From NCBI GenBank assembly GCA_947063855.1, contig CAMSTW010000025.1, positions 1 to 43,659 on the forward strand: DNA of 43,659 bases, given 5' to 3'. The translations under genes and the position numbers were made by a program. Below are positions 1 through 43,659 of the stretch, piece by piece (within the stretch, counting starts at the first letter, position 1; each line of letters starts with the position of its first letter). A model generated the notes under the pieces. It did no database searches, was not told the origin of the DNA, and saw only the letters and a program-made list of their open reading frames with translations. The DNA is from an uncultured Dorea sp. GTDB taxonomy: Bacteria; Bacillota; Clostridia; Lachnospirales; Lachnospiraceae.

Positions 1-72
1 AAATAGAATCCAATGTGCTCTAAGAAAGTAAACATAAATTTAAGCGTCAAAGCTGAGATTCCATAAAGTCTA

Positions 73-101
73 TTGATATTTTCTTTTGGAATTGGTATAG
101 T
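73..101 (+). promoter_or_regulatory. sigma-A promoter of the hemerythrin-receiver gene
   Basis: TTGATA at 73-78, a 17 bp spacer and TATAGT at 96-101 form a near-consensus promoter. The expected start of transcription is about 108, leaving a leader of some 35 nt before the ATG at 144. Confidence 0.65.
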
Positions 102-143
102 ATTCATAAACAGTTATTTATGAAACAGGAGGAGGATTTACGG

Positions 144-1490
144 ATGGAGAGTCAATTAGTATGGAGGGACGAATACAATATTGGCGTAGACATTCTCGAT
201 AAAGAGCATCAAAGACTTTTTAAGATCATTAACAAACTGTTTGCATTCAGCGATGAAGAGAAGAAGAGCCGGTGGGCGTGTCAGGAAGGGATCAAGTATT
301 TTAAGGATCATGCGATGAAGCATTTTGCAGAAGAAGAGAAGTATATGAGGTCTGTACATTATGAAGGACTTGAGATGCACAGACATCTGCATCAGAGTTT
401 CCGGAAGAATACGCTCCCGGCGCTTGAGGCAGAGCTTGAGCGCTCGGATTATTCTGCGGATTCAGTGGATCATTTCCTTGGCGTATGTGCCGGATGGCTG
501 ATTGGACATACTCTGACAGAGGATCGTGCGATTGTAGGAGAGGGTGTAAGTAAGTGGGTGGATCTTCTGCCGGAAGAAGAGCGGGAGGCTTTGAAGAAGG
601 TGATCATCCAGCTTGTATATGATATATTTCATCTGGAATCACACGTGGTCAGCGAGACTTACAGCGGAGAGAAGTTCGGTAAGGGCGTGTACTACAGGCT
701 GGTTTATGGCGCAGGGCAGGAGGAACGGTGTGAGATTTTCCTGGTCTTTGAGGAGAAGCTGCTGATCAATACGGTGGGAAAGGCGCTGGGGATCGAGACG
801 GGCAAGCTTGACACGATGCTGATCAATACCGCCAGGTATACGGCGCAGCAGTTTGTCGGGCGGATTATGGAGCATCTGCCGGATATGGACGGATATGAGC
901 TGAAGGAGGAGAATCTTCTTACATATGAGCAGTTCAGGAATGTGTTTGAGAAGGAGAATCTGCAGGTCAGTCTGTTGATCGACACGGGCGAGGGGTATTT
1001 CTCTTATTGTGCGATTGCACCGCATCTGCTGGAGAAGGGAGTTGCGGTTCCGATCGGGGCAGAGAACGCCGTGGCGGAGATTGAGAAGTACCTTACACAG
1101 AAGAGAGAGGAACCGGTTAAGCGCAAGATTCTTGTGGTAGATGATTCTCTCACCATCCGTCAGGGGATGAAGCTGCTTCTGGAGGAGGATTATGAGGTTG
1201 CGATGGTAGATTCCGGGGTGGCTGCAATCCGGTGTATCATTCTGGACAGGCCGGATCTGGTGCTGCTGGATTATGAGATGCCGGTCTGCAATGGTAAGCA
1301 GGTGCTGGAGATGCTTCGTTCGGAGAGTGTATTCGAAGGACTTCCGGTTATCTTCCTGACGGGGAGGACGGATCCGGAGACAGTAAGGAATCTGATCGCC
1401 ATGAGGCCGGACGGGTATCTGGCGAAGTATCTGAAACCGGAGGAGGTTAAGAAGAAGATTGATATCTTCTTTGAGACGAGGAATGCATAA
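144..1490 (+). CDS. Bacteriohemerythrin / middle domain / response-regulator receiver fusion protein
   Basis: A cytoplasmic three-part sensor protein of 448 residues with no membrane segment. Residues 1-135 are a bacteriohemerythrin domain with a full set of likely di-iron ligands (H22, H60, E64, H79, H83, H122, D127), so it should bind O2 or another small diatomic ligand. Residues about 150-320 are a middle domain I only tentatively compare with CheX-like folds; its function is unknown. Residues about 328-448 are a CheY-type receiver (KILVVDDS, phosphoacceptor D376 in LLDYEMP, conserved K near the end). An in-frame ATG exists at 120, but AGGAGGAGG at 127-135 lies 8 nt before the ATG at 144, so 144 is chosen. 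There is no DNA-binding or enzymatic output domain, so the output is probably protein-protein, perhaps chemotaxis. It is monocistronic, with its own promoter and terminator. Confidence 0.85.
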   Translation: MESQLVWRDEYNIGVDILDKEHQRLFKIINKLFAFSDEEKKSRWACQEGIKYFKDHAMKHFAEEEKYMRSVHYEGLEMHRHLHQSFRKNTLPALEAELERSDYSADSVDHFLGVCAGWLIGHTLTEDRAIVGEGVSKWVDLLPEEEREALKKVIIQLVYDIFHLESHVVSETYSGEKFGKGVYYRLVYGAGQEERCEIFLVFEEKLLINTVGKALGIETGKLDTMLINTARYTAQQFVGRIMEHLPDMDGYELKEENLLTYEQFRNVFEKENLQVSLLIDTGEGYFSYCAIAPHLLEKGVAVPIGAENAVAEIEKYLTQKREEPVKRKILVVDDSLTIRQGMKLLLEEDYEVAMVDSGVAAIRCIILDRPDLVLLDYEMPVCNGKQVLEMLRSESVFEGLPVIFLTGRTDPETVRNLIAMRPDGYLAKYLKPEEVKKKIDIFFETRNA

Positions 1491-1505
1491 GATGCACCGG
1501 TGTGA

Positions 1506-1526
1506 CGGTCAGATATAATCTGACCG
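1506..1526. other. Perfect 9-bp inverted repeat after the hemerythrin gene
   Basis: Arms CGGTCAGAT and ATCTGACCG flank a 3-nt loop. No T-run follows, so it is not by itself an intrinsic terminator. It stands 20 nt before a true terminator and may stabilise the mRNA end or bind a protein. Confidence 0.5.
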
Positions 1527-1546
1527 ATATATGCATGGTATCAATC

Positions 1547-1584
1547 AAAGAGGCTGCCGGAGAATAATTCCGGGAGCCTCTTTT
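1547..1584 (+). terminator. Rho-independent terminator
   Basis: AGAGGCT-CCGG pairs with CCGG-AGCCTCT around an AT-rich loop and is followed by TTTT. It closes the hemerythrin-receiver transcript. From 1585 to 1683 I see nothing else. Confidence 0.8.
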
Positions 1585-1683
1585 CCATCCATCATGCGCT
1601 TTTACTTTTGATGACGTCTACTTCTTCTTTTAGTTTATTCACTTCTCCAATTTGTTGATATTTGAAGGATTTTCAACAAAAGA

Positions 1684-1713
1684 TTGACTTTTCCCTGGAG
1701 TTATGGTTAAAAT
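1684..1713 (+). promoter_or_regulatory. Promoter of the alpha-galactosidase gene
   Basis: TTGACT at 1684-1689, an 18 bp spacer and TAAAAT at 1708-1713. The AT-rich 18-mer at 1733-1750 lies just downstream of the expected start site, a typical position for a LacI-family repressor. Confidence 0.65.
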
Positions 1714-1732
1714 AACATCATATGGAATTAAT

Positions 1733-1750
1733 TTAATTGATAATTTAAGT
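1733..1750. promoter_or_regulatory. Candidate operator for the local LacI regulator, copy 1
   Basis: TTAATTGATAATTTAAGT differs by a single base from the 18-mer at 5391-5408, in front of the transporter genes. Both copies flank the lacI gene and lie beside promoters of sugar genes. Binding by the protein encoded at 4129-5148 is inferred. Confidence 0.5.
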
Positions 1751-1777
1751 GAAAGTAATTAAATCGGAGGGCAAAGC

Positions 1778-3964
1778 ATGGGAATTCAGTATAATGGGAC
1801 AAAGCGGATGTTTAAGCTGGACACGGCGGGCACCACTTATATAATCGGGGTAACGGAAGAGGGATATGTAGGACATGTCTATTACGGGAAACGCCTGAGA
1901 CAGTTCGGAGGCGGCTATCTGATGCGGACGCAGGAGGCGCCGTTTACGCCTTCTGTGAATCAGAGGGAGAAGAATTCGTTCCTGGATTTCTTCCCGATGG
2001 AGTATCCGACCGGCGGGATTGGGGATTACCGCGAGAGCTGCCTGGATGTCAGGAACAGCGCCGGGAGCATGGCGAGCGAGATCTTCTATGAGAGCCACAG
2101 TATTGAGGACGGGAAGCCGGCGCTTGAGGGACTTCCGGCGTCTTTTGGGAAAGCGGATGAGGTACAGACGCTTCGGATTGTATGTAAGGATCCGGTTCTG
2201 GGGCTTCAGGTTATACTTCTGTATTCCGTATTCGAGAAGGAAGATGTGATTACCAGGAGCGTGCTGGTGGAGAATACAGGGGAAGAGCATCTGCGTCTGG
2301 AGAAGGTATACAGCGCGTGCCTGGACATGGAGAACCGGGAGTTCGAGATGGTGAATCTGTGCGGATCCTGGGCGAGAGAGCGGCATATAAAGCGGGCGGG
2401 CGTGCGTCCGGGGAAACAGCTGGTCTCTTCTGTGAAGGGGGAATCCAGTCATCAGGAGCATCCGTTTCTGGCGCTTGTGACGCCGGAGACCACCCAGGAG
2501 ACCGGAGAAGTCTACGGGATGCATTTCGTATACTCAGGTAATTTTATTGCGCAGGCGGAGTTGACACATTTTGGATATGTCCGTATGGTAATGGGGATTC
2601 ACGGGGATGAATTTAGCTGGAGGCTGGCGCCGGGAGAGCATTTTCAGGCGCCGGAGGCAGTGCTGACCTATTCCGGCAGCGGATTGGGGAAGATGAGCCG
2701 TTCCCTTCATGATTTCTACCGGGAGCATCTGATCCGCAGCCCTTACAAATATAAGAAGAGGCCGGTCCTTATCAATAACTGGGAAGCCACGTATTTTGAA
2801 TTCAACACGGAGAAGCTTCTGGATATCGCAAGAGAGGCGAAGAAGAACGGGATTGAGATGCTGGTCATGGACGACGGATGGTTCGGCAAGCGCAACTGGG
2901 ACGACAATTCTCTGGGGGACTGGACCGTGAACGAAGAGAAGCTGACGACCGGATTGCCGGATCTGGTCAGGCAGGTGCGCGGCCTTGGGATGGAGTTTGG
3001 TATCTGGTTTGAGCCGGAGATGGTTTCCCCGGATTCCAAGCTGTACCGCGCGCATCCGGACTGGGCGGTTCAGATAGCAGGAAGAACCCCGGGACAGAGC
3101 AGGGCGCAGTATGTGCTGGACATCTCCCGCAAGGAGGTCCGGGACTACATCTATGAGTGCGTGGCGAAGATCTTAAGAAGCGCGCCCATCTCCTATGTGA
3201 AGTGGGACATGAACCGGCAATTGAGCGATATCGGAAGCGCATGCCTTCCGGCGGATGCACAGGGAGAGTTGTTCCATCGGTATGTCCTGGGATTATATGA
3301 GATGCAGGAGAGGCTGGTGACAGATTTCCCGGGGCTTCTTCTGGAGAACTGTTCCGGCGGCGGTGCGAGGTTCGATCCGGGAATGCTTTACTACAGTCCC
3401 CAGATCTGGTGTTCTGACGATACGGACGCCATCGAGCGGCTCAGGATTCAGGAGGGGACGGCGCTGATCTATCCGCTGTCAACGATGGGAGCGCATGTCA
3501 GCGACTGTCCGAACCATATCGTAGAGAGGAATACCCCGTTTGAGACGCGGGGGAATGTGGCTCTTGCCGGAACCTTCGGATATGAGCTGGACATTACGAA
3601 GATCTCCGAAGAGGACAGGGCGCAGATTGCCGGACAGGTGGAGCAGTACCACAGATATCATGGGCTGATTCAGACGGGAGATTATTACCGGATTGCGTCA
3701 TGGACGGACCGGAAGCCTTACGACTGCTGGGAGGTTGCGGCGAAGGATATGTCGGAGGCTTTGGTGACGTTCGTGCAGGTGCTTGGACAGCCGAATATGC
3801 ATAGTGTGAATATCCGGATCCGCGGACTGGACGGCGGGGCAGGATACAGGCTGGAAGGAACCAGCGAAGTATATACGGGAGAAGAACTGATGGAATGCGG
3901 ATTCATTGTCCGTGATGTCAAGGGAGACTTCCGGAGTAAGCTGTATCATTTTATGCGGGAGTAA
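1778..3964 (+). CDS. Alpha-galactosidase, GH36
   Basis: Hydrolyses alpha-1,6-linked galactose, here most likely the side chains of galacto(gluco)manno-oligosaccharides, and possibly raffinose-type sugars. The 728 residues match the usual length of the bacterial GH36 group. The retaining-enzyme motifs are clear: LVMDDGWFG, YVKWDMNR with the predicted nucleophile D477, and ENCSGGGARFD followed by WCSDDTDA with the predicted acid/base D547. No signal peptide is seen, so it acts inside the cell on imported oligosaccharides. GGAGGG precedes the ATG by 6 nt. It is transcribed alone from a promoter at 1684-1713, upstream of the LacI regulator, and probably shares regulation with the transporter operon through a near-identical 18-mer operator. 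Family assignment is firm; substrate is inferred from context. Confidence 0.95.
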   Translation: MGIQYNGTKRMFKLDTAGTTYIIGVTEEGYVGHVYYGKRLRQFGGGYLMRTQEAPFTPSVNQREKNSFLDFFPMEYPTGGIGDYRESCLDVRNSAGSMASEIFYESHSIEDGKPALEGLPASFGKADEVQTLRIVCKDPVLGLQVILLYSVFEKEDVITRSVLVENTGEEHLRLEKVYSACLDMENREFEMVNLCGSWARERHIKRAGVRPGKQLVSSVKGESSHQEHPFLALVTPETTQETGEVYGMHFVYSGNFIAQAELTHFGYVRMVMGIHGDEFSWRLAPGEHFQAPEAVLTYSGSGLGKMSRSLHDFYREHLIRSPYKYKKRPVLINNWEATYFEFNTEKLLDIAREAKKNGIEMLVMDDGWFGKRNWDDNSLGDWTVNEEKLTTGLPDLVRQVRGLGMEFGIWFEPEMVSPDSKLYRAHPDWAVQIAGRTPGQSRAQYVLDISRKEVRDYIYECVAKILRSAPISYVKWDMNRQLSDIGSACLPADAQGELFHRYVLGLYEMQERLVTDFPGLLLENCSGGGARFDPGMLYYSPQIWCSDDTDAIERLRIQEGTALIYPLSTMGAHVSDCPNHIVERNTPFETRGNVALAGTFGYELDITKISEEDRAQIAGQVEQYHRYHGLIQTGDYYRIASWTDRKPYDCWEVAAKDMSEALVTFVQVLGQPNMHSVNIRIRGLDGGAGYRLEGTSEVYTGEELMECGFIVRDVKGDFRSKLYHFMRE

Positions 3965-3987
3965 GAACGAAAGGCGTGGTTTCGCTT

Positions 3988-4106
3988 CTTGCTGGACAAG
4001 CGCCACTGGCGCTTAGCAACGCAGCGGGCTACGTCTGGGATTGGAGACATGCATCTGGCACAGATAGCGAGTGCAGAATTCACTGTTAATTATGCAATGC
4101 TGTACT
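3988..4106 (+). repeat. Dispersed intergenic repeat, copy A
   Basis: A 61-nt block at 4046-4106 matches the reverse complement of 17289-17349 at 57 of 61 positions. A second block at 3988-4030 matches the reverse complement of 17402-17441. The left block holds a perfect hairpin, AAGCGCC / GGCGCTT with a 3-nt loop (3998-4014). The copy fills the gap between the GH36 gene and lacI and stops just before the lacI ribosome binding site. It has no coding capacity and resembles a REP- or MITE-like element. Confidence 0.75.
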
Positions 4107-4128
4107 AATACTGCCATGGAGGTGTGAT

Positions 4129-5148
4129 ATGAGTAAGGTCAGATTGATTGATATAGCGGAGGCGACAGGAGTGAGCACGGTGACGGTGCACAACGCGCTC
4201 ACCGGGAACAAGGGCGTTGGCAGCGATATGCGTATGCGTATCATAGAGACCGCGAAGCGGATGGGATATGAACCGCTTTCTTCCGCGAAGAAGGAGAAGA
4301 AGCCGGACGCAGGGGAGTTCCGCAAGATCGGCGTATTGATTGCGGAGAATTATCTGGCGCAGTATGCAACCTATTACTGGAAGGTATATCAGGAGCTGTC
4401 GCTGGTCGCCACGGAGAAGAGATGTTATACGACCATAGAGGTGCTGAAGAAGGAGGCGGAGAAGAGAACCTTCGAGCTGCCGCAGATTGTGGCGAACAAC
4501 AGTATAGAGGGCCTGATCATCATCGGTGAGATCGACAAGCGTTATATCCGGAAGCTGCGCGCAGAGCTTGAGATGCCGGTCGTGTTCCTGGATTTCTATG
4601 ACAATGAGATCGCAAAAGATGCGGTGATTGCGGATAATTTCTATGGGACGTACCAGATGACAGAGCTTCTGTTTGAGCGGGGGATCCATGAGATCGGATT
4701 TATCGGTTCGATCTACGCGACCAGCAGCATCATGGACCGGTATTGCGGTTTCCGGAAATCTATGCTGGAGCATAAGAAGCCGGTTCCGTCTGAGTGGGTG
4801 ATCGAGGACCGGGACGCTATGGGGCAGGTGGGCTTTGAACTGCCCAACTGCCTGCCCAAGGCGTTCGTATGTAACTGCGATCTGGTGGCGGGGATCACCG
4901 TGGAGAAGCTTAAAGAGCGCGGATACCGTGTCCCGGAGGACATATCTGTGACCGGTTTTGATAATTTCCTGTATCCGGGGTATGCGGATATGAAGATCAC
5001 GACTTATGAACTGAACACAAAGGCGATGAGCAAGGTGGCGGTGGATAAGGTGTTAAAGCAGCTTCGCAATCCCGGAAGAGCAGGGACGCTGGAGGTTGTG
5101 TCCGGGCATGTTGTATGGAAAAACAGCGTGAAGGCAAAGATAGATTGA
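4129..5148 (+). CDS. LacI-family transcriptional regulator
   Basis: A 339-residue regulator with an N-terminal LacI helix-turn-helix (RLIDIAEATGVSTVTVHNAL, then the hinge-side helix ending in AKRMGYEP) and a C-terminal periplasmic-binding-protein-like sugar domain (residues about 60-335, with VTGFDNF near the end). The recognition helix has VTVHNAL where the family commonly has ATVSRVLN, so its operator may be unusual; the AT-rich 18-mers nearby fit that idea. GGAGGTG lies just before the ATG. It sits between the alpha-galactosidase and the sugar ABC transporter, with a terminator right after it. It most likely represses the surrounding manno-oligosaccharide genes until an imported sugar binds. 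The effector is not known. Confidence 0.9.
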   Translation: MSKVRLIDIAEATGVSTVTVHNALTGNKGVGSDMRMRIIETAKRMGYEPLSSAKKEKKPDAGEFRKIGVLIAENYLAQYATYYWKVYQELSLVATEKRCYTTIEVLKKEAEKRTFELPQIVANNSIEGLIIIGEIDKRYIRKLRAELEMPVVFLDFYDNEIAKDAVIADNFYGTYQMTELLFERGIHEIGFIGSIYATSSIMDRYCGFRKSMLEHKKPVPSEWVIEDRDAMGQVGFELPNCLPKAFVCNCDLVAGITVEKLKERGYRVPEDISVTGFDNFLYPGYADMKITTYELNTKAMSKVAVDKVLKQLRNPGRAGTLEVVSGHVVWKNSVKAKID

Positions 5149-5173
5149 GTTCATAGAGCGATATAACCCCAAA

Positions 5174-5216
5174 ATGGCGTGGGAATCATCTGAAGAATGG
5201 TTCCTGCGTCTTTTTT
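5174..5216 (+). terminator. Rho-independent terminator after lacI
   Basis: A stem of about 13 bp including several G-U pairs (GCGTGGGAATCAT with ATGGTTCCTGCGT) is followed by TTTTTT. It separates lacI from the transporter operon. Confidence 0.75.
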
Positions 5217-5246
5217 AATTTAATTGTCATAATATTTCGGTGAGCA

Positions 5247-5328
5247 TGCTTTTTCGCGGGTGCATGTGTAAAAATGCAGGTGCGGCGGGCCTTTTCGAGG
5301 CTTTTGCACATGTGCGACCGGGAAAGCA
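5247..5328. other. Long imperfect hairpin in the lacI-transporter gap
   Basis: The arms at 5248-5268 and 5307-5327 can pair over about 18 of 21 positions when G-U pairs are counted, with a 38-nt loop that holds a small GCCT/AGGC stem. The hairpin lies downstream of the lacI terminator and about 170 bp upstream of the next promoter. The rest of the 430-bp gap (5149-5578) is very AT-rich and holds the operator and promoter listed separately. No coding sequence is seen. Confidence 0.4.
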
Positions 5329-5390
5329 GCTTGATGCCGGCTGCAGGAATGGCATATGGGAATGAATATTAATTAATTATGATAATGAAA

Positions 5391-5408
5391 TTAATTAATA
5401 ATTTAAGT
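5391..5408. promoter_or_regulatory. Candidate operator for the local LacI regulator, copy 2
   Basis: TTAATTAATAATTTAAGT matches the 18-mer at 1733-1750 at 17 of 18 positions. It lies about 90 bp upstream of the -35 box of the transporter promoter. A related AT-rich stretch (TTTAATTAACTTAAA, from about 5528) overlaps the likely start of transcription, so a looped or two-site repressor complex is possible. Confidence 0.5.
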
Positions 5409-5499
5409 AAATAATAGAGTAAAACACTACAAAATATACAAAAAAAGAAGAACAAATTGTATTTAACTATACGAAAATATGTAGAACAAAAAGAAGTAA

Positions 5500-5528
5500 T
5501 TGAATTTTCGGCAAAAAAGGAATAAAAT
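5500..5528 (+). promoter_or_regulatory. Promoter of the manno-oligosaccharide transporter/phosphorylase operon
   Basis: TTGAAT at 5500-5505, a 17 bp spacer and TAAAAT at 5523-5528. It is the only strong promoter found before the run of closely spaced genes from 5579 to 12235. Confidence 0.65.
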
Positions 5529-5578
5529 TTAATTAACTTAAAAATAGTTAAAAAATATTAAATGGAGGTAAGGAAGAA

Positions 5579-6931
5579 ATGAAAAAGAGAGTACTTAGTC
5601 TGGCACTTGTTCTGTCAATGAGCGTATCAATGGCGGCGTGCGGCAACAAAGGCGGAGGGGAAGTCGTGGAGGTGGATGTGCCGTCCATCGACAAGCTTAA
5701 CGGAGATGACTACAAGGATCTGAAAGCAGACATCAAGATCCTTACGAACCGTACGGATATCGTGGATACGGTTTATAAGGGATATGCGGACCAGTTTAAT
5801 GAGCTGTATCCGAACATTAAGGTGACGTATGAAGGAATTACGGATTATGAGGAGTCGCTGACCCTTCGTCTGCCCAACGGCGACTGGGGAGATATCTGTT
5901 TCATCCCCTCTACGGTAGAGAAGAGTGAGATGGGAGAGTATTTCACCCCGCTGGGAGACTATGATACCCTGGATGCAAGGTATAATTTTGTAACAGAGAA
6001 GACCTATGACGATACGGTATATGGTATCCCTAACGGCGGTACGGCAGGCGGCGTGGCTTACAACAAGAAGGTCTGGAAGGATGCGGGCGTCACAGAGCTT
6101 CCGACGACTCCGGATGAGTTCCTTGCGGATCTTAAACTGATCAGGGACAATACAGACGCTGTTCCATTGTATACGAATTTCTCCGCAGGCTGGACTATGG
6201 GAGCCTGGAACGACTATGTAGGAATCGCATCCAATGCAGACGCAGATTACAAGAACAACAAGCTGCTTCATCAAAAAGATCCATTTACGAAGAACGAAGA
6301 GATGAGCGGTCCTTACGCAGTGTTCTATACCTTGTATTCAGCAGTTAAGGACAAGCTGGTAGAGGAAGATCCGGCCTCCAGTGACTGGGAGTCCTCCAAG
6401 GGTATGATCAATAAGGGTGAGATTGCTACGATGGTGCTTGGTTCCTGGTGCGTACAGCAGTTTAAGGAGGCGGGGGACAACCCGGACGATATCGGTTACT
6501 TCCCGTTCCCGATCACGGTAGGAAGTGAGCGTGCGGCGGCTTCCGGCGGAAACTATGCTTATGCGGTCAACAACAAGGCAAGTGAGGACAACCAGATTGC
6601 GGCAATGCTCTATGTGAAATGGATGCTTGAAGAGTCGCCGATCTTCGATGATGAGGGAAGCATCCCGGCGCTTAAGGGCGAGCCGCTTCCGGAGTCGCTG
6701 GCAGAATTCGAAGGAGTGGAGCTTCTGTCGGACAACCCGCCGTTAAAGGGTGAGGAAAGCCTGTACGATGATATCCGTAACTCGGCCGAGGTATTGAGCG
6801 GAGACTATCCGGTATGTGAGGTATTGGAGGCCGCTCTCTATGGAACAAAGGAATTAGACGACCTGATGGACGAGTGGAATCAGAAGTGGACGGAAGCACA
6901 GGAGACGAACGGCGCAGAGATTACAGAGTAG
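5579..6931 (+). CDS. Extracellular sugar-binding lipoprotein of a CUT1 ABC transporter
   Basis: A 450-residue family 1 solute-binding protein that captures oligosaccharides outside the membrane and delivers them to the permeases encoded next. A lipoprotein signal peptide is clear: positive start (MKKR), hydrophobic core, lipobox MAAC with C21 as the lipidated residue, then a short GNKGGGE linker. The mature part shows typical features such as the YADQFNELYPNIKV segment, the AYNKKVWKDAG segment and MGAWNDYVG. The ribosome binding site is GGAGGTAAGG. It is the first gene of the operon under the promoter at 5500-5528. The likely ligand is a beta-manno-oligosaccharide, judged only from the phosphorylases and epimerase downstream. 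Confidence 0.93.
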   Translation: MKKRVLSLALVLSMSVSMAACGNKGGGEVVEVDVPSIDKLNGDDYKDLKADIKILTNRTDIVDTVYKGYADQFNELYPNIKVTYEGITDYEESLTLRLPNGDWGDICFIPSTVEKSEMGEYFTPLGDYDTLDARYNFVTEKTYDDTVYGIPNGGTAGGVAYNKKVWKDAGVTELPTTPDEFLADLKLIRDNTDAVPLYTNFSAGWTMGAWNDYVGIASNADADYKNNKLLHQKDPFTKNEEMSGPYAVFYTLYSAVKDKLVEEDPASSDWESSKGMINKGEIATMVLGSWCVQQFKEAGDNPDDIGYFPFPITVGSERAAASGGNYAYAVNNKASEDNQIAAMLYVKWMLEESPIFDDEGSIPALKGEPLPESLAEFEGVELLSDNPPLKGEESLYDDIRNSAEVLSGDYPVCEVLEAALYGTKELDDLMDEWNQKWTEAQETNGAEITE

Positions 6932-6958
6932 CCCGGGGTATTTGAGAAAGGAGAAACA

Positions 6959-7951
6959 ATGGAAAAACAATCCTTTAAACAATGGTTTTGCAGCCGCAAG
7001 GTGCAGCGCAGGCTGGTAATCTTCACCTTCCTGTTTATCCCCCTTGTGTTACTGCTTATGTTCACGTATATTCCATTCGGCAAGATGATCCAGTTCAGTT
7101 TCTATGATATGAAATATCTTGGCGCAAGGACATTCGTAGGAATGAAGAATTATGCGGAAGTATTTGAACGGAAAGAGATATTCGGGTCCCTCTTCAACAG
7201 CCTTTACTACATGGGCGGCGGAGTCGTACAGCTGGCGCTTGCACTCTTCTTTGCGACCATGATGGTATTCAAGGTAAAGGGAGAATCCGTATTCAAGGCG
7301 TCGCTGTTCTTCCCATATCTGATCTGTGGTATTGCGGTAGGTTTCATCTTCAAGTTCTTCTATGCAAGAGGCGCCGTACTGGATACGATCCTTCAGATGT
7401 TCGGGATGAACGCGGATAATATACCGCTGTGGCTGCAGGATCAGAGTATCAATAATGTCTCGCTTGCGGCGACGTCGGTATGGAGATATACCGGGCAGAA
7501 CGTCATCCTGTTCCTTGGAGCTATGATGTCCGTGGATACAGATCTGTATGAGGCGGCGTCCCTGGACGGTGCGAACCGGTGGCAGCAGTTCCGTTACATT
7601 ATCCTGCCAAGTATCAAGTCTATCATTGTGTTGAATATTATCCTCTGTGTCAGCGGATGCTTAAGCGCTTTCGAGCCTCCGTATGTTATCACAAATGGTA
7701 CGATGGGCACAGGTACATATTTTGTAATCATGAACCGTATCGCCCATGAGAATCAGAAGGTCGGACTTGCAAGCGCGATGGCGATCGTTCTGTTGATTTT
7801 GATTATTCTTTGTACCATCGGGCAGAAACTGTTCTTTAAATATGTATTCGACGATGGCAGCAGTGATGAGTCCAAGGCGGCGGTCCGCAAGAGAAAAAAG
7901 GCAGAGAAGGCGCGTAAGGCAATGCAGGCAAAGGGAGGTGCGGTATCATGA
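6959..7951 (+). CDS. CUT1 sugar ABC transporter permease 1 (MalF/UgpA type)
   Basis: A 330-residue inner-membrane permease with about six membrane helices, the first at residues 20-45. The EAA loop that docks the ATPase is present (YEAASLDGANRWQQFRYIILP). The C-terminal tail is strongly charged (KAAVRKRKKAEKARK). It follows the binding protein by 27 bp, with GGAG before the ATG, and its TGA overlaps the ATG of permease 2 (ATGA), so the two are translationally coupled. No ATP-binding subunit is encoded with it; a shared MsmK-type ATPase from elsewhere in the genome probably powers it. Confidence 0.93.
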   Translation: MEKQSFKQWFCSRKVQRRLVIFTFLFIPLVLLLMFTYIPFGKMIQFSFYDMKYLGARTFVGMKNYAEVFERKEIFGSLFNSLYYMGGGVVQLALALFFATMMVFKVKGESVFKASLFFPYLICGIAVGFIFKFFYARGAVLDTILQMFGMNADNIPLWLQDQSINNVSLAATSVWRYTGQNVILFLGAMMSVDTDLYEAASLDGANRWQQFRYIILPSIKSIIVLNIILCVSGCLSAFEPPYVITNGTMGTGTYFVIMNRIAHENQKVGLASAMAIVLLILIILCTIGQKLFFKYVFDDGSSDESKAAVRKRKKAEKARKAMQAKGGAVS

Positions 7952-8793
7952 GAGAGAAGAAGAGAGTTTCATCTTATGTATTTTCAGTAATCAAATATGT
8001 GTCGCTGATTCTGGCGTCTGTTGTGTCGCTGGTTCCGGTCTGCGTCTGCATCCTGACAGCGTTTAAGACCAACGAGGAATATGCGTCTACATCGGTTCTG
8101 GATATGCCGGCAACCTTTGCATATTTTGAGAATTTTAAGATTGCGTTCGAGAAAGCGAATATGATGAGAGGATTTGCCAACACGGCGATCGTCCTGGTGG
8201 TCGTGCTTACAGTTTCCGTATTCACAGGCTCTATGCTTGCGTACGTAATCAACCGGTTCAGATTCCCGGGAAGGGGAATGATTGAGAATCTGTTCCTGTT
8301 CGCGTCCCTGCTTCCGGGTATCGCGATGCAGGTAACGATCTATCAGATTATGTATTCTCTGGGGCTTATTAATCATCTGTACGGGTATATGATCGTGCTG
8401 ATGGGAACGGATATTATCTCTATCTATATCTTCCTGCAGTTCTTCGAGAATCTGCCGGTATCGCTGGATGAATCGGCGATCATGGACGGGTGTACGTATT
8501 TTGGAGTATTCTTCAAGATCCTGTTCCCGCTTCTGAAACCGGCGATTATGACCTCGCTGGTGCTCAAGGGCGTCAGCGTGTACAATGAGTATTATTCTTC
8601 CAACCTGTATCTGCAGCTGCCGGAATTGAAGACCATATCTACGGCGTTGTATACATTTACCGGACCTTACGGAAACCAGTATAACTATATCTGTTCCGGC
8701 GTTATCATCACGATCATACCGATCCTGGTGTTCTTCCTGGTATTCCAGAAGCAGGTATACAGCGGTATGGCAAATGGGGCAGTCAAAGGCTAG
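7948..8793 (+). CDS. CUT1 sugar ABC transporter permease 2 (MalG/UgpE type)
   Basis: A 281-residue permease with six predicted helices and the EAA-type loop DESAIMDGCTYFGVFFKILFPLLKPA. It forms the channel together with the preceding permease, whose stop codon it overlaps by 4 nt. The start is supported by GGGAGGTG 10 nt upstream. It carries no domain beyond the MalG-type core. The phosphorylase gene follows after 29 bp, so import and intracellular phosphorolysis are made from one transcript. Confidence 0.93.
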   Translation: MREKKRVSSYVFSVIKYVSLILASVVSLVPVCVCILTAFKTNEEYASTSVLDMPATFAYFENFKIAFEKANMMRGFANTAIVLVVVLTVSVFTGSMLAYVINRFRFPGRGMIENLFLFASLLPGIAMQVTIYQIMYSLGLINHLYGYMIVLMGTDIISIYIFLQFFENLPVSLDESAIMDGCTYFGVFFKILFPLLKPAIMTSLVLKGVSVYNEYYSSNLYLQLPELKTISTALYTFTGPYGNQYNYICSGVIITIIPILVFFLVFQKQVYSGMANGAVKG

Positions 8794-8822
8794 GACATCA
8801 ATTATAGAAAGGTTTTAAAGAA

Positions 8823-9845
8823 ATGGGCAATGTTAAGATATTGGCGCCGCCGGTGCCGAATGTGCCGTGGCAGGAGAGGCCAAAGGGACTTAATGGGGCG
8901 CCGGTGTGGCGTTATAAGGAGAATCCGGTTATCGGAAGGAATCCGGTGAAGGGAGTGGCGAGGATCTTCAACAGTGCGGTGATGCCGTACCGGGATGGAT
9001 TTATCGGAGTATTCCGCGGGGAGCAGGTGAATGGTGTTCCGCATATCTATCTGGGAAGAAGTGAGGATGCGGTACACTGGCAGTTTGATGAGAAGAAGAT
9101 TCCGTTTGTGGACGAAGAGGGAGAGCCTTTTATGCCGGTATATGCCTATGATCCAAGGCTCGTTGAGGTGGAAGGCGTCTATTATCTGATCTGGTGCCAG
9201 GATTTCTACGGGGCGGCGATTGGGATGGCGAAGACGACGGATTTCAAGACATTTACAAGGATAGAGAATCCGTTTCTTCCATTTAACCGGAATGCGGTAC
9301 TCTTCCCAAGGAAGATCGGCGGCAATTTCGTGATGCTCTCAAGGCCAAGCGACAGCGGACATACGCCTTTCGGGGATATCTTCGTGTCCGAGAGTCCGGA
9401 TCTGGTGTATTGGGGGAAGCACCGCCATGTGATGGGCAAGAGCAAGGAATGGTGGGAGATGCTTAAGATCGGCGGCGGCGCGGCTCCTATCGAGACGTCG
9501 GAAGGATGGCTTCTGTTCTACCATGGCGTGACCGGGACCTGTAACGGGTATGTCTACAGTATCGGCGGGGCGATTCTGGATAGTGAGAATCCATCGGTTG
9601 TGAAGTACCGCTGTGAGGATTTCCTGCTGACGCCGGAAGAATGGTATGAGGAACGGGGATTCGTGCCGAATGTGACGTTCCCGTGCGCGACCATCCATGA
9701 CAGCGCAAGCGGAAGGATCGCGATCTATTATGGGGCGGCGGATACCTATGTCGGGCTGGCGTTTACTATGGTGGATGAGCTTGTTGAATATATTAAAGAA
9801 CATAGTGTGGTGCGGGAAGAAGACAGCGAGATTGGCAGACGGTAG
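8823..9845 (+). CDS. GH130 beta-1,4-mannooligosaccharide phosphorylase
   Basis: A 340-residue five-bladed beta-propeller enzyme of GH130, without signal peptide. Motifs typical of the family are NPV(I/V)GRNP, FNSAVMPYRDGF, FRGE, YAYDPRLV with D110 as the likely general acid, NAVLFPRKIGG, RPSD and GGGAAPI. Its length and the short N-terminus favour the mannooligosaccharide phosphorylase subgroup over the mannosylglucose subgroup, which is represented by the second GH130 gene at 11066. The reaction removes a terminal mannose with phosphate, giving alpha-mannose-1-phosphate and a shortened chain. It lies between the transporter and the 2-epimerase. The exact chain-length preference cannot be read from sequence. 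Confidence 0.9.
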   Translation: MGNVKILAPPVPNVPWQERPKGLNGAPVWRYKENPVIGRNPVKGVARIFNSAVMPYRDGFIGVFRGEQVNGVPHIYLGRSEDAVHWQFDEKKIPFVDEEGEPFMPVYAYDPRLVEVEGVYYLIWCQDFYGAAIGMAKTTDFKTFTRIENPFLPFNRNAVLFPRKIGGNFVMLSRPSDSGHTPFGDIFVSESPDLVYWGKHRHVMGKSKEWWEMLKIGGGAAPIETSEGWLLFYHGVTGTCNGYVYSIGGAILDSENPSVVKYRCEDFLLTPEEWYEERGFVPNVTFPCATIHDSASGRIAIYYGAADTYVGLAFTMVDELVEYIKEHSVVREEDSEIGRR

Positions 9846-9855
9846 GTGCGGACTT

Positions 9856-11040
9856 ATGGAGAATTTTGTGAAAGAGATCCGGCAACATCTGGAGACGGGG
9901 CTGATTCCCTTCTGGGAAGGGCTCCGGGATGAGGTGAACGGCGGATACTATGGGTATATGGATGATGGCCTCCGGATAGACCGGCAGTATGAGAAAGGAT
10001 GTATTCTGAACAGCAGGATTCTGTGGTTCTTCTCGAATGCGTACCGGCTGCTGAATAAGGAGAGCCTAAAAGAGGATGCGGCGCATGCATACCGGTTTCT
10101 GAGGGAGCATTGCGTGGATCGGGAATACGGCGGCGTGTTCTGGTCGGTCACCTGTGACGGACAGGTAAAGGATGATACGAAGCACACCTATAACCAGGCA
10201 TTTGCCATCTATGCACTGGCGTCGTATTACGACGCGGTGAAGGATGAGGAGGCGCTTGAGCTGGCTGTGGAGCTGATGCGTCTGATTGAAGAGAAATGCA
10301 CCGATTCATCTGGTTATTATCTGGAAGCATTTACCAGGGAGTTTAAGCCGGCGGACAATGAGAAATTATCGGAGAATGGAGTGATGGCAGAGAAGACGAT
10401 GAACACGCTGCTTCATGTGTTCGAGGCGTACACGGAACTATACAGGGTAAGCCGCGATGAGAAAGTGGCGGACAGGCTTCGCTTCATGATGGATATCATG
10501 GCAGAGAAGATCTATAATCCGGCGCTTGGGAGACAGGAGGTATTCTTTGATAAAGACTGGAACTCTCTGATCGACCTGTATTCCTACGGGCATGACATCG
10601 AGACGGCATGGCTGGTAGACCGTGGTACGGAGGTGCTGGGGGATCCGGAATATGAAGGGAAGATGTCGCCAATCACAAGGGAGATTACGAAGCATATCTA
10701 TGAGCGCGCCTTTTATAAGGGCGCGCTGATGAATGAAGCAGAGAATGGAGTACAGGATAAGACCCGGGTATGGTGGGTTCAGGCGGAGGGTGTCGTGGGA
10801 TTTGTCAACGGATACCAGAAGAGCCGGCAGGATGTGGCTTATCTTGAGGCGGCAAAGATGCTCTGGGGATATATTGTCAGGTGTCTGATTGACCCAAGGG
10901 ACGGGGCGGAGTGGTTCTGGGCTGCAGATGAGAATGACAGACCCGTATCCAGGCCGATTGTGGAGCCGTGGAAATGTCCTTATCATAATGGCCGGATGTG
11001 CATAGAGGTGATCCGAAGGCTTAAGCCGGGAAAAGCTTGA
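9856..11040 (+). CDS. Cellobiose 2-epimerase (AGE family), acting on mannobiose
   Basis: A 394-residue (alpha/alpha)6-barrel epimerase that interconverts glucose and mannose at the reducing end of beta-1,4 disaccharides; here mannobiose to mannosyl-glucose. Signature segments are [48 protein letters not shown] and [14 protein letters not shown], carrying the conserved Arg and His residues of the active site. The open frame extends further upstream into the GH130 gene, but the homologous protein begins at [12 protein letters not shown], and GGTAGGTG precedes this ATG, so 9856 is chosen. It lies 10 bp after the phosphorylase. The adjacent mannosylglucose phosphorylase consumes its product, which supports the assignment strongly. 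Confidence 0.92.
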
Positions 11041-11065
11041 TAGAAGAATCTCAGGAGGGGAAGGC

Positions 11066-12235
11066 ATGATACACGACAGATATTATGCAGAATTAGAGAA
11101 ATATGAAAAGCTGATTGGCAGAAAGAATCAGAAGAGTGATTATTATAACGGAATCTATGACCGATATGAGTATCCTGTGCTGACGAGGGAACACATACCG
11201 CTGCACTGGAGATATGACCTGGATGCAGAATCGAACCCGTATTTTATGGAACGTCTCGGCGTCAATGCGGTCATGAATTCCGGCGCCATAGAACTGGACG
11301 GAAGATATTATCTGGTCGTCCGGGTGGAGGGAAATGACAGAAAATCCTTCTTTGCAGTGGCCGAGAGTGAAGACGGGGTGTCAGGGTTCCGGTTCTGGGA
11401 TGATCCGGTGGTACTGCCGGATACCTGTCCGGAGGAAACCAATGTCTATGACATGCGTCTGACAAAGCATGAAGACGGGTATATCTACGGAGTCTTCTGT
11501 TCAGAGAGTAAGGACAGGGAGGATCCGGACCTGTCGGCCGCGGTGGCCCGGGCCGGCATCGTGCGGACGAAGGATCTGAAGACCTGGGAGCGTCTGGATA
11601 ACCTGACTACGCTTCGGTCGCCGCAGCAGAGAAATGTGGCCCTGCATCCGGAATTTGTAGACGGGAAATATGCGTTCTATACCCGTCCCATGGATGGGTT
11701 TATTGAGACCGGGAGCGGCGGCGGAATCGGCTTTGGGGTGTGCGAAGACATAGAGCATGCGGTGATTGATGAAGAGAAGATCATCAGCAGAAGGATCTAC
11801 CATACATTGACGGAATCCAAGAATGGTGCGGGTGCAGTCCCCATAAGAGGAGAAAAGTGCTGGATACATATAGCCCATGGGGTACGCAATACTGCGGCGG
11901 GCCTTCGGTATGTCCTCTATGCCTTTGGGACGGATCTTGAAGATCCTTCGAGAGTGATCGCCGAACCCTCAGGAGTATTTCTGGTTCCGCTGGGAAAAGA
12001 ACGGGTCGGCGATGTGTCCAACGTCGTGTTTACCAACGGAGCGGTTGCCAGGGAAAATGGAGATGTATACATCTACTATGCATCCTGCGATACAAGAATG
12101 CATGTTGCAGCAACAACGGTTGCGAAGCTTGAGGATTATCTCTTCCACACACCAAAGGATCCCTTAAGATCGGCGGATTGTGTAAAGCAGAGATGCGAAC
12201 TGATCGACAGGAACAAAAAGCTTCTGGAGGCATAG
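11066..12235 (+). CDS. GH130 4-O-beta-D-mannosyl-D-glucose phosphorylase
   Basis: A 389-residue GH130 enzyme of the mannosylglucose phosphorylase subgroup, which typically has about 390 residues and a longer N-terminus than the other GH130 gene in this operon. It converts mannosyl-glucose and phosphate to alpha-mannose-1-phosphate and glucose. Supporting motifs are [45 protein letters not shown] with D129 as the likely general acid, [20 protein letters not shown] and [21 protein letters not shown]. The ribosome binding site is AGGAGGGGAAGG. It follows the epimerase by 25 bp and completes the mannobiose route. No terminator of normal form follows; the next gene starts 124 bp on. Confidence 0.93.
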
Positions 12236-12312
12236 TGAAGAGCGGGCTGACAGACAGGAAGCTTCCGGAAGCATAACGCAGAGCAGGAGCCAGCTTGAAG
12301 TGTCTGTAAAAA

Positions 12313-12330
12313 ACGCCTGGATTCAGGCGT
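12313..12330. other. Intra-operon hairpin
   Basis: Perfect 7-bp arms ACGCCTG and CAGGCGT around GATT lie in the 124-bp gap after the second GH130 gene. No T-run follows. A palindrome GCTTCCGGAAGC at 12261-12272 and an imperfect copy of the end of the GH130 gene are in the same gap. It could be an RNA-processing or stability element between the upstream and downstream operon halves. Confidence 0.4.
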
Positions 12331-12359
12331 AGTCTATGTGGGACAGATAAGGAGATCCT

Positions 12360-12953
12360 ATGGGAAAATGGATAAGGGATATCAGGGAGAAAACAGCAGA
12401 TATGGACAGGGAGCAGGCGTTTACATATGTTATGAGTTACTACTGGTATCATATTCTGGCCGCGGGTATCCTGCTGGGGCTTTTGGTCCTTCTGGTCTAT
12501 CACATCGGATGGGGGGACAGGAGAAAAGAATTCACTTGTGTAATGGTTAATCAGGAGATTGATTATGGGAGAGATAAGAAGCTTGCTGAGGAATTCGGCG
12601 CCTATGCAGGGCTGGAGGCGAAAGAGATTCTGATCGATTCGGACTATCAGATTTCCTACAGAGATAAGCAGATGGAGAATGCCAAGGAGAGCTCCTATGA
12701 GAAGTTCTTCTTCAACTGGCAGGCGAAAGAGATCGACGCCATGGTGATGCCGGAGAGCTTCTATGAGTATTGTCAGGAGCAGGGCGGCGTATTTATGGAA
12801 GAGAAGATTCCTGTGGGGATGACCATACTTAAGGATACTCTGACGGAGGAATCGGGCGACCCGGTGTATCTGGTATTTGTGGCGGATACAAAGCATGGGA
12901 AGCTGTGTGAAGAATTCCGAAGGTATCTGTGCGGCGGCAGTAGGATGAGGTGA
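12360..12953 (+). CDS. Single-pass membrane protein of unknown function
   Basis: A 197-residue protein that I do not recognise as a named family. Residues 1-30 are a charged N-terminus likely inside the cell. Residues about 31-50 form one membrane helix (HILAAGILLGLLVLLVYHIGW). The remaining 145 or so residues are probably outside and resemble a compact alpha/beta domain rich in Lys and Glu. It has no lipobox or cleavable signal. GGAG lies 5-8 nt before the ATG. Seven bp separate it from the YesL-like gene, so the two are surely co-transcribed and may work together. Proteins of this general form often accompany YesL-like genes in Clostridia sugar loci, which is context only. Confidence 0.75.
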   Translation: MGKWIRDIREKTADMDREQAFTYVMSYYWYHILAAGILLGLLVLLVYHIGWGDRRKEFTCVMVNQEIDYGRDKKLAEEFGAYAGLEAKEILIDSDYQISYRDKQMENAKESSYEKFFFNWQAKEIDAMVMPESFYEYCQEQGGVFMEEKIPVGMTILKDTLTEESGDPVYLVFVADTKHGKLCEEFRRYLCGGSRMR

Positions 12954-12960
12954 ACGTAGG

Positions 12961-13575
12961 ATGAAGAAATTAAGTGTAGATAATCCATTTTTTGAATTTA
13001 TGGGGAAATTAGGGGATGTGCTGCTTCTCAATATCCTGTTTCTGGTAACTTCCCTGCCGGTTGTGACAGTGGGAGCGTCTCTTGCGGCGCTGTATCAGTC
13101 CTTCGGCGACATGGCAGAAGGAGAATTCATATCGGCGTTCCGTAATTTCACCAGGGCATGGAAGAAGTACCTGCGAACGAGTACAAAGGCGTGGATTCTG
13201 GTGCTTCTGACAGGGTGCCTTCTGGTGTTTGATCTGACGTTTGTCGGGGGCATGAGAAGAGGCACGCAAGGCCCCTGGGGGCTCATAGGGATTGGAATCG
13301 GATGCCTTGCGGTAATATGGGAAATGATATTCTGCTATATATTTCCTGTGATACTGAAGGGAGAGACGCAGATCAGAAGGATGATACGGCAGAGTCTCTT
13401 TCTGGCGGTGCGGAATTTCCAGTATACGTTTCTTATGGTTGTGGTAAATAGTATTCCTGTGATATGCTTTGTCTTGGGAGGAGATCTTCTGGCGGCTGTG
13501 ATTCCGTTGTATCTGACCAACGGATTCGGACTCACGGCGTTTGTGAATACATTTTTTCTAAGGAAATGCATATGA
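12961..13575 (+). CDS. YesL/DUF624 family membrane protein
   Basis: A 204-residue integral membrane protein with about five hydrophobic segments. The N-terminal signature NPFFEFMGKLGDVLLLNILFLVTSLPVVTVGAS is typical of DUF624, the family of Bacillus YesL, often encoded beside CUT1 sugar transporters and glycoside-degrading genes. Its biochemical role is unknown. The stop codon overlaps a possible ATG of the following mutase gene (ATGA at 13572). Its location inside a manno-oligosaccharide operon suggests a role in uptake or assembly of the transporter, but this is inference. Confidence 0.85.
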   Translation: MKKLSVDNPFFEFMGKLGDVLLLNILFLVTSLPVVTVGASLAALYQSFGDMAEGEFISAFRNFTRAWKKYLRTSTKAWILVLLTGCLLVFDLTFVGGMRRGTQGPWGLIGIGIGCLAVIWEMIFCYIFPVILKGETQIRRMIRQSLFLAVRNFQYTFLMVVVNSIPVICFVLGGDLLAAVIPLYLTNGFGLTAFVNTFFLRKCI

Positions 13576-13589
13576 AGGGAGACAAGAGG

Positions 13590-15320
13590 ATGGATGCGAG
13601 AAGTATTTATGAATTTTGGTTAGCGGATTCTTATTTTGATGAGGATACGAAAGCAGAGCTAAGAGGCATTGCGGGGGATGACCGGGAGATTGAGGAGCGT
13701 TTCTACCGTGACCTGGAATTCGGAACCGGGGGACTGCGGGGAATCATAGGAGCCGGCACGAACCGCATGAATATCTACACGGTGCGCAAGGCTACGCAGG
13801 GACTGGCGAATTATATTATCCGGGAGCAGGCGCAGGAAAAGGGAGTGGCAATTGCTTTTGACTCCCGGAATATGTCGCCGGAATTTGCCGATGAGGCGGC
13901 GCTCTGTCTTGCGGCAAATGGAATCAGGGTGCACATTTTCCCCTCGCTGCGCCCGACGCCGATGCTTTCTTTCGCATTGCGCGAGCTTGGATGTACGGCG
14001 GGGATCGTAGTGACTGCGAGCCATAATCCGCCGGAGTACAACGGGTATAAGGTGTACTGGGAGGACGGCGCGCAGATCACGGCGCCTAAGGATAAAGAGA
14101 TCATCAGCGAGGTCAATGCCATCACAGATTATGCCATGGTGAAGACCATGGATAAGGAAGCGGCTGTTGCAGCCGGGCTTTATCAGGTGATCGGTGAAGA
14201 GATGGATGACAGATATATGGAAGCATTGAAGAAGCTGGTTCTGCATCCGGAGATTATCCGGGAGACGGCCGGGGAGTTGAAGATTGTCTACACCCCGCTT
14301 CATGGAACCGGGAATCTTCCGGTGAGAAGAGTGCTTCGTGAGCTTGGATTTGTCAATGTATACGTGGTGAAGGAGCAGGAATTACCGGACGGTAATTTCC
14401 CGACGGTATCTTATCCCAATCCGGAGGATAAGAATGCATTTGCACTGGCGCTTAAACTTGCAGAGGAAGTGGATGCGGATGTGATACTGGCGACAGATCC
14501 GGATGCAGACCGTCTTGGCGTATACGCGAAGGATACGGAGACGGGGGAGTATGTAAGCTTTACGGGCAATATGTCCGGAATGCTGATCCTGGAGTATCAG
14601 CTTGCACAGAGGAAAGCGATGGGGACGCTGCCAAAGAATGGAGCAGTCGTCACAACTATCGTGTCCGGCAAGATGGCGCGCGCGATTACGGATGCTTATC
14701 AGGTGGAGTTGATCGAGACGCTGACAGGCTTCAAATATATCGGGGAACAGATCAAATTCTTCGAACAGAATCACGAACATGAATATGTATTTGGCTATGA
14801 GGAGAGCTATGGCTGTCTTGTGGGGACCCATGCCCGGGATAAGGATGCGGTTGCGGCAGTGATGGCGCTGTGTGAAGTTGCGGCTTACTTAAAGAGCCGG
14901 GAGATGACCCTGTGCGGTAAGATGCAGGAGTTGTTTAAGACCTATGGATATTATAAGGAAGACCTGTGTACGGTGACGCTTAAGGGGCAGGACGGAGCGA
15001 AGCAGATCGCAGCGATGATGGAACATATCCGCGGGGACGTGCCGGTGGATATCGGGGGACTTAAGGTGACGCAGTTCAGGGATTACAGAGATGATGTCAA
15101 GCTTGACATGGCAGGCGGCAGGAGGACCCCGACAGGGCTTCCAAAGTCTGATGTTCTGTATTTTGAACTGGAGACGGACGCATGGTGCTGCATCCGCCCG
15201 TCGGGAACAGAGCCTAAGATCAAGTTCTATATCGGCGTCAGGGGTGCGGATGAAGAAGAGGCGGATACGAAGCTTCAGATGCTCACAGAATCGGTGAAGG
15301 AGATTGACAGACGATGTTAA
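13590..15320 (+). CDS. Phosphohexomutase (phosphomannomutase/phosphoglucomutase)
   Basis: A 576-residue alpha-D-phosphohexomutase of the long PgcA-like type. It should convert mannose-1-phosphate from the GH130 enzymes into mannose-6-phosphate, and may also act on glucose-1-phosphate. The four signature segments are visible: TASHNPPEYNGYK with the phosphoserine S144, DPDADRLG with metal ligands D303, D305 and D307, GYEESYG for sugar recognition, and RPSGTEPKIKFY for phosphate binding. The open frame runs upstream into the YesL gene; AAGGGAG at 13575-13581, 8 nt before the ATG at 13590, sets the start. Its stop overlaps the start of the isomerase-kinase gene by 7 nt, linking the two consecutive steps. 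Confidence 0.93.
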   Translation: MDARSIYEFWLADSYFDEDTKAELRGIAGDDREIEERFYRDLEFGTGGLRGIIGAGTNRMNIYTVRKATQGLANYIIREQAQEKGVAIAFDSRNMSPEFADEAALCLAANGIRVHIFPSLRPTPMLSFALRELGCTAGIVVTASHNPPEYNGYKVYWEDGAQITAPKDKEIISEVNAITDYAMVKTMDKEAAVAAGLYQVIGEEMDDRYMEALKKLVLHPEIIRETAGELKIVYTPLHGTGNLPVRRVLRELGFVNVYVVKEQELPDGNFPTVSYPNPEDKNAFALALKLAEEVDADVILATDPDADRLGVYAKDTETGEYVSFTGNMSGMLILEYQLAQRKAMGTLPKNGAVVTTIVSGKMARAITDAYQVELIETLTGFKYIGEQIKFFEQNHEHEYVFGYEESYGCLVGTHARDKDAVAAVMALCEVAAYLKSREMTLCGKMQELFKTYGYYKEDLCTVTLKGQDGAKQIAAMMEHIRGDVPVDIGGLKVTQFRDYRDDVKLDMAGGRRTPTGLPKSDVLYFELETDAWCCIRPSGTEPKIKFYIGVRGADEEEADTKLQMLTESVKEIDRRC

Positions 15321-17275
15321 AATTAAGACCAAGCTGCAAGGACTATATCTGGGGCGGGCGCCGGCTGGTTGAAGAGTACGGCAAGGAGTACGATGGAGAC
15401 ATACTGGCGGAGACATGGGAATTATCCTGCCATCCGGACGGTCCTTCAACCATTGTAAACGGAGTCTATGCGGGAAAGACGCTTAAGCAGTATATAGAGG
15501 AAGCCGGGAAAGAAGTACTGGGAAGCCACTGCCGCCGTTTTAAGGATTTCCCCATTCTCATCAAATTCATTGACGCCAGGGATAACCTGTCCATCCAGGT
15601 GCATCCGGACAACCGTTACGCCCTGAAGAATGAAGGGCAGTACGGAAAGACGGAGATGTGGTACGTTGTAGATGCAGGGAAAGAAGCCTTCCTGTATTAT
15701 GGATTTCAGAAAGAAATCAGTAAGGAAGAATTTGCCGGGAGGATTGAAGAAGATACCCTTCTTGAGGTCCTGAACGCAGTGCCGGTACACAAAGGGGACG
15801 TACTGTTTATCGAATCCGGAACCATACACGCGATTGGAAAGGATATCCTGATTGCGGAGATTCAGCAGAATTCCAATGTCACCTACCGTGTCTACGATTA
15901 CGGAAGAGTAGGGAAGGACGGGAAGAAGAGGGACCTGCATATCGAAAAAGCCCTTGCAGTTACGAACCGTGTTCCTATTATCAGGGATAACGGCAGTTAC
16001 CCCCATGTGGCAGACTGTGATTATTTCACCGTAGACAAGCTGAATCTTGACGGCAGGTTCATGAAGCGGATGGAGGGAAATGTATCTGACGAATCTTTTG
16101 CCAGTATTCTGATTCTGGATGGGGAAGGGACGATTACAAGCGGCGGCGTGACTCTTGCGTACAGGAAGGGGGAGAGTTTCTTCCTGCCTGCCGGAAGCGG
16201 TATCTATCAGGTGGAAGGTTCCTGTGACGCTCTGGTCACGACGATACGTAAGAAGGCAGCGCCGGTGCGGATAGGAATTGATATCAGCAGTGCGGGTACG
16301 AAGATCGGGCTGGTGGATATACATCAGAAGTTAATTGCCGAAGCGGTGCTGCCAATGGAAGGTGTATCAGAGTCTGGAAACCGGAGAAAAGGCGTGCCGG
16401 AGCCTGGGAGCCTGGAAGCAGTTGTGCCGGAGCCTGGAAACCGGAGAAAAGGCGTGCCGGAGCCTGGAAGTCTGGAAGAAGCGGCGCCGGAAATGATAAT
16501 TCAGAGAATCGGCAGGCGGACGCTTGCCCTTCTGGAAGAGCAGGGGATTGCCATGGACCAGTGCGTGGGGGCAGGAATCGGCGTGCCGGGGACGGTGGAC
16601 CGCAGAAACGGCGTCGTCCGCTATTCCAATAACATCCGGTGGAACCAGGTGCCTCTTGCCAGGCTGTTGGGAGCATATCTTCCGCTGCCGATACGGGTTG
16701 CCAATGACGCTGACTGTGCGGCGCTTGGAGAAGCGGTTGCCGGTGCGGGCAGAGAATGCCGGGATGTTATCATGCTGACGCTTGGGATGGGAGTGGGCGG
16801 CGGAATCATCTTAGACGGTGAGATCTATGAAGGCAGGGGAATCGGCGGCAGTGAGCTTGGCCATATGGTTATCATAGAGAATGGGGAACCCTGCACCTGC
16901 GGAAGAAGAGGCTGTCTGGAAGCCTACGTTTCTGCCGCAGCGCTTCGAAGGGACGCCAGGAGGGCTGTGGGGAGAGAACTGACGCCGGAAGAGATATTTG
17001 CAGAAGCCGGGCGGGGCGATGAGAAGCTTAAGGAAGTGACTGACCGGTATATCCGGCGGCTTGGTATCGGAATTGTCAATATCGTCAATATCTTCCGTCC
17101 GCAGCTGGTGATACTGGGCGGCGCCCTGTCCACGCAAGGAGCGGCGCTCCTTGAACCCTTAAGCAGGATGATGCAGGAAGGATGCTTTGGGGGAATGGAC
17201 GGCGAACTGCCGGAGATTACGACGGCGTCTCTGGGGGATAAGGCAGGGATGATTGGGGCGGCGAGTCTGATCTAG
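15314..17275 (+). CDS. manA: Mannose-6-phosphate isomerase fused to ROK sugar kinase
   Basis: A 653-residue bifunctional protein. Residues 1-317 are a class I mannose-6-phosphate isomerase of the short Firmicutes type (LIKFIDARDNLSIQVHPD, GKTEMWYV, ESGTIHAIG, NSNVTYRVYDYGR), converting mannose-6-phosphate to fructose-6-phosphate. Residues about 318-653 are a ROK kinase: ATP-site start GIDISSAGTKIGLV, catalytic Asp in VANDADCAALGE, GMGVGGGII, and the zinc site GHMVI plus CGRRGCLEAY. The kinase should phosphorylate free mannose or glucose released by the phosphorylases. A Pro/Glu/Gly-rich insertion of two 20-residue repeats (354-393) sits early in the kinase domain. It overlaps the mutase gene by 7 nt and ends the operon. 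The family normally encodes these as separate proteins. Confidence 0.92.
   Translation: MLKLRPSCKDYIWGGRRLVEEYGKEYDGDILAETWELSCHPDGPSTIVNGVYAGKTLKQYIEEAGKEVLGSHCRRFKDFPILIKFIDARDNLSIQVHPDNRYALKNEGQYGKTEMWYVVDAGKEAFLYYGFQKEISKEEFAGRIEEDTLLEVLNAVPVHKGDVLFIESGTIHAIGKDILIAEIQQNSNVTYRVYDYGRVGKDGKKRDLHIEKALAVTNRVPIIRDNGSYPHVADCDYFTVDKLNLDGRFMKRMEGNVSDESFASILILDGEGTITSGGVTLAYRKGESFFLPAGSGIYQVEGSCDALVTTIRKKAAPVRIGIDISSAGTKIGLVDIHQKLIAEAVLPMEGVSESGNRRKGVPEPGSLEAVVPEPGNRRKGVPEPGSLEEAAPEMIIQRIGRRTLALLEEQGIAMDQCVGAGIGVPGTVDRRNGVVRYSNNIRWNQVPLARLLGAYLPLPIRVANDADCAALGEAVAGAGRECRDVIMLTLGMGVGGGIILDGEIYEGRGIGGSELGHMVIIENGEPCTCGRRGCLEAYVSAAALRRDARRAVGRELTPEEIFAEAGRGDEKLKEVTDRYIRRLGIGIVNIVNIFRPQLVILGGALSTQGAALLEPLSRMMQEGCFGGMDGELPEITTASLGDKAGMIGAASLI
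16373..16492 (+). repeat. In-frame 60-bp tandem repeat inside the ROK domain
   Basis: Two units, 16373-16432 and 16433-16492, are identical over 34 nt (16374-16407 and 16434-16467) and diverge toward their ends. Each encodes (S/P)GNRRKGVPEPGSLE followed by five or six variable residues. The period is exactly 20 codons, so copy-number change would keep the reading frame. Confidence 0.9.
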
Positions 17276-17288
17276 TGTGGGTTATACC

Positions 17289-17441
17289 AGTACAGCATTT
17301 CGTAATTAACAGGGAATTCTGCACTCGCTATCTGCGCCAGATGCATGTCTGCTGCTTCGCAGCTCTAGGGAATCCTCCATATATAGTACTCTTTAGGACA
17401 AAGCCCGCTACGTTGCTAAGTGTCAGCGCTTGTTCAGCAAG
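17289..17441 (-). repeat. Dispersed intergenic repeat, copy B (inverted relative to copy A)
   Basis: Its 61-nt block at 17289-17349 matches 4046-4106 in reverse complement at 57 of 61 positions, and 17402-17441 matches 3988-4030. The segment between the blocks is 52 nt here against 15 nt in copy A, so one copy has gained or lost about 37 nt. It fills the gap between the convergent isomerase-kinase and ATPase genes. Confidence 0.75.
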
Positions 17442-17523
17442 GACCGAAAATCTTGAAGTAATAGTGCTCGATATTTGTGTCAGCTGTGCGTCTGCTAACC
17501 GATGGTGTAGCGGGCTTTGTCCT
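17395..17523. repeat. Perfect 16-bp inverted repeat enclosing 97 bp
   Basis: AGGACAAAGCCCGCTA at 17395-17410 and its exact complement TAGCGGGCTTTGTCCT at 17508-17523; one further C-G pair and several G-U pairs extend the stem inward. The left arm overlaps copy B of the dispersed repeat. It could act as a bidirectional terminator-like structure between convergent genes or be the ends of a small nonautonomous element. No coding sequence is convincing in 17276-17586. Confidence 0.7.
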
Positions 17524-17586
17524 GACATTGTGCAGCCCTTCCATAATCTTATCTGGTGTTTGCAGTATCTTTCATTTCATAATGTT

Positions 17587-19149
17587 TCAACATTCCACTA
17601 TCACTTCAAAAATATCGTATCCTTTATGTGAAATCCACTGGTTTTCCTTTGGTCTCTTCTTATTCCTGCAGAAACTGATCATATATCCCTGATGCAGCCC
17701 CCTTGCTTCGAGATAATCAGCGAGCTGATCGTATCCTTTCCGTTCATAGGCGCCGCCTCTCCAACACTTTAATTCAACGATAAATTCCTCTCTTCCATAG
17801 AAAATCTGTACATCCATCCGTGTATTTTTTCTGGTTTGAGGTTCCACTGCGTAGTGTCCTGTGCCATTGATGATTGGGCGTAGGAAGCCCAGAAACAGCA
17901 ACCTGCCCTGCTGCTCGATGAATGCCCCGTCTTCTCTTCGATACTCTGATTTCATGAAGGCGGCGAATTTTCTGACTACCTTTTCCATATCCAGGCTGCC
18001 ATTGTGGATATACTGTGACTGTTCGATGTATTCCGAATTGATCAGCGCTTTGGTCGCACGTATGGATGTAAAATAATTCAGGATCAGGGTTTCGAATATC
18101 TGGTTGGAAATCACTGCCTTTCCCTCTTTTTCTGACAATATCCCGAACATCTCCCCCAGATCAATAACCGGGTTGCTTCGTTCAAAGATTACATTTGCCC
18201 CGTTCACGGTAAGCTGTTCCGTAAGCTCTGCAAACTCCGGATAATTCCGGATATTCTTAATCACATCATCGAACAGTGTATTACGTTCCCGCAGCAGATC
18301 TCTGACTGCCGTCCAGAGATTCTCCCTGTTCCATCCCGTGCCTTTTTCGGCTATTTTCTTGCAGAGGCTGCTTACCAGATAGGGGTAACCTCCGGTGTAA
18401 CCATGAAGCCCTTCTGCCATCCCGGCAACGTCCATGCCGGTCTGATGGTCTGCTTCATATGCCTGCAGCATGGTTGCGATGTCATCAGGAGAAAAACTCA
18501 TGTCCACATCAAAATCAGCAGTGATATTCCAGGGGCTGTTATATCTGTGCACTTCATCCGGTCTGATCTTCAGACGAAGATTCTTTATATCATAGACTCC
18601 GGCAAGAATCACGGAATGAAAGGTCATGGTCTCTTCGCGGTCCATATAATATTCCCGCGTCTGTCCGAGAAAATCAAGAAACACCTGATTGTTGGAAATC
18701 TGATCCACTTCATCAATCATCAGAACCACCCGCTTTGATGCCGCCGCACAGATACTGCTGAGTCGCTCGAACAACTCTGCAAGATCAAAATCACCCTGAC
18801 AAGCCGTCTCTAATTCCAGAATAGAATCCTTGTCAAGCCGCTGGTTCTCCATATCTGCCGCCGCCTTTTTCATAAAATCTTTTGCAAATGTGCGGGCGAA
18901 TGCAGTCTCATCCCTGAACTTGGCAGAGCTCATCTTCTGGAAACTCATGGAAATCACGATATAATCCTGACGGAGATAATCTCTTAATGCACGAAGTATT
19001 GTGGTTTTCCCATATTGTCTGGCGCGGTTGATCACAAAATAATCGCCGCGGTCTACCAGTCTTTTTATACTCTTCAGCCGTTCGTCCAGATCTACCATAT
19101 AATGGCGGTCCGGATAGCAGACTCCATTTATGTTAAATATTTTTTGCAT
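17587..19149 (-). CDS. AAA-like ATPase with C-terminal PD-(D/E)XK nuclease-like domain
   Basis: A 520-residue protein of the AAA-like/PD-(D/E)XK group common in gut Clostridia and Bacteroidetes. The Walker A loop is the nonstandard NRARQYGKTT (K48) and the Walker B motif is VVLMIDEVDQI (D146, E147). Residues about 440-520 contain RMDVQIFYGREEFIVELKCWRGG, matching the D...(E/D)xK core of the nuclease fold, followed by KGYDQLADYLE. There is no signal peptide. It is transcribed from its own promoter at 19189-19218 with AAGGAG before the ATG. Physiological role is unknown; members are suspected to be linked with mobile elements or DNA conflict systems. It is a different subfamily from the ATPase at 23491. 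Confidence 0.85.
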   Translation of the reverse strand: MQKIFNINGVCYPDRHYMVDLDERLKSIKRLVDRGDYFVINRARQYGKTTILRALRDYLRQDYIVISMSFQKMSSAKFRDETAFARTFAKDFMKKAAADMENQRLDKDSILELETACQGDFDLAELFERLSSICAAASKRVVLMIDEVDQISNNQVFLDFLGQTREYYMDREETMTFHSVILAGVYDIKNLRLKIRPDEVHRYNSPWNITADFDVDMSFSPDDIATMLQAYEADHQTGMDVAGMAEGLHGYTGGYPYLVSSLCKKIAEKGTGWNRENLWTAVRDLLRERNTLFDDVIKNIRNYPEFAELTEQLTVNGANVIFERSNPVIDLGEMFGILSEKEGKAVISNQIFETLILNYFTSIRATKALINSEYIEQSQYIHNGSLDMEKVVRKFAAFMKSEYRREDGAFIEQQGRLLFLGFLRPIINGTGHYAVEPQTRKNTRMDVQIFYGREEFIVELKCWRGGAYERKGYDQLADYLEARGLHQGYMISFCRNKKRPKENQWISHKGYDIFEVIVEC

Positions 19150-19188
19150 TATGTTCTCCTTTGATTATCAAATAGGTGTGTTTATATG

Positions 19189-19218
19189 ATTTTAACAGTA
19201 ATGCTGCCTTTTTGACAA
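19189..19218 (-). promoter_or_regulatory. Promoter of the minus-strand ATPase gene
   Basis: Read on the minus strand: TTGTCA (19213-19218), an 18 bp spacer and TAAAAT (19189-19194). Confidence 0.55.
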
Positions 19219-19294
19219 GAGTTCATACGTCTTATAGAATAAAAGTTTTCTGCCTGTACGGTTGAAATGTTGTTTAAGGGACGGAAATACTATC

Positions 19295-19323
19295 TTGGAA
19301 AAAGTAATAAGGTTTGTTATACT
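19295..19323 (+). promoter_or_regulatory. Promoter of the GH127 gene
   Basis: TTGGAA at 19295-19300, a 17 bp spacer and TATACT at 19318-19323, about 75 bp before the start codon and divergent from the ATPase promoter. Confidence 0.6.
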
Positions 19324-19399
19324 AGAGAAAGAGTAAGATCATCCTGCGGAGGATGGAAAGTATACAAAGATAACTACAGCGAACAGGGGGAAGCATGAG

Positions 19400-21340
19400 A
19401 TGAACAGCAGGATTTACACGGAGCCTTTACCGGCGGACGCGTACCAGATCGACGACCCGTTCTGGGCGAAGAAGCAGGAGACGGTCCGCACACAGATGAT
19501 TCCATACCAGTGGAGGGCGCTGAACGACCAGGTAGAAGGGGCGGCGCCAAGCCATTGTATCCGGAATTTTAAGATTGCGGCGGGTCTGGAAGATGGGGAA
19601 TTCAAGGGACGCGTATTCCAGGACAGCGACGTGGCCAAATGGTTAGAGGCAGTGGGGTATGTCTTATCCTGGCACAAGGATGAAGAGCTGGAGCGCACGG
19701 CAGACGAGGCGATTGAGATCATTGCGGCGGCCCAGCAGCCGGACGGATACCTGGACACCTATTACATCATCAACGGGCTTGAGAAGAGATGGACCAATCT
19801 GATGAATAACCATGAGCTCTACTGCGCCGGACACATGATCGAGGCGGGGATTGCCTATTATGAAGGAACCGGGAAGCGTAAGCTTCTAGATGTGGTCATC
19901 CGGCTTGCCGACTGCATCGACGGGACATTCGGACCGGAAGAAGGGAAGCTTCACGCATATCCGGGGCATGAGATTATCGAGATGGCTCTGGTGCGCCTCT
20001 ATCGTCTGACGAAAGAAGAGCGGTATCTGAATCTGGCGAAGTATTTTATAGATGAACGGGGGCAGGAACCATTGTATTTTAAGCTGGAGCGCGAGAAATA
20101 CGGGAATACATACTACTGGGAGGATAGTCTGTTTCAGGAGCAGTATTTTCAGGCGGGGAAACCGGTGCGCGAGCAGAAGGAAGCAGAAGGCCATGCCGTC
20201 CGCGCGGCGTATCTCTATTCCGGGATGGCGTCGGCGGCGAAGGAGACGGGGGATACCTCGCTCTGGGAGGCGTGTACCAGACTGTGGGATAATGTAGTCC
20301 ATAAGCAGATGTATATCACCGGCGCAATCGGTTCCTCGGATTATGGCGAAGCATTTACCTTTGATTATGACTTGCCGAATGATACGGTATACGGGGAGAC
20401 CTGTGCGTCCATCGGACTGATCTTCTGGGCAAGGCGTATGCTGGAGGTGGAACCAAGGAGCGAATATGCGGATGTGATGGAACTGGCGTTGTTCAACACG
20501 TGCTTAAGCGGGATGTCTCTGGACGGGAAGAAGTTCTTCTATGTGAATCCGCTTGAGGTTAATCCTAAGGCCTGTCAGAAGGATCAGCTGAAGAAGCATG
20601 TGGAATACGAACGCCAGCCGTGGTTCGAGTGCGCCTGCTGTCCGCCGAACCTGGCAAGACTGATCTCGTCTCTTGGCAGTTATGCGGTTACGGCTAATGA
20701 GTCGGTCATGTATCTGCATCTTTATGTGGGCGGCCGGGTTAAGAACCCGCAGAACGGTATGACGCTTGGGATTAAGAGCGGACTGCCGTGGAATCCCAAG
20801 ACAGAGGTTACCGTGGAAGAATGCCGGGAAGAGATGTATGACCTCGCACTGCGTATGCCCGGATGGGCGGACGGCGTAAGCATTCGTCTGAACGGAGAAG
20901 AAGAGACCCGGTTCGCAGATGTGGACGGATATATCCATTTCCGGAGAGAATGGAAACCAGGAGATTGTGTGAAGCTCTCCTTTGATATGCCGGTACGCAT
21001 CAACCGCTCGAACCCGTCCGTGAAAGAGAATATCGGCAAGGCCGCGGTATCCAGAGGCCCGTTGGTATACTGCCTTGAGGAGGCGGATAATGGAGATGAA
21101 CTGCACAGGTTATCGCTTGATACGAAAGAAGAGATAGAGGTATGTAAAGGAGCGGCGTTTGAGGGAACAACAGAACTGAGAGGAAGAGGCAGAAGACTGT
21201 CCGGCGACGGATGGAACGGCGCGTTATACGCATCAGATATAGAAGAATCATATAGTGAACAGACGCTGACATTTATCCCCTACTATCTCTGGAACAACAG
21301 AGGGGCCGGTGAGATGACTGTCTGGGTAGGTAAATATTAA
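19400..21340 (+). CDS. Beta-L-arabinofuranosidase, GH127
   Basis: A 646-residue cytoplasmic enzyme of GH127 (formerly DUF1680), releasing L-arabinofuranose from beta-linked arabino-oligosaccharides such as those on plant hydroxyproline-rich glycoproteins. The cysteine-zinc active site is intact: YGETCA supplies E333 and C335, and ECACCPPN supplies C413 (predicted nucleophile) and C414, in the same order as in the Bifidobacterium enzyme HypBA1. Other family segments are QQPDGYLDTYY, NHELYCAGHMIEAG and HAYPGHEIIEMALVRLY. No signal peptide is seen. GGGGGAAGC precedes the ATG. It stands alone with its own promoter and terminator; no arabinose transporter or metabolic genes are adjacent. Confidence 0.93.
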   Translation: MNSRIYTEPLPADAYQIDDPFWAKKQETVRTQMIPYQWRALNDQVEGAAPSHCIRNFKIAAGLEDGEFKGRVFQDSDVAKWLEAVGYVLSWHKDEELERTADEAIEIIAAAQQPDGYLDTYYIINGLEKRWTNLMNNHELYCAGHMIEAGIAYYEGTGKRKLLDVVIRLADCIDGTFGPEEGKLHAYPGHEIIEMALVRLYRLTKEERYLNLAKYFIDERGQEPLYFKLEREKYGNTYYWEDSLFQEQYFQAGKPVREQKEAEGHAVRAAYLYSGMASAAKETGDTSLWEACTRLWDNVVHKQMYITGAIGSSDYGEAFTFDYDLPNDTVYGETCASIGLIFWARRMLEVEPRSEYADVMELALFNTCLSGMSLDGKKFFYVNPLEVNPKACQKDQLKKHVEYERQPWFECACCPPNLARLISSLGSYAVTANESVMYLHLYVGGRVKNPQNGMTLGIKSGLPWNPKTEVTVEECREEMYDLALRMPGWADGVSIRLNGEEETRFADVDGYIHFRREWKPGDCVKLSFDMPVRINRSNPSVKENIGKAAVSRGPLVYCLEEADNGDELHRLSLDTKEEIEVCKGAAFEGTTELRGRGRRLSGDGWNGALYASDIEESYSEQTLTFIPYYLWNNRGAGEMTVWVGKY

Positions 21341-21345
21341 GAAAT

Positions 21346-21380
21346 GAGAGCCGGGGGTAGTCCCGGCTCTCTTCTGTGTT
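21346..21380 (+). terminator. Terminator of the GH127 gene
   Basis: A perfect 10-bp stem GAGAGCCGGG / CCCGGCTCTC with a 6-nt loop, followed by an interrupted T-rich stretch. Confidence 0.7.
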
Positions 21381-21501
21381 TATATAATGCAAAAGTTTTC
21401 TTAATATTTGACAAACCTTGTTGAATTCGCAGACGTATTATGATAAATTAACACACATATAGTTTCCAGAATTTGGTAATTTTTATACTCAGGAGAAAGA
21501 T

Positions 21502-22833
21502 ATGGTACGAGAATACTTAGGGCAGAATGTATACGATGCGTTTCAGGACCGTATAAAGTTCATTTTTGAAGAATTTGACAACATCTATGTCTCCTTTTCC
21601 GGCGGCAAAGACAGCGGGCTGTTGCTGAATCTGGTTCTGGATTATCAGCAGAAGCATGCTCCATGGAAAAGAATCGGTGTTTTTCATCAGGATTTTGAGG
21701 CACAGTACACCGTGACATCGGAATATGTGGAGCGTACATTTGAACGGATTAAGGATGATGTAGAGCCGTACTGGGTGTGTCTTCCAATGGCGACCCGGAC
21801 GGCTCTCAGCAGTTATCAGATGTACTGGTATCCTTGGGATGACAAGAAGGAGGAACTGTGGGTCAGAAAGATGCCTAAGAAGGCATATGTGGTCAATATG
21901 GAGAATAACCCCATTACGACCTACCGTTACCGTATGCATCAGGAGGATCTTGCCAGACAGTTCGGCAGGTGGTACAGGATCTCCCACGGCAATGCGAAGA
22001 CGGTATGCCTTCTTGGCATACGCGCGGACGAGTCCCTGCAGAGATACAGCGGTTTCCTGAATAAGAAGTTCGGGTACAAGGAGGAATGCTGGATCACGAA
22101 GCAGTTCAAGGATGTCTGGTGCGCATCTCCGCTCTATGACTGGACCACCAGGGATGTCTGGCATGCGAATTATCTGTTTGATTATGATTACAATCATCTC
22201 TATGACCTCTATTATATGGCGGGATTGAAGATATCGCAGATGCGGGTGGCTTCGCCGTTTAATGATTATTCGAAAGATTCCCTTAATCTCTACAGAGTGA
22301 TTGATCCCGAGATCTGGGTGAAGCTGGTCGGCAGGGTGAAAGGCGCGAACTTCGGCGCCATTTACGGAAGGTCGAAGGCGATGGGGTACAGGAATATTAC
22401 TCTTCCGGAGGGACATACCTGGAAGTCTTATACGATGTTTCTGCTGGATACGCTGCCTGTCCGTCTGCGCAATAATTATGTGAAGAAATTCAATACTTCG
22501 ATCAAGTTCTGGCATGAGACGGGAGGCGGACTGGATGAAGACGTCATAGAGGAACTCTATGAGCATGGTTATCAGATCAAACGGAACGGCGTCTCCAATT
22601 ATACGCTGCGGAAGAAGTCGAGGATCGTGTTCATAGGAAAGATTCCGGATGATACGGACGACATCAAGTCAACGAAGGATATTCCAAGCTGGAAGAGGAT
22701 GTGCTGCTGTATCCTGAAGAATGACCATATCTGCCGTTCTATGGGATTTGGGATGACCAGGGACCAGCAGAGAAGGATTGATATGATACGGCACAAATAT
22801 AAGAGTGTGGAGGAGATGAATTATGGAGTATAA
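21502..22833 (+). CDS. ibrA: IbrA-like PAPS-reductase-family protein (DUF3440)
   Basis: A 443-residue protein with the PP-loop ATP-pyrophosphatase signature SGGKDS (residues 33-38) near the N-terminus, followed by a phosphoadenosine-phosphosulfate-reductase-like domain (GVFHQDFEAQY, LLGIRADESLQRYSG, SPLYDWTTRDVW) and the DUF3440 tail. The C-terminus has a Cys cluster, KRMCCCILKNDHICRSMGF, which could hold a metal or take part in sulfur chemistry. The architecture is that of IbrA/YbdN, proteins always paired with IbrB/YbdM. The reaction is unknown; relatives such as DndC use this fold for DNA phosphorothioation, so sulfur transfer or nucleotide activation is possible. AGGAGAAAG precedes the ATG, and the next gene overlaps by 11 nt. 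Confidence 0.88.
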   Translation: MVREYLGQNVYDAFQDRIKFIFEEFDNIYVSFSGGKDSGLLLNLVLDYQQKHAPWKRIGVFHQDFEAQYTVTSEYVERTFERIKDDVEPYWVCLPMATRTALSSYQMYWYPWDDKKEELWVRKMPKKAYVVNMENNPITTYRYRMHQEDLARQFGRWYRISHGNAKTVCLLGIRADESLQRYSGFLNKKFGYKEECWITKQFKDVWCASPLYDWTTRDVWHANYLFDYDYNHLYDLYYMAGLKISQMRVASPFNDYSKDSLNLYRVIDPEIWVKLVGRVKGANFGAIYGRSKAMGYRNITLPEGHTWKSYTMFLLDTLPVRLRNNYVKKFNTSIKFWHETGGGLDEDVIEELYEHGYQIKRNGVSNYTLRKKSRIVFIGKIPDDTDDIKSTKDIPSWKRMCCCILKNDHICRSMGFGMTRDQQRRIDMIRHKYKSVEEMNYGV

Positions 22834-23356
22834 AAGTCCTGCCTATCACGTGATTGCGGTTCCGGTTGAGAAGGTGGTTCCCAACAGTTATAATCCCAAT
22901 GCGGTCGCGCCGCCGGAGATGCGGCTGCTCTATGAAAGTATTAAGAATGACGGATACACCATGCCGGTGGTCTGTTATCATGATAAGATTGAGGATAAGT
23001 ATGTGATTGTGGACGGTTTCCACCGGTATCGCATCATGATGGAGCATTCGGATATCTATGAACGGGAGAAAGGGCTGCTTCCGGTGTCGGTGATTGATAA
23101 GCCGTTGGATCAGCGGATCGCAAGTACGATCCGGCACAACCGTGCCAGAGGGAATCATGATGTGGATCTGATGGGAAATATCGTGAAGGAGCTTCACGAA
23201 CTGGGACGCTCGGATGCGTGGATTTCCCGGCATCTGGGTATGGATAAGGATGAGATCCTAAGACTTAAACAGATCACAGGGCTGGCCGCGTTATTCAGGG
23301 ACGTGAAGTTCGGACAGGCGTGGAGGCCGGCAGAGGATGATGAGGAGGAGTTTTAG
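22823..23356 (+). CDS. ibrB: IbrB-like ParB/sulfiredoxin-fold protein
   Basis: A 177-residue protein with an N-terminal ParB/Srx domain: VPNSYNPNAVAPPEMRLLYESIKNDGY, then VIVDGFHRYR, whose DGFHR (residues 64-68) is the variant of the ParB nucleotide-binding motif seen in IbrB/YbdM and serine-kinase-like members. The C-terminal half has HNRARGNHDVDLMGNIVKEL and a helix-turn-helix-like stretch, SDAWISRHLGMDKDEILRLKQITG. It overlaps ibrA by 11 nt; GGAGGAG lies inside the ibrA end and sets the start. In enterobacteria the homologous pair was reported to affect expression of phage-linked genes. Here its role is unknown. Confidence 0.88.
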   Translation: MEYKSPAYHVIAVPVEKVVPNSYNPNAVAPPEMRLLYESIKNDGYTMPVVCYHDKIEDKYVIVDGFHRYRIMMEHSDIYEREKGLLPVSVIDKPLDQRIASTIRHNRARGNHDVDLMGNIVKELHELGRSDAWISRHLGMDKDEILRLKQITGLAALFRDVKFGQAWRPAEDDEEEF

Positions 23357-23379
23357 GGAGGAATGTGAAAGATTTTTGC

Positions 23380-23408
23380 TGTACAAACCGCAGGTGATTG
23401 GGTATATT
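23380..23408 (+). promoter_or_regulatory. Possible promoter of the second ATPase gene
   Basis: TGTACA, a 17 bp spacer and TATATT. The -35 box matches only four of six consensus positions, so transcription from the ibrAB promoter is an alternative. Confidence 0.35.
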
Positions 23409-23490
23409 ATAAGTAATGAGACGTGAATGAGTATCGTCTGTATGGCGAAGTTTGCCGGTATGGTTTGGAACGGAAGGAGGAGCTTTTTTC

Positions 23491-25218
23491 ATGATGGATC
23501 AAGATGGAAGAGGAACCGCGTTACCTTTAAAATTGCCTGTCGGGATTGAGAATTTTGAGGAGATACGTACCAAGGGTTTTTATTATGTGGATAAAACATA
23601 TTTGATTAAAGAAATGCTGGAAAACTGGGGGAAAGTGAATTTATTTACCCGGCCAAGGAGATTTGGCAAATCCTTGAATATGAACATGCTGAAAACATTT
23701 TTTGAGTATGGATGCGACAGCACACTTTTTGACGGACTTAAGATCTTGGCAGAGAAGGAATTGTGTAAGGAGTATATGGGCAGGTTCCCTGTGATCTCTA
23801 TTACTTTAAAGGATATTGATTCCAGAGATTTTGAAGGAGCCAGGGCCGCCTTATGTTCCGTGATTGGCAATGAGGCGCTTAGATTCCGGTTTTTGCTGGA
23901 AAGCAGCCGGCTTAACGAGGGGGAGAAAGAACAATATAGTCAGCTGATAGAGGTGGATAAAAAGAACAGACAGGGATTTGTTATGGAGGAGGAGGTGCTG
24001 AGGGGGAGTCTCTTAGTCTTATCGAAGATTCTTAGCAGACATTATAACCAGAAGGTAATTCTGTTGATTGATGAATATGATGTGCCGCTTGATAAGGCTT
24101 ATTGGGCAGATTATTATGACGAGATGGTCAATCTGATACGGAATCTGTTTAGCAGGGTACTAAAAGGTAACGATTCGCTTGAATTTGCTGTGATGACCGG
24201 ATGCCTGCGGATTGCGAAGGAAAGCATTTTTACAGGGTTGAATAACTTTAAGGTGTATGCAGTCCCTGATGTGCGGTTTCAGGAATATTTTGGATTTTCG
24301 GATGAAGAAGTAATAGCAATGCTGGAATATTACGGGCTTACGAATGCGCATTTTGCGATAAAGGAATGGTATGACGGCTATCAGATTGGTAATACAGATA
24401 TATACTGCCCGTGGGACGTGATTAATTATGTGGATCTTTTGAAGGCGGAACCAGATGCCAGGCCCAGAGCCTTCTGGATCAATACCAGCGGCAATGATAT
24501 TATCAGGAAGTTTCTAAAGATGGCAAAGCAGAGTACCCGGGGGGAGATTGAGCGGCTGGTTGCCGGGGAGTGTATTGCAAAAAAGGTGAAGGAGGAACTG
24601 ACTTACCGGGATCTGTACAAGAGTATAGAGAATGTCTGGAGTGTTCTTTTCACTACGGGGTATCTGACGAAGCGGGGCAAAGCAGAGGGAAATATTTATC
24701 AGCTTGCAATACCCAATCGGGAGATTAGAGAGATTTTTGCAGAGCAGATTCTGGAATGGTTTCAGGATGAGGTGAGAAAGGATAAGACAAGGCTGGATGC
24801 ATTCTGCGATGCATTTGTCAGTGCGGATGCAGAAGCTATAGAGACGCAATTTACAGTTTATTTGAAGAAAACTATTAGTATTCGTGATACGGCTGTGCGA
24901 AGCGCAAGGAAGGAAAATTTTTATCATGGTATTTTGATTGGACTGCTTAGTTACCGTGAAGACTGGGACGTCAGTTCGAATGCGGAGTCAGGAGAAGGTT
25001 ACAGTGATATTCTTGTGGAGACAGAGGATGAAACGGGAATCATGATAGAAGTAAAATATGCAGAAGACGGGGATCTTGAAGAGGGATGCAAGGAGGCGTT
25101 AAAGCAGATCCGCAGCAGGGAATATGCTTCAAGGCTCATAGAGGACGGGATGAAGAATATCAGGAAATACGGAATTGCATGTTGGAAAAAGAAATGTAAG
25201 GTTAAAATGCAGATATAG
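23491..25218 (+). CDS. AAA-ATPase-like protein with C-terminal DUF1703 nuclease-like domain
   Basis: A 575-residue protein of the PF09820/PF08011 type. The N-terminal signature LPVGIENFEEIRTKGFYYVDKTYLIKE and the loop LFTRPRRFGKS (K60) mark the ATPase, with ILLIDEYDVPLDKA as Walker B. The C-terminus holds GYSDILVETEDETGIMIEVKYAED, the D...ExK core of a PD-(D/E)XK fold. An upstream in-frame ATG at 23452 lacks a ribosome binding site; AAGGAGG at 23474-23480 supports 23491 (or 23494). Such genes occur in many copies in gut anaerobes; function is unknown. It follows ibrB by about 130 bp and precedes the GH42 gene by 43 bp. Confidence 0.87.
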   Translation: MMDQDGRGTALPLKLPVGIENFEEIRTKGFYYVDKTYLIKEMLENWGKVNLFTRPRRFGKSLNMNMLKTFFEYGCDSTLFDGLKILAEKELCKEYMGRFPVISITLKDIDSRDFEGARAALCSVIGNEALRFRFLLESSRLNEGEKEQYSQLIEVDKKNRQGFVMEEEVLRGSLLVLSKILSRHYNQKVILLIDEYDVPLDKAYWADYYDEMVNLIRNLFSRVLKGNDSLEFAVMTGCLRIAKESIFTGLNNFKVYAVPDVRFQEYFGFSDEEVIAMLEYYGLTNAHFAIKEWYDGYQIGNTDIYCPWDVINYVDLLKAEPDARPRAFWINTSGNDIIRKFLKMAKQSTRGEIERLVAGECIAKKVKEELTYRDLYKSIENVWSVLFTTGYLTKRGKAEGNIYQLAIPNREIREIFAEQILEWFQDEVRKDKTRLDAFCDAFVSADAEAIETQFTVYLKKTISIRDTAVRSARKENFYHGILIGLLSYREDWDVSSNAESGEGYSDILVETEDETGIMIEVKYAEDGDLEEGCKEALKQIRSREYASRLIEDGMKNIRKYGIACWKKKCKVKMQI

Positions 25219-25261
25219 CAGTTATTGATACAATTTACACAGAAAGCGAGGGACAATGACG

Positions 25262-27316
25262 ATGAGAAAACCGCAGAATTTCCAGTGGAACGCTATTACC
25301 CTGGGCACCTGCTATTATCCGGAGCATTGGGATAAAAGCCTGTGGGAGGAAGACCTTGGACGGATGAAAGCCGCCGGCATCAGGACCATCCGTATCGGGG
25401 AATTTGCGTGGAGTAAGGTAGAACCGGAAGAAGGGGTATTCACCTATGAATTCTTCGACGGCTTCATGGAGACGGCGTGTAAGGCCGGTATGAAGGTCAT
25501 CTTCGGCACGCCCACAGCCACGCCGCCGGCGTGGCTTACAGAGAAGTACCCGGAGGTGCTCAACTGCCGGATGGACGGAGTGAAGTTCCGTCACGGCATG
25601 CGCAGACACTACAATTATAATTCGCCGGTCTACAGGGAATTGAGCGCGAGGATTGTCGAGAAGTTCGCGGGGCATTATGCGTCTCATCCAAGTGTGATCG
25701 GATGGCAGATTGACAATGAGATGAACTGTGAGGTGGACGTGTTCTATTCAAAGAGCGACACGATGGCGTTCCGTGAATATCTGAAGAACAGATTCGGGAC
25801 ACTAAAGAATCTGAACCGTGAGCTGGGGATGATTTTCTGGAATCAGGAATATACGGACTGGGACGAGATCTATGTGCCGCGCACCACGATCCATGATTCC
25901 TCGAACCCGCATCTGACTCTCGAGTATTACCGTTTCGTTTCCGAGAGCGCCATATCGTTCTGTAAGATGCAGAGCGATATTATCCGCAGATATACCAAAC
26001 CCGGCGATTTTATCACGACGAACGGGATGTTCAACCATCTGGATAATCACAGGCTGATGGATGAGGCGCTGGATGTATATACTTATGATTCCTACCCCAA
26101 TTTCGCATACTGCCTTGAGGAGGATCCGATCCACAGTAAGAGCCTGAATGACAGGAAATGGAGCAGTCATCTCTCAAGAGTACGTTCTGTCTGTCCGCAT
26201 TTTGGGATTATGGAGCAGCAGTCCGGGGCAAATGGATGGAATACCCGGATGGAAGCGCCGGCGCCCAAGCCGGGGCAGATGACGCTCTGGGCGATGCAGA
26301 GTATCGCCCATGGAGCAGATTATGTCAGCTTCTTTAGGTGGCGCACCTGTACGGTAGGGACGGAGATCTACTGGCACGGGATTCTGGACTATGACAACCG
26401 GGATAACCGGAAGCTTCGGGAAGTCACAGAGCTTTCTAAGAGGCTTGAACCGGTGAAGGCTCTGGCGGGCGCCGGATACCTGGCAAGCTTTGGGGTGCTG
26501 GAGGATTATGACAATCTCTGGGATGCGGATGTAGATGTATGGCACAGCCGGGTGGAGAAGGCAAGTAAGAAGGAGATCTTCGCGGCGTCACAGCTGAGTC
26601 ATACGCCCATGGATTATGTGCAGTTGTCGGACAGCACAGAGTATGATGAGCTTGGGAAATATCCGGTTCTGTTCTATCCTCACGGGCTGATCCTGACAGA
26701 GAAGAGGGCGGCTGTCCTGAGACAGTATGTAGAGAAGGGCGGCTGCCTGATCCTGGGCGCGCGTACCGGGCAGAAGGAGGCGCATGGGAGATGTGTGATG
26801 GCGCCTATGCCGGGACTGCTGGCAGATCTGACCGGTACGGCGGTGGAGGAGTATACGTTCGTCGGAGCCGTGGATGGAACCGTGTGTATGGAGTGGGACG
26901 GCAGACAGCTTGATACGGGTATTTTTAATGACATCCTTGAAGCCGCAAGCGAGGATGTGAAGGTACTGGCCCGTTATACTTCGAATTACTATGAAGGGAA
27001 GCCGGCGCTTACAGAGCATGCGCTGGGGAAGGGCAGGGTACTTCATTTCGGCGGCACATTTACCAGAGATACCGTACAGGCATTACTTGCGTATGTGGGA
27101 ATTCTCAGCCCCTATGAAGCGAAAGCAGAGCTTCCGGGGGAGTGTGAATTATGCGTCAGAGCGAAGGAAGGAAAGAGATATTACTTTATCTTGAATTATT
27201 CTGCCGTGGAACAGGAGATCTGCCTGAAGCAGGAGATGACGGATTTGTGTTCAGGACAGAAAAGAAAAGGGAGCGTCTGCCTGAAGGGGTATGGGACCAT
27301 CATATTGGCGGAATGA
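25262..27316 (+). CDS. Beta-galactosidase, GH42
   Basis: A 684-residue intracellular glycosidase of GH42, acting on beta-galactosides; some members prefer galacto-oligosaccharides from plant galactans or alpha-L-arabinopyranosides. The barrel domain starts with GTCYYPEHWDKSLWEEDLGRMKAAGI. The catalytic acid/base is E153 in WQIDNEMN and the nucleophile is E318 in FGIMEQQSG. Trimerisation and C-terminal domains follow, as usual for the family length of about 680. Two ATGs are close together, at 25256 and 25262; GAGGGA at 25248-25253 fits the second. No promoter was found in the 43-bp gap, so it may be read from the ATPase gene. A strong bidirectional terminator follows. Confidence 0.93.
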   Translation: MRKPQNFQWNAITLGTCYYPEHWDKSLWEEDLGRMKAAGIRTIRIGEFAWSKVEPEEGVFTYEFFDGFMETACKAGMKVIFGTPTATPPAWLTEKYPEVLNCRMDGVKFRHGMRRHYNYNSPVYRELSARIVEKFAGHYASHPSVIGWQIDNEMNCEVDVFYSKSDTMAFREYLKNRFGTLKNLNRELGMIFWNQEYTDWDEIYVPRTTIHDSSNPHLTLEYYRFVSESAISFCKMQSDIIRRYTKPGDFITTNGMFNHLDNHRLMDEALDVYTYDSYPNFAYCLEEDPIHSKSLNDRKWSSHLSRVRSVCPHFGIMEQQSGANGWNTRMEAPAPKPGQMTLWAMQSIAHGADYVSFFRWRTCTVGTEIYWHGILDYDNRDNRKLREVTELSKRLEPVKALAGAGYLASFGVLEDYDNLWDADVDVWHSRVEKASKKEIFAASQLSHTPMDYVQLSDSTEYDELGKYPVLFYPHGLILTEKRAAVLRQYVEKGGCLILGARTGQKEAHGRCVMAPMPGLLADLTGTAVEEYTFVGAVDGTVCMEWDGRQLDTGIFNDILEAASEDVKVLARYTSNYYEGKPALTEHALGKGRVLHFGGTFTRDTVQALLAYVGILSPYEAKAELPGECELCVRAKEGKRYYFILNYSAVEQEICLKQEMTDLCSGQKRKGSVCLKGYGTIILAE

Positions 27317-27328
27317 TTCCCCGGGTTT

Positions 27329-27379
27329 GGAAAAGGGATTGAGAAAATGTCAGAGTTCATTTTCCTCAATCCCTTTCCT
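27329..27379. terminator. Bidirectional terminator between GH42 and the chemoreceptor
   Basis: Arms around AAAGGGATTGAG / CTCAATCCCTTT plus AAAATG / CATTTT, with one bulged base, form a stem of about 17 bp. T-rich or A-rich flanks allow function in both directions for the two convergent genes. Confidence 0.75.
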
Positions 27380-27386
27380 GTATCCG

Positions 27387-29078
27387 TTAGACTTTCAGCC
27401 GGAACCGGCCCACCAGCTCCTTCATAAGCTGGGACTGGCTGGATAATTCTTCGCTTGCCGCCGCGCTCTCCTGGGCGGTTGCGGAATTGGTCTGTACGAC
27501 GCTTGAGATCTGGTCGATCCCCGTTGTGATCTGGGCTATGGCATCGGCCTGATTATCGCTTGCTTCGGAAATCTGGCTGATAATATTGGTCACCTCTTCG
27601 ACGCCCTTCACGGTCTGCAGAAGAGACCTGGCAGTTTCATCGGCGATCAAGGTTCCGTTCTCCACGGCCCTTAAGGAATTCTCGATCAATGCAGAGGTAT
27701 TCTTGGAAGCTTCCGCGCTCTTTCCGGCAAGGTTACGGACTTCGTCTGCAACAACGGCGAATCCCTTGCCGGCGTTGCCGGCGCGCGCCGCTTCTACGGC
27801 GGCGTTCAGTGCAAGAATATTGGTCTGGAAAGCGATATCTTCGATCGTCTTGATGATCTTGCCGATCTCATCCGAACAACTGCTGATATCGTTCATGGCC
27901 TTTATCATCTCCTGCATCTTTGTGTTACTCTCCTGCATCTCGCTGCCGACTAAACCGGCCATCTGGTTGGCCTGGCGTGCATGCTCGGCGTTCTGCCGCA
28001 CCCGCTCGGAGATCTCATTAATGGTGGCGGCAAGCTCTTCCACGGAACTGGCCTGCTGCGTGGCTCCCTGGGAAAGTGCCTGTGCTCCGCTGGATACCTG
28101 GTCCGAACCGCTCGCTACCTGCGCGGAACTCTCGCTGATCTGTAAGATCGTATGATTGAGCTTATCGGCAATCGCACGGAACGAAACCAGAAGAGGGTGA
28201 AATCCGCCGGTATACTCGCCTTCGCAGGTAGAATCTACCGTAAAATCACCGGAAGCCATCTGTGCCAGGAACTTATTCTCATCATCGATGATCATCTGGA
28301 GCTTGCGGATCAGCTCGCGCACCTGATCGGAAAGGACGCCCAGTTCGTCCCTGGAAGTGTAGGAAATGTCTATGTCCAGATCCCCTTGCGCCATCTGGGA
28401 GGCGGCCTGTTCGATCTCAAAGATTGGCAGCTTGATACCGCGGATGATCACAAAGGAGAAGTATACTCCAATCAGGATAATGACGGCCATAATGAGAATC
28501 AGGAAGATCGTAGCGTCCCTGTACAGCTTGATGCTTGAAGCGGTTTCCTCGGAACTTCCCTCTTCGTTGTAAGTGATGATCTCATTAAAGGCGCTGTTCA
28601 GGGAATTGTAGAGATTGACGCACTCTCCTTCCAGGATTGCGCGGGCTTCTTCGGTCTTACCCTGCTTCGCAAGTGTCATTAATCTGTCGTCGGCCTGGCT
28701 GTACTGTGTCCAGAAGCCCATGGCAGTATCGTAGAAGGCTTTTTCTTCTGCATCGATCATTCCTTCATATTTCGCAAGAAGCGCGTCCATCTCTTCTTTC
28801 TCTTTTTCAAGATACTCAAGGCTTGATTCGGCTGTTTCGCCGGAAATAGCGGTGAGATATCCCAGCTCATTGAGCCGGATATTGGAAATCGTAGCGGACA
28901 TGTCCCGGGCCGTGCTGATGCTTGGAAGCCAGCTCGTTGAGATGTCGCTTGTCTTTTCGTTCATTCGGCCCATCAGGAAGAAGGATATGCCTCCGATGAT
29001 GAGCATGCCGATCAGTGCGACGCCCACAAGAATGTAGAGCTTAAAACTGATCTTCAGATTCTTGATTCGCTTTATCAT
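27387..29078 (-). CDS. Methyl-accepting chemotaxis protein
   Basis: A 563-residue membrane chemoreceptor. Residues about 14-35 and 188-210 are two membrane helices enclosing a four-helix-bundle type sensor domain of about 150 residues. A HAMP domain follows ([24 protein letters not shown]), then a long coiled-coil signalling domain with the hairpin tip [39 protein letters not shown] split over residues about 415-455. There is no CheR-docking pentapeptide at the C-terminus (RFRLKV). The ligand cannot be predicted. AAAGGAGAC precedes the ATG and a SigD-like promoter lies upstream, suggesting co-expression with flagellar genes. No che genes are adjacent. Confidence 0.94.
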
Positions 29079-29141
29079 GCCAGATGTCTCCTTTCATTTT
29101 CTGCAGGTTCTCTTTTGTGTCTATGCTTCTGCAGTTATTAT

Positions 29142-29166
29142 GTATCGACAATAAAACGACAGTTTA
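29142..29166 (-). promoter_or_regulatory. SigD (sigma-28)-like promoter of the chemoreceptor gene
   Basis: On the minus strand TAAA (29163-29166) is followed after 13 nt by GTCGATAC (29142-29149), close to the motility sigma consensus TAAA-N(12-15)-GCCGATAT. No good sigma-A promoter is seen in this position. Confidence 0.45.
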
Positions 29167-29292
29167 TATATTTATCGACAGATATAAGAGAAGTGATAAG
29201 AACAGATTCGTTATTTCGGTACAGTTTCTTGACGGCCGGCAGTAAAAGACCGGAACGGCAGTTTTTTGACTCAAACGGCAAAAATGGCAAAG

Positions 29293-29321
29293 TTGTTTTC
29301 ATTTATACATTATGGTATGAT
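29293..29321 (+). promoter_or_regulatory. Promoter of the LytTR regulator/kinase pair
   Basis: TTGTTT at 29293-29298, a 17 bp spacer and TATGAT at 29316-29321. Confidence 0.55.
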
Positions 29322-29360
29322 GAAGGTGTTTTAAGGCCTGTCTGAGATATGGAGAAAATT

Positions 29361-30086
29361 ATGAAAATTGCTGTTATAGATGATGATCAAAAGGAACGGG
29401 AGTATCTTACCGGGATGATAGAAACCCAATTGTCCGCGCTTTCCTGTACAGTGGGCAAGATAGATACTTTTGGGAGCGCCGAGGAATTTCTGGATGTATG
29501 GAGACCCTATAGCTACGGGCTTATTTTGCTGGATATCTACATGGACGGTATGGACGGCATTGATACTGCCCGGAAGATCCGGGAAAGGGACAGGGAGGCA
29601 CGGCTTGTGTTCTGTACCTCCGGCAATGAGTTTGCAAGCGAAAGCTATGAGGTAGACGCACGGTATTACCTTCGCAAGCCTGTTACCGAAAAGGGAGTAA
29701 AGGCCATGCTTGACAGGCTGAACCTGGAGGAGTATGAACGAAACCGTTTTCTTGTTCTGCCGGACGGACAGCAGGTGATTCTGCGTAATATCATTTATAC
29801 GGAGTATTATAATCATGTTGTTACCATTCACAACAAAAAGGGAGCAGATATACGGACGCGGATCTCGCAGGCAGAGTTTGAGGGACTGCTTTGGGAATAT
29901 CCATATTTTCGCAGCTGCTCGAAAGGGATCGTGGTGAATTTTTATGAGGTCTCGGACAGCAGGGGCAGCCTTTTTGAGATGAGTAACGGGGAGATCATAT
30001 ACCTGAGCCGGAGAAAAGAGAAAGAGGTGCAGGGGGCTTATGTGGACTTCTGCTTTGAAAGGATGAGGAAGGAGATGAGAGAATAA
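29361..30086 (+). CDS. LytTR-family response regulator (AgrA/LytR type)
   Basis: A 241-residue response regulator: receiver domain at residues 1-120 with the acidic pocket IDDD and phosphoacceptor D58 (LLDIYMDGMDG), conserved K in LRKPVTEK, then a LytTR DNA-binding domain (IIYTEYYNHVVTIHNKKG, FRSCSKGIVVNFYEV, LSRRKEKEV). LytTR proteins bind direct repeats and often control peptide or cell-surface genes. An ATG at 29349 is also in frame; GGAG at 29351-29354 favours 29361, but the choice is not certain. Its stop codon overlaps the start of the sensor kinase by one base (TAATG), so it forms a pair with that kinase. Confidence 0.9.
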   Translation: MKIAVIDDDQKEREYLTGMIETQLSALSCTVGKIDTFGSAEEFLDVWRPYSYGLILLDIYMDGMDGIDTARKIRERDREARLVFCTSGNEFASESYEVDARYYLRKPVTEKGVKAMLDRLNLEEYERNRFLVLPDGQQVILRNIIYTEYYNHVVTIHNKKGADIRTRISQAEFEGLLWEYPYFRSCSKGIVVNFYEVSDSRGSLFEMSNGEIIYLSRRKEKEVQGAYVDFCFERMRKEMRE

Positions 30087-31408
30087 TGCCTGATTTTTAC
30101 AGATGGATGGAAATTGTACTGTATGCTGTTTTAAATTTTCTGCCTTATCTGATTCTGGCCCTTTATCCTTTCAGAGGGAGCCTGCGCTGTTCGAAGATGA
30201 GAATAACCCTTCTGTCTGCGCTTGTCCTGATGATTCAAACGGGACTTTTACTGTGGGCAGTGCTGTTTTTTTCTTCCGGAAGAGGAATCTTAAGCGCGGT
30301 TAGCACAACGGTTTATTTTATCTTTTATTTCTGGGCCGTTAAGGCGCATCCCGGCAAGATTTTATTTACGCTGCTCATGCTTTCTAATATTGCTGATTTT
30401 GTGGTTGTCTGTTCGAAATGTATTGAGGGGCAGATCTTCCCTGTGCTGGCAAGGCAACAGTACCGGTGGTCTTTCTCTGTGGTTATGGCCGCGGTACAGA
30501 TATGCACGCTTCTGCCCCTGTTTATCTATATAAAAAGGGTGTATACAAAGGCTGTAAAGAAGGAAGCAAGACACTCGGCATGGCGGTATCTGTGGCTGAT
30601 TCCCGCCACCTTTTATGTGATATGGTTTTATCATCTGTATGGCAGCGGGAAGACGAGCCTGGAGGCTGCCCTTATGCCGTCCCACAGTGTATTTCTATTC
30701 TGCATAAATCTGGGCGCTTTTCTCATCTATCATATTGTGACCATGCTGGTAAATGAATATGATAAGAATATGACCCTGGAAAAAAAGAATCATATGTTAA
30801 GCCTTGAGAATCTGCAGTATAACTATCTGCAGAATAAGATTATGGAGACCAGGAAGGCCAGGCATGACATGCGGCACCATGCCGTGGTTATGGAAGGGTA
30901 TCTCCGGGATGAAAAATATGAGGAGCTGGAAACATATCTGGCAGGCTGGCTTAAAACCTTTCCGGAGGACAGTTCTGTCATATTCTGTCCCGACTATACA
31001 CTCAATCTTCTCCTTTTGTACTTCGCCCAGCAGGCAAAGGAGCATGATATTGACTTTACTGTGCACGCCGCGCTTCCGGAGGAGACGGGTATCGCGGGAA
31101 GCGACCTGTCCGTGATTCTGGGTAATCTTCTGGAAAATGCTGTCGACGCCTGCGCCGCACAGAAAAGTAAAGACAGACGGATTGTTTTTCGGGGAAAGGC
31201 CGATAGAAGCGCGCTTTATTTTACAATAGACAATACCATGGAGGGAGAAGTAAGGCAGGATAAAGAGGGCAGGTTTCTGTCTGTAAAACATGAAGGACCG
31301 GGACTGGGGCTTGAGTCTGTACGGGATATTGTGTCCCGCTACAACGGAGTACTGCGGACAGAACAAAAAGGAGGCGTTTTCTGTGCTTCCGTTTTTTTAA
31401 ATATATAG
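30086..31408 (+). CDS. GHKL sensor histidine kinase (AgrC-like)
   Basis: A 440-residue sensor kinase. The first 225 residues hold about six or seven membrane helices, like AgrC-type peptide receptors. The phosphorylated His lies in KARHDMRHHAVVMEGYL. The GHKL ATPase domain has VILGNLLENAVDACAA (N box) and GPGLGLESVRDIVSRYNG (G box). It partners the LytTR regulator encoded just before. No AgrB-like protease or small AgrD-like peptide gene was found within the surrounding sequence, so its signal is unknown. Confidence 0.9.
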   Translation: MPDFYRWMEIVLYAVLNFLPYLILALYPFRGSLRCSKMRITLLSALVLMIQTGLLLWAVLFFSSGRGILSAVSTTVYFIFYFWAVKAHPGKILFTLLMLSNIADFVVVCSKCIEGQIFPVLARQQYRWSFSVVMAAVQICTLLPLFIYIKRVYTKAVKKEARHSAWRYLWLIPATFYVIWFYHLYGSGKTSLEAALMPSHSVFLFCINLGAFLIYHIVTMLVNEYDKNMTLEKKNHMLSLENLQYNYLQNKIMETRKARHDMRHHAVVMEGYLRDEKYEELETYLAGWLKTFPEDSSVIFCPDYTLNLLLLYFAQQAKEHDIDFTVHAALPEETGIAGSDLSVILGNLLENAVDACAAQKSKDRRIVFRGKADRSALYFTIDNTMEGEVRQDKEGRFLSVKHEGPGLGLESVRDIVSRYNGVLRTEQKGGVFCASVFLNI

Positions 31409-31421
31409 GGGTGAAAAAGGG

Positions 31422-31450
31422 TGGACTTCCCTCTTGGGGTTGTATATAAT
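31422..31450 (+). promoter_or_regulatory. Promoter of the first OmpR-type two-component pair
   Basis: TGGACT at 31422-31427, a 17 bp spacer and a consensus TATAAT at 31445-31450. The -10 box lies inside an upstream extension of the open frame, which argues against a start codon at 31421. Confidence 0.55.
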
Positions 31451-31477
31451 GAAAAAATAGTGAAGAGAGGGATGTGC

Positions 31478-32200
31478 GTGATAAAAATATTACTGGTAGA
31501 AGATGATGAGACGATTTGCTTTGGTATCCGGTCAGCATTGGGGAAGAAGGGTTATGAAGTAATTGCCTGCGCCGGTATAGAAGAAGGAAAAGATTTTTTT
31601 TCAGAGGAGATTCGCCTGATACTGCTGGATCTGAATCTTCCGGACGGGAGCGGATATGAGTTTTGCAGATGGATCAGGCAGGCACATGATACTCCGGTTA
31701 TCTTCCTGACTGTGCGGGACGATGCGGCGGATATCACCCGGGGACTTGACATGGGGGCAGATGATTATATTACGAAACCATTCCATATAGCTGTGATGGA
31801 ATCCAGGATTCAGGCGGTCTTAAGGAGAGTGTCGGCGGGAGGTGTATCAGCGGCAGAAGCATCCGGGGAGATGACTGCGGGAACGGATGGATCGGGCAGG
31901 CCGGATGTGCTTTGCTGCGGGGATATTTGTCTGAACCGGAAAAGAATGCTGGTATACGACCGGGGAGAAGAGATATCACTGACCGCTCTGGAATACCGGC
32001 TTCTTCTGATGTTGATGGAGAATAAAGGGTGCATCCTTCCCCGGGGAAGGATATTGGAGAAAATATGGGATGCCGACGGCAGTTTCGTGAATGATAATAC
32101 ATTGACAGTGGCGGTGAAGCGTCTGCGGGAGAAGCTTAATGACACCGCATGTATCACGACGGTGAGAGGAATCGGGTATCGGATGGAAGAGAAAGCATAG
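31478..32200 (+). CDS. OmpR/PhoB-family response regulator 1
   Basis: A 240-residue regulator with a receiver domain (IKILLVEDDET, phosphoacceptor D51 in LLLDLNLPDG, K in YITKPFH) and a winged-helix DNA-binding domain ending in TVRGIGYRM. A loop of about 25 residues rich in Gly, Ser and Ala links the two. The GTG at 31478 is 7 nt after GAGAGG and begins the conserved domain (MIKILLVEDD); ATG at 31472 is too close to this site, and the frame's first ATG at 31421 lies within the promoter. The kinase gene follows after 66 bp. The targets may include one of the ABC exporters nearby, but that is inference. Confidence 0.88.
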   Translation: MIKILLVEDDETICFGIRSALGKKGYEVIACAGIEEGKDFFSEEIRLILLDLNLPDGSGYEFCRWIRQAHDTPVIFLTVRDDAADITRGLDMGADDYITKPFHIAVMESRIQAVLRRVSAGGVSAAEASGEMTAGTDGSGRPDVLCCGDICLNRKRMLVYDRGEEISLTALEYRLLLMLMENKGCILPRGRILEKIWDADGSFVNDNTLTVAVKRLREKLNDTACITTVRGIGYRMEEKA

Positions 32201-32266
32201 AGATATCTGGCAGGACGAAAGGGACATATAGGGGAGCGGGGGAAAGTCTGATATGAAGGAGAAGGC

Positions 32267-33523
32267 ATGAATATAGGGAAAAGAGCAGTGATAAATGGTA
32301 TCTTCTGGCTGTTGCCGGGGCTGGCCGCCGGGGTGATCCTGGTGGCGGTTTTGAGCTGGCATGAATACCGGACGGTGGCAGGAATTGCGGGTCTGGTGGT
32401 TGAGGCGGATGCCGCGGGCGGGAATGATTCTTTCCTGTCAGAGCCTGATTCCTCTGTGCAGGACCAGAGCAGCGGGGGAAATCGAAATGGGGATACGTTA
32501 TCGGATGCCTTTGCCCGGAGCCTTAGGGGAAATACAGAAGATGGCGGAGAAGCATTTCTGGAAGCCTTTGGTTACCGGCCGATGCGAAACTGGGGCTCGT
32601 ATCTTCCTTTTGCCGTAATCATCGCTGTACTGCTCTTTCAATTGGCGGGCTTTATCACATTCAGGATATGGTGGAGGGAAACCAGGCGGGTGAAGAACCG
32701 GACTTTGGAATTAACAGAATATATCAGGGCGGTAAATGCGGGAGAGGGAGCCGTGCTGAGCCGTAATGAAGACGAGTTCTCCCATCTGGAAGATGAGATC
32801 TATAAGACTGTGATGAGGCTGCAGAGTACGAAAGAGGATGCCGTCAAGAACCACGAAGTCCTGGCGGAGCGTATTGCGGATATTGCCCATCAGTTAAAGA
32901 CGCCGCTGACCTCCATGTCGCTTATGACGGAGCTTCTTTTAGAGTATCAGACTGTTGAGACAGAAGAATATCTAAGCCGGTTGGCAGGCCAGATCGAACG
33001 GCTGAAAAATCTGGTATCCGGCCTGCTGTCACTGGCGAAGCTCGATTCCCATGGGATCCTGTTCCACAGGGAGAAGCTTTTCCTGACGGAGCTTCTGGAG
33101 TCTGTACAGGAGTCTCTCCGGGAGGTGCTGTCAAAGCGGCAGATTACATTTGCCATAGAAGGTGGAGGCTCAGAGAATGTCGGATGCTGTATCTATGCAG
33201 ACCGCCAGTGGACGGAAGAGGCGCTGCTTAATGTCCTGAAGAATTGTGCGGAACATACGCCGGATGAGGGAAGGATTACAGCCTCGTGCACGCAGAATCC
33301 CATCTATACGGAACTTCGGATTGAAGACGGCGGCAATGGATTTGCAGCGAAGGATCTTCCGCACATATTCGAGCGGTTTTACCGCGGAGAGGGCGCCGGC
33401 AAAGATAATGCGGGTATCGGGCTGGCGCTTGCGAAGGCCGTGCTGGAAGAACAGAACGGGTATCTGTATGCGGAAAATACAGCAGACGGACACGCCTGTT
33501 TTCGGATGAAATGGTATGCATAA
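32267..33523 (+). CDS. Sensor histidine kinase 1
   Basis: A 418-residue kinase. Two membrane helices (residues about 10-31 and 111-132) enclose an 80-residue outside segment rich in Ser, Gly, Asp and Glu. A HAMP-like linker follows, then the dimerisation helix with H208 (DIAHQLKTPLTSMSL) and the ATPase domain with LLNVLKNCAEHTPDEG, EDGGNGFAAKDLPHIFERFYRGEG and GIGLALAKAVLEEQNG. The D-x-G box reads DGG, a slight variant. It pairs with the regulator at 31478. AAGGAGAAGG precedes the ATG. The outer segment is too short and low in complexity to suggest a ligand. Confidence 0.9.
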   Translation: MNIGKRAVINGIFWLLPGLAAGVILVAVLSWHEYRTVAGIAGLVVEADAAGGNDSFLSEPDSSVQDQSSGGNRNGDTLSDAFARSLRGNTEDGGEAFLEAFGYRPMRNWGSYLPFAVIIAVLLFQLAGFITFRIWWRETRRVKNRTLELTEYIRAVNAGEGAVLSRNEDEFSHLEDEIYKTVMRLQSTKEDAVKNHEVLAERIADIAHQLKTPLTSMSLMTELLLEYQTVETEEYLSRLAGQIERLKNLVSGLLSLAKLDSHGILFHREKLFLTELLESVQESLREVLSKRQITFAIEGGGSENVGCCIYADRQWTEEALLNVLKNCAEHTPDEGRITASCTQNPIYTELRIEDGGNGFAAKDLPHIFERFYRGEGAGKDNAGIGLALAKAVLEEQNGYLYAENTADGHACFRMKWYA

Positions 33524-33612
33524 ATTTCCAGGACATCATTGGTTACAAAAGAAGCGTGTTGTCTGGATTAATAAAGAAAATTAAGCGGTGAGATATGGAG
33601 AGAACAAAAGCT

Positions 33613-34302
33613 ATGCAGAAAGTATTAATCGTAGAAGACGACCAGGACTTGAATATGTCTCTTAGGTATGCCATAGAGAAGAAGGGATATCCCGCGGTAT
33701 CGGCATGTTCCATCCAGGAAGCGAAAGAGATTTGCAGAAAAGAGATTCCGCTTCTCGTCCTGCTTGATGTCAATCTCCCCGATGGGGAAGGCTTTGGGTT
33801 ATGCCGTTGGGTGAAGGCGCAGAAAGAAGTACCGGTTCTGTTTCTGACGGCCCGTGACCTGGAAGAAGATGTCCTCGCCGGTTACGACCTGGGAGCGGAC
33901 GATTACGTGACGAAACCATTTTCCATGAAAATATTATTGAGGAAGATGGAGGTAATCCTGAAGCGGATTGCCGGAGGACAGTCGGAGACACCTGCGGAAA
34001 ATAACCGGATATTTGACGACGGATATCTGAAAATAGATCTGGACAATGCGAAAGTCGGAGCGAACGGAAAGGACATAAGCATTACGCCTACGGAATTACG
34101 GCTTCTTAGGGAATTCATCCTGAATCAGGGGAGGCTTCTTACCTATAATGTCCTGTTAGAGCATCTGTGGGAGAACGGCGGACAGTTTGTAGACAGGCAC
34201 GCGCTGGCGGTGAACGTCAACCGCTTAAGGGGCAAGATTGAGGATGAGGATCACAAATATATTTCGAATGTATATGGGATGGGATACCAATGGATTGGAT
34301 AG
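33613..34302 (+). CDS. OmpR/PhoB-family response regulator 2
   Basis: A 229-residue regulator: receiver (QKVLIVEDDQD, phosphoacceptor D52 in LLDVNLPDG, K in YVTKPFS) and winged-helix domain (SITPTELRLLREFILNQGRLLTYNVLLEHLW, ending NVYGMGYQWIG). It is a clear paralogue of the regulator at 31478. An ATG at 33595 is in frame, but its GGTGAG is only 2 nt away, so the ATG at 33613 after GGAGAGA is preferred with moderate certainty. It overlaps the kinase gene by 13 nt. Together with the ABC genes that start at 35434 it resembles Bce-type resistance modules, and the TGTGATT repeats before the ABC gene are likely binding sites. Confidence 0.88.
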   Translation: MQKVLIVEDDQDLNMSLRYAIEKKGYPAVSACSIQEAKEICRKEIPLLVLLDVNLPDGEGFGLCRWVKAQKEVPVLFLTARDLEEDVLAGYDLGADDYVTKPFSMKILLRKMEVILKRIAGGQSETPAENNRIFDDGYLKIDLDNAKVGANGKDISITPTELRLLREFILNQGRLLTYNVLLEHLWENGGQFVDRHALAVNVNRLRGKIEDEDHKYISNVYGMGYQWIG

Positions 34303-35216
34303 CGGCAGGAGCGGTGATATTTGCCGGAGGGACGGCGGCAGTTTCTCTGTGGCGGATGTATCGGATGAAAAGAGAAGTCTGGCATTTTACGGAACAGGTA
34401 GAGCGCGGGCTTGACGATATCATCTCCGGCAAAGGTTTTCAGGAAACCGGGGAGAGTGAGAAGGATTCCCTGTGGGGAAGATGCAGTGAGAAGCTGTGGA
34501 GAGTACAGCACATCTGGATGAGGAAGGAAGCGGCGAATGTCCGGGAAAAGCAACTGATGAAGGAGCTGATCTCGGACATTTCCCATCAGACCCGTACGCC
34601 CATTGCCAATATGCGCCTGTATCTGGAATTCCTGCAGGAGGAAGAGGTGTCCGGGAGGGGCAGGGAGTTCCTTTCCCATCTGGAAGGGCAGACAAAGAAG
34701 CTTGACTTCCTGCTTAAGAGCATGGTTAAGATGTCCCGTCTGGAGGCAGGGATCATCCAGATTCATAAGGAGCAGGCGAGGATATACGATACCATAGCCG
34801 GGGCGGTGGGGGAGATCGTGCCGTCGGCGGCGAAGAAGCAGATCCGGCTGTCTGTGGATTGCGGCGAGGAACTGGAAGTCAGACATGACCGGAAGTGGAC
34901 GGAGGAAGCCATATTCAATATCCTGGATAATGCCGTGAAATATACCGAACCGGGCGGGCGTATCCATGTCATGGTCAGGCGTCAGGAAGTATTTACGAAG
35001 ATCAGCGTGCGGGATACGGGGAAAGGGATTGCCAGAGAGCGGCAGGCAGAGATATTTTCCCGGTTTTACCGGGAGCCGGAGGTTCATGGGCAAAGCGGGA
35101 TTGGGATTGGCTTGTATCTTGCCAGGAAGATCCTGGAACTGCAGGACGGATATATTGAAGTCCGGTCAGAGGTTGGGGAAGGGGCGGAGTTTTCGATGTA
35201 CCTGCCGGGAAGATGA
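34290..35216 (+). CDS. Sensor histidine kinase 2 (reduced sensor, Bce-like)
   Basis: A 308-residue kinase with only one predicted membrane helix (residues about 4-22) and almost no outside part. H99 lies in DISHQTRTPIANMRLYLEFL. The ATPase domain has IFNILDNAVKYTEPGG, VRDTGKGIARERQAEIFSRFYREP and GIGIGLYLARKILELQDG. The short N-terminus implies that it does not bind a ligand by itself; in Bce-type systems the kinase reads the activity of the partner ABC transporter. The start overlaps the regulator gene by 13 nt. An ABC ATPase and a large permease follow 217 bp downstream. Confidence 0.9.
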   Translation: MDWIAAGAVIFAGGTAAVSLWRMYRMKREVWHFTEQVERGLDDIISGKGFQETGESEKDSLWGRCSEKLWRVQHIWMRKEAANVREKQLMKELISDISHQTRTPIANMRLYLEFLQEEEVSGRGREFLSHLEGQTKKLDFLLKSMVKMSRLEAGIIQIHKEQARIYDTIAGAVGEIVPSAAKKQIRLSVDCGEELEVRHDRKWTEEAIFNILDNAVKYTEPGGRIHVMVRRQEVFTKISVRDTGKGIARERQAEIFSRFYREPEVHGQSGIGIGLYLARKILELQDGYIEVRSEVGEGAEFSMYLPGR

Positions 35217-35318
35217 AAGGGGGCTCTGAATCAACCTGTGAAGTGAAGGAGATGGGATGAACAGTTGTTTTCACCGGGAAAACTTCGGGAGCATCAGCCG
35301 GGAACGGATGGTGCTTTT

Positions 35319-35342
35319 AAAAATCACAGTTTTGTGATTTTT
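35319..35342. promoter_or_regulatory. Inverted repeat operator upstream of the ABC exporter promoter
   Basis: Perfect 10-bp arms AAAAATCACA and TGTGATTTTT separated by GTTT. The right arm recurs as a direct copy at 35360-35369. The first site ends 5 bp before the -35 box. Binding by response regulator 2 is the simplest reading; a weak terminator for the upstream kinase gene is an alternative. Confidence 0.55.
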
Positions 35343-35347
35343 CCGGA

Positions 35348-35376
35348 TTGTGACTGCTTTGTGATTTTTCTATGAT
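35348..35376 (+). promoter_or_regulatory. Promoter of the ABC exporter genes, with operator half-site in the spacer
   Basis: TTGTGA at 35348-35353, a 17 bp spacer and TATGAT at 35371-35376. The spacer contains TTTGTGATTTTTC (35358-35370), a direct copy of 35331-35343. GTGA cores stand at 35334, 35350 and 35361, the last two 11 bp apart, about one helix turn. Confidence 0.6.
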
Positions 35377-35433
35377 ATTCTGGTCTTACAAAAAGGATAG
35401 CAGTATCCGTGTTATCCATAAGGAGGTAGAGAA

Positions 35434-36123
35434 ATGGAATCATGGATTGTTGAGACAAAAGGATTAAAGAAATATTACAAACTGGGAGACAACACCGTAA
35501 AAGCTCTGGACGGCGTGGACTTTCGGGTAAGAGAGCAGGAATTTGTGGCGATCATCGGAAAGTCCGGCAGCGGAAAGAGCACCCTGCTCCACATGGTCGG
35601 CGGCTTAGACACCCCAACGGAAGGAGAAGTCATCGTGGCAGGCAGGAGCCTTAACGGTCTTACCAAGGAGGAACTGGCCATTTTCCGGCGGCGGAAGGTC
35701 GGATTCATATTCCAGAATTACAATCTCGTTCCGGAGCTGAACATATACGAAAATATCGTACTGCCCATCGAACTTGACGGAAAGCGGATTGATCACAGTT
35801 TCGTGGAAGGGCTCTTAGACGTCCTGAAACTGACGGAAAAGCGGGAGGCTTATCCTGGCAACCTGTCGGGCGGACAGCAGCAGAGGGCGGCGATTGCAAG
35901 GGCGATTGCCTCCAAACCTGCAATCATCCTTGCGGACGAGCCCACCGGGAATCTGGATACGGCGTCGGGGCATGACGTGCTGGGGCTGCTCAAGACCGTG
36001 GCGAAGCAATTTCAGCAGACCATCGTCCTGATCACCCACGACCAGGACATCGCACAGCTTGCCGACCGGATTGTATGTATCGAAGACGGAAAGATTCGGA
36101 AAGGAAGTGATCTCCATGCTTAG
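35434..36123 (+). CDS. ABC transporter ATP-binding protein (MacB/BceA type)
   Basis: A 229-residue ATPase of the LolD/MacB/BceA class. Visible motifs are Walker A GKSGSGKST (residues 42-50), Q-loop region FIFQNYNLVPELNIYENI, signature LSGGQQQR, Walker B IILADEPTGN and the switch His in LITHDQD. It powers the FtsX-type permease whose gene overlaps its end by 8 nt. GGAGG precedes the ATG. Its promoter carries repeats that may respond to the two-component pair just upstream. Such exporters often remove or sense antimicrobial peptides in Bacillota. Confidence 0.94.
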   Translation: MESWIVETKGLKKYYKLGDNTVKALDGVDFRVREQEFVAIIGKSGSGKSTLLHMVGGLDTPTEGEVIVAGRSLNGLTKEELAIFRRRKVGFIFQNYNLVPELNIYENIVLPIELDGKRIDHSFVEGLLDVLKLTEKREAYPGNLSGGQQQRAAIARAIASKPAIILADEPTGNLDTASGHDVLGLLKTVAKQFQQTIVLITHDQDIAQLADRIVCIEDGKIRKGSDLHA

Positions 36124-38755
36124 GAATAACAATATGCAGGTCATCGCCCGCATGGCGGGACGCTCCCTTAGAAGCCACAGGCAGCGAAGCTTTACGATGA
36201 TTCTGGCGGTCCTTCTGTCTTCCTTCATGCTTTTTAGCGTAATGACCGTAGGCACGACTTATTTTAAAATGCACAGGCTTGAGAATCTCCGTATGAGCGG
36301 AGGCGATTTTGATGCAATCATGTACGGCGTCACCAGGGAACAGAAAAAGAACTGTGAGGAGAACCCGGATATCCGCACGTTTGGAGTCAGCGCCATGTCA
36401 GGGTATATCGAGGAGACAGAATTTGACAGTACGCCCAATGTGTCGCTTTGCTGGGCGGACGATATCTGGTGGAATGAGATCATGGCTCCGGCGCGGGAGT
36501 GGGTGAAGGGAGACTATCCCAAAGAAGTAAACGAGGTCATGGTCACAGAGTATGCACTGGAGAAATGCGGTTTTCAAGGGCTTGGAATCGGAGATGAGTT
36601 TTCTGCCGTTTACGGTGTGAGAGGCGAAAAGCAGGAAATGACCTTTCGTATCTGCGGAATCTGGGACGGCTATGGTGATAAAAGTATGTTTTTTGTGTCG
36701 GAGAAATTCTACCAGAAGACGGGATATGAGCTGTCGGACGTCGCTTCCGGGCGTATCTGTCTGAAATTTGAGAAAAAGCTGATTACACAGAAGATGCAGG
36801 ATGCGTTTATAGAGTCCATGAATCTGGGCAAACAGCAGAGAGTGCTTTTTACGATGGACAGCGCGTTTTCGGTGCGGATACTCTGTGGGATTGCTGGGCT
36901 TGTCCTTGTAACATGTCTGTGTGCCTACCTTCTTATCTACAATATCCTGTATCTGTCCGTGGCGGGAAATATCCGTTATTATGGCTTATTGCAGACCATC
37001 GGGATGACGGGAAGGCAGATCAGGCAGCTGGTGCGGCGGCAAATGCTTCTGATCGGCGGGATGGGGCTTTCTGGCGGCGTCCTGCTGGGCGGCGGCGTGT
37101 CGTTTTTCGTAGTTCCGTCGGTGGTGAAGGCTCTGGGCGTCCATCTGGGCAAGGGCGGGGAGATTACCGTAGCATTTCATCCCGGGATTCTGGCGCTGAC
37201 GGTGTTGATTACGGCAGTTACGGTCTGCGTTGCCGGGAGGAAACCGGCGAAAATGGCTGTGGCGTGTTCGCCTGTGGAGGCGCTGGGATACCGTCCGGCG
37301 GCCAGCGCTCCATCAAGTCCAGGACTTCGGTTTCTGACTGGACGGAACACTAGGGTGAGGAAGAAGAGTAAGAGGTGCAATCGCAGCGGTAATGTTATGA
37401 GGCAAGTAAGCCCGGCAGGAAGAATCCGGCGCATGGCAATGGAGCAGATTACAAAGGACAAGAAAAAATCAGGGATTGTTATGCTGTCGCTGGCAGCAGC
37501 CATGTCCGTGTTCCTGTGCATGGCGACGCTTCTTGCGTCGCAGGCGGCAAGGGAGTACAATTCCATCTACCGTGATTTTGACATGGTGATAAAAAATGAT
37601 ACCCTCCAGAAAGAAAATAAGGAAGAGCGTGTTCAGATCTTCGGCGGGGAGGTTATGGAGAAATTAAATGAAATCGACGGCATTGAAGAGATCAACCCGC
37701 TGATTTATACGGAGATTACCGTACCCTGGGAGCCTGTATTTGCCGATCAATGGATGAGAGAATTTTACGATATGTGGATGAACATTCCCTATGAGGACGA
37801 TATCGAGGAATATAAAGAATTTCCGGAAAACTTCGGCTCCTCCCTTGTAGGAATCAGCAAGGCAGATTTTGAGGCGCTGAACGAAATGCTGGAACAGCCG
37901 GCAGACGAAGAAGATTTCTTAAGCGGGAAGACCTGTCTTTTGTACCAGAACGGCCTGGATTTGGAAAACGGCGAGGTAAAAGGCGAGAACGTCACCTGTA
38001 CGGAGTATGGGAATCAGGAAAATGCACGTACATTTGAAATCGCCGGACTGGTGGATGACAACACATATACGGCATTGCTTGGATACCCGCCAACCATCAT
38101 CGTAAGCCGTCAGGCGGTGGAGAGCTTTGCGGATGAACCTGTTATATTCAAAATGGGCGTCCGGTACAAGGAAGAGAAATCACGCCAGAGTATCCGGGAG
38201 CGCATATTGCAGACAGTAAACGGCTATCAGCCGTCAAAGGAGTACAAAGAGACAGAATCAGCCGTCCTTGGCGTGATGGAAGGCTGCCCGTATTCCAGAG
38301 ATTATTCCTATGAATCCAGGATGAAGACGATGGAAGAGGTGAAAAGGGCGCAGGGAAATATGATGGAGATAGGAATTGGAGCTGCTTTCATCCTTGCATT
38401 GATTGGAGTGATGAATTACATCAATACATTTCTCGGAAATATCCAGAACAGGCGGGCAGAGATTGCCATACTCGAAAGCATCGGGATGACGGGGCGGCAG
38501 GTGAAGCGGATGCTGCTGACGGAGGGCCTTATGTACGCCGCGGGCGCATGGGCAGTCACAGCAGTCTGCGGAACTGCCGTGACGTATCTGATCTACCAGT
38601 CCATGAACTATATGGGCGCCGGGTTTATGATACCGGTATTGCCTGTGGCGGGGATGATGATACTGTCCGGGGTAATCTGTGTAAGCATACCGGCCGCCGC
38701 GTACCATATGATTGAGAAGGAAGGGATTGTGGAGTATATTGTGATGCCGTGTTAG
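36116..38755 (+). CDS. FtsX-like ABC transporter permease, two FtsX domains
   Basis: An 879-residue permease. An N-terminal helix (residues about 28-48) is followed by an outside domain, a first FtsX domain with three helices (about 250-400) carrying the family segment GLLQTIGMTGRQIRQLVRRQ, a linker with RRMAMEQITKDKKK before a second helix near 460, a second large outside domain rich in Asp and Glu, and a final FtsX domain (about 755-875) with ILESIGMTGRQVKRMLLTEG. The frame extends upstream to 36059, but AAGGAAG 8 nt before 36116 and overlap with the ATPase stop fix the start. It belongs to the MacB/BceB superfamily. Substrate is unknown; peptides are likely. Confidence 0.9.
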   Translation: MLRNNNMQVIARMAGRSLRSHRQRSFTMILAVLLSSFMLFSVMTVGTTYFKMHRLENLRMSGGDFDAIMYGVTREQKKNCEENPDIRTFGVSAMSGYIEETEFDSTPNVSLCWADDIWWNEIMAPAREWVKGDYPKEVNEVMVTEYALEKCGFQGLGIGDEFSAVYGVRGEKQEMTFRICGIWDGYGDKSMFFVSEKFYQKTGYELSDVASGRICLKFEKKLITQKMQDAFIESMNLGKQQRVLFTMDSAFSVRILCGIAGLVLVTCLCAYLLIYNILYLSVAGNIRYYGLLQTIGMTGRQIRQLVRRQMLLIGGMGLSGGVLLGGGVSFFVVPSVVKALGVHLGKGGEITVAFHPGILALTVLITAVTVCVAGRKPAKMAVACSPVEALGYRPAASAPSSPGLRFLTGRNTRVRKKSKRCNRSGNVMRQVSPAGRIRRMAMEQITKDKKKSGIVMLSLAAAMSVFLCMATLLASQAAREYNSIYRDFDMVIKNDTLQKENKEERVQIFGGEVMEKLNEIDGIEEINPLIYTEITVPWEPVFADQWMREFYDMWMNIPYEDDIEEYKEFPENFGSSLVGISKADFEALNEMLEQPADEEDFLSGKTCLLYQNGLDLENGEVKGENVTCTEYGNQENARTFEIAGLVDDNTYTALLGYPPTIIVSRQAVESFADEPVIFKMGVRYKEEKSRQSIRERILQTVNGYQPSKEYKETESAVLGVMEGCPYSRDYSYESRMKTMEEVKRAQGNMMEIGIGAAFILALIGVMNYINTFLGNIQNRRAEIAILESIGMTGRQVKRMLLTEGLMYAAGAWAVTAVCGTAVTYLIYQSMNYMGAGFMIPVLPVAGMMILSGVICVSIPAAAYHMIEKEGIVEYIVMPC

Positions 38756-38807
38756 GAGTATGAGTATATTATTGCAGAAATTTTGCAGAAATTTTTATGA
38801 ATATCAA

Positions 38808-38836
38808 TTGACAGTGAGGTATATTTACGTTAATAT
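38808..38836 (+). promoter_or_regulatory. Strong promoter of the small RNA / DUF3800 unit
   Basis: A consensus TTGACA at 38808-38813, a 17 bp spacer and TAATAT at 38831-38836, predicting a start of transcription near 38843. It is among the best promoters in the window. Confidence 0.7.
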
Positions 38837-38842
38837 TAACAT

Positions 38843-38926
38843 ATGAATAAGTCAGTGGTATCACTGATTGGGCTGGTCGAAAGACCCTGGTCCACCGAAC
38901 GGCGGGGAATTTCCCCGCTATTTTTG
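38843..38926 (+). ncRNA. Candidate structured RNA upstream of a DUF3800 gene
   Basis: About 84 nt between a strong promoter and an intrinsic terminator, ending 35 nt before the DUF3800 start codon. Three hairpins are visible: an 8-bp stem at 38850-38869 (core TCAGTG/CACTGA, loop GTAT), a hairpin at 38871-38893 built on GGTC-GAAA-GACC, a GNRA tetraloop, and the terminator stem at 38902-38918. CTGGTC occurs twice (38873 and 38887). Structured RNAs near DUF3800 genes are known from comparative-genomics surveys under the name DUF3800 motifs; which class this might be cannot be judged here. It may be an independent small RNA or a leader with attenuation. Confidence 0.6.
38902..38925 (+). terminator. 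Intrinsic terminator between the small RNA and the DUF3800 gene
   Basis: A perfect stem GCGGGGA / TCCCCGC with a 3-nt loop, followed by TA and TTTTT. Transcripts must read through it to express the DUF3800 gene unless another promoter is used. Confidence 0.8.
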
Positions 38927-38961
38927 TCAGGGAAATCAAAGAGGGATGAAGGAAATAATCT

Positions 38962-39642
38962 ATGGCTGAAAAGATTTTAAGTGTTTTTATAGATGAATCA
39001 GGTGATTTTGGGCCATATGATTTTCATGCGCCATATTATCTGGTTGCAATGGTCTTACATAATCAGGATGTTGATATTAGTAAAAATATTGAGGATTTGG
39101 AGAGTCATTTGACAAACATTGGATATAAACAGCATGCCATCCATACGGGACCGTTGATCCGCAGGGAATCCGTTTATGCCAATGATCTTATGGAAGAACG
39201 CAAAAGGCTTTTTAACGCATTATTTAATTTTACCCGTAAATTGAATTTATATTATGTTTGTGCCAAAATACGGAAAGATGAATGTCCGGATGCAATTACG
39301 TTAACAGCGAGAATATCAAAAGTGATTGCAGGAATACTTAAAGATCATCGAAATTTTCTGGAGCGGTTTAACCGCATTATAGTCTATTATGACAATGGGC
39401 AGATTGAACTTACTAAGATTCTGATTTCTGTTTTTAATACACTTTATACCCATGTAGAGTTCCGAAAAGTAAAACCTGTAGATTATAAATTGTTTCAGGC
39501 GGCTGACCTGATTTGTACGATGGAACTACTTGCGGAAAAAGCAGAGTCTAATTCATTTTCAAGGTCGGAACAAGAATTCTTTTGTTCAATACGTGACTTT
39601 AAAAAGAACTATCTTAAGCCATTATTGAAGAAACATTTATAA
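38962..39642 (+). CDS. DUF3800 domain protein
   Basis: A 226-residue soluble protein of family DUF3800, recognised by the start SVFIDESGDFG (D11, E12, D15), the middle IIVYYDNGQ (D144) and the late KLFQAADLICTMELLAEK (D182). The spacing of acidic residues at the ends of predicted strands suggests a metal-dependent nuclease-like site, which is inference. The gene is visibly richer in A and T than its neighbours, a sign of transfer. GAGGGATGAAGGA lies before the ATG. It follows a small structured RNA under a common promoter. It is inserted between two ABC exporter loci and has no partner gene besides the RNA. Function in the cell is unknown. Confidence 0.85.
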   Translation: MAEKILSVFIDESGDFGPYDFHAPYYLVAMVLHNQDVDISKNIEDLESHLTNIGYKQHAIHTGPLIRRESVYANDLMEERKRLFNALFNFTRKLNLYYVCAKIRKDECPDAITLTARISKVIAGILKDHRNFLERFNRIIVYYDNGQIELTKILISVFNTLYTHVEFRKVKPVDYKLFQAADLICTMELLAEKAESNSFSRSEQEFFCSIRDFKKNYLKPLLKKHL

Positions 39643-39709
39643 ATTCATGAATCGTTCCTCTGATTCCTCTTTTCTGTTGGTTTTCGATTTCTGGCCGGAT
39701 GGAGCACTA

Positions 39710-39746
39710 GGGCTGACGGAAGCATAGCATGGTTTCCGGTCAGCCC
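39710..39746. other. Hairpin between convergent DUF3800 and FtsX genes
   Basis: GGGCTGAC-GGAA pairs with TTCC-GGTCAGCCC around a 10-nt loop. Neither flank has a clear T-run, so it may be a weak or factor-assisted terminator, or may protect the 3' ends of the two mRNAs. Confidence 0.5.
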
Positions 39747-39755
39747 GTCATTCAT

Positions 39756-42488
39756 CTACAAAGTATCATCTTTAATCACTGTGATTATATTCTCCTTCTG
39801 AAGACGTATCCCGCCTGCCGCATAAGCCCCGACGATCGCCAGAAGAATCAGTATGGTGTATCCGGTCAGGATGCCGTATGGGGCGAAGGGCAGATATTTT
39901 GGCAGGGAGATTTCCGTCACGGTAAGCAATGCTGCCAGCACAACCAGCTGAACCGGGAGTGAGTAGAGCAGCGGCTTTAATCCCAATGTCAATCCCTCCA
40001 GAAGGAGCATCTGCCACAACTGCCGGGGAGACAGCCCGACGGATTTGAGCATGGCAAATTCCTGCCTGCGCTGCCGGAGATTGCCGGAAATGCTTGCCCA
40101 TACGTTGGACAGCCCGATTACGGCGAGGAAGGCTGTCAGGAACGTGATGACTAAGTTCATGACGTTCTGTGCATTTTGGTTAAGTTCCTCTTCCTCTGCA
40201 AGGTTCGTCAGCAGATAATCGCCGCTTCCGTAGAAGCTTGAGATGACGTTATCTATCTGCGCGGTGGCCTGCCGGATGGATGAGTAGTCGGACGCCCAGA
40301 ATACCCCGTTTATCACCTGTGTAGAATTCTGCCTGCGTTCACAGCAAGATTCGCCAAGTTTCAGGACATGCTTCATCGGCATGACCATAGCCAGTGTAAA
40401 ATTAGAAGACACCATCGTCTTTAGCGGCAGTTCCTCCGTGAGATTCCCGGCAGTTAACGTAAATTCAAAATCTCCTTCAATCTCATCTGTATTTTTCTCC
40501 GTAAATGTCAGTTTTTGCCCTTCATGGATAGTGAGCAGTTCCCGGTAAAGCACATTCCGGCGTGTACTGTTTATCGGGTCTTTGGTGTGATTGTAGACGA
40601 TTGCCCGGGAAGGATCATCGAAATAAGGCTGGGCCGCGACGCCTATATGTTCGCAGTAATCGCGGAAACTCTCTTCATCCAGACCATAGATGACCGATTG
40701 TATCCGGTATTTCCCATCCCGCCGGATCGGAGAGAAACGGTTCTTTGCGATGATCTGGTCCATGCCGCCAAGATTCGTGTCTATATCTTTGGAAATATCT
40801 GTCTTCTCAACCCAGACGGCGCACTGCATGGAGTTTCTGATCAGGGATTTTGTGACGCCGTTTACCGTCTTTAACTGGCGGAGTGCTTCCATGTCCGGCT
40901 GCCGTCCGTCGCTGACGGAGAGGAAGATATGTCCGCTCTCGTCAGGGTCTGTCCGGAAAATGGCGTCGTTTGCTTTATTTACTGTAATTGCATATTGAAA
41001 GACTGCAAGCAGCAGGAAGGACATACACAGGGAGAGAGTCGCCATCCGGTAAGAACGGCTTCTTGCCGATACGGCGTTTGCGGCAAGCTCTCCTGTAATG
41101 CCGGGGAAATGCAGCCGCCTGCGTTCTTTTCTTCGTTTTCGTCTGCTCTTATCAAGGGTTCCTTCCTGTTTCAGGATTTCAATCGGCAGTAATCTCGCCG
41201 CCTTTTTTGCCGGAATCCGGGCGGAAAGCCATGCGGTCAGAAGTGACAGCAGGATAGCGGGAAGGACAGCGGGCAGCCCGAAGGTCACGACGATGTCCGG
41301 AGCTTCTCGTCCCAGGTCGTTGGAGGCGTTGATCAGATCAAACAGTTTCCGGGTCAGGAACCAGCCGGCAAAAAGCCCAAGGGGAAGGGGGATAGCGGAC
41401 AGAAGCAGTGCTTCGGACTGGACCGTTTTCTTTATCTGCTTTGGGGTCGCTCCCACTCCGGCGAGGGTTCCAAGCTGTATCAGTTTCTCGTCTACGGACA
41501 TGATAAATGCGTTATGGATGATGAGGACGAATACGCCTACCAGGAATGCCGCGAATAAAAGGAACATCAGCGGGATTGCAAGATTACTCAGATGGATGGG
41601 CATTCCTTTTGCCGACGGGGCAAAAATACCGTAGGCGGCCAGCAGGCCGGTATTGTAGCGGAGCGTATATTCCCCGTATTCATCTGGCTCGTAACCGATT
41701 GCCTTAGCAAGGGCGGGAAGCTCCCGGTAGGTGCTTCGCATGGGATGAAAACGCAGGTAGACCGTAATCAGGTCGTCAGGGAGGATGGATGCTTCGTCAA
41801 GCCCTGTCATGCCGGTATATGCGGGTACGGCGGATGAGGTGGTGACGTCCATGATGCCGACGATGGTATAGGTCCGTGTCCCGGTTTCTTCAAATGCTTC
41901 CCCTTCATGGTAGGTATCGGTGTCCATGCAGGGCTTTCCGCCGTATGTGCGGTATCCGACGGGGAGAGTCAGTGTGTCGCCGATGTGCGTGTCGGGATGG
42001 TCTTCAAAATATTGCTTGGACAGCACGATTTCGGATTCGGAAGCGGGGATTCTGCCCTTTGTGATGCTGTACTTTTCCGGCATGGAGTCCCAGTATTCCT
42101 TATTAGCTCCTCTGAAAATCAGGTAAAACCTTGGATTTGCAGCTTTTTGGGAGGCGGTGTCTGTATTTGCCGTGTCTGTTGAGTTTAAATCTGCCGATGT
42201 TTCGGGAAGCTTTGCCGTCTCCCATGCCCCTTTGATCAGTACGGCTGAGACAGAGGCGTAATTCCTGATCTGCTCCAGAGATTTGCCGGGCGTGTCGTCA
42301 AAAAGTTCTCCGTGCCAGTCGCCGTTATGCCATTTTTCGAGAACTATGGCGTCGGTCCACATGGTATAGGTAAGGCCGCAGAAGCAGGACATCAGGCTTG
42401 TCATGAGGAATAAAGCAGTCATGATAATCACGCCGGAGCGTTTGTTTTGCCGGAGTGTGTCCCATACGTATTCACGTAATATTTTCAT
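39756..42488 (-). CDS. FtsX-like ABC transporter permease 2
   Basis: A 910-residue permease with the same plan as the one at 36116 but different sequence. An N-terminal helix (residues about 17-40) is followed by an outside domain, a first FtsX block of three helices (about 300-430) with LIQLGTLAGVGATPKQIKKTVQSE, a basic linker (SRRKRRKERRR), a helix near 480, a second outside domain, and a last FtsX block (about 775-895) with FAMLKSVGLSPRQLWQMLLLEG. The outer loop near residues 95-120 is rich in Thr, Asp and Ala. It is encoded downstream of its ATPase on the minus strand. No two-component genes are adjacent on this strand. Substrate is unknown. Confidence 0.9.
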   Translation of the reverse strand: MKILREYVWDTLRQNKRSGVIIMTALFLMTSLMSCFCGLTYTMWTDAIVLEKWHNGDWHGELFDDTPGKSLEQIRNYASVSAVLIKGAWETAKLPETSADLNSTDTANTDTASQKAANPRFYLIFRGANKEYWDSMPEKYSITKGRIPASESEIVLSKQYFEDHPDTHIGDTLTLPVGYRTYGGKPCMDTDTYHEGEAFEETGTRTYTIVGIMDVTTSSAVPAYTGMTGLDEASILPDDLITVYLRFHPMRSTYRELPALAKAIGYEPDEYGEYTLRYNTGLLAAYGIFAPSAKGMPIHLSNLAIPLMFLLFAAFLVGVFVLIIHNAFIMSVDEKLIQLGTLAGVGATPKQIKKTVQSEALLLSAIPLPLGLFAGWFLTRKLFDLINASNDLGREAPDIVVTFGLPAVLPAILLSLLTAWLSARIPAKKAARLLPIEILKQEGTLDKSRRKRRKERRRLHFPGITGELAANAVSARSRSYRMATLSLCMSFLLLAVFQYAITVNKANDAIFRTDPDESGHIFLSVSDGRQPDMEALRQLKTVNGVTKSLIRNSMQCAVWVEKTDISKDIDTNLGGMDQIIAKNRFSPIRRDGKYRIQSVIYGLDEESFRDYCEHIGVAAQPYFDDPSRAIVYNHTKDPINSTRRNVLYRELLTIHEGQKLTFTEKNTDEIEGDFEFTLTAGNLTEELPLKTMVSSNFTLAMVMPMKHVLKLGESCCERRQNSTQVINGVFWASDYSSIRQATAQIDNVISSFYGSGDYLLTNLAEEEELNQNAQNVMNLVITFLTAFLAVIGLSNVWASISGNLRQRRQEFAMLKSVGLSPRQLWQMLLLEGLTLGLKPLLYSLPVQLVVLAALLTVTEISLPKYLPFAPYGILTGYTILILLAIVGAYAAGGIRLQKENIITVIKDDTL

Positions 42489-42563
42489 TGCTGTGTCACC
42501 TCGTAATTCTTTGTAATATCTTCATCGTCATATAGAATTTTCGCGCAGTGTTTCATGCTGTCA

Positions 42564-43244
42564 TCAGTGTGTCATCTTGTCCGATGCAATCTTTCCGTCT
42601 TCCAGTGTGATGATTCGGTCTGCTTTCAGCGCGGTTTTCTCGTCATGGGTGATCAGGAGTACCGTCTGTTCATACTGGTGATTGGACAGCTTAAGCAGCT
42701 CAAGTGTTTCATCGGAATTCTTGCGGTCAAGGTTGCCGGTAGGTTCGTCTGCGAGGAGAAGTGCGGGCTGGTAGATGAGGCTGCGCGCGATGGCGACCCG
42801 TTGCTGCTGTCCGCCGGAGAGTTCCCGTGGGTAGTGGGTAAGACGGTCGGAAAGCCCAAGAGTCTTAACGAGCCGGCCAAACCGGGCTTCGTCTGGCTTC
42901 TCGCCGTCCAGCAGGACCGGGAGCAAGATATTCTTGCGCACGTTCAGGGTGGGAATCAGGTTGTAGAACTGATAGACAAGTCCTACTTTCCGGCGGCGGA
43001 AGATGGCAAGCTGTTCTAAGGTCAGGGTGGAGATATCGGTGTCTTCTATATAGATATTGCCTTCTGTCGGGCGGTCTACGCCCCCAAGCATGTGCAGGAG
43101 CGTGGATTTTCCGGAACCGGAGGCGCCTACCACGGCGGTAAAGCTGCCGCGTTCCAGAGAAAGAGTTACATGGTCAAGTGCTGTAACCATGCCGGAGCCT
43201 TGGGCATAGGTTTTTGTGAGATTTGTGCATCGCAGTATTTCCAT
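42564..43244 (-). CDS. ABC transporter ATP-binding protein 2 (MacB/BceA type)
   Basis: A 226-residue ATPase with Walker A GASGSGKST (residues 40-48), YQFYNLIPTLNVRKNI at the Q-loop, signature LSGGQQQR, Walker B LLLADEPTGN and LITHDEKTA. It is transcribed on the minus strand 75 bp ahead of the permease and works with it. AAAGGAAC precedes the ATG. It is a paralogue of the ATPase at 35434. The upstream region contains three TGTNAC half-sites, which suggest control by a response regulator. Confidence 0.94.
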   Translation of the reverse strand: MEILRCTNLTKTYAQGSGMVTALDHVTLSLERGSFTAVVGASGSGKSTLLHMLGGVDRPTEGNIYIEDTDISTLTLEQLAIFRRRKVGLVYQFYNLIPTLNVRKNILLPVLLDGEKPDEARFGRLVKTLGLSDRLTHYPRELSGGQQQRVAIARSLIYQPALLLADEPTGNLDRKNSDETLELLKLSNHQYEQTVLLITHDEKTALKADRIITLEDGKIASDKMTH

Positions 43245-43412
43245 GATGTGTTGTTCCTTTCTATCGTATATTGCCGGGAGTCAGTTTTATTTTCGCTTGC
43301 AGGCACATCCGGAGGCCGGCGCGGGGGACCGGATATCTCGCTGCCTGGCAGTGCTGTAAGTTTGATGACCCTTGCTTGCGGCGGGGGCTTTGACTCTGCG
43401 GATAAGAATATG

Positions 43413-43442
43413 GTAACAGGGTATTGTGACAGGAAAGTGACA
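43413..43442. promoter_or_regulatory. Three half-site cluster upstream of ABC exporter 2
   Basis: GTAACA at 43413-43418, GTGACA at 43426-43431 and GTGACA at 43437-43442 (plus strand), 13 and 11 bp apart, hence nearly helix-phased direct repeats. They lie about 170-200 bp before the ATPase start on its upstream side. No convincing -35 box was found beside them, as in many regulator-activated promoters. The rest of 43245-43557 holds no gene that I can support. Confidence 0.4.
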
Positions 43443-43557
43443 TTTCAAAGAATTATCGGCACTGCTTTTGCAGGATAAAACAATAGAATGAAAAGATCAT
43501 TCCTGCAATCTGCCGGGATGATGAGAAATAATATCATAATAGTATCATAATAGTATC

Positions 43558-43597
43558 AAAAAAGGTCACGAATACGGATTCCATCGTATTCCTGACC
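43558..43597 (-). terminator. Terminator of the tRNA-Gly gene
   Basis: On the minus strand GGTCA-GAATACG pairs with CGTATTC-TGACC, with one mismatch, around an 8-nt loop and is followed by TTTTTT. Confidence 0.8.
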
Positions 43598-43604
43598 CAA
43601 TTTA

Positions 43605-43659
43605 AGCAGATAACGGGAATCGAACCCGCCTCTCCAGCTTGGGAAGCTAGCATTCTACC
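43605..43659 (-). tRNA. tRNA-Gly (anticodon CCC), cut by the window edge
   Basis: Only the 3' part is in the window. The anticodon stem CTAGC/GCTGG encloses loop TTCCCAA, giving anticodon CCC. The T arm is GCGGG-TTCGATT-CCCGT, the acceptor strand TATCTGC, and the discriminator base T, as usual for bacterial tRNA-Gly. CCA is not encoded. The D arm is only partly present and the 5' acceptor strand lies beyond 43659. Confidence 0.88.

Follow-up and report, generated by a model that had tools for sequence, protein, structure and literature searches.

The DUF3800 gene of this gut bacterium and the small structured RNA directly upstream of it form a module whose two parts are inherited one-sidedly: in a sample of 299 genomes, the full-length protein was never found without the RNA, whereas the RNA often occurred without the protein. 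This inheritance fits an RNA that acts as an antidote to the protein, which we take to be the most likely explanation. We put the chances at about even that RNA and protein together work much like a toxin and its antidote, probably for defence against phages. The three-hairpin RNA, terminator included, spans 38850-38925, directly 5' of the gene, in the window, by which we mean the whole 43,659-nucleotide stretch of DNA analysed. The features of the locus are as follows.

38808..38836, + strand: promoter-like site TTGACA-17-TAATAT (10/12 consensus matches, pattern scan)
38850..38869, + strand: 5' hairpin of 8 pairs with loop GUAU (folding; outside the Rfam model)
38869..38894, + strand: hairpin 2, two stems around a 2-nt bulge, with a GAAA loop (most conserved part; common to cow-rumen-3)
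38869..38916, + strand: Rfam RF02975 DUF3800-XI RNA core (72.9 bits, cut-off 37.8)
38901..38925, + strand: hairpin 3 with its U-run, the intrinsic terminator that separates the RNA from the gene (covariation, pattern scan)
38962..39642, + strand: DUF3800 gene encoding a 226-aa candidate nuclease of the RNase H-like type with D11, E12, D144 and D182 (ORF, Pfam, alignment, predicted fold)

The RNA and its gene

The first-pass annotation had proposed a promoter, a three-hairpin RNA with a GAAA loop, an intrinsic terminator and a DUF3800 gene, arranged as if to set the dosage of RNA and protein. Pattern scans, folding, Rfam and Pfam recovered every one of these parts, and the dosage-like order of promoter-like site, RNA, terminator and gene holds by sequence pattern. 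Promoter-like sites are common by chance in the whole window (3 found in the pattern scan, 3.8 expected); a site at that very place was present in 46/62 intact bacterial homologues, against 14.8% of shuffles, under criteria somewhat looser than those of the window scan. This and the other feature counts below, for 62 intact and 33 RNA-only bacterial loci, exclude duplicates, cow-rumen-3 records and loci with less than 160 nt upstream. Judging from the positions of these elements, the RNA would start near 38843, and the expected transcript would cover about 38843-38926, that is, about 84 nt. The terminator-like hairpin at 38901-38919 is followed by ATTTTT in the pattern scan (2 terminator-like sites found in the window, 0.5 expected), and the terminator ends 36 nt before the ATG at 38962, which opens a 226-aa frame ending at 39642. 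No tandem repeat was found in the RNA; the only one, a perfect 11-bp repeat of 2.2 copies, lies upstream at window positions 38772-38795, just 5' of the promoter-like site.

Positions 38843-38929 folded into three hairpins at -36.8 kcal/mol, compared with -23.3 +/- 3.2 for shuffled versions (z -4.2), none of which (0/200) folded as well. A covariance-model search, as proposed in the same annotation, placed 38869-38916 in the Rfam family DUF3800-XI (RF02975), well above its gathering score. Our own covariance model, R1, scored the window core at 81.5 bits, the window sequence being in its training set. Homologues showed the covarying structure expected of the proposed RNA. In alignment A2, 80 cores picked by hand for diversity, which raises the covariation, 12/17 pairs of hairpins 2 and 3 were changed on both sides, and 95.9% of cells paired. 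These cores were drawn from 136 distinct ones, a set that leaves out L163, L166, L170 and the cow-rumen-3 records. None of 500 shuffles reached any of five covariation measures, and the proposed pairs stood far above versions slid by 1-3 columns. Helix 1, the bulged hairpin, had both-side changes in 5/10 pairs with 96.1% of cells paired; the outermost U-A pair of hairpin 2 is a weak spot, unpaired in 27/80 cores. The 5' hairpin behaved in its own way: stems of at least 6 Watson-Crick pairs were present in 51% of 136 loci, against 6.5% of shuffles, and the 57 bacterial stems of at least 6 pairs held 46 distinct 5' arms, indicating that place and shape are kept while the sequence changes. The RNA is already a curated Rfam family, so the RNA-protein pair itself is not new. 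In common with the curated pair of RF02975 and PF12686, the window has an RNA core that scores above the family's cut-off and, immediately 3' of it, a DUF3800 gene; it differs from RF02975 in its 5' hairpin outside the model. The new findings include the covariation support for the core and the sequence-variable 5' hairpin. On one contig, two different DUF3800-XI RNAs (L059:1663-1717 and L059:3080-3134) point towards each other and enclose a single DUF3800 gene.

The 226-aa protein matched Pfam DUF3800 (PF12686) at 38.4 bits, against a cut-off of 21, and no other Pfam family. The nuclease-like residues that had been proposed held: D11, E12, D144 and D182 were invariant in 64/64 aligned homologues, and the predicted fold is RNase HII-like, with structure-comparison matches to RNase HII and also to Piwi and Argonaute. 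A dN/dS of 0.04-0.11 in seven pairs with dS 0.3-1.9 shows purifying selection at the level of the coding sequence. The window protein matched nothing in PADLOC, where 64 family members yielded one weak match to each of five families; the single NCBIfam match was weak and fell far short of the cut-off. A sequence search found no relative with a solved structure, and the only match below E 0.001 in the viral structure library was another phage DUF3800 protein.

One-sided inheritance of RNA and protein

We searched 299 genomes of the same bacterial family for the RNA with RF02975, using Infernal's stricter filters, and for the protein with a profile; both searches are free of the exact-pattern bias of the wider set described below. 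RF02975 gave 61 matches in 44/299 genomes, a lower bound because of the stricter filters. Of these, 55 lay above the gathering score and six below it, and a control genome, Thermus composti, also gave a sub-threshold match. The protein profile gave 28 full-length matches, one with an in-frame stop. The covariance model found the RNA 5' of 25/28; among the remaining three, two had divergent RNAs recognised by eye, in one of which two pairs of the outer stem had changed on both sides, and the third lay on a contig that starts inside the RNA. Counting the 25 model matches and the three found by reading, none of the 28 full-length proteins in the 299 genomes stood without the RNA. The window leader is thus common to other DUF3800 genes, and the RNA-protein module that had been claimed stands on its Rfam match, covariation, invariant residues, predicted fold and conserved layout. 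No RNA match accompanied two short fragments of the protein (G100, G121).

Reading from the RNA side, 24 of the 61 RNAs were accompanied by an uninterrupted full-length protein, 12 by a broken or cut one, and 25 by none, meaning no match at E 1e-10 or better; in 11/44 RNA-bearing genomes, the RNA occurred without any protein match. Excluding the six sub-threshold RNAs, these numbers became 23, 12 and 20 (n = 55), with 10/42 genomes having RNA and no protein match. Three of the 12 broken genes (G241, G039, G034) and one of the 25 loci without protein (G171:C36) lie near contig ends, and at least one locus counted as without (L007, G103:C9) retains an 18-residue protein remnant. A wider set includes loci from a genome collection, taken from the matches listed for an exact core pattern, so that conservation of the core is there by construction. 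Its 161 loci less 16 duplicates left 145 classed, of which 23 contig-end cuts were set aside. Among the matches listed, the remaining 122 loci comprised 65 intact, 3 frameshifted and 15 partial genes and 39 loci with no DUF3800; among them are viral loci, several near-identical pairs and also L059b, which has a neighbouring DUF3800 on the opposite strand. Some genes were broken by internal deletions, with the RNA left intact.

Where RNA-only copies could be compared, the RNA had changed less than its surroundings: in one pair (L078/L135) it differed at 2/80 sites and the upstream flank at 40/305, and in another (L056/L057) at 4/80 and 42/425, a small difference. Bacterial RNA-only copies had fewer promoter-like sites (18/33 versus 46/62 intact loci), U-runs (24/33 versus 54/62) and 5' stems of at least 6 pairs (13/33 versus 38/62), suggesting that part of them may be relics. 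We also considered a second protein partner for the RNA-only copies and rejected it, as their neighbours, judged by eye, were mostly unlike each other, with a few shared families.

The constant presence of the RNA beside all 28 full-length proteins would also be expected if the RNA were a working part of an effector, a nuclease particle in which it positions or activates the enzyme, with the phage copies acting as decoys or serving another end. The predicted fold, whose matches include Piwi and Argonaute, is compatible with such a particle. RNA and protein distances are correlated as well (Mantel r 0.69, 0/2000 permutations as high, 64 pairs), which is equally expected from linkage alone. However, no variable guide-like segment was found in the RNA core across the 80-core alignment, the RNA is conserved where no protein remains, and a quarter of the RNA-bearing genomes (11/44) have no protein match. 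We therefore regard a working part of an effector as unlikely. The one-sided pattern fits an antidote RNA; bacterial RNA-only copies can also be leftovers, which counts against the antidote reading.

RNA copies in viral records

A degenerate hairpin 2 pattern retrieved 23 viral contigs from IMG/VR, and a reversed-pattern control none; a cow-rumen-3 pattern retrieved 4. RNA and DUF3800 occurred together in 3/27 of these viral records (L031, L036, L041). In the other 24, which range from 5.8 to 193 kb and may be incomplete, no DUF3800 match was found (0/24); when records sharing 400 nt or more of DNA within the stretches compared are joined, they form 11 groups. tRNA genes lay within 3 kb of the RNA in 15/24 RNA-only records, or 10/15 non-duplicate contigs with cow-rumen-3 excluded, and 90/90 of those nearby tRNAs were on the same strand as the RNA. 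A tRNA was equally near in 4/62 intact bacterial loci, an uneven comparison since the flanks of many bacterial loci are shorter than 3 kb (for most of L001-L030, 1.5 kb). Neighbour proteins, sampled by scanning 67 of 81, matched phage families that included homing endonucleases, an RNA ligase, a DNA polymerase and a tail protein. In annotated collections of phages and plasmids, matches to the core did not rise above chance level, and one record of the annotated phage collection held part of a DUF3800.

In the phage copies (n = 15), the 5' hairpin was gone (0/15 with at least 6 pairs), and most lacked the promoter (present in 1/15) and the U-run (3/15). They kept hairpin 2, and most kept hairpin 3, the latter judged by eye; between the related phages L161 and L167, the inner stem differed by two pairs changed on both sides. 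The loss of promoter, 5' hairpin and U-run, together with the retention of the stems, indicates that it is the RNA itself that is preserved, not a gene switch. This bears on the possibility that hairpin 3 is merely a regulated, cis-acting terminator that sets DUF3800 expression, perhaps through binding of the protein. The position of the terminator, with its U-run (54/62 intact bacterial loci), directly before the gene is what such an attenuator would require, but 39/122 loci among the matches listed show no DUF3800 behind the RNA, and the phage copies mostly keep hairpin 3 with few U-runs and no DUF3800 to regulate. RNA-only copies thus disfavour a role as attenuator alone, which we consider very improbable.

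Five phage cores (L162, L163, L165, L166, L170) were not above the Rfam cut-off in a scan that left out L038 and L175; with R1 they scored 31-56 bits, L162 and L165 being in its training set. ROOL was found in the same stretch as the core in five records (L162, L164, L165, L168, L171); according to PMC12286853, ROOL near tRNA islands in phages was already known. Drum RNA (RF02958) adjoins the DUF3800-XI core in three records, L034:11384-11493 (88.5 bits), L042:3610-3719 (88.5 bits) and L162:3038-3134 (52.5 bits), overlapping it by 1-4 nt, so that in these viral contigs without DUF3800, drum and core appear arranged as if in a single transcript. L162 and L165 share about 30 nt beyond hairpin 3 and little further out, suggesting that an additional 3' domain may be present in the phage RNA. 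Four further candidates from a second pattern form (L230-L233) turned out to be one mispaired 15.5-bit sequence and were dropped as chance.

The 3' end of cow-rumen-3 (RF03083) is the same bulged hairpin as in the window RNA, with GGUCCACC, and, like the phage DUF3800-XI cores, cow-rumen-3 adjoins phage tRNA genes. Unlike the window RNA, it has a long unrelated 5' part and, by eye, no hairpin 3 of the window type, and its four viral records hold no DUF3800. The cow-rumen-3 RNAs at L173:13593-13738, L172:8-153 and L174:1062-1157, with tRNA genes beside L173 and L174, were above the Rfam cut-off for this family, and the whole-model match of the window was far below it (22.1 versus 86.7 bits). 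The DUF3800 RNAs were reportedly named in a 2017 survey by Weinberg. In a full-text literature search that did not cover this survey, no paper described RNA-only copies in phage tRNA arrays or the dependence pattern; nor, outside the survey and most subscription papers, was a functional study of DUF3800 RNAs or cow-rumen-3 found.

Transfer, related systems and a proposed mechanism

Comparison of flanks shows that a unit the size of a gene was gained horizontally; it does not show that the unit moves by itself. From promoter to stop, the window unit is 91% alike over 853 nt to that of another genus (L002, the same locus as L100, Parablautia intestinalis), and outside it the two are unlike within the 3 kb compared; another pair (L049 and L082) is 97.5% alike, with an edge near -77. 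In congeners, the flanking genes are homologous up to a break, and again after it, whose two edges lie no more than 16 bases from their stop codons. The gap between these genes holds other genes in 4/6 congeners; for the remaining two, the stretch compared gave no match to the second flanking gene. A precise empty site was thus rejected, and the occupied spot demonstrates gene-sized exchange only. One clade (L100, L127, L064, L053, L045) shares about 190 nt past the DUF3800 stop that are absent from the window, so the 3' edge is not fixed; within these shared nucleotides, L100 has, by eye, a short frame of about 50 codons after DUF3800.

Such sharply bounded likeness between otherwise unlike contigs, the other genes at the congener spot and the somewhat fewer promoter-like sites and U-runs of bacterial RNA-only copies would suit a selfish or mobile RNA-protein unit of 850 bp that spreads and leaves RNA-only copies as decaying relics. 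We hold this to be quite improbable: no terminal repeats, target duplications or transposase were noticed in the flank comparisons, the 3' edge varies, comparable RNA-only copies are under constraint, and the phage copies carry paired changes. With regard to RNA-guided mobile-element nucleases of the TnpB, IscB or IS110 type, which have element ends and a variable RNA segment resembling a guide, the core showed no such segment, and the ends were viewed through the flank comparisons.

The first-pass annotation had likened the locus to type III toxin-antitoxin systems; the layout and the inheritance pattern bear out this likeness, and membership does not follow. In type III systems (ToxIN, AbiQ, CptIN, TenpIN) as in the window, where it is read from sequence pattern, one promoter is followed by an RNA, a Rho-independent terminator and then the protein gene. 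Unlike in type III, the window RNA is single-copy and made of plain hairpins with no tandem repeats, and its protein, which matches DUF3800 only in Pfam, is predicted to be RNase H-like and is not of the ToxN, CptN or TenpN kind. The fold of ToxN differs from that of RNase HII. With no RNA repeats and a protein of another predicted fold, membership in type III was rejected. PMC5086642 describes the type III layout as excess antidote RNA ahead of a terminator and then a nuclease gene, and PMC3475682 provides, in the pseudo-ToxI of phage PhiTE, a precedent for a phage RNA mimic of the antidote. DUF3800 proteins with an RNase H fold are also described in PMC10910872 and PMC12669027, in type V-A2 and VI-F CRISPR loci. 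There DUF3800 is a Cas-locus accessory, which in V-A2 is joined to TPR domains and is said to have a catalytic rearrangement, whereas the window DUF3800 is a stand-alone gene with its own RNA. The window neighbours of the unit resemble, by eye, ABC transporter genes and not a defence island.

The one-sided inheritance and the RNA-only copies in phage tRNA clusters together suggest an RNA that keeps the protein in check, with copies of this antidote carried by phages. In the model that we propose, binding, toxicity, direction of control, trigger and phage resistance are what we infer. One promoter would yield mostly the short RNA, because the intrinsic terminator ends the transcript ahead of the DUF3800 start, and occasional read-through would yield the protein. 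When free, the protein would act as an RNase HII-like nuclease and harm the cell, and free RNA, chiefly through hairpin 2, would bind the nuclease and keep it inactive. If a phage disturbed transcription, RNA levels would fall and the nuclease would be set free, and phages of gut bacteria would respond by carrying the RNA core alone, often inside tRNA arrays. More tentatively, DUF3800-XI may be a phage-defence module whose nuclease is held by an RNA antidote, large gut phages may disarm it with an antidote core that they keep in tRNA arrays, fused to drum RNAs and beside ROOL, and cow-rumen-3 may be a second, fused form of the antidote. The same places also hold ROOL and drum, so the copies may be of some other use to the phage. 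In PMC7811196, an accessory Legionella DUF3800 gene, subtype unknown, scored as essential in a transposon screen and is listed with antitoxin genes; such essentiality is the opposite of what is expected of a toxin and counts against the antidote model.

DUF3800-associated RNAs are curated families for which we found no known function, and their asymmetric inheritance and nuclease-free viral copies raise a testable question of whether they are antidotes. If they are, this would be another protein-RNA antidote chemistry, built on an RNase H fold, and one reason for phages to keep small RNAs in tRNA arrays. Should phages indeed carry the antidote, the DUF3800 RNAs and cow-rumen-3 would gain a function, and phage tRNA arrays would appear to be stores of anti-defence RNAs as well.

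Several minor observations were made alongside. Behind the DUF3800 gene, an intergenic 28-nt sequence at window positions 39683-39710 recurs on several other contigs of the same genome and in congeners, as a small interspersed repeat. At the window end, a partial tRNA gene on the minus strand (43605-43659; Rfam 35.3 bits), its 5' end cut by the window end, was not reported by ARAGORN. The DUF3800-I RNA is rare in the phylum (2/249 genomes). In one of its genomes, a DUF3800-like gene precedes the RNA (by eye); in the other (L228), the DUF3800-I RNA occurs with a promoter, a terminator and a DUF3800-like gene in that order, between terminase-like and portal-like genes (by eye).
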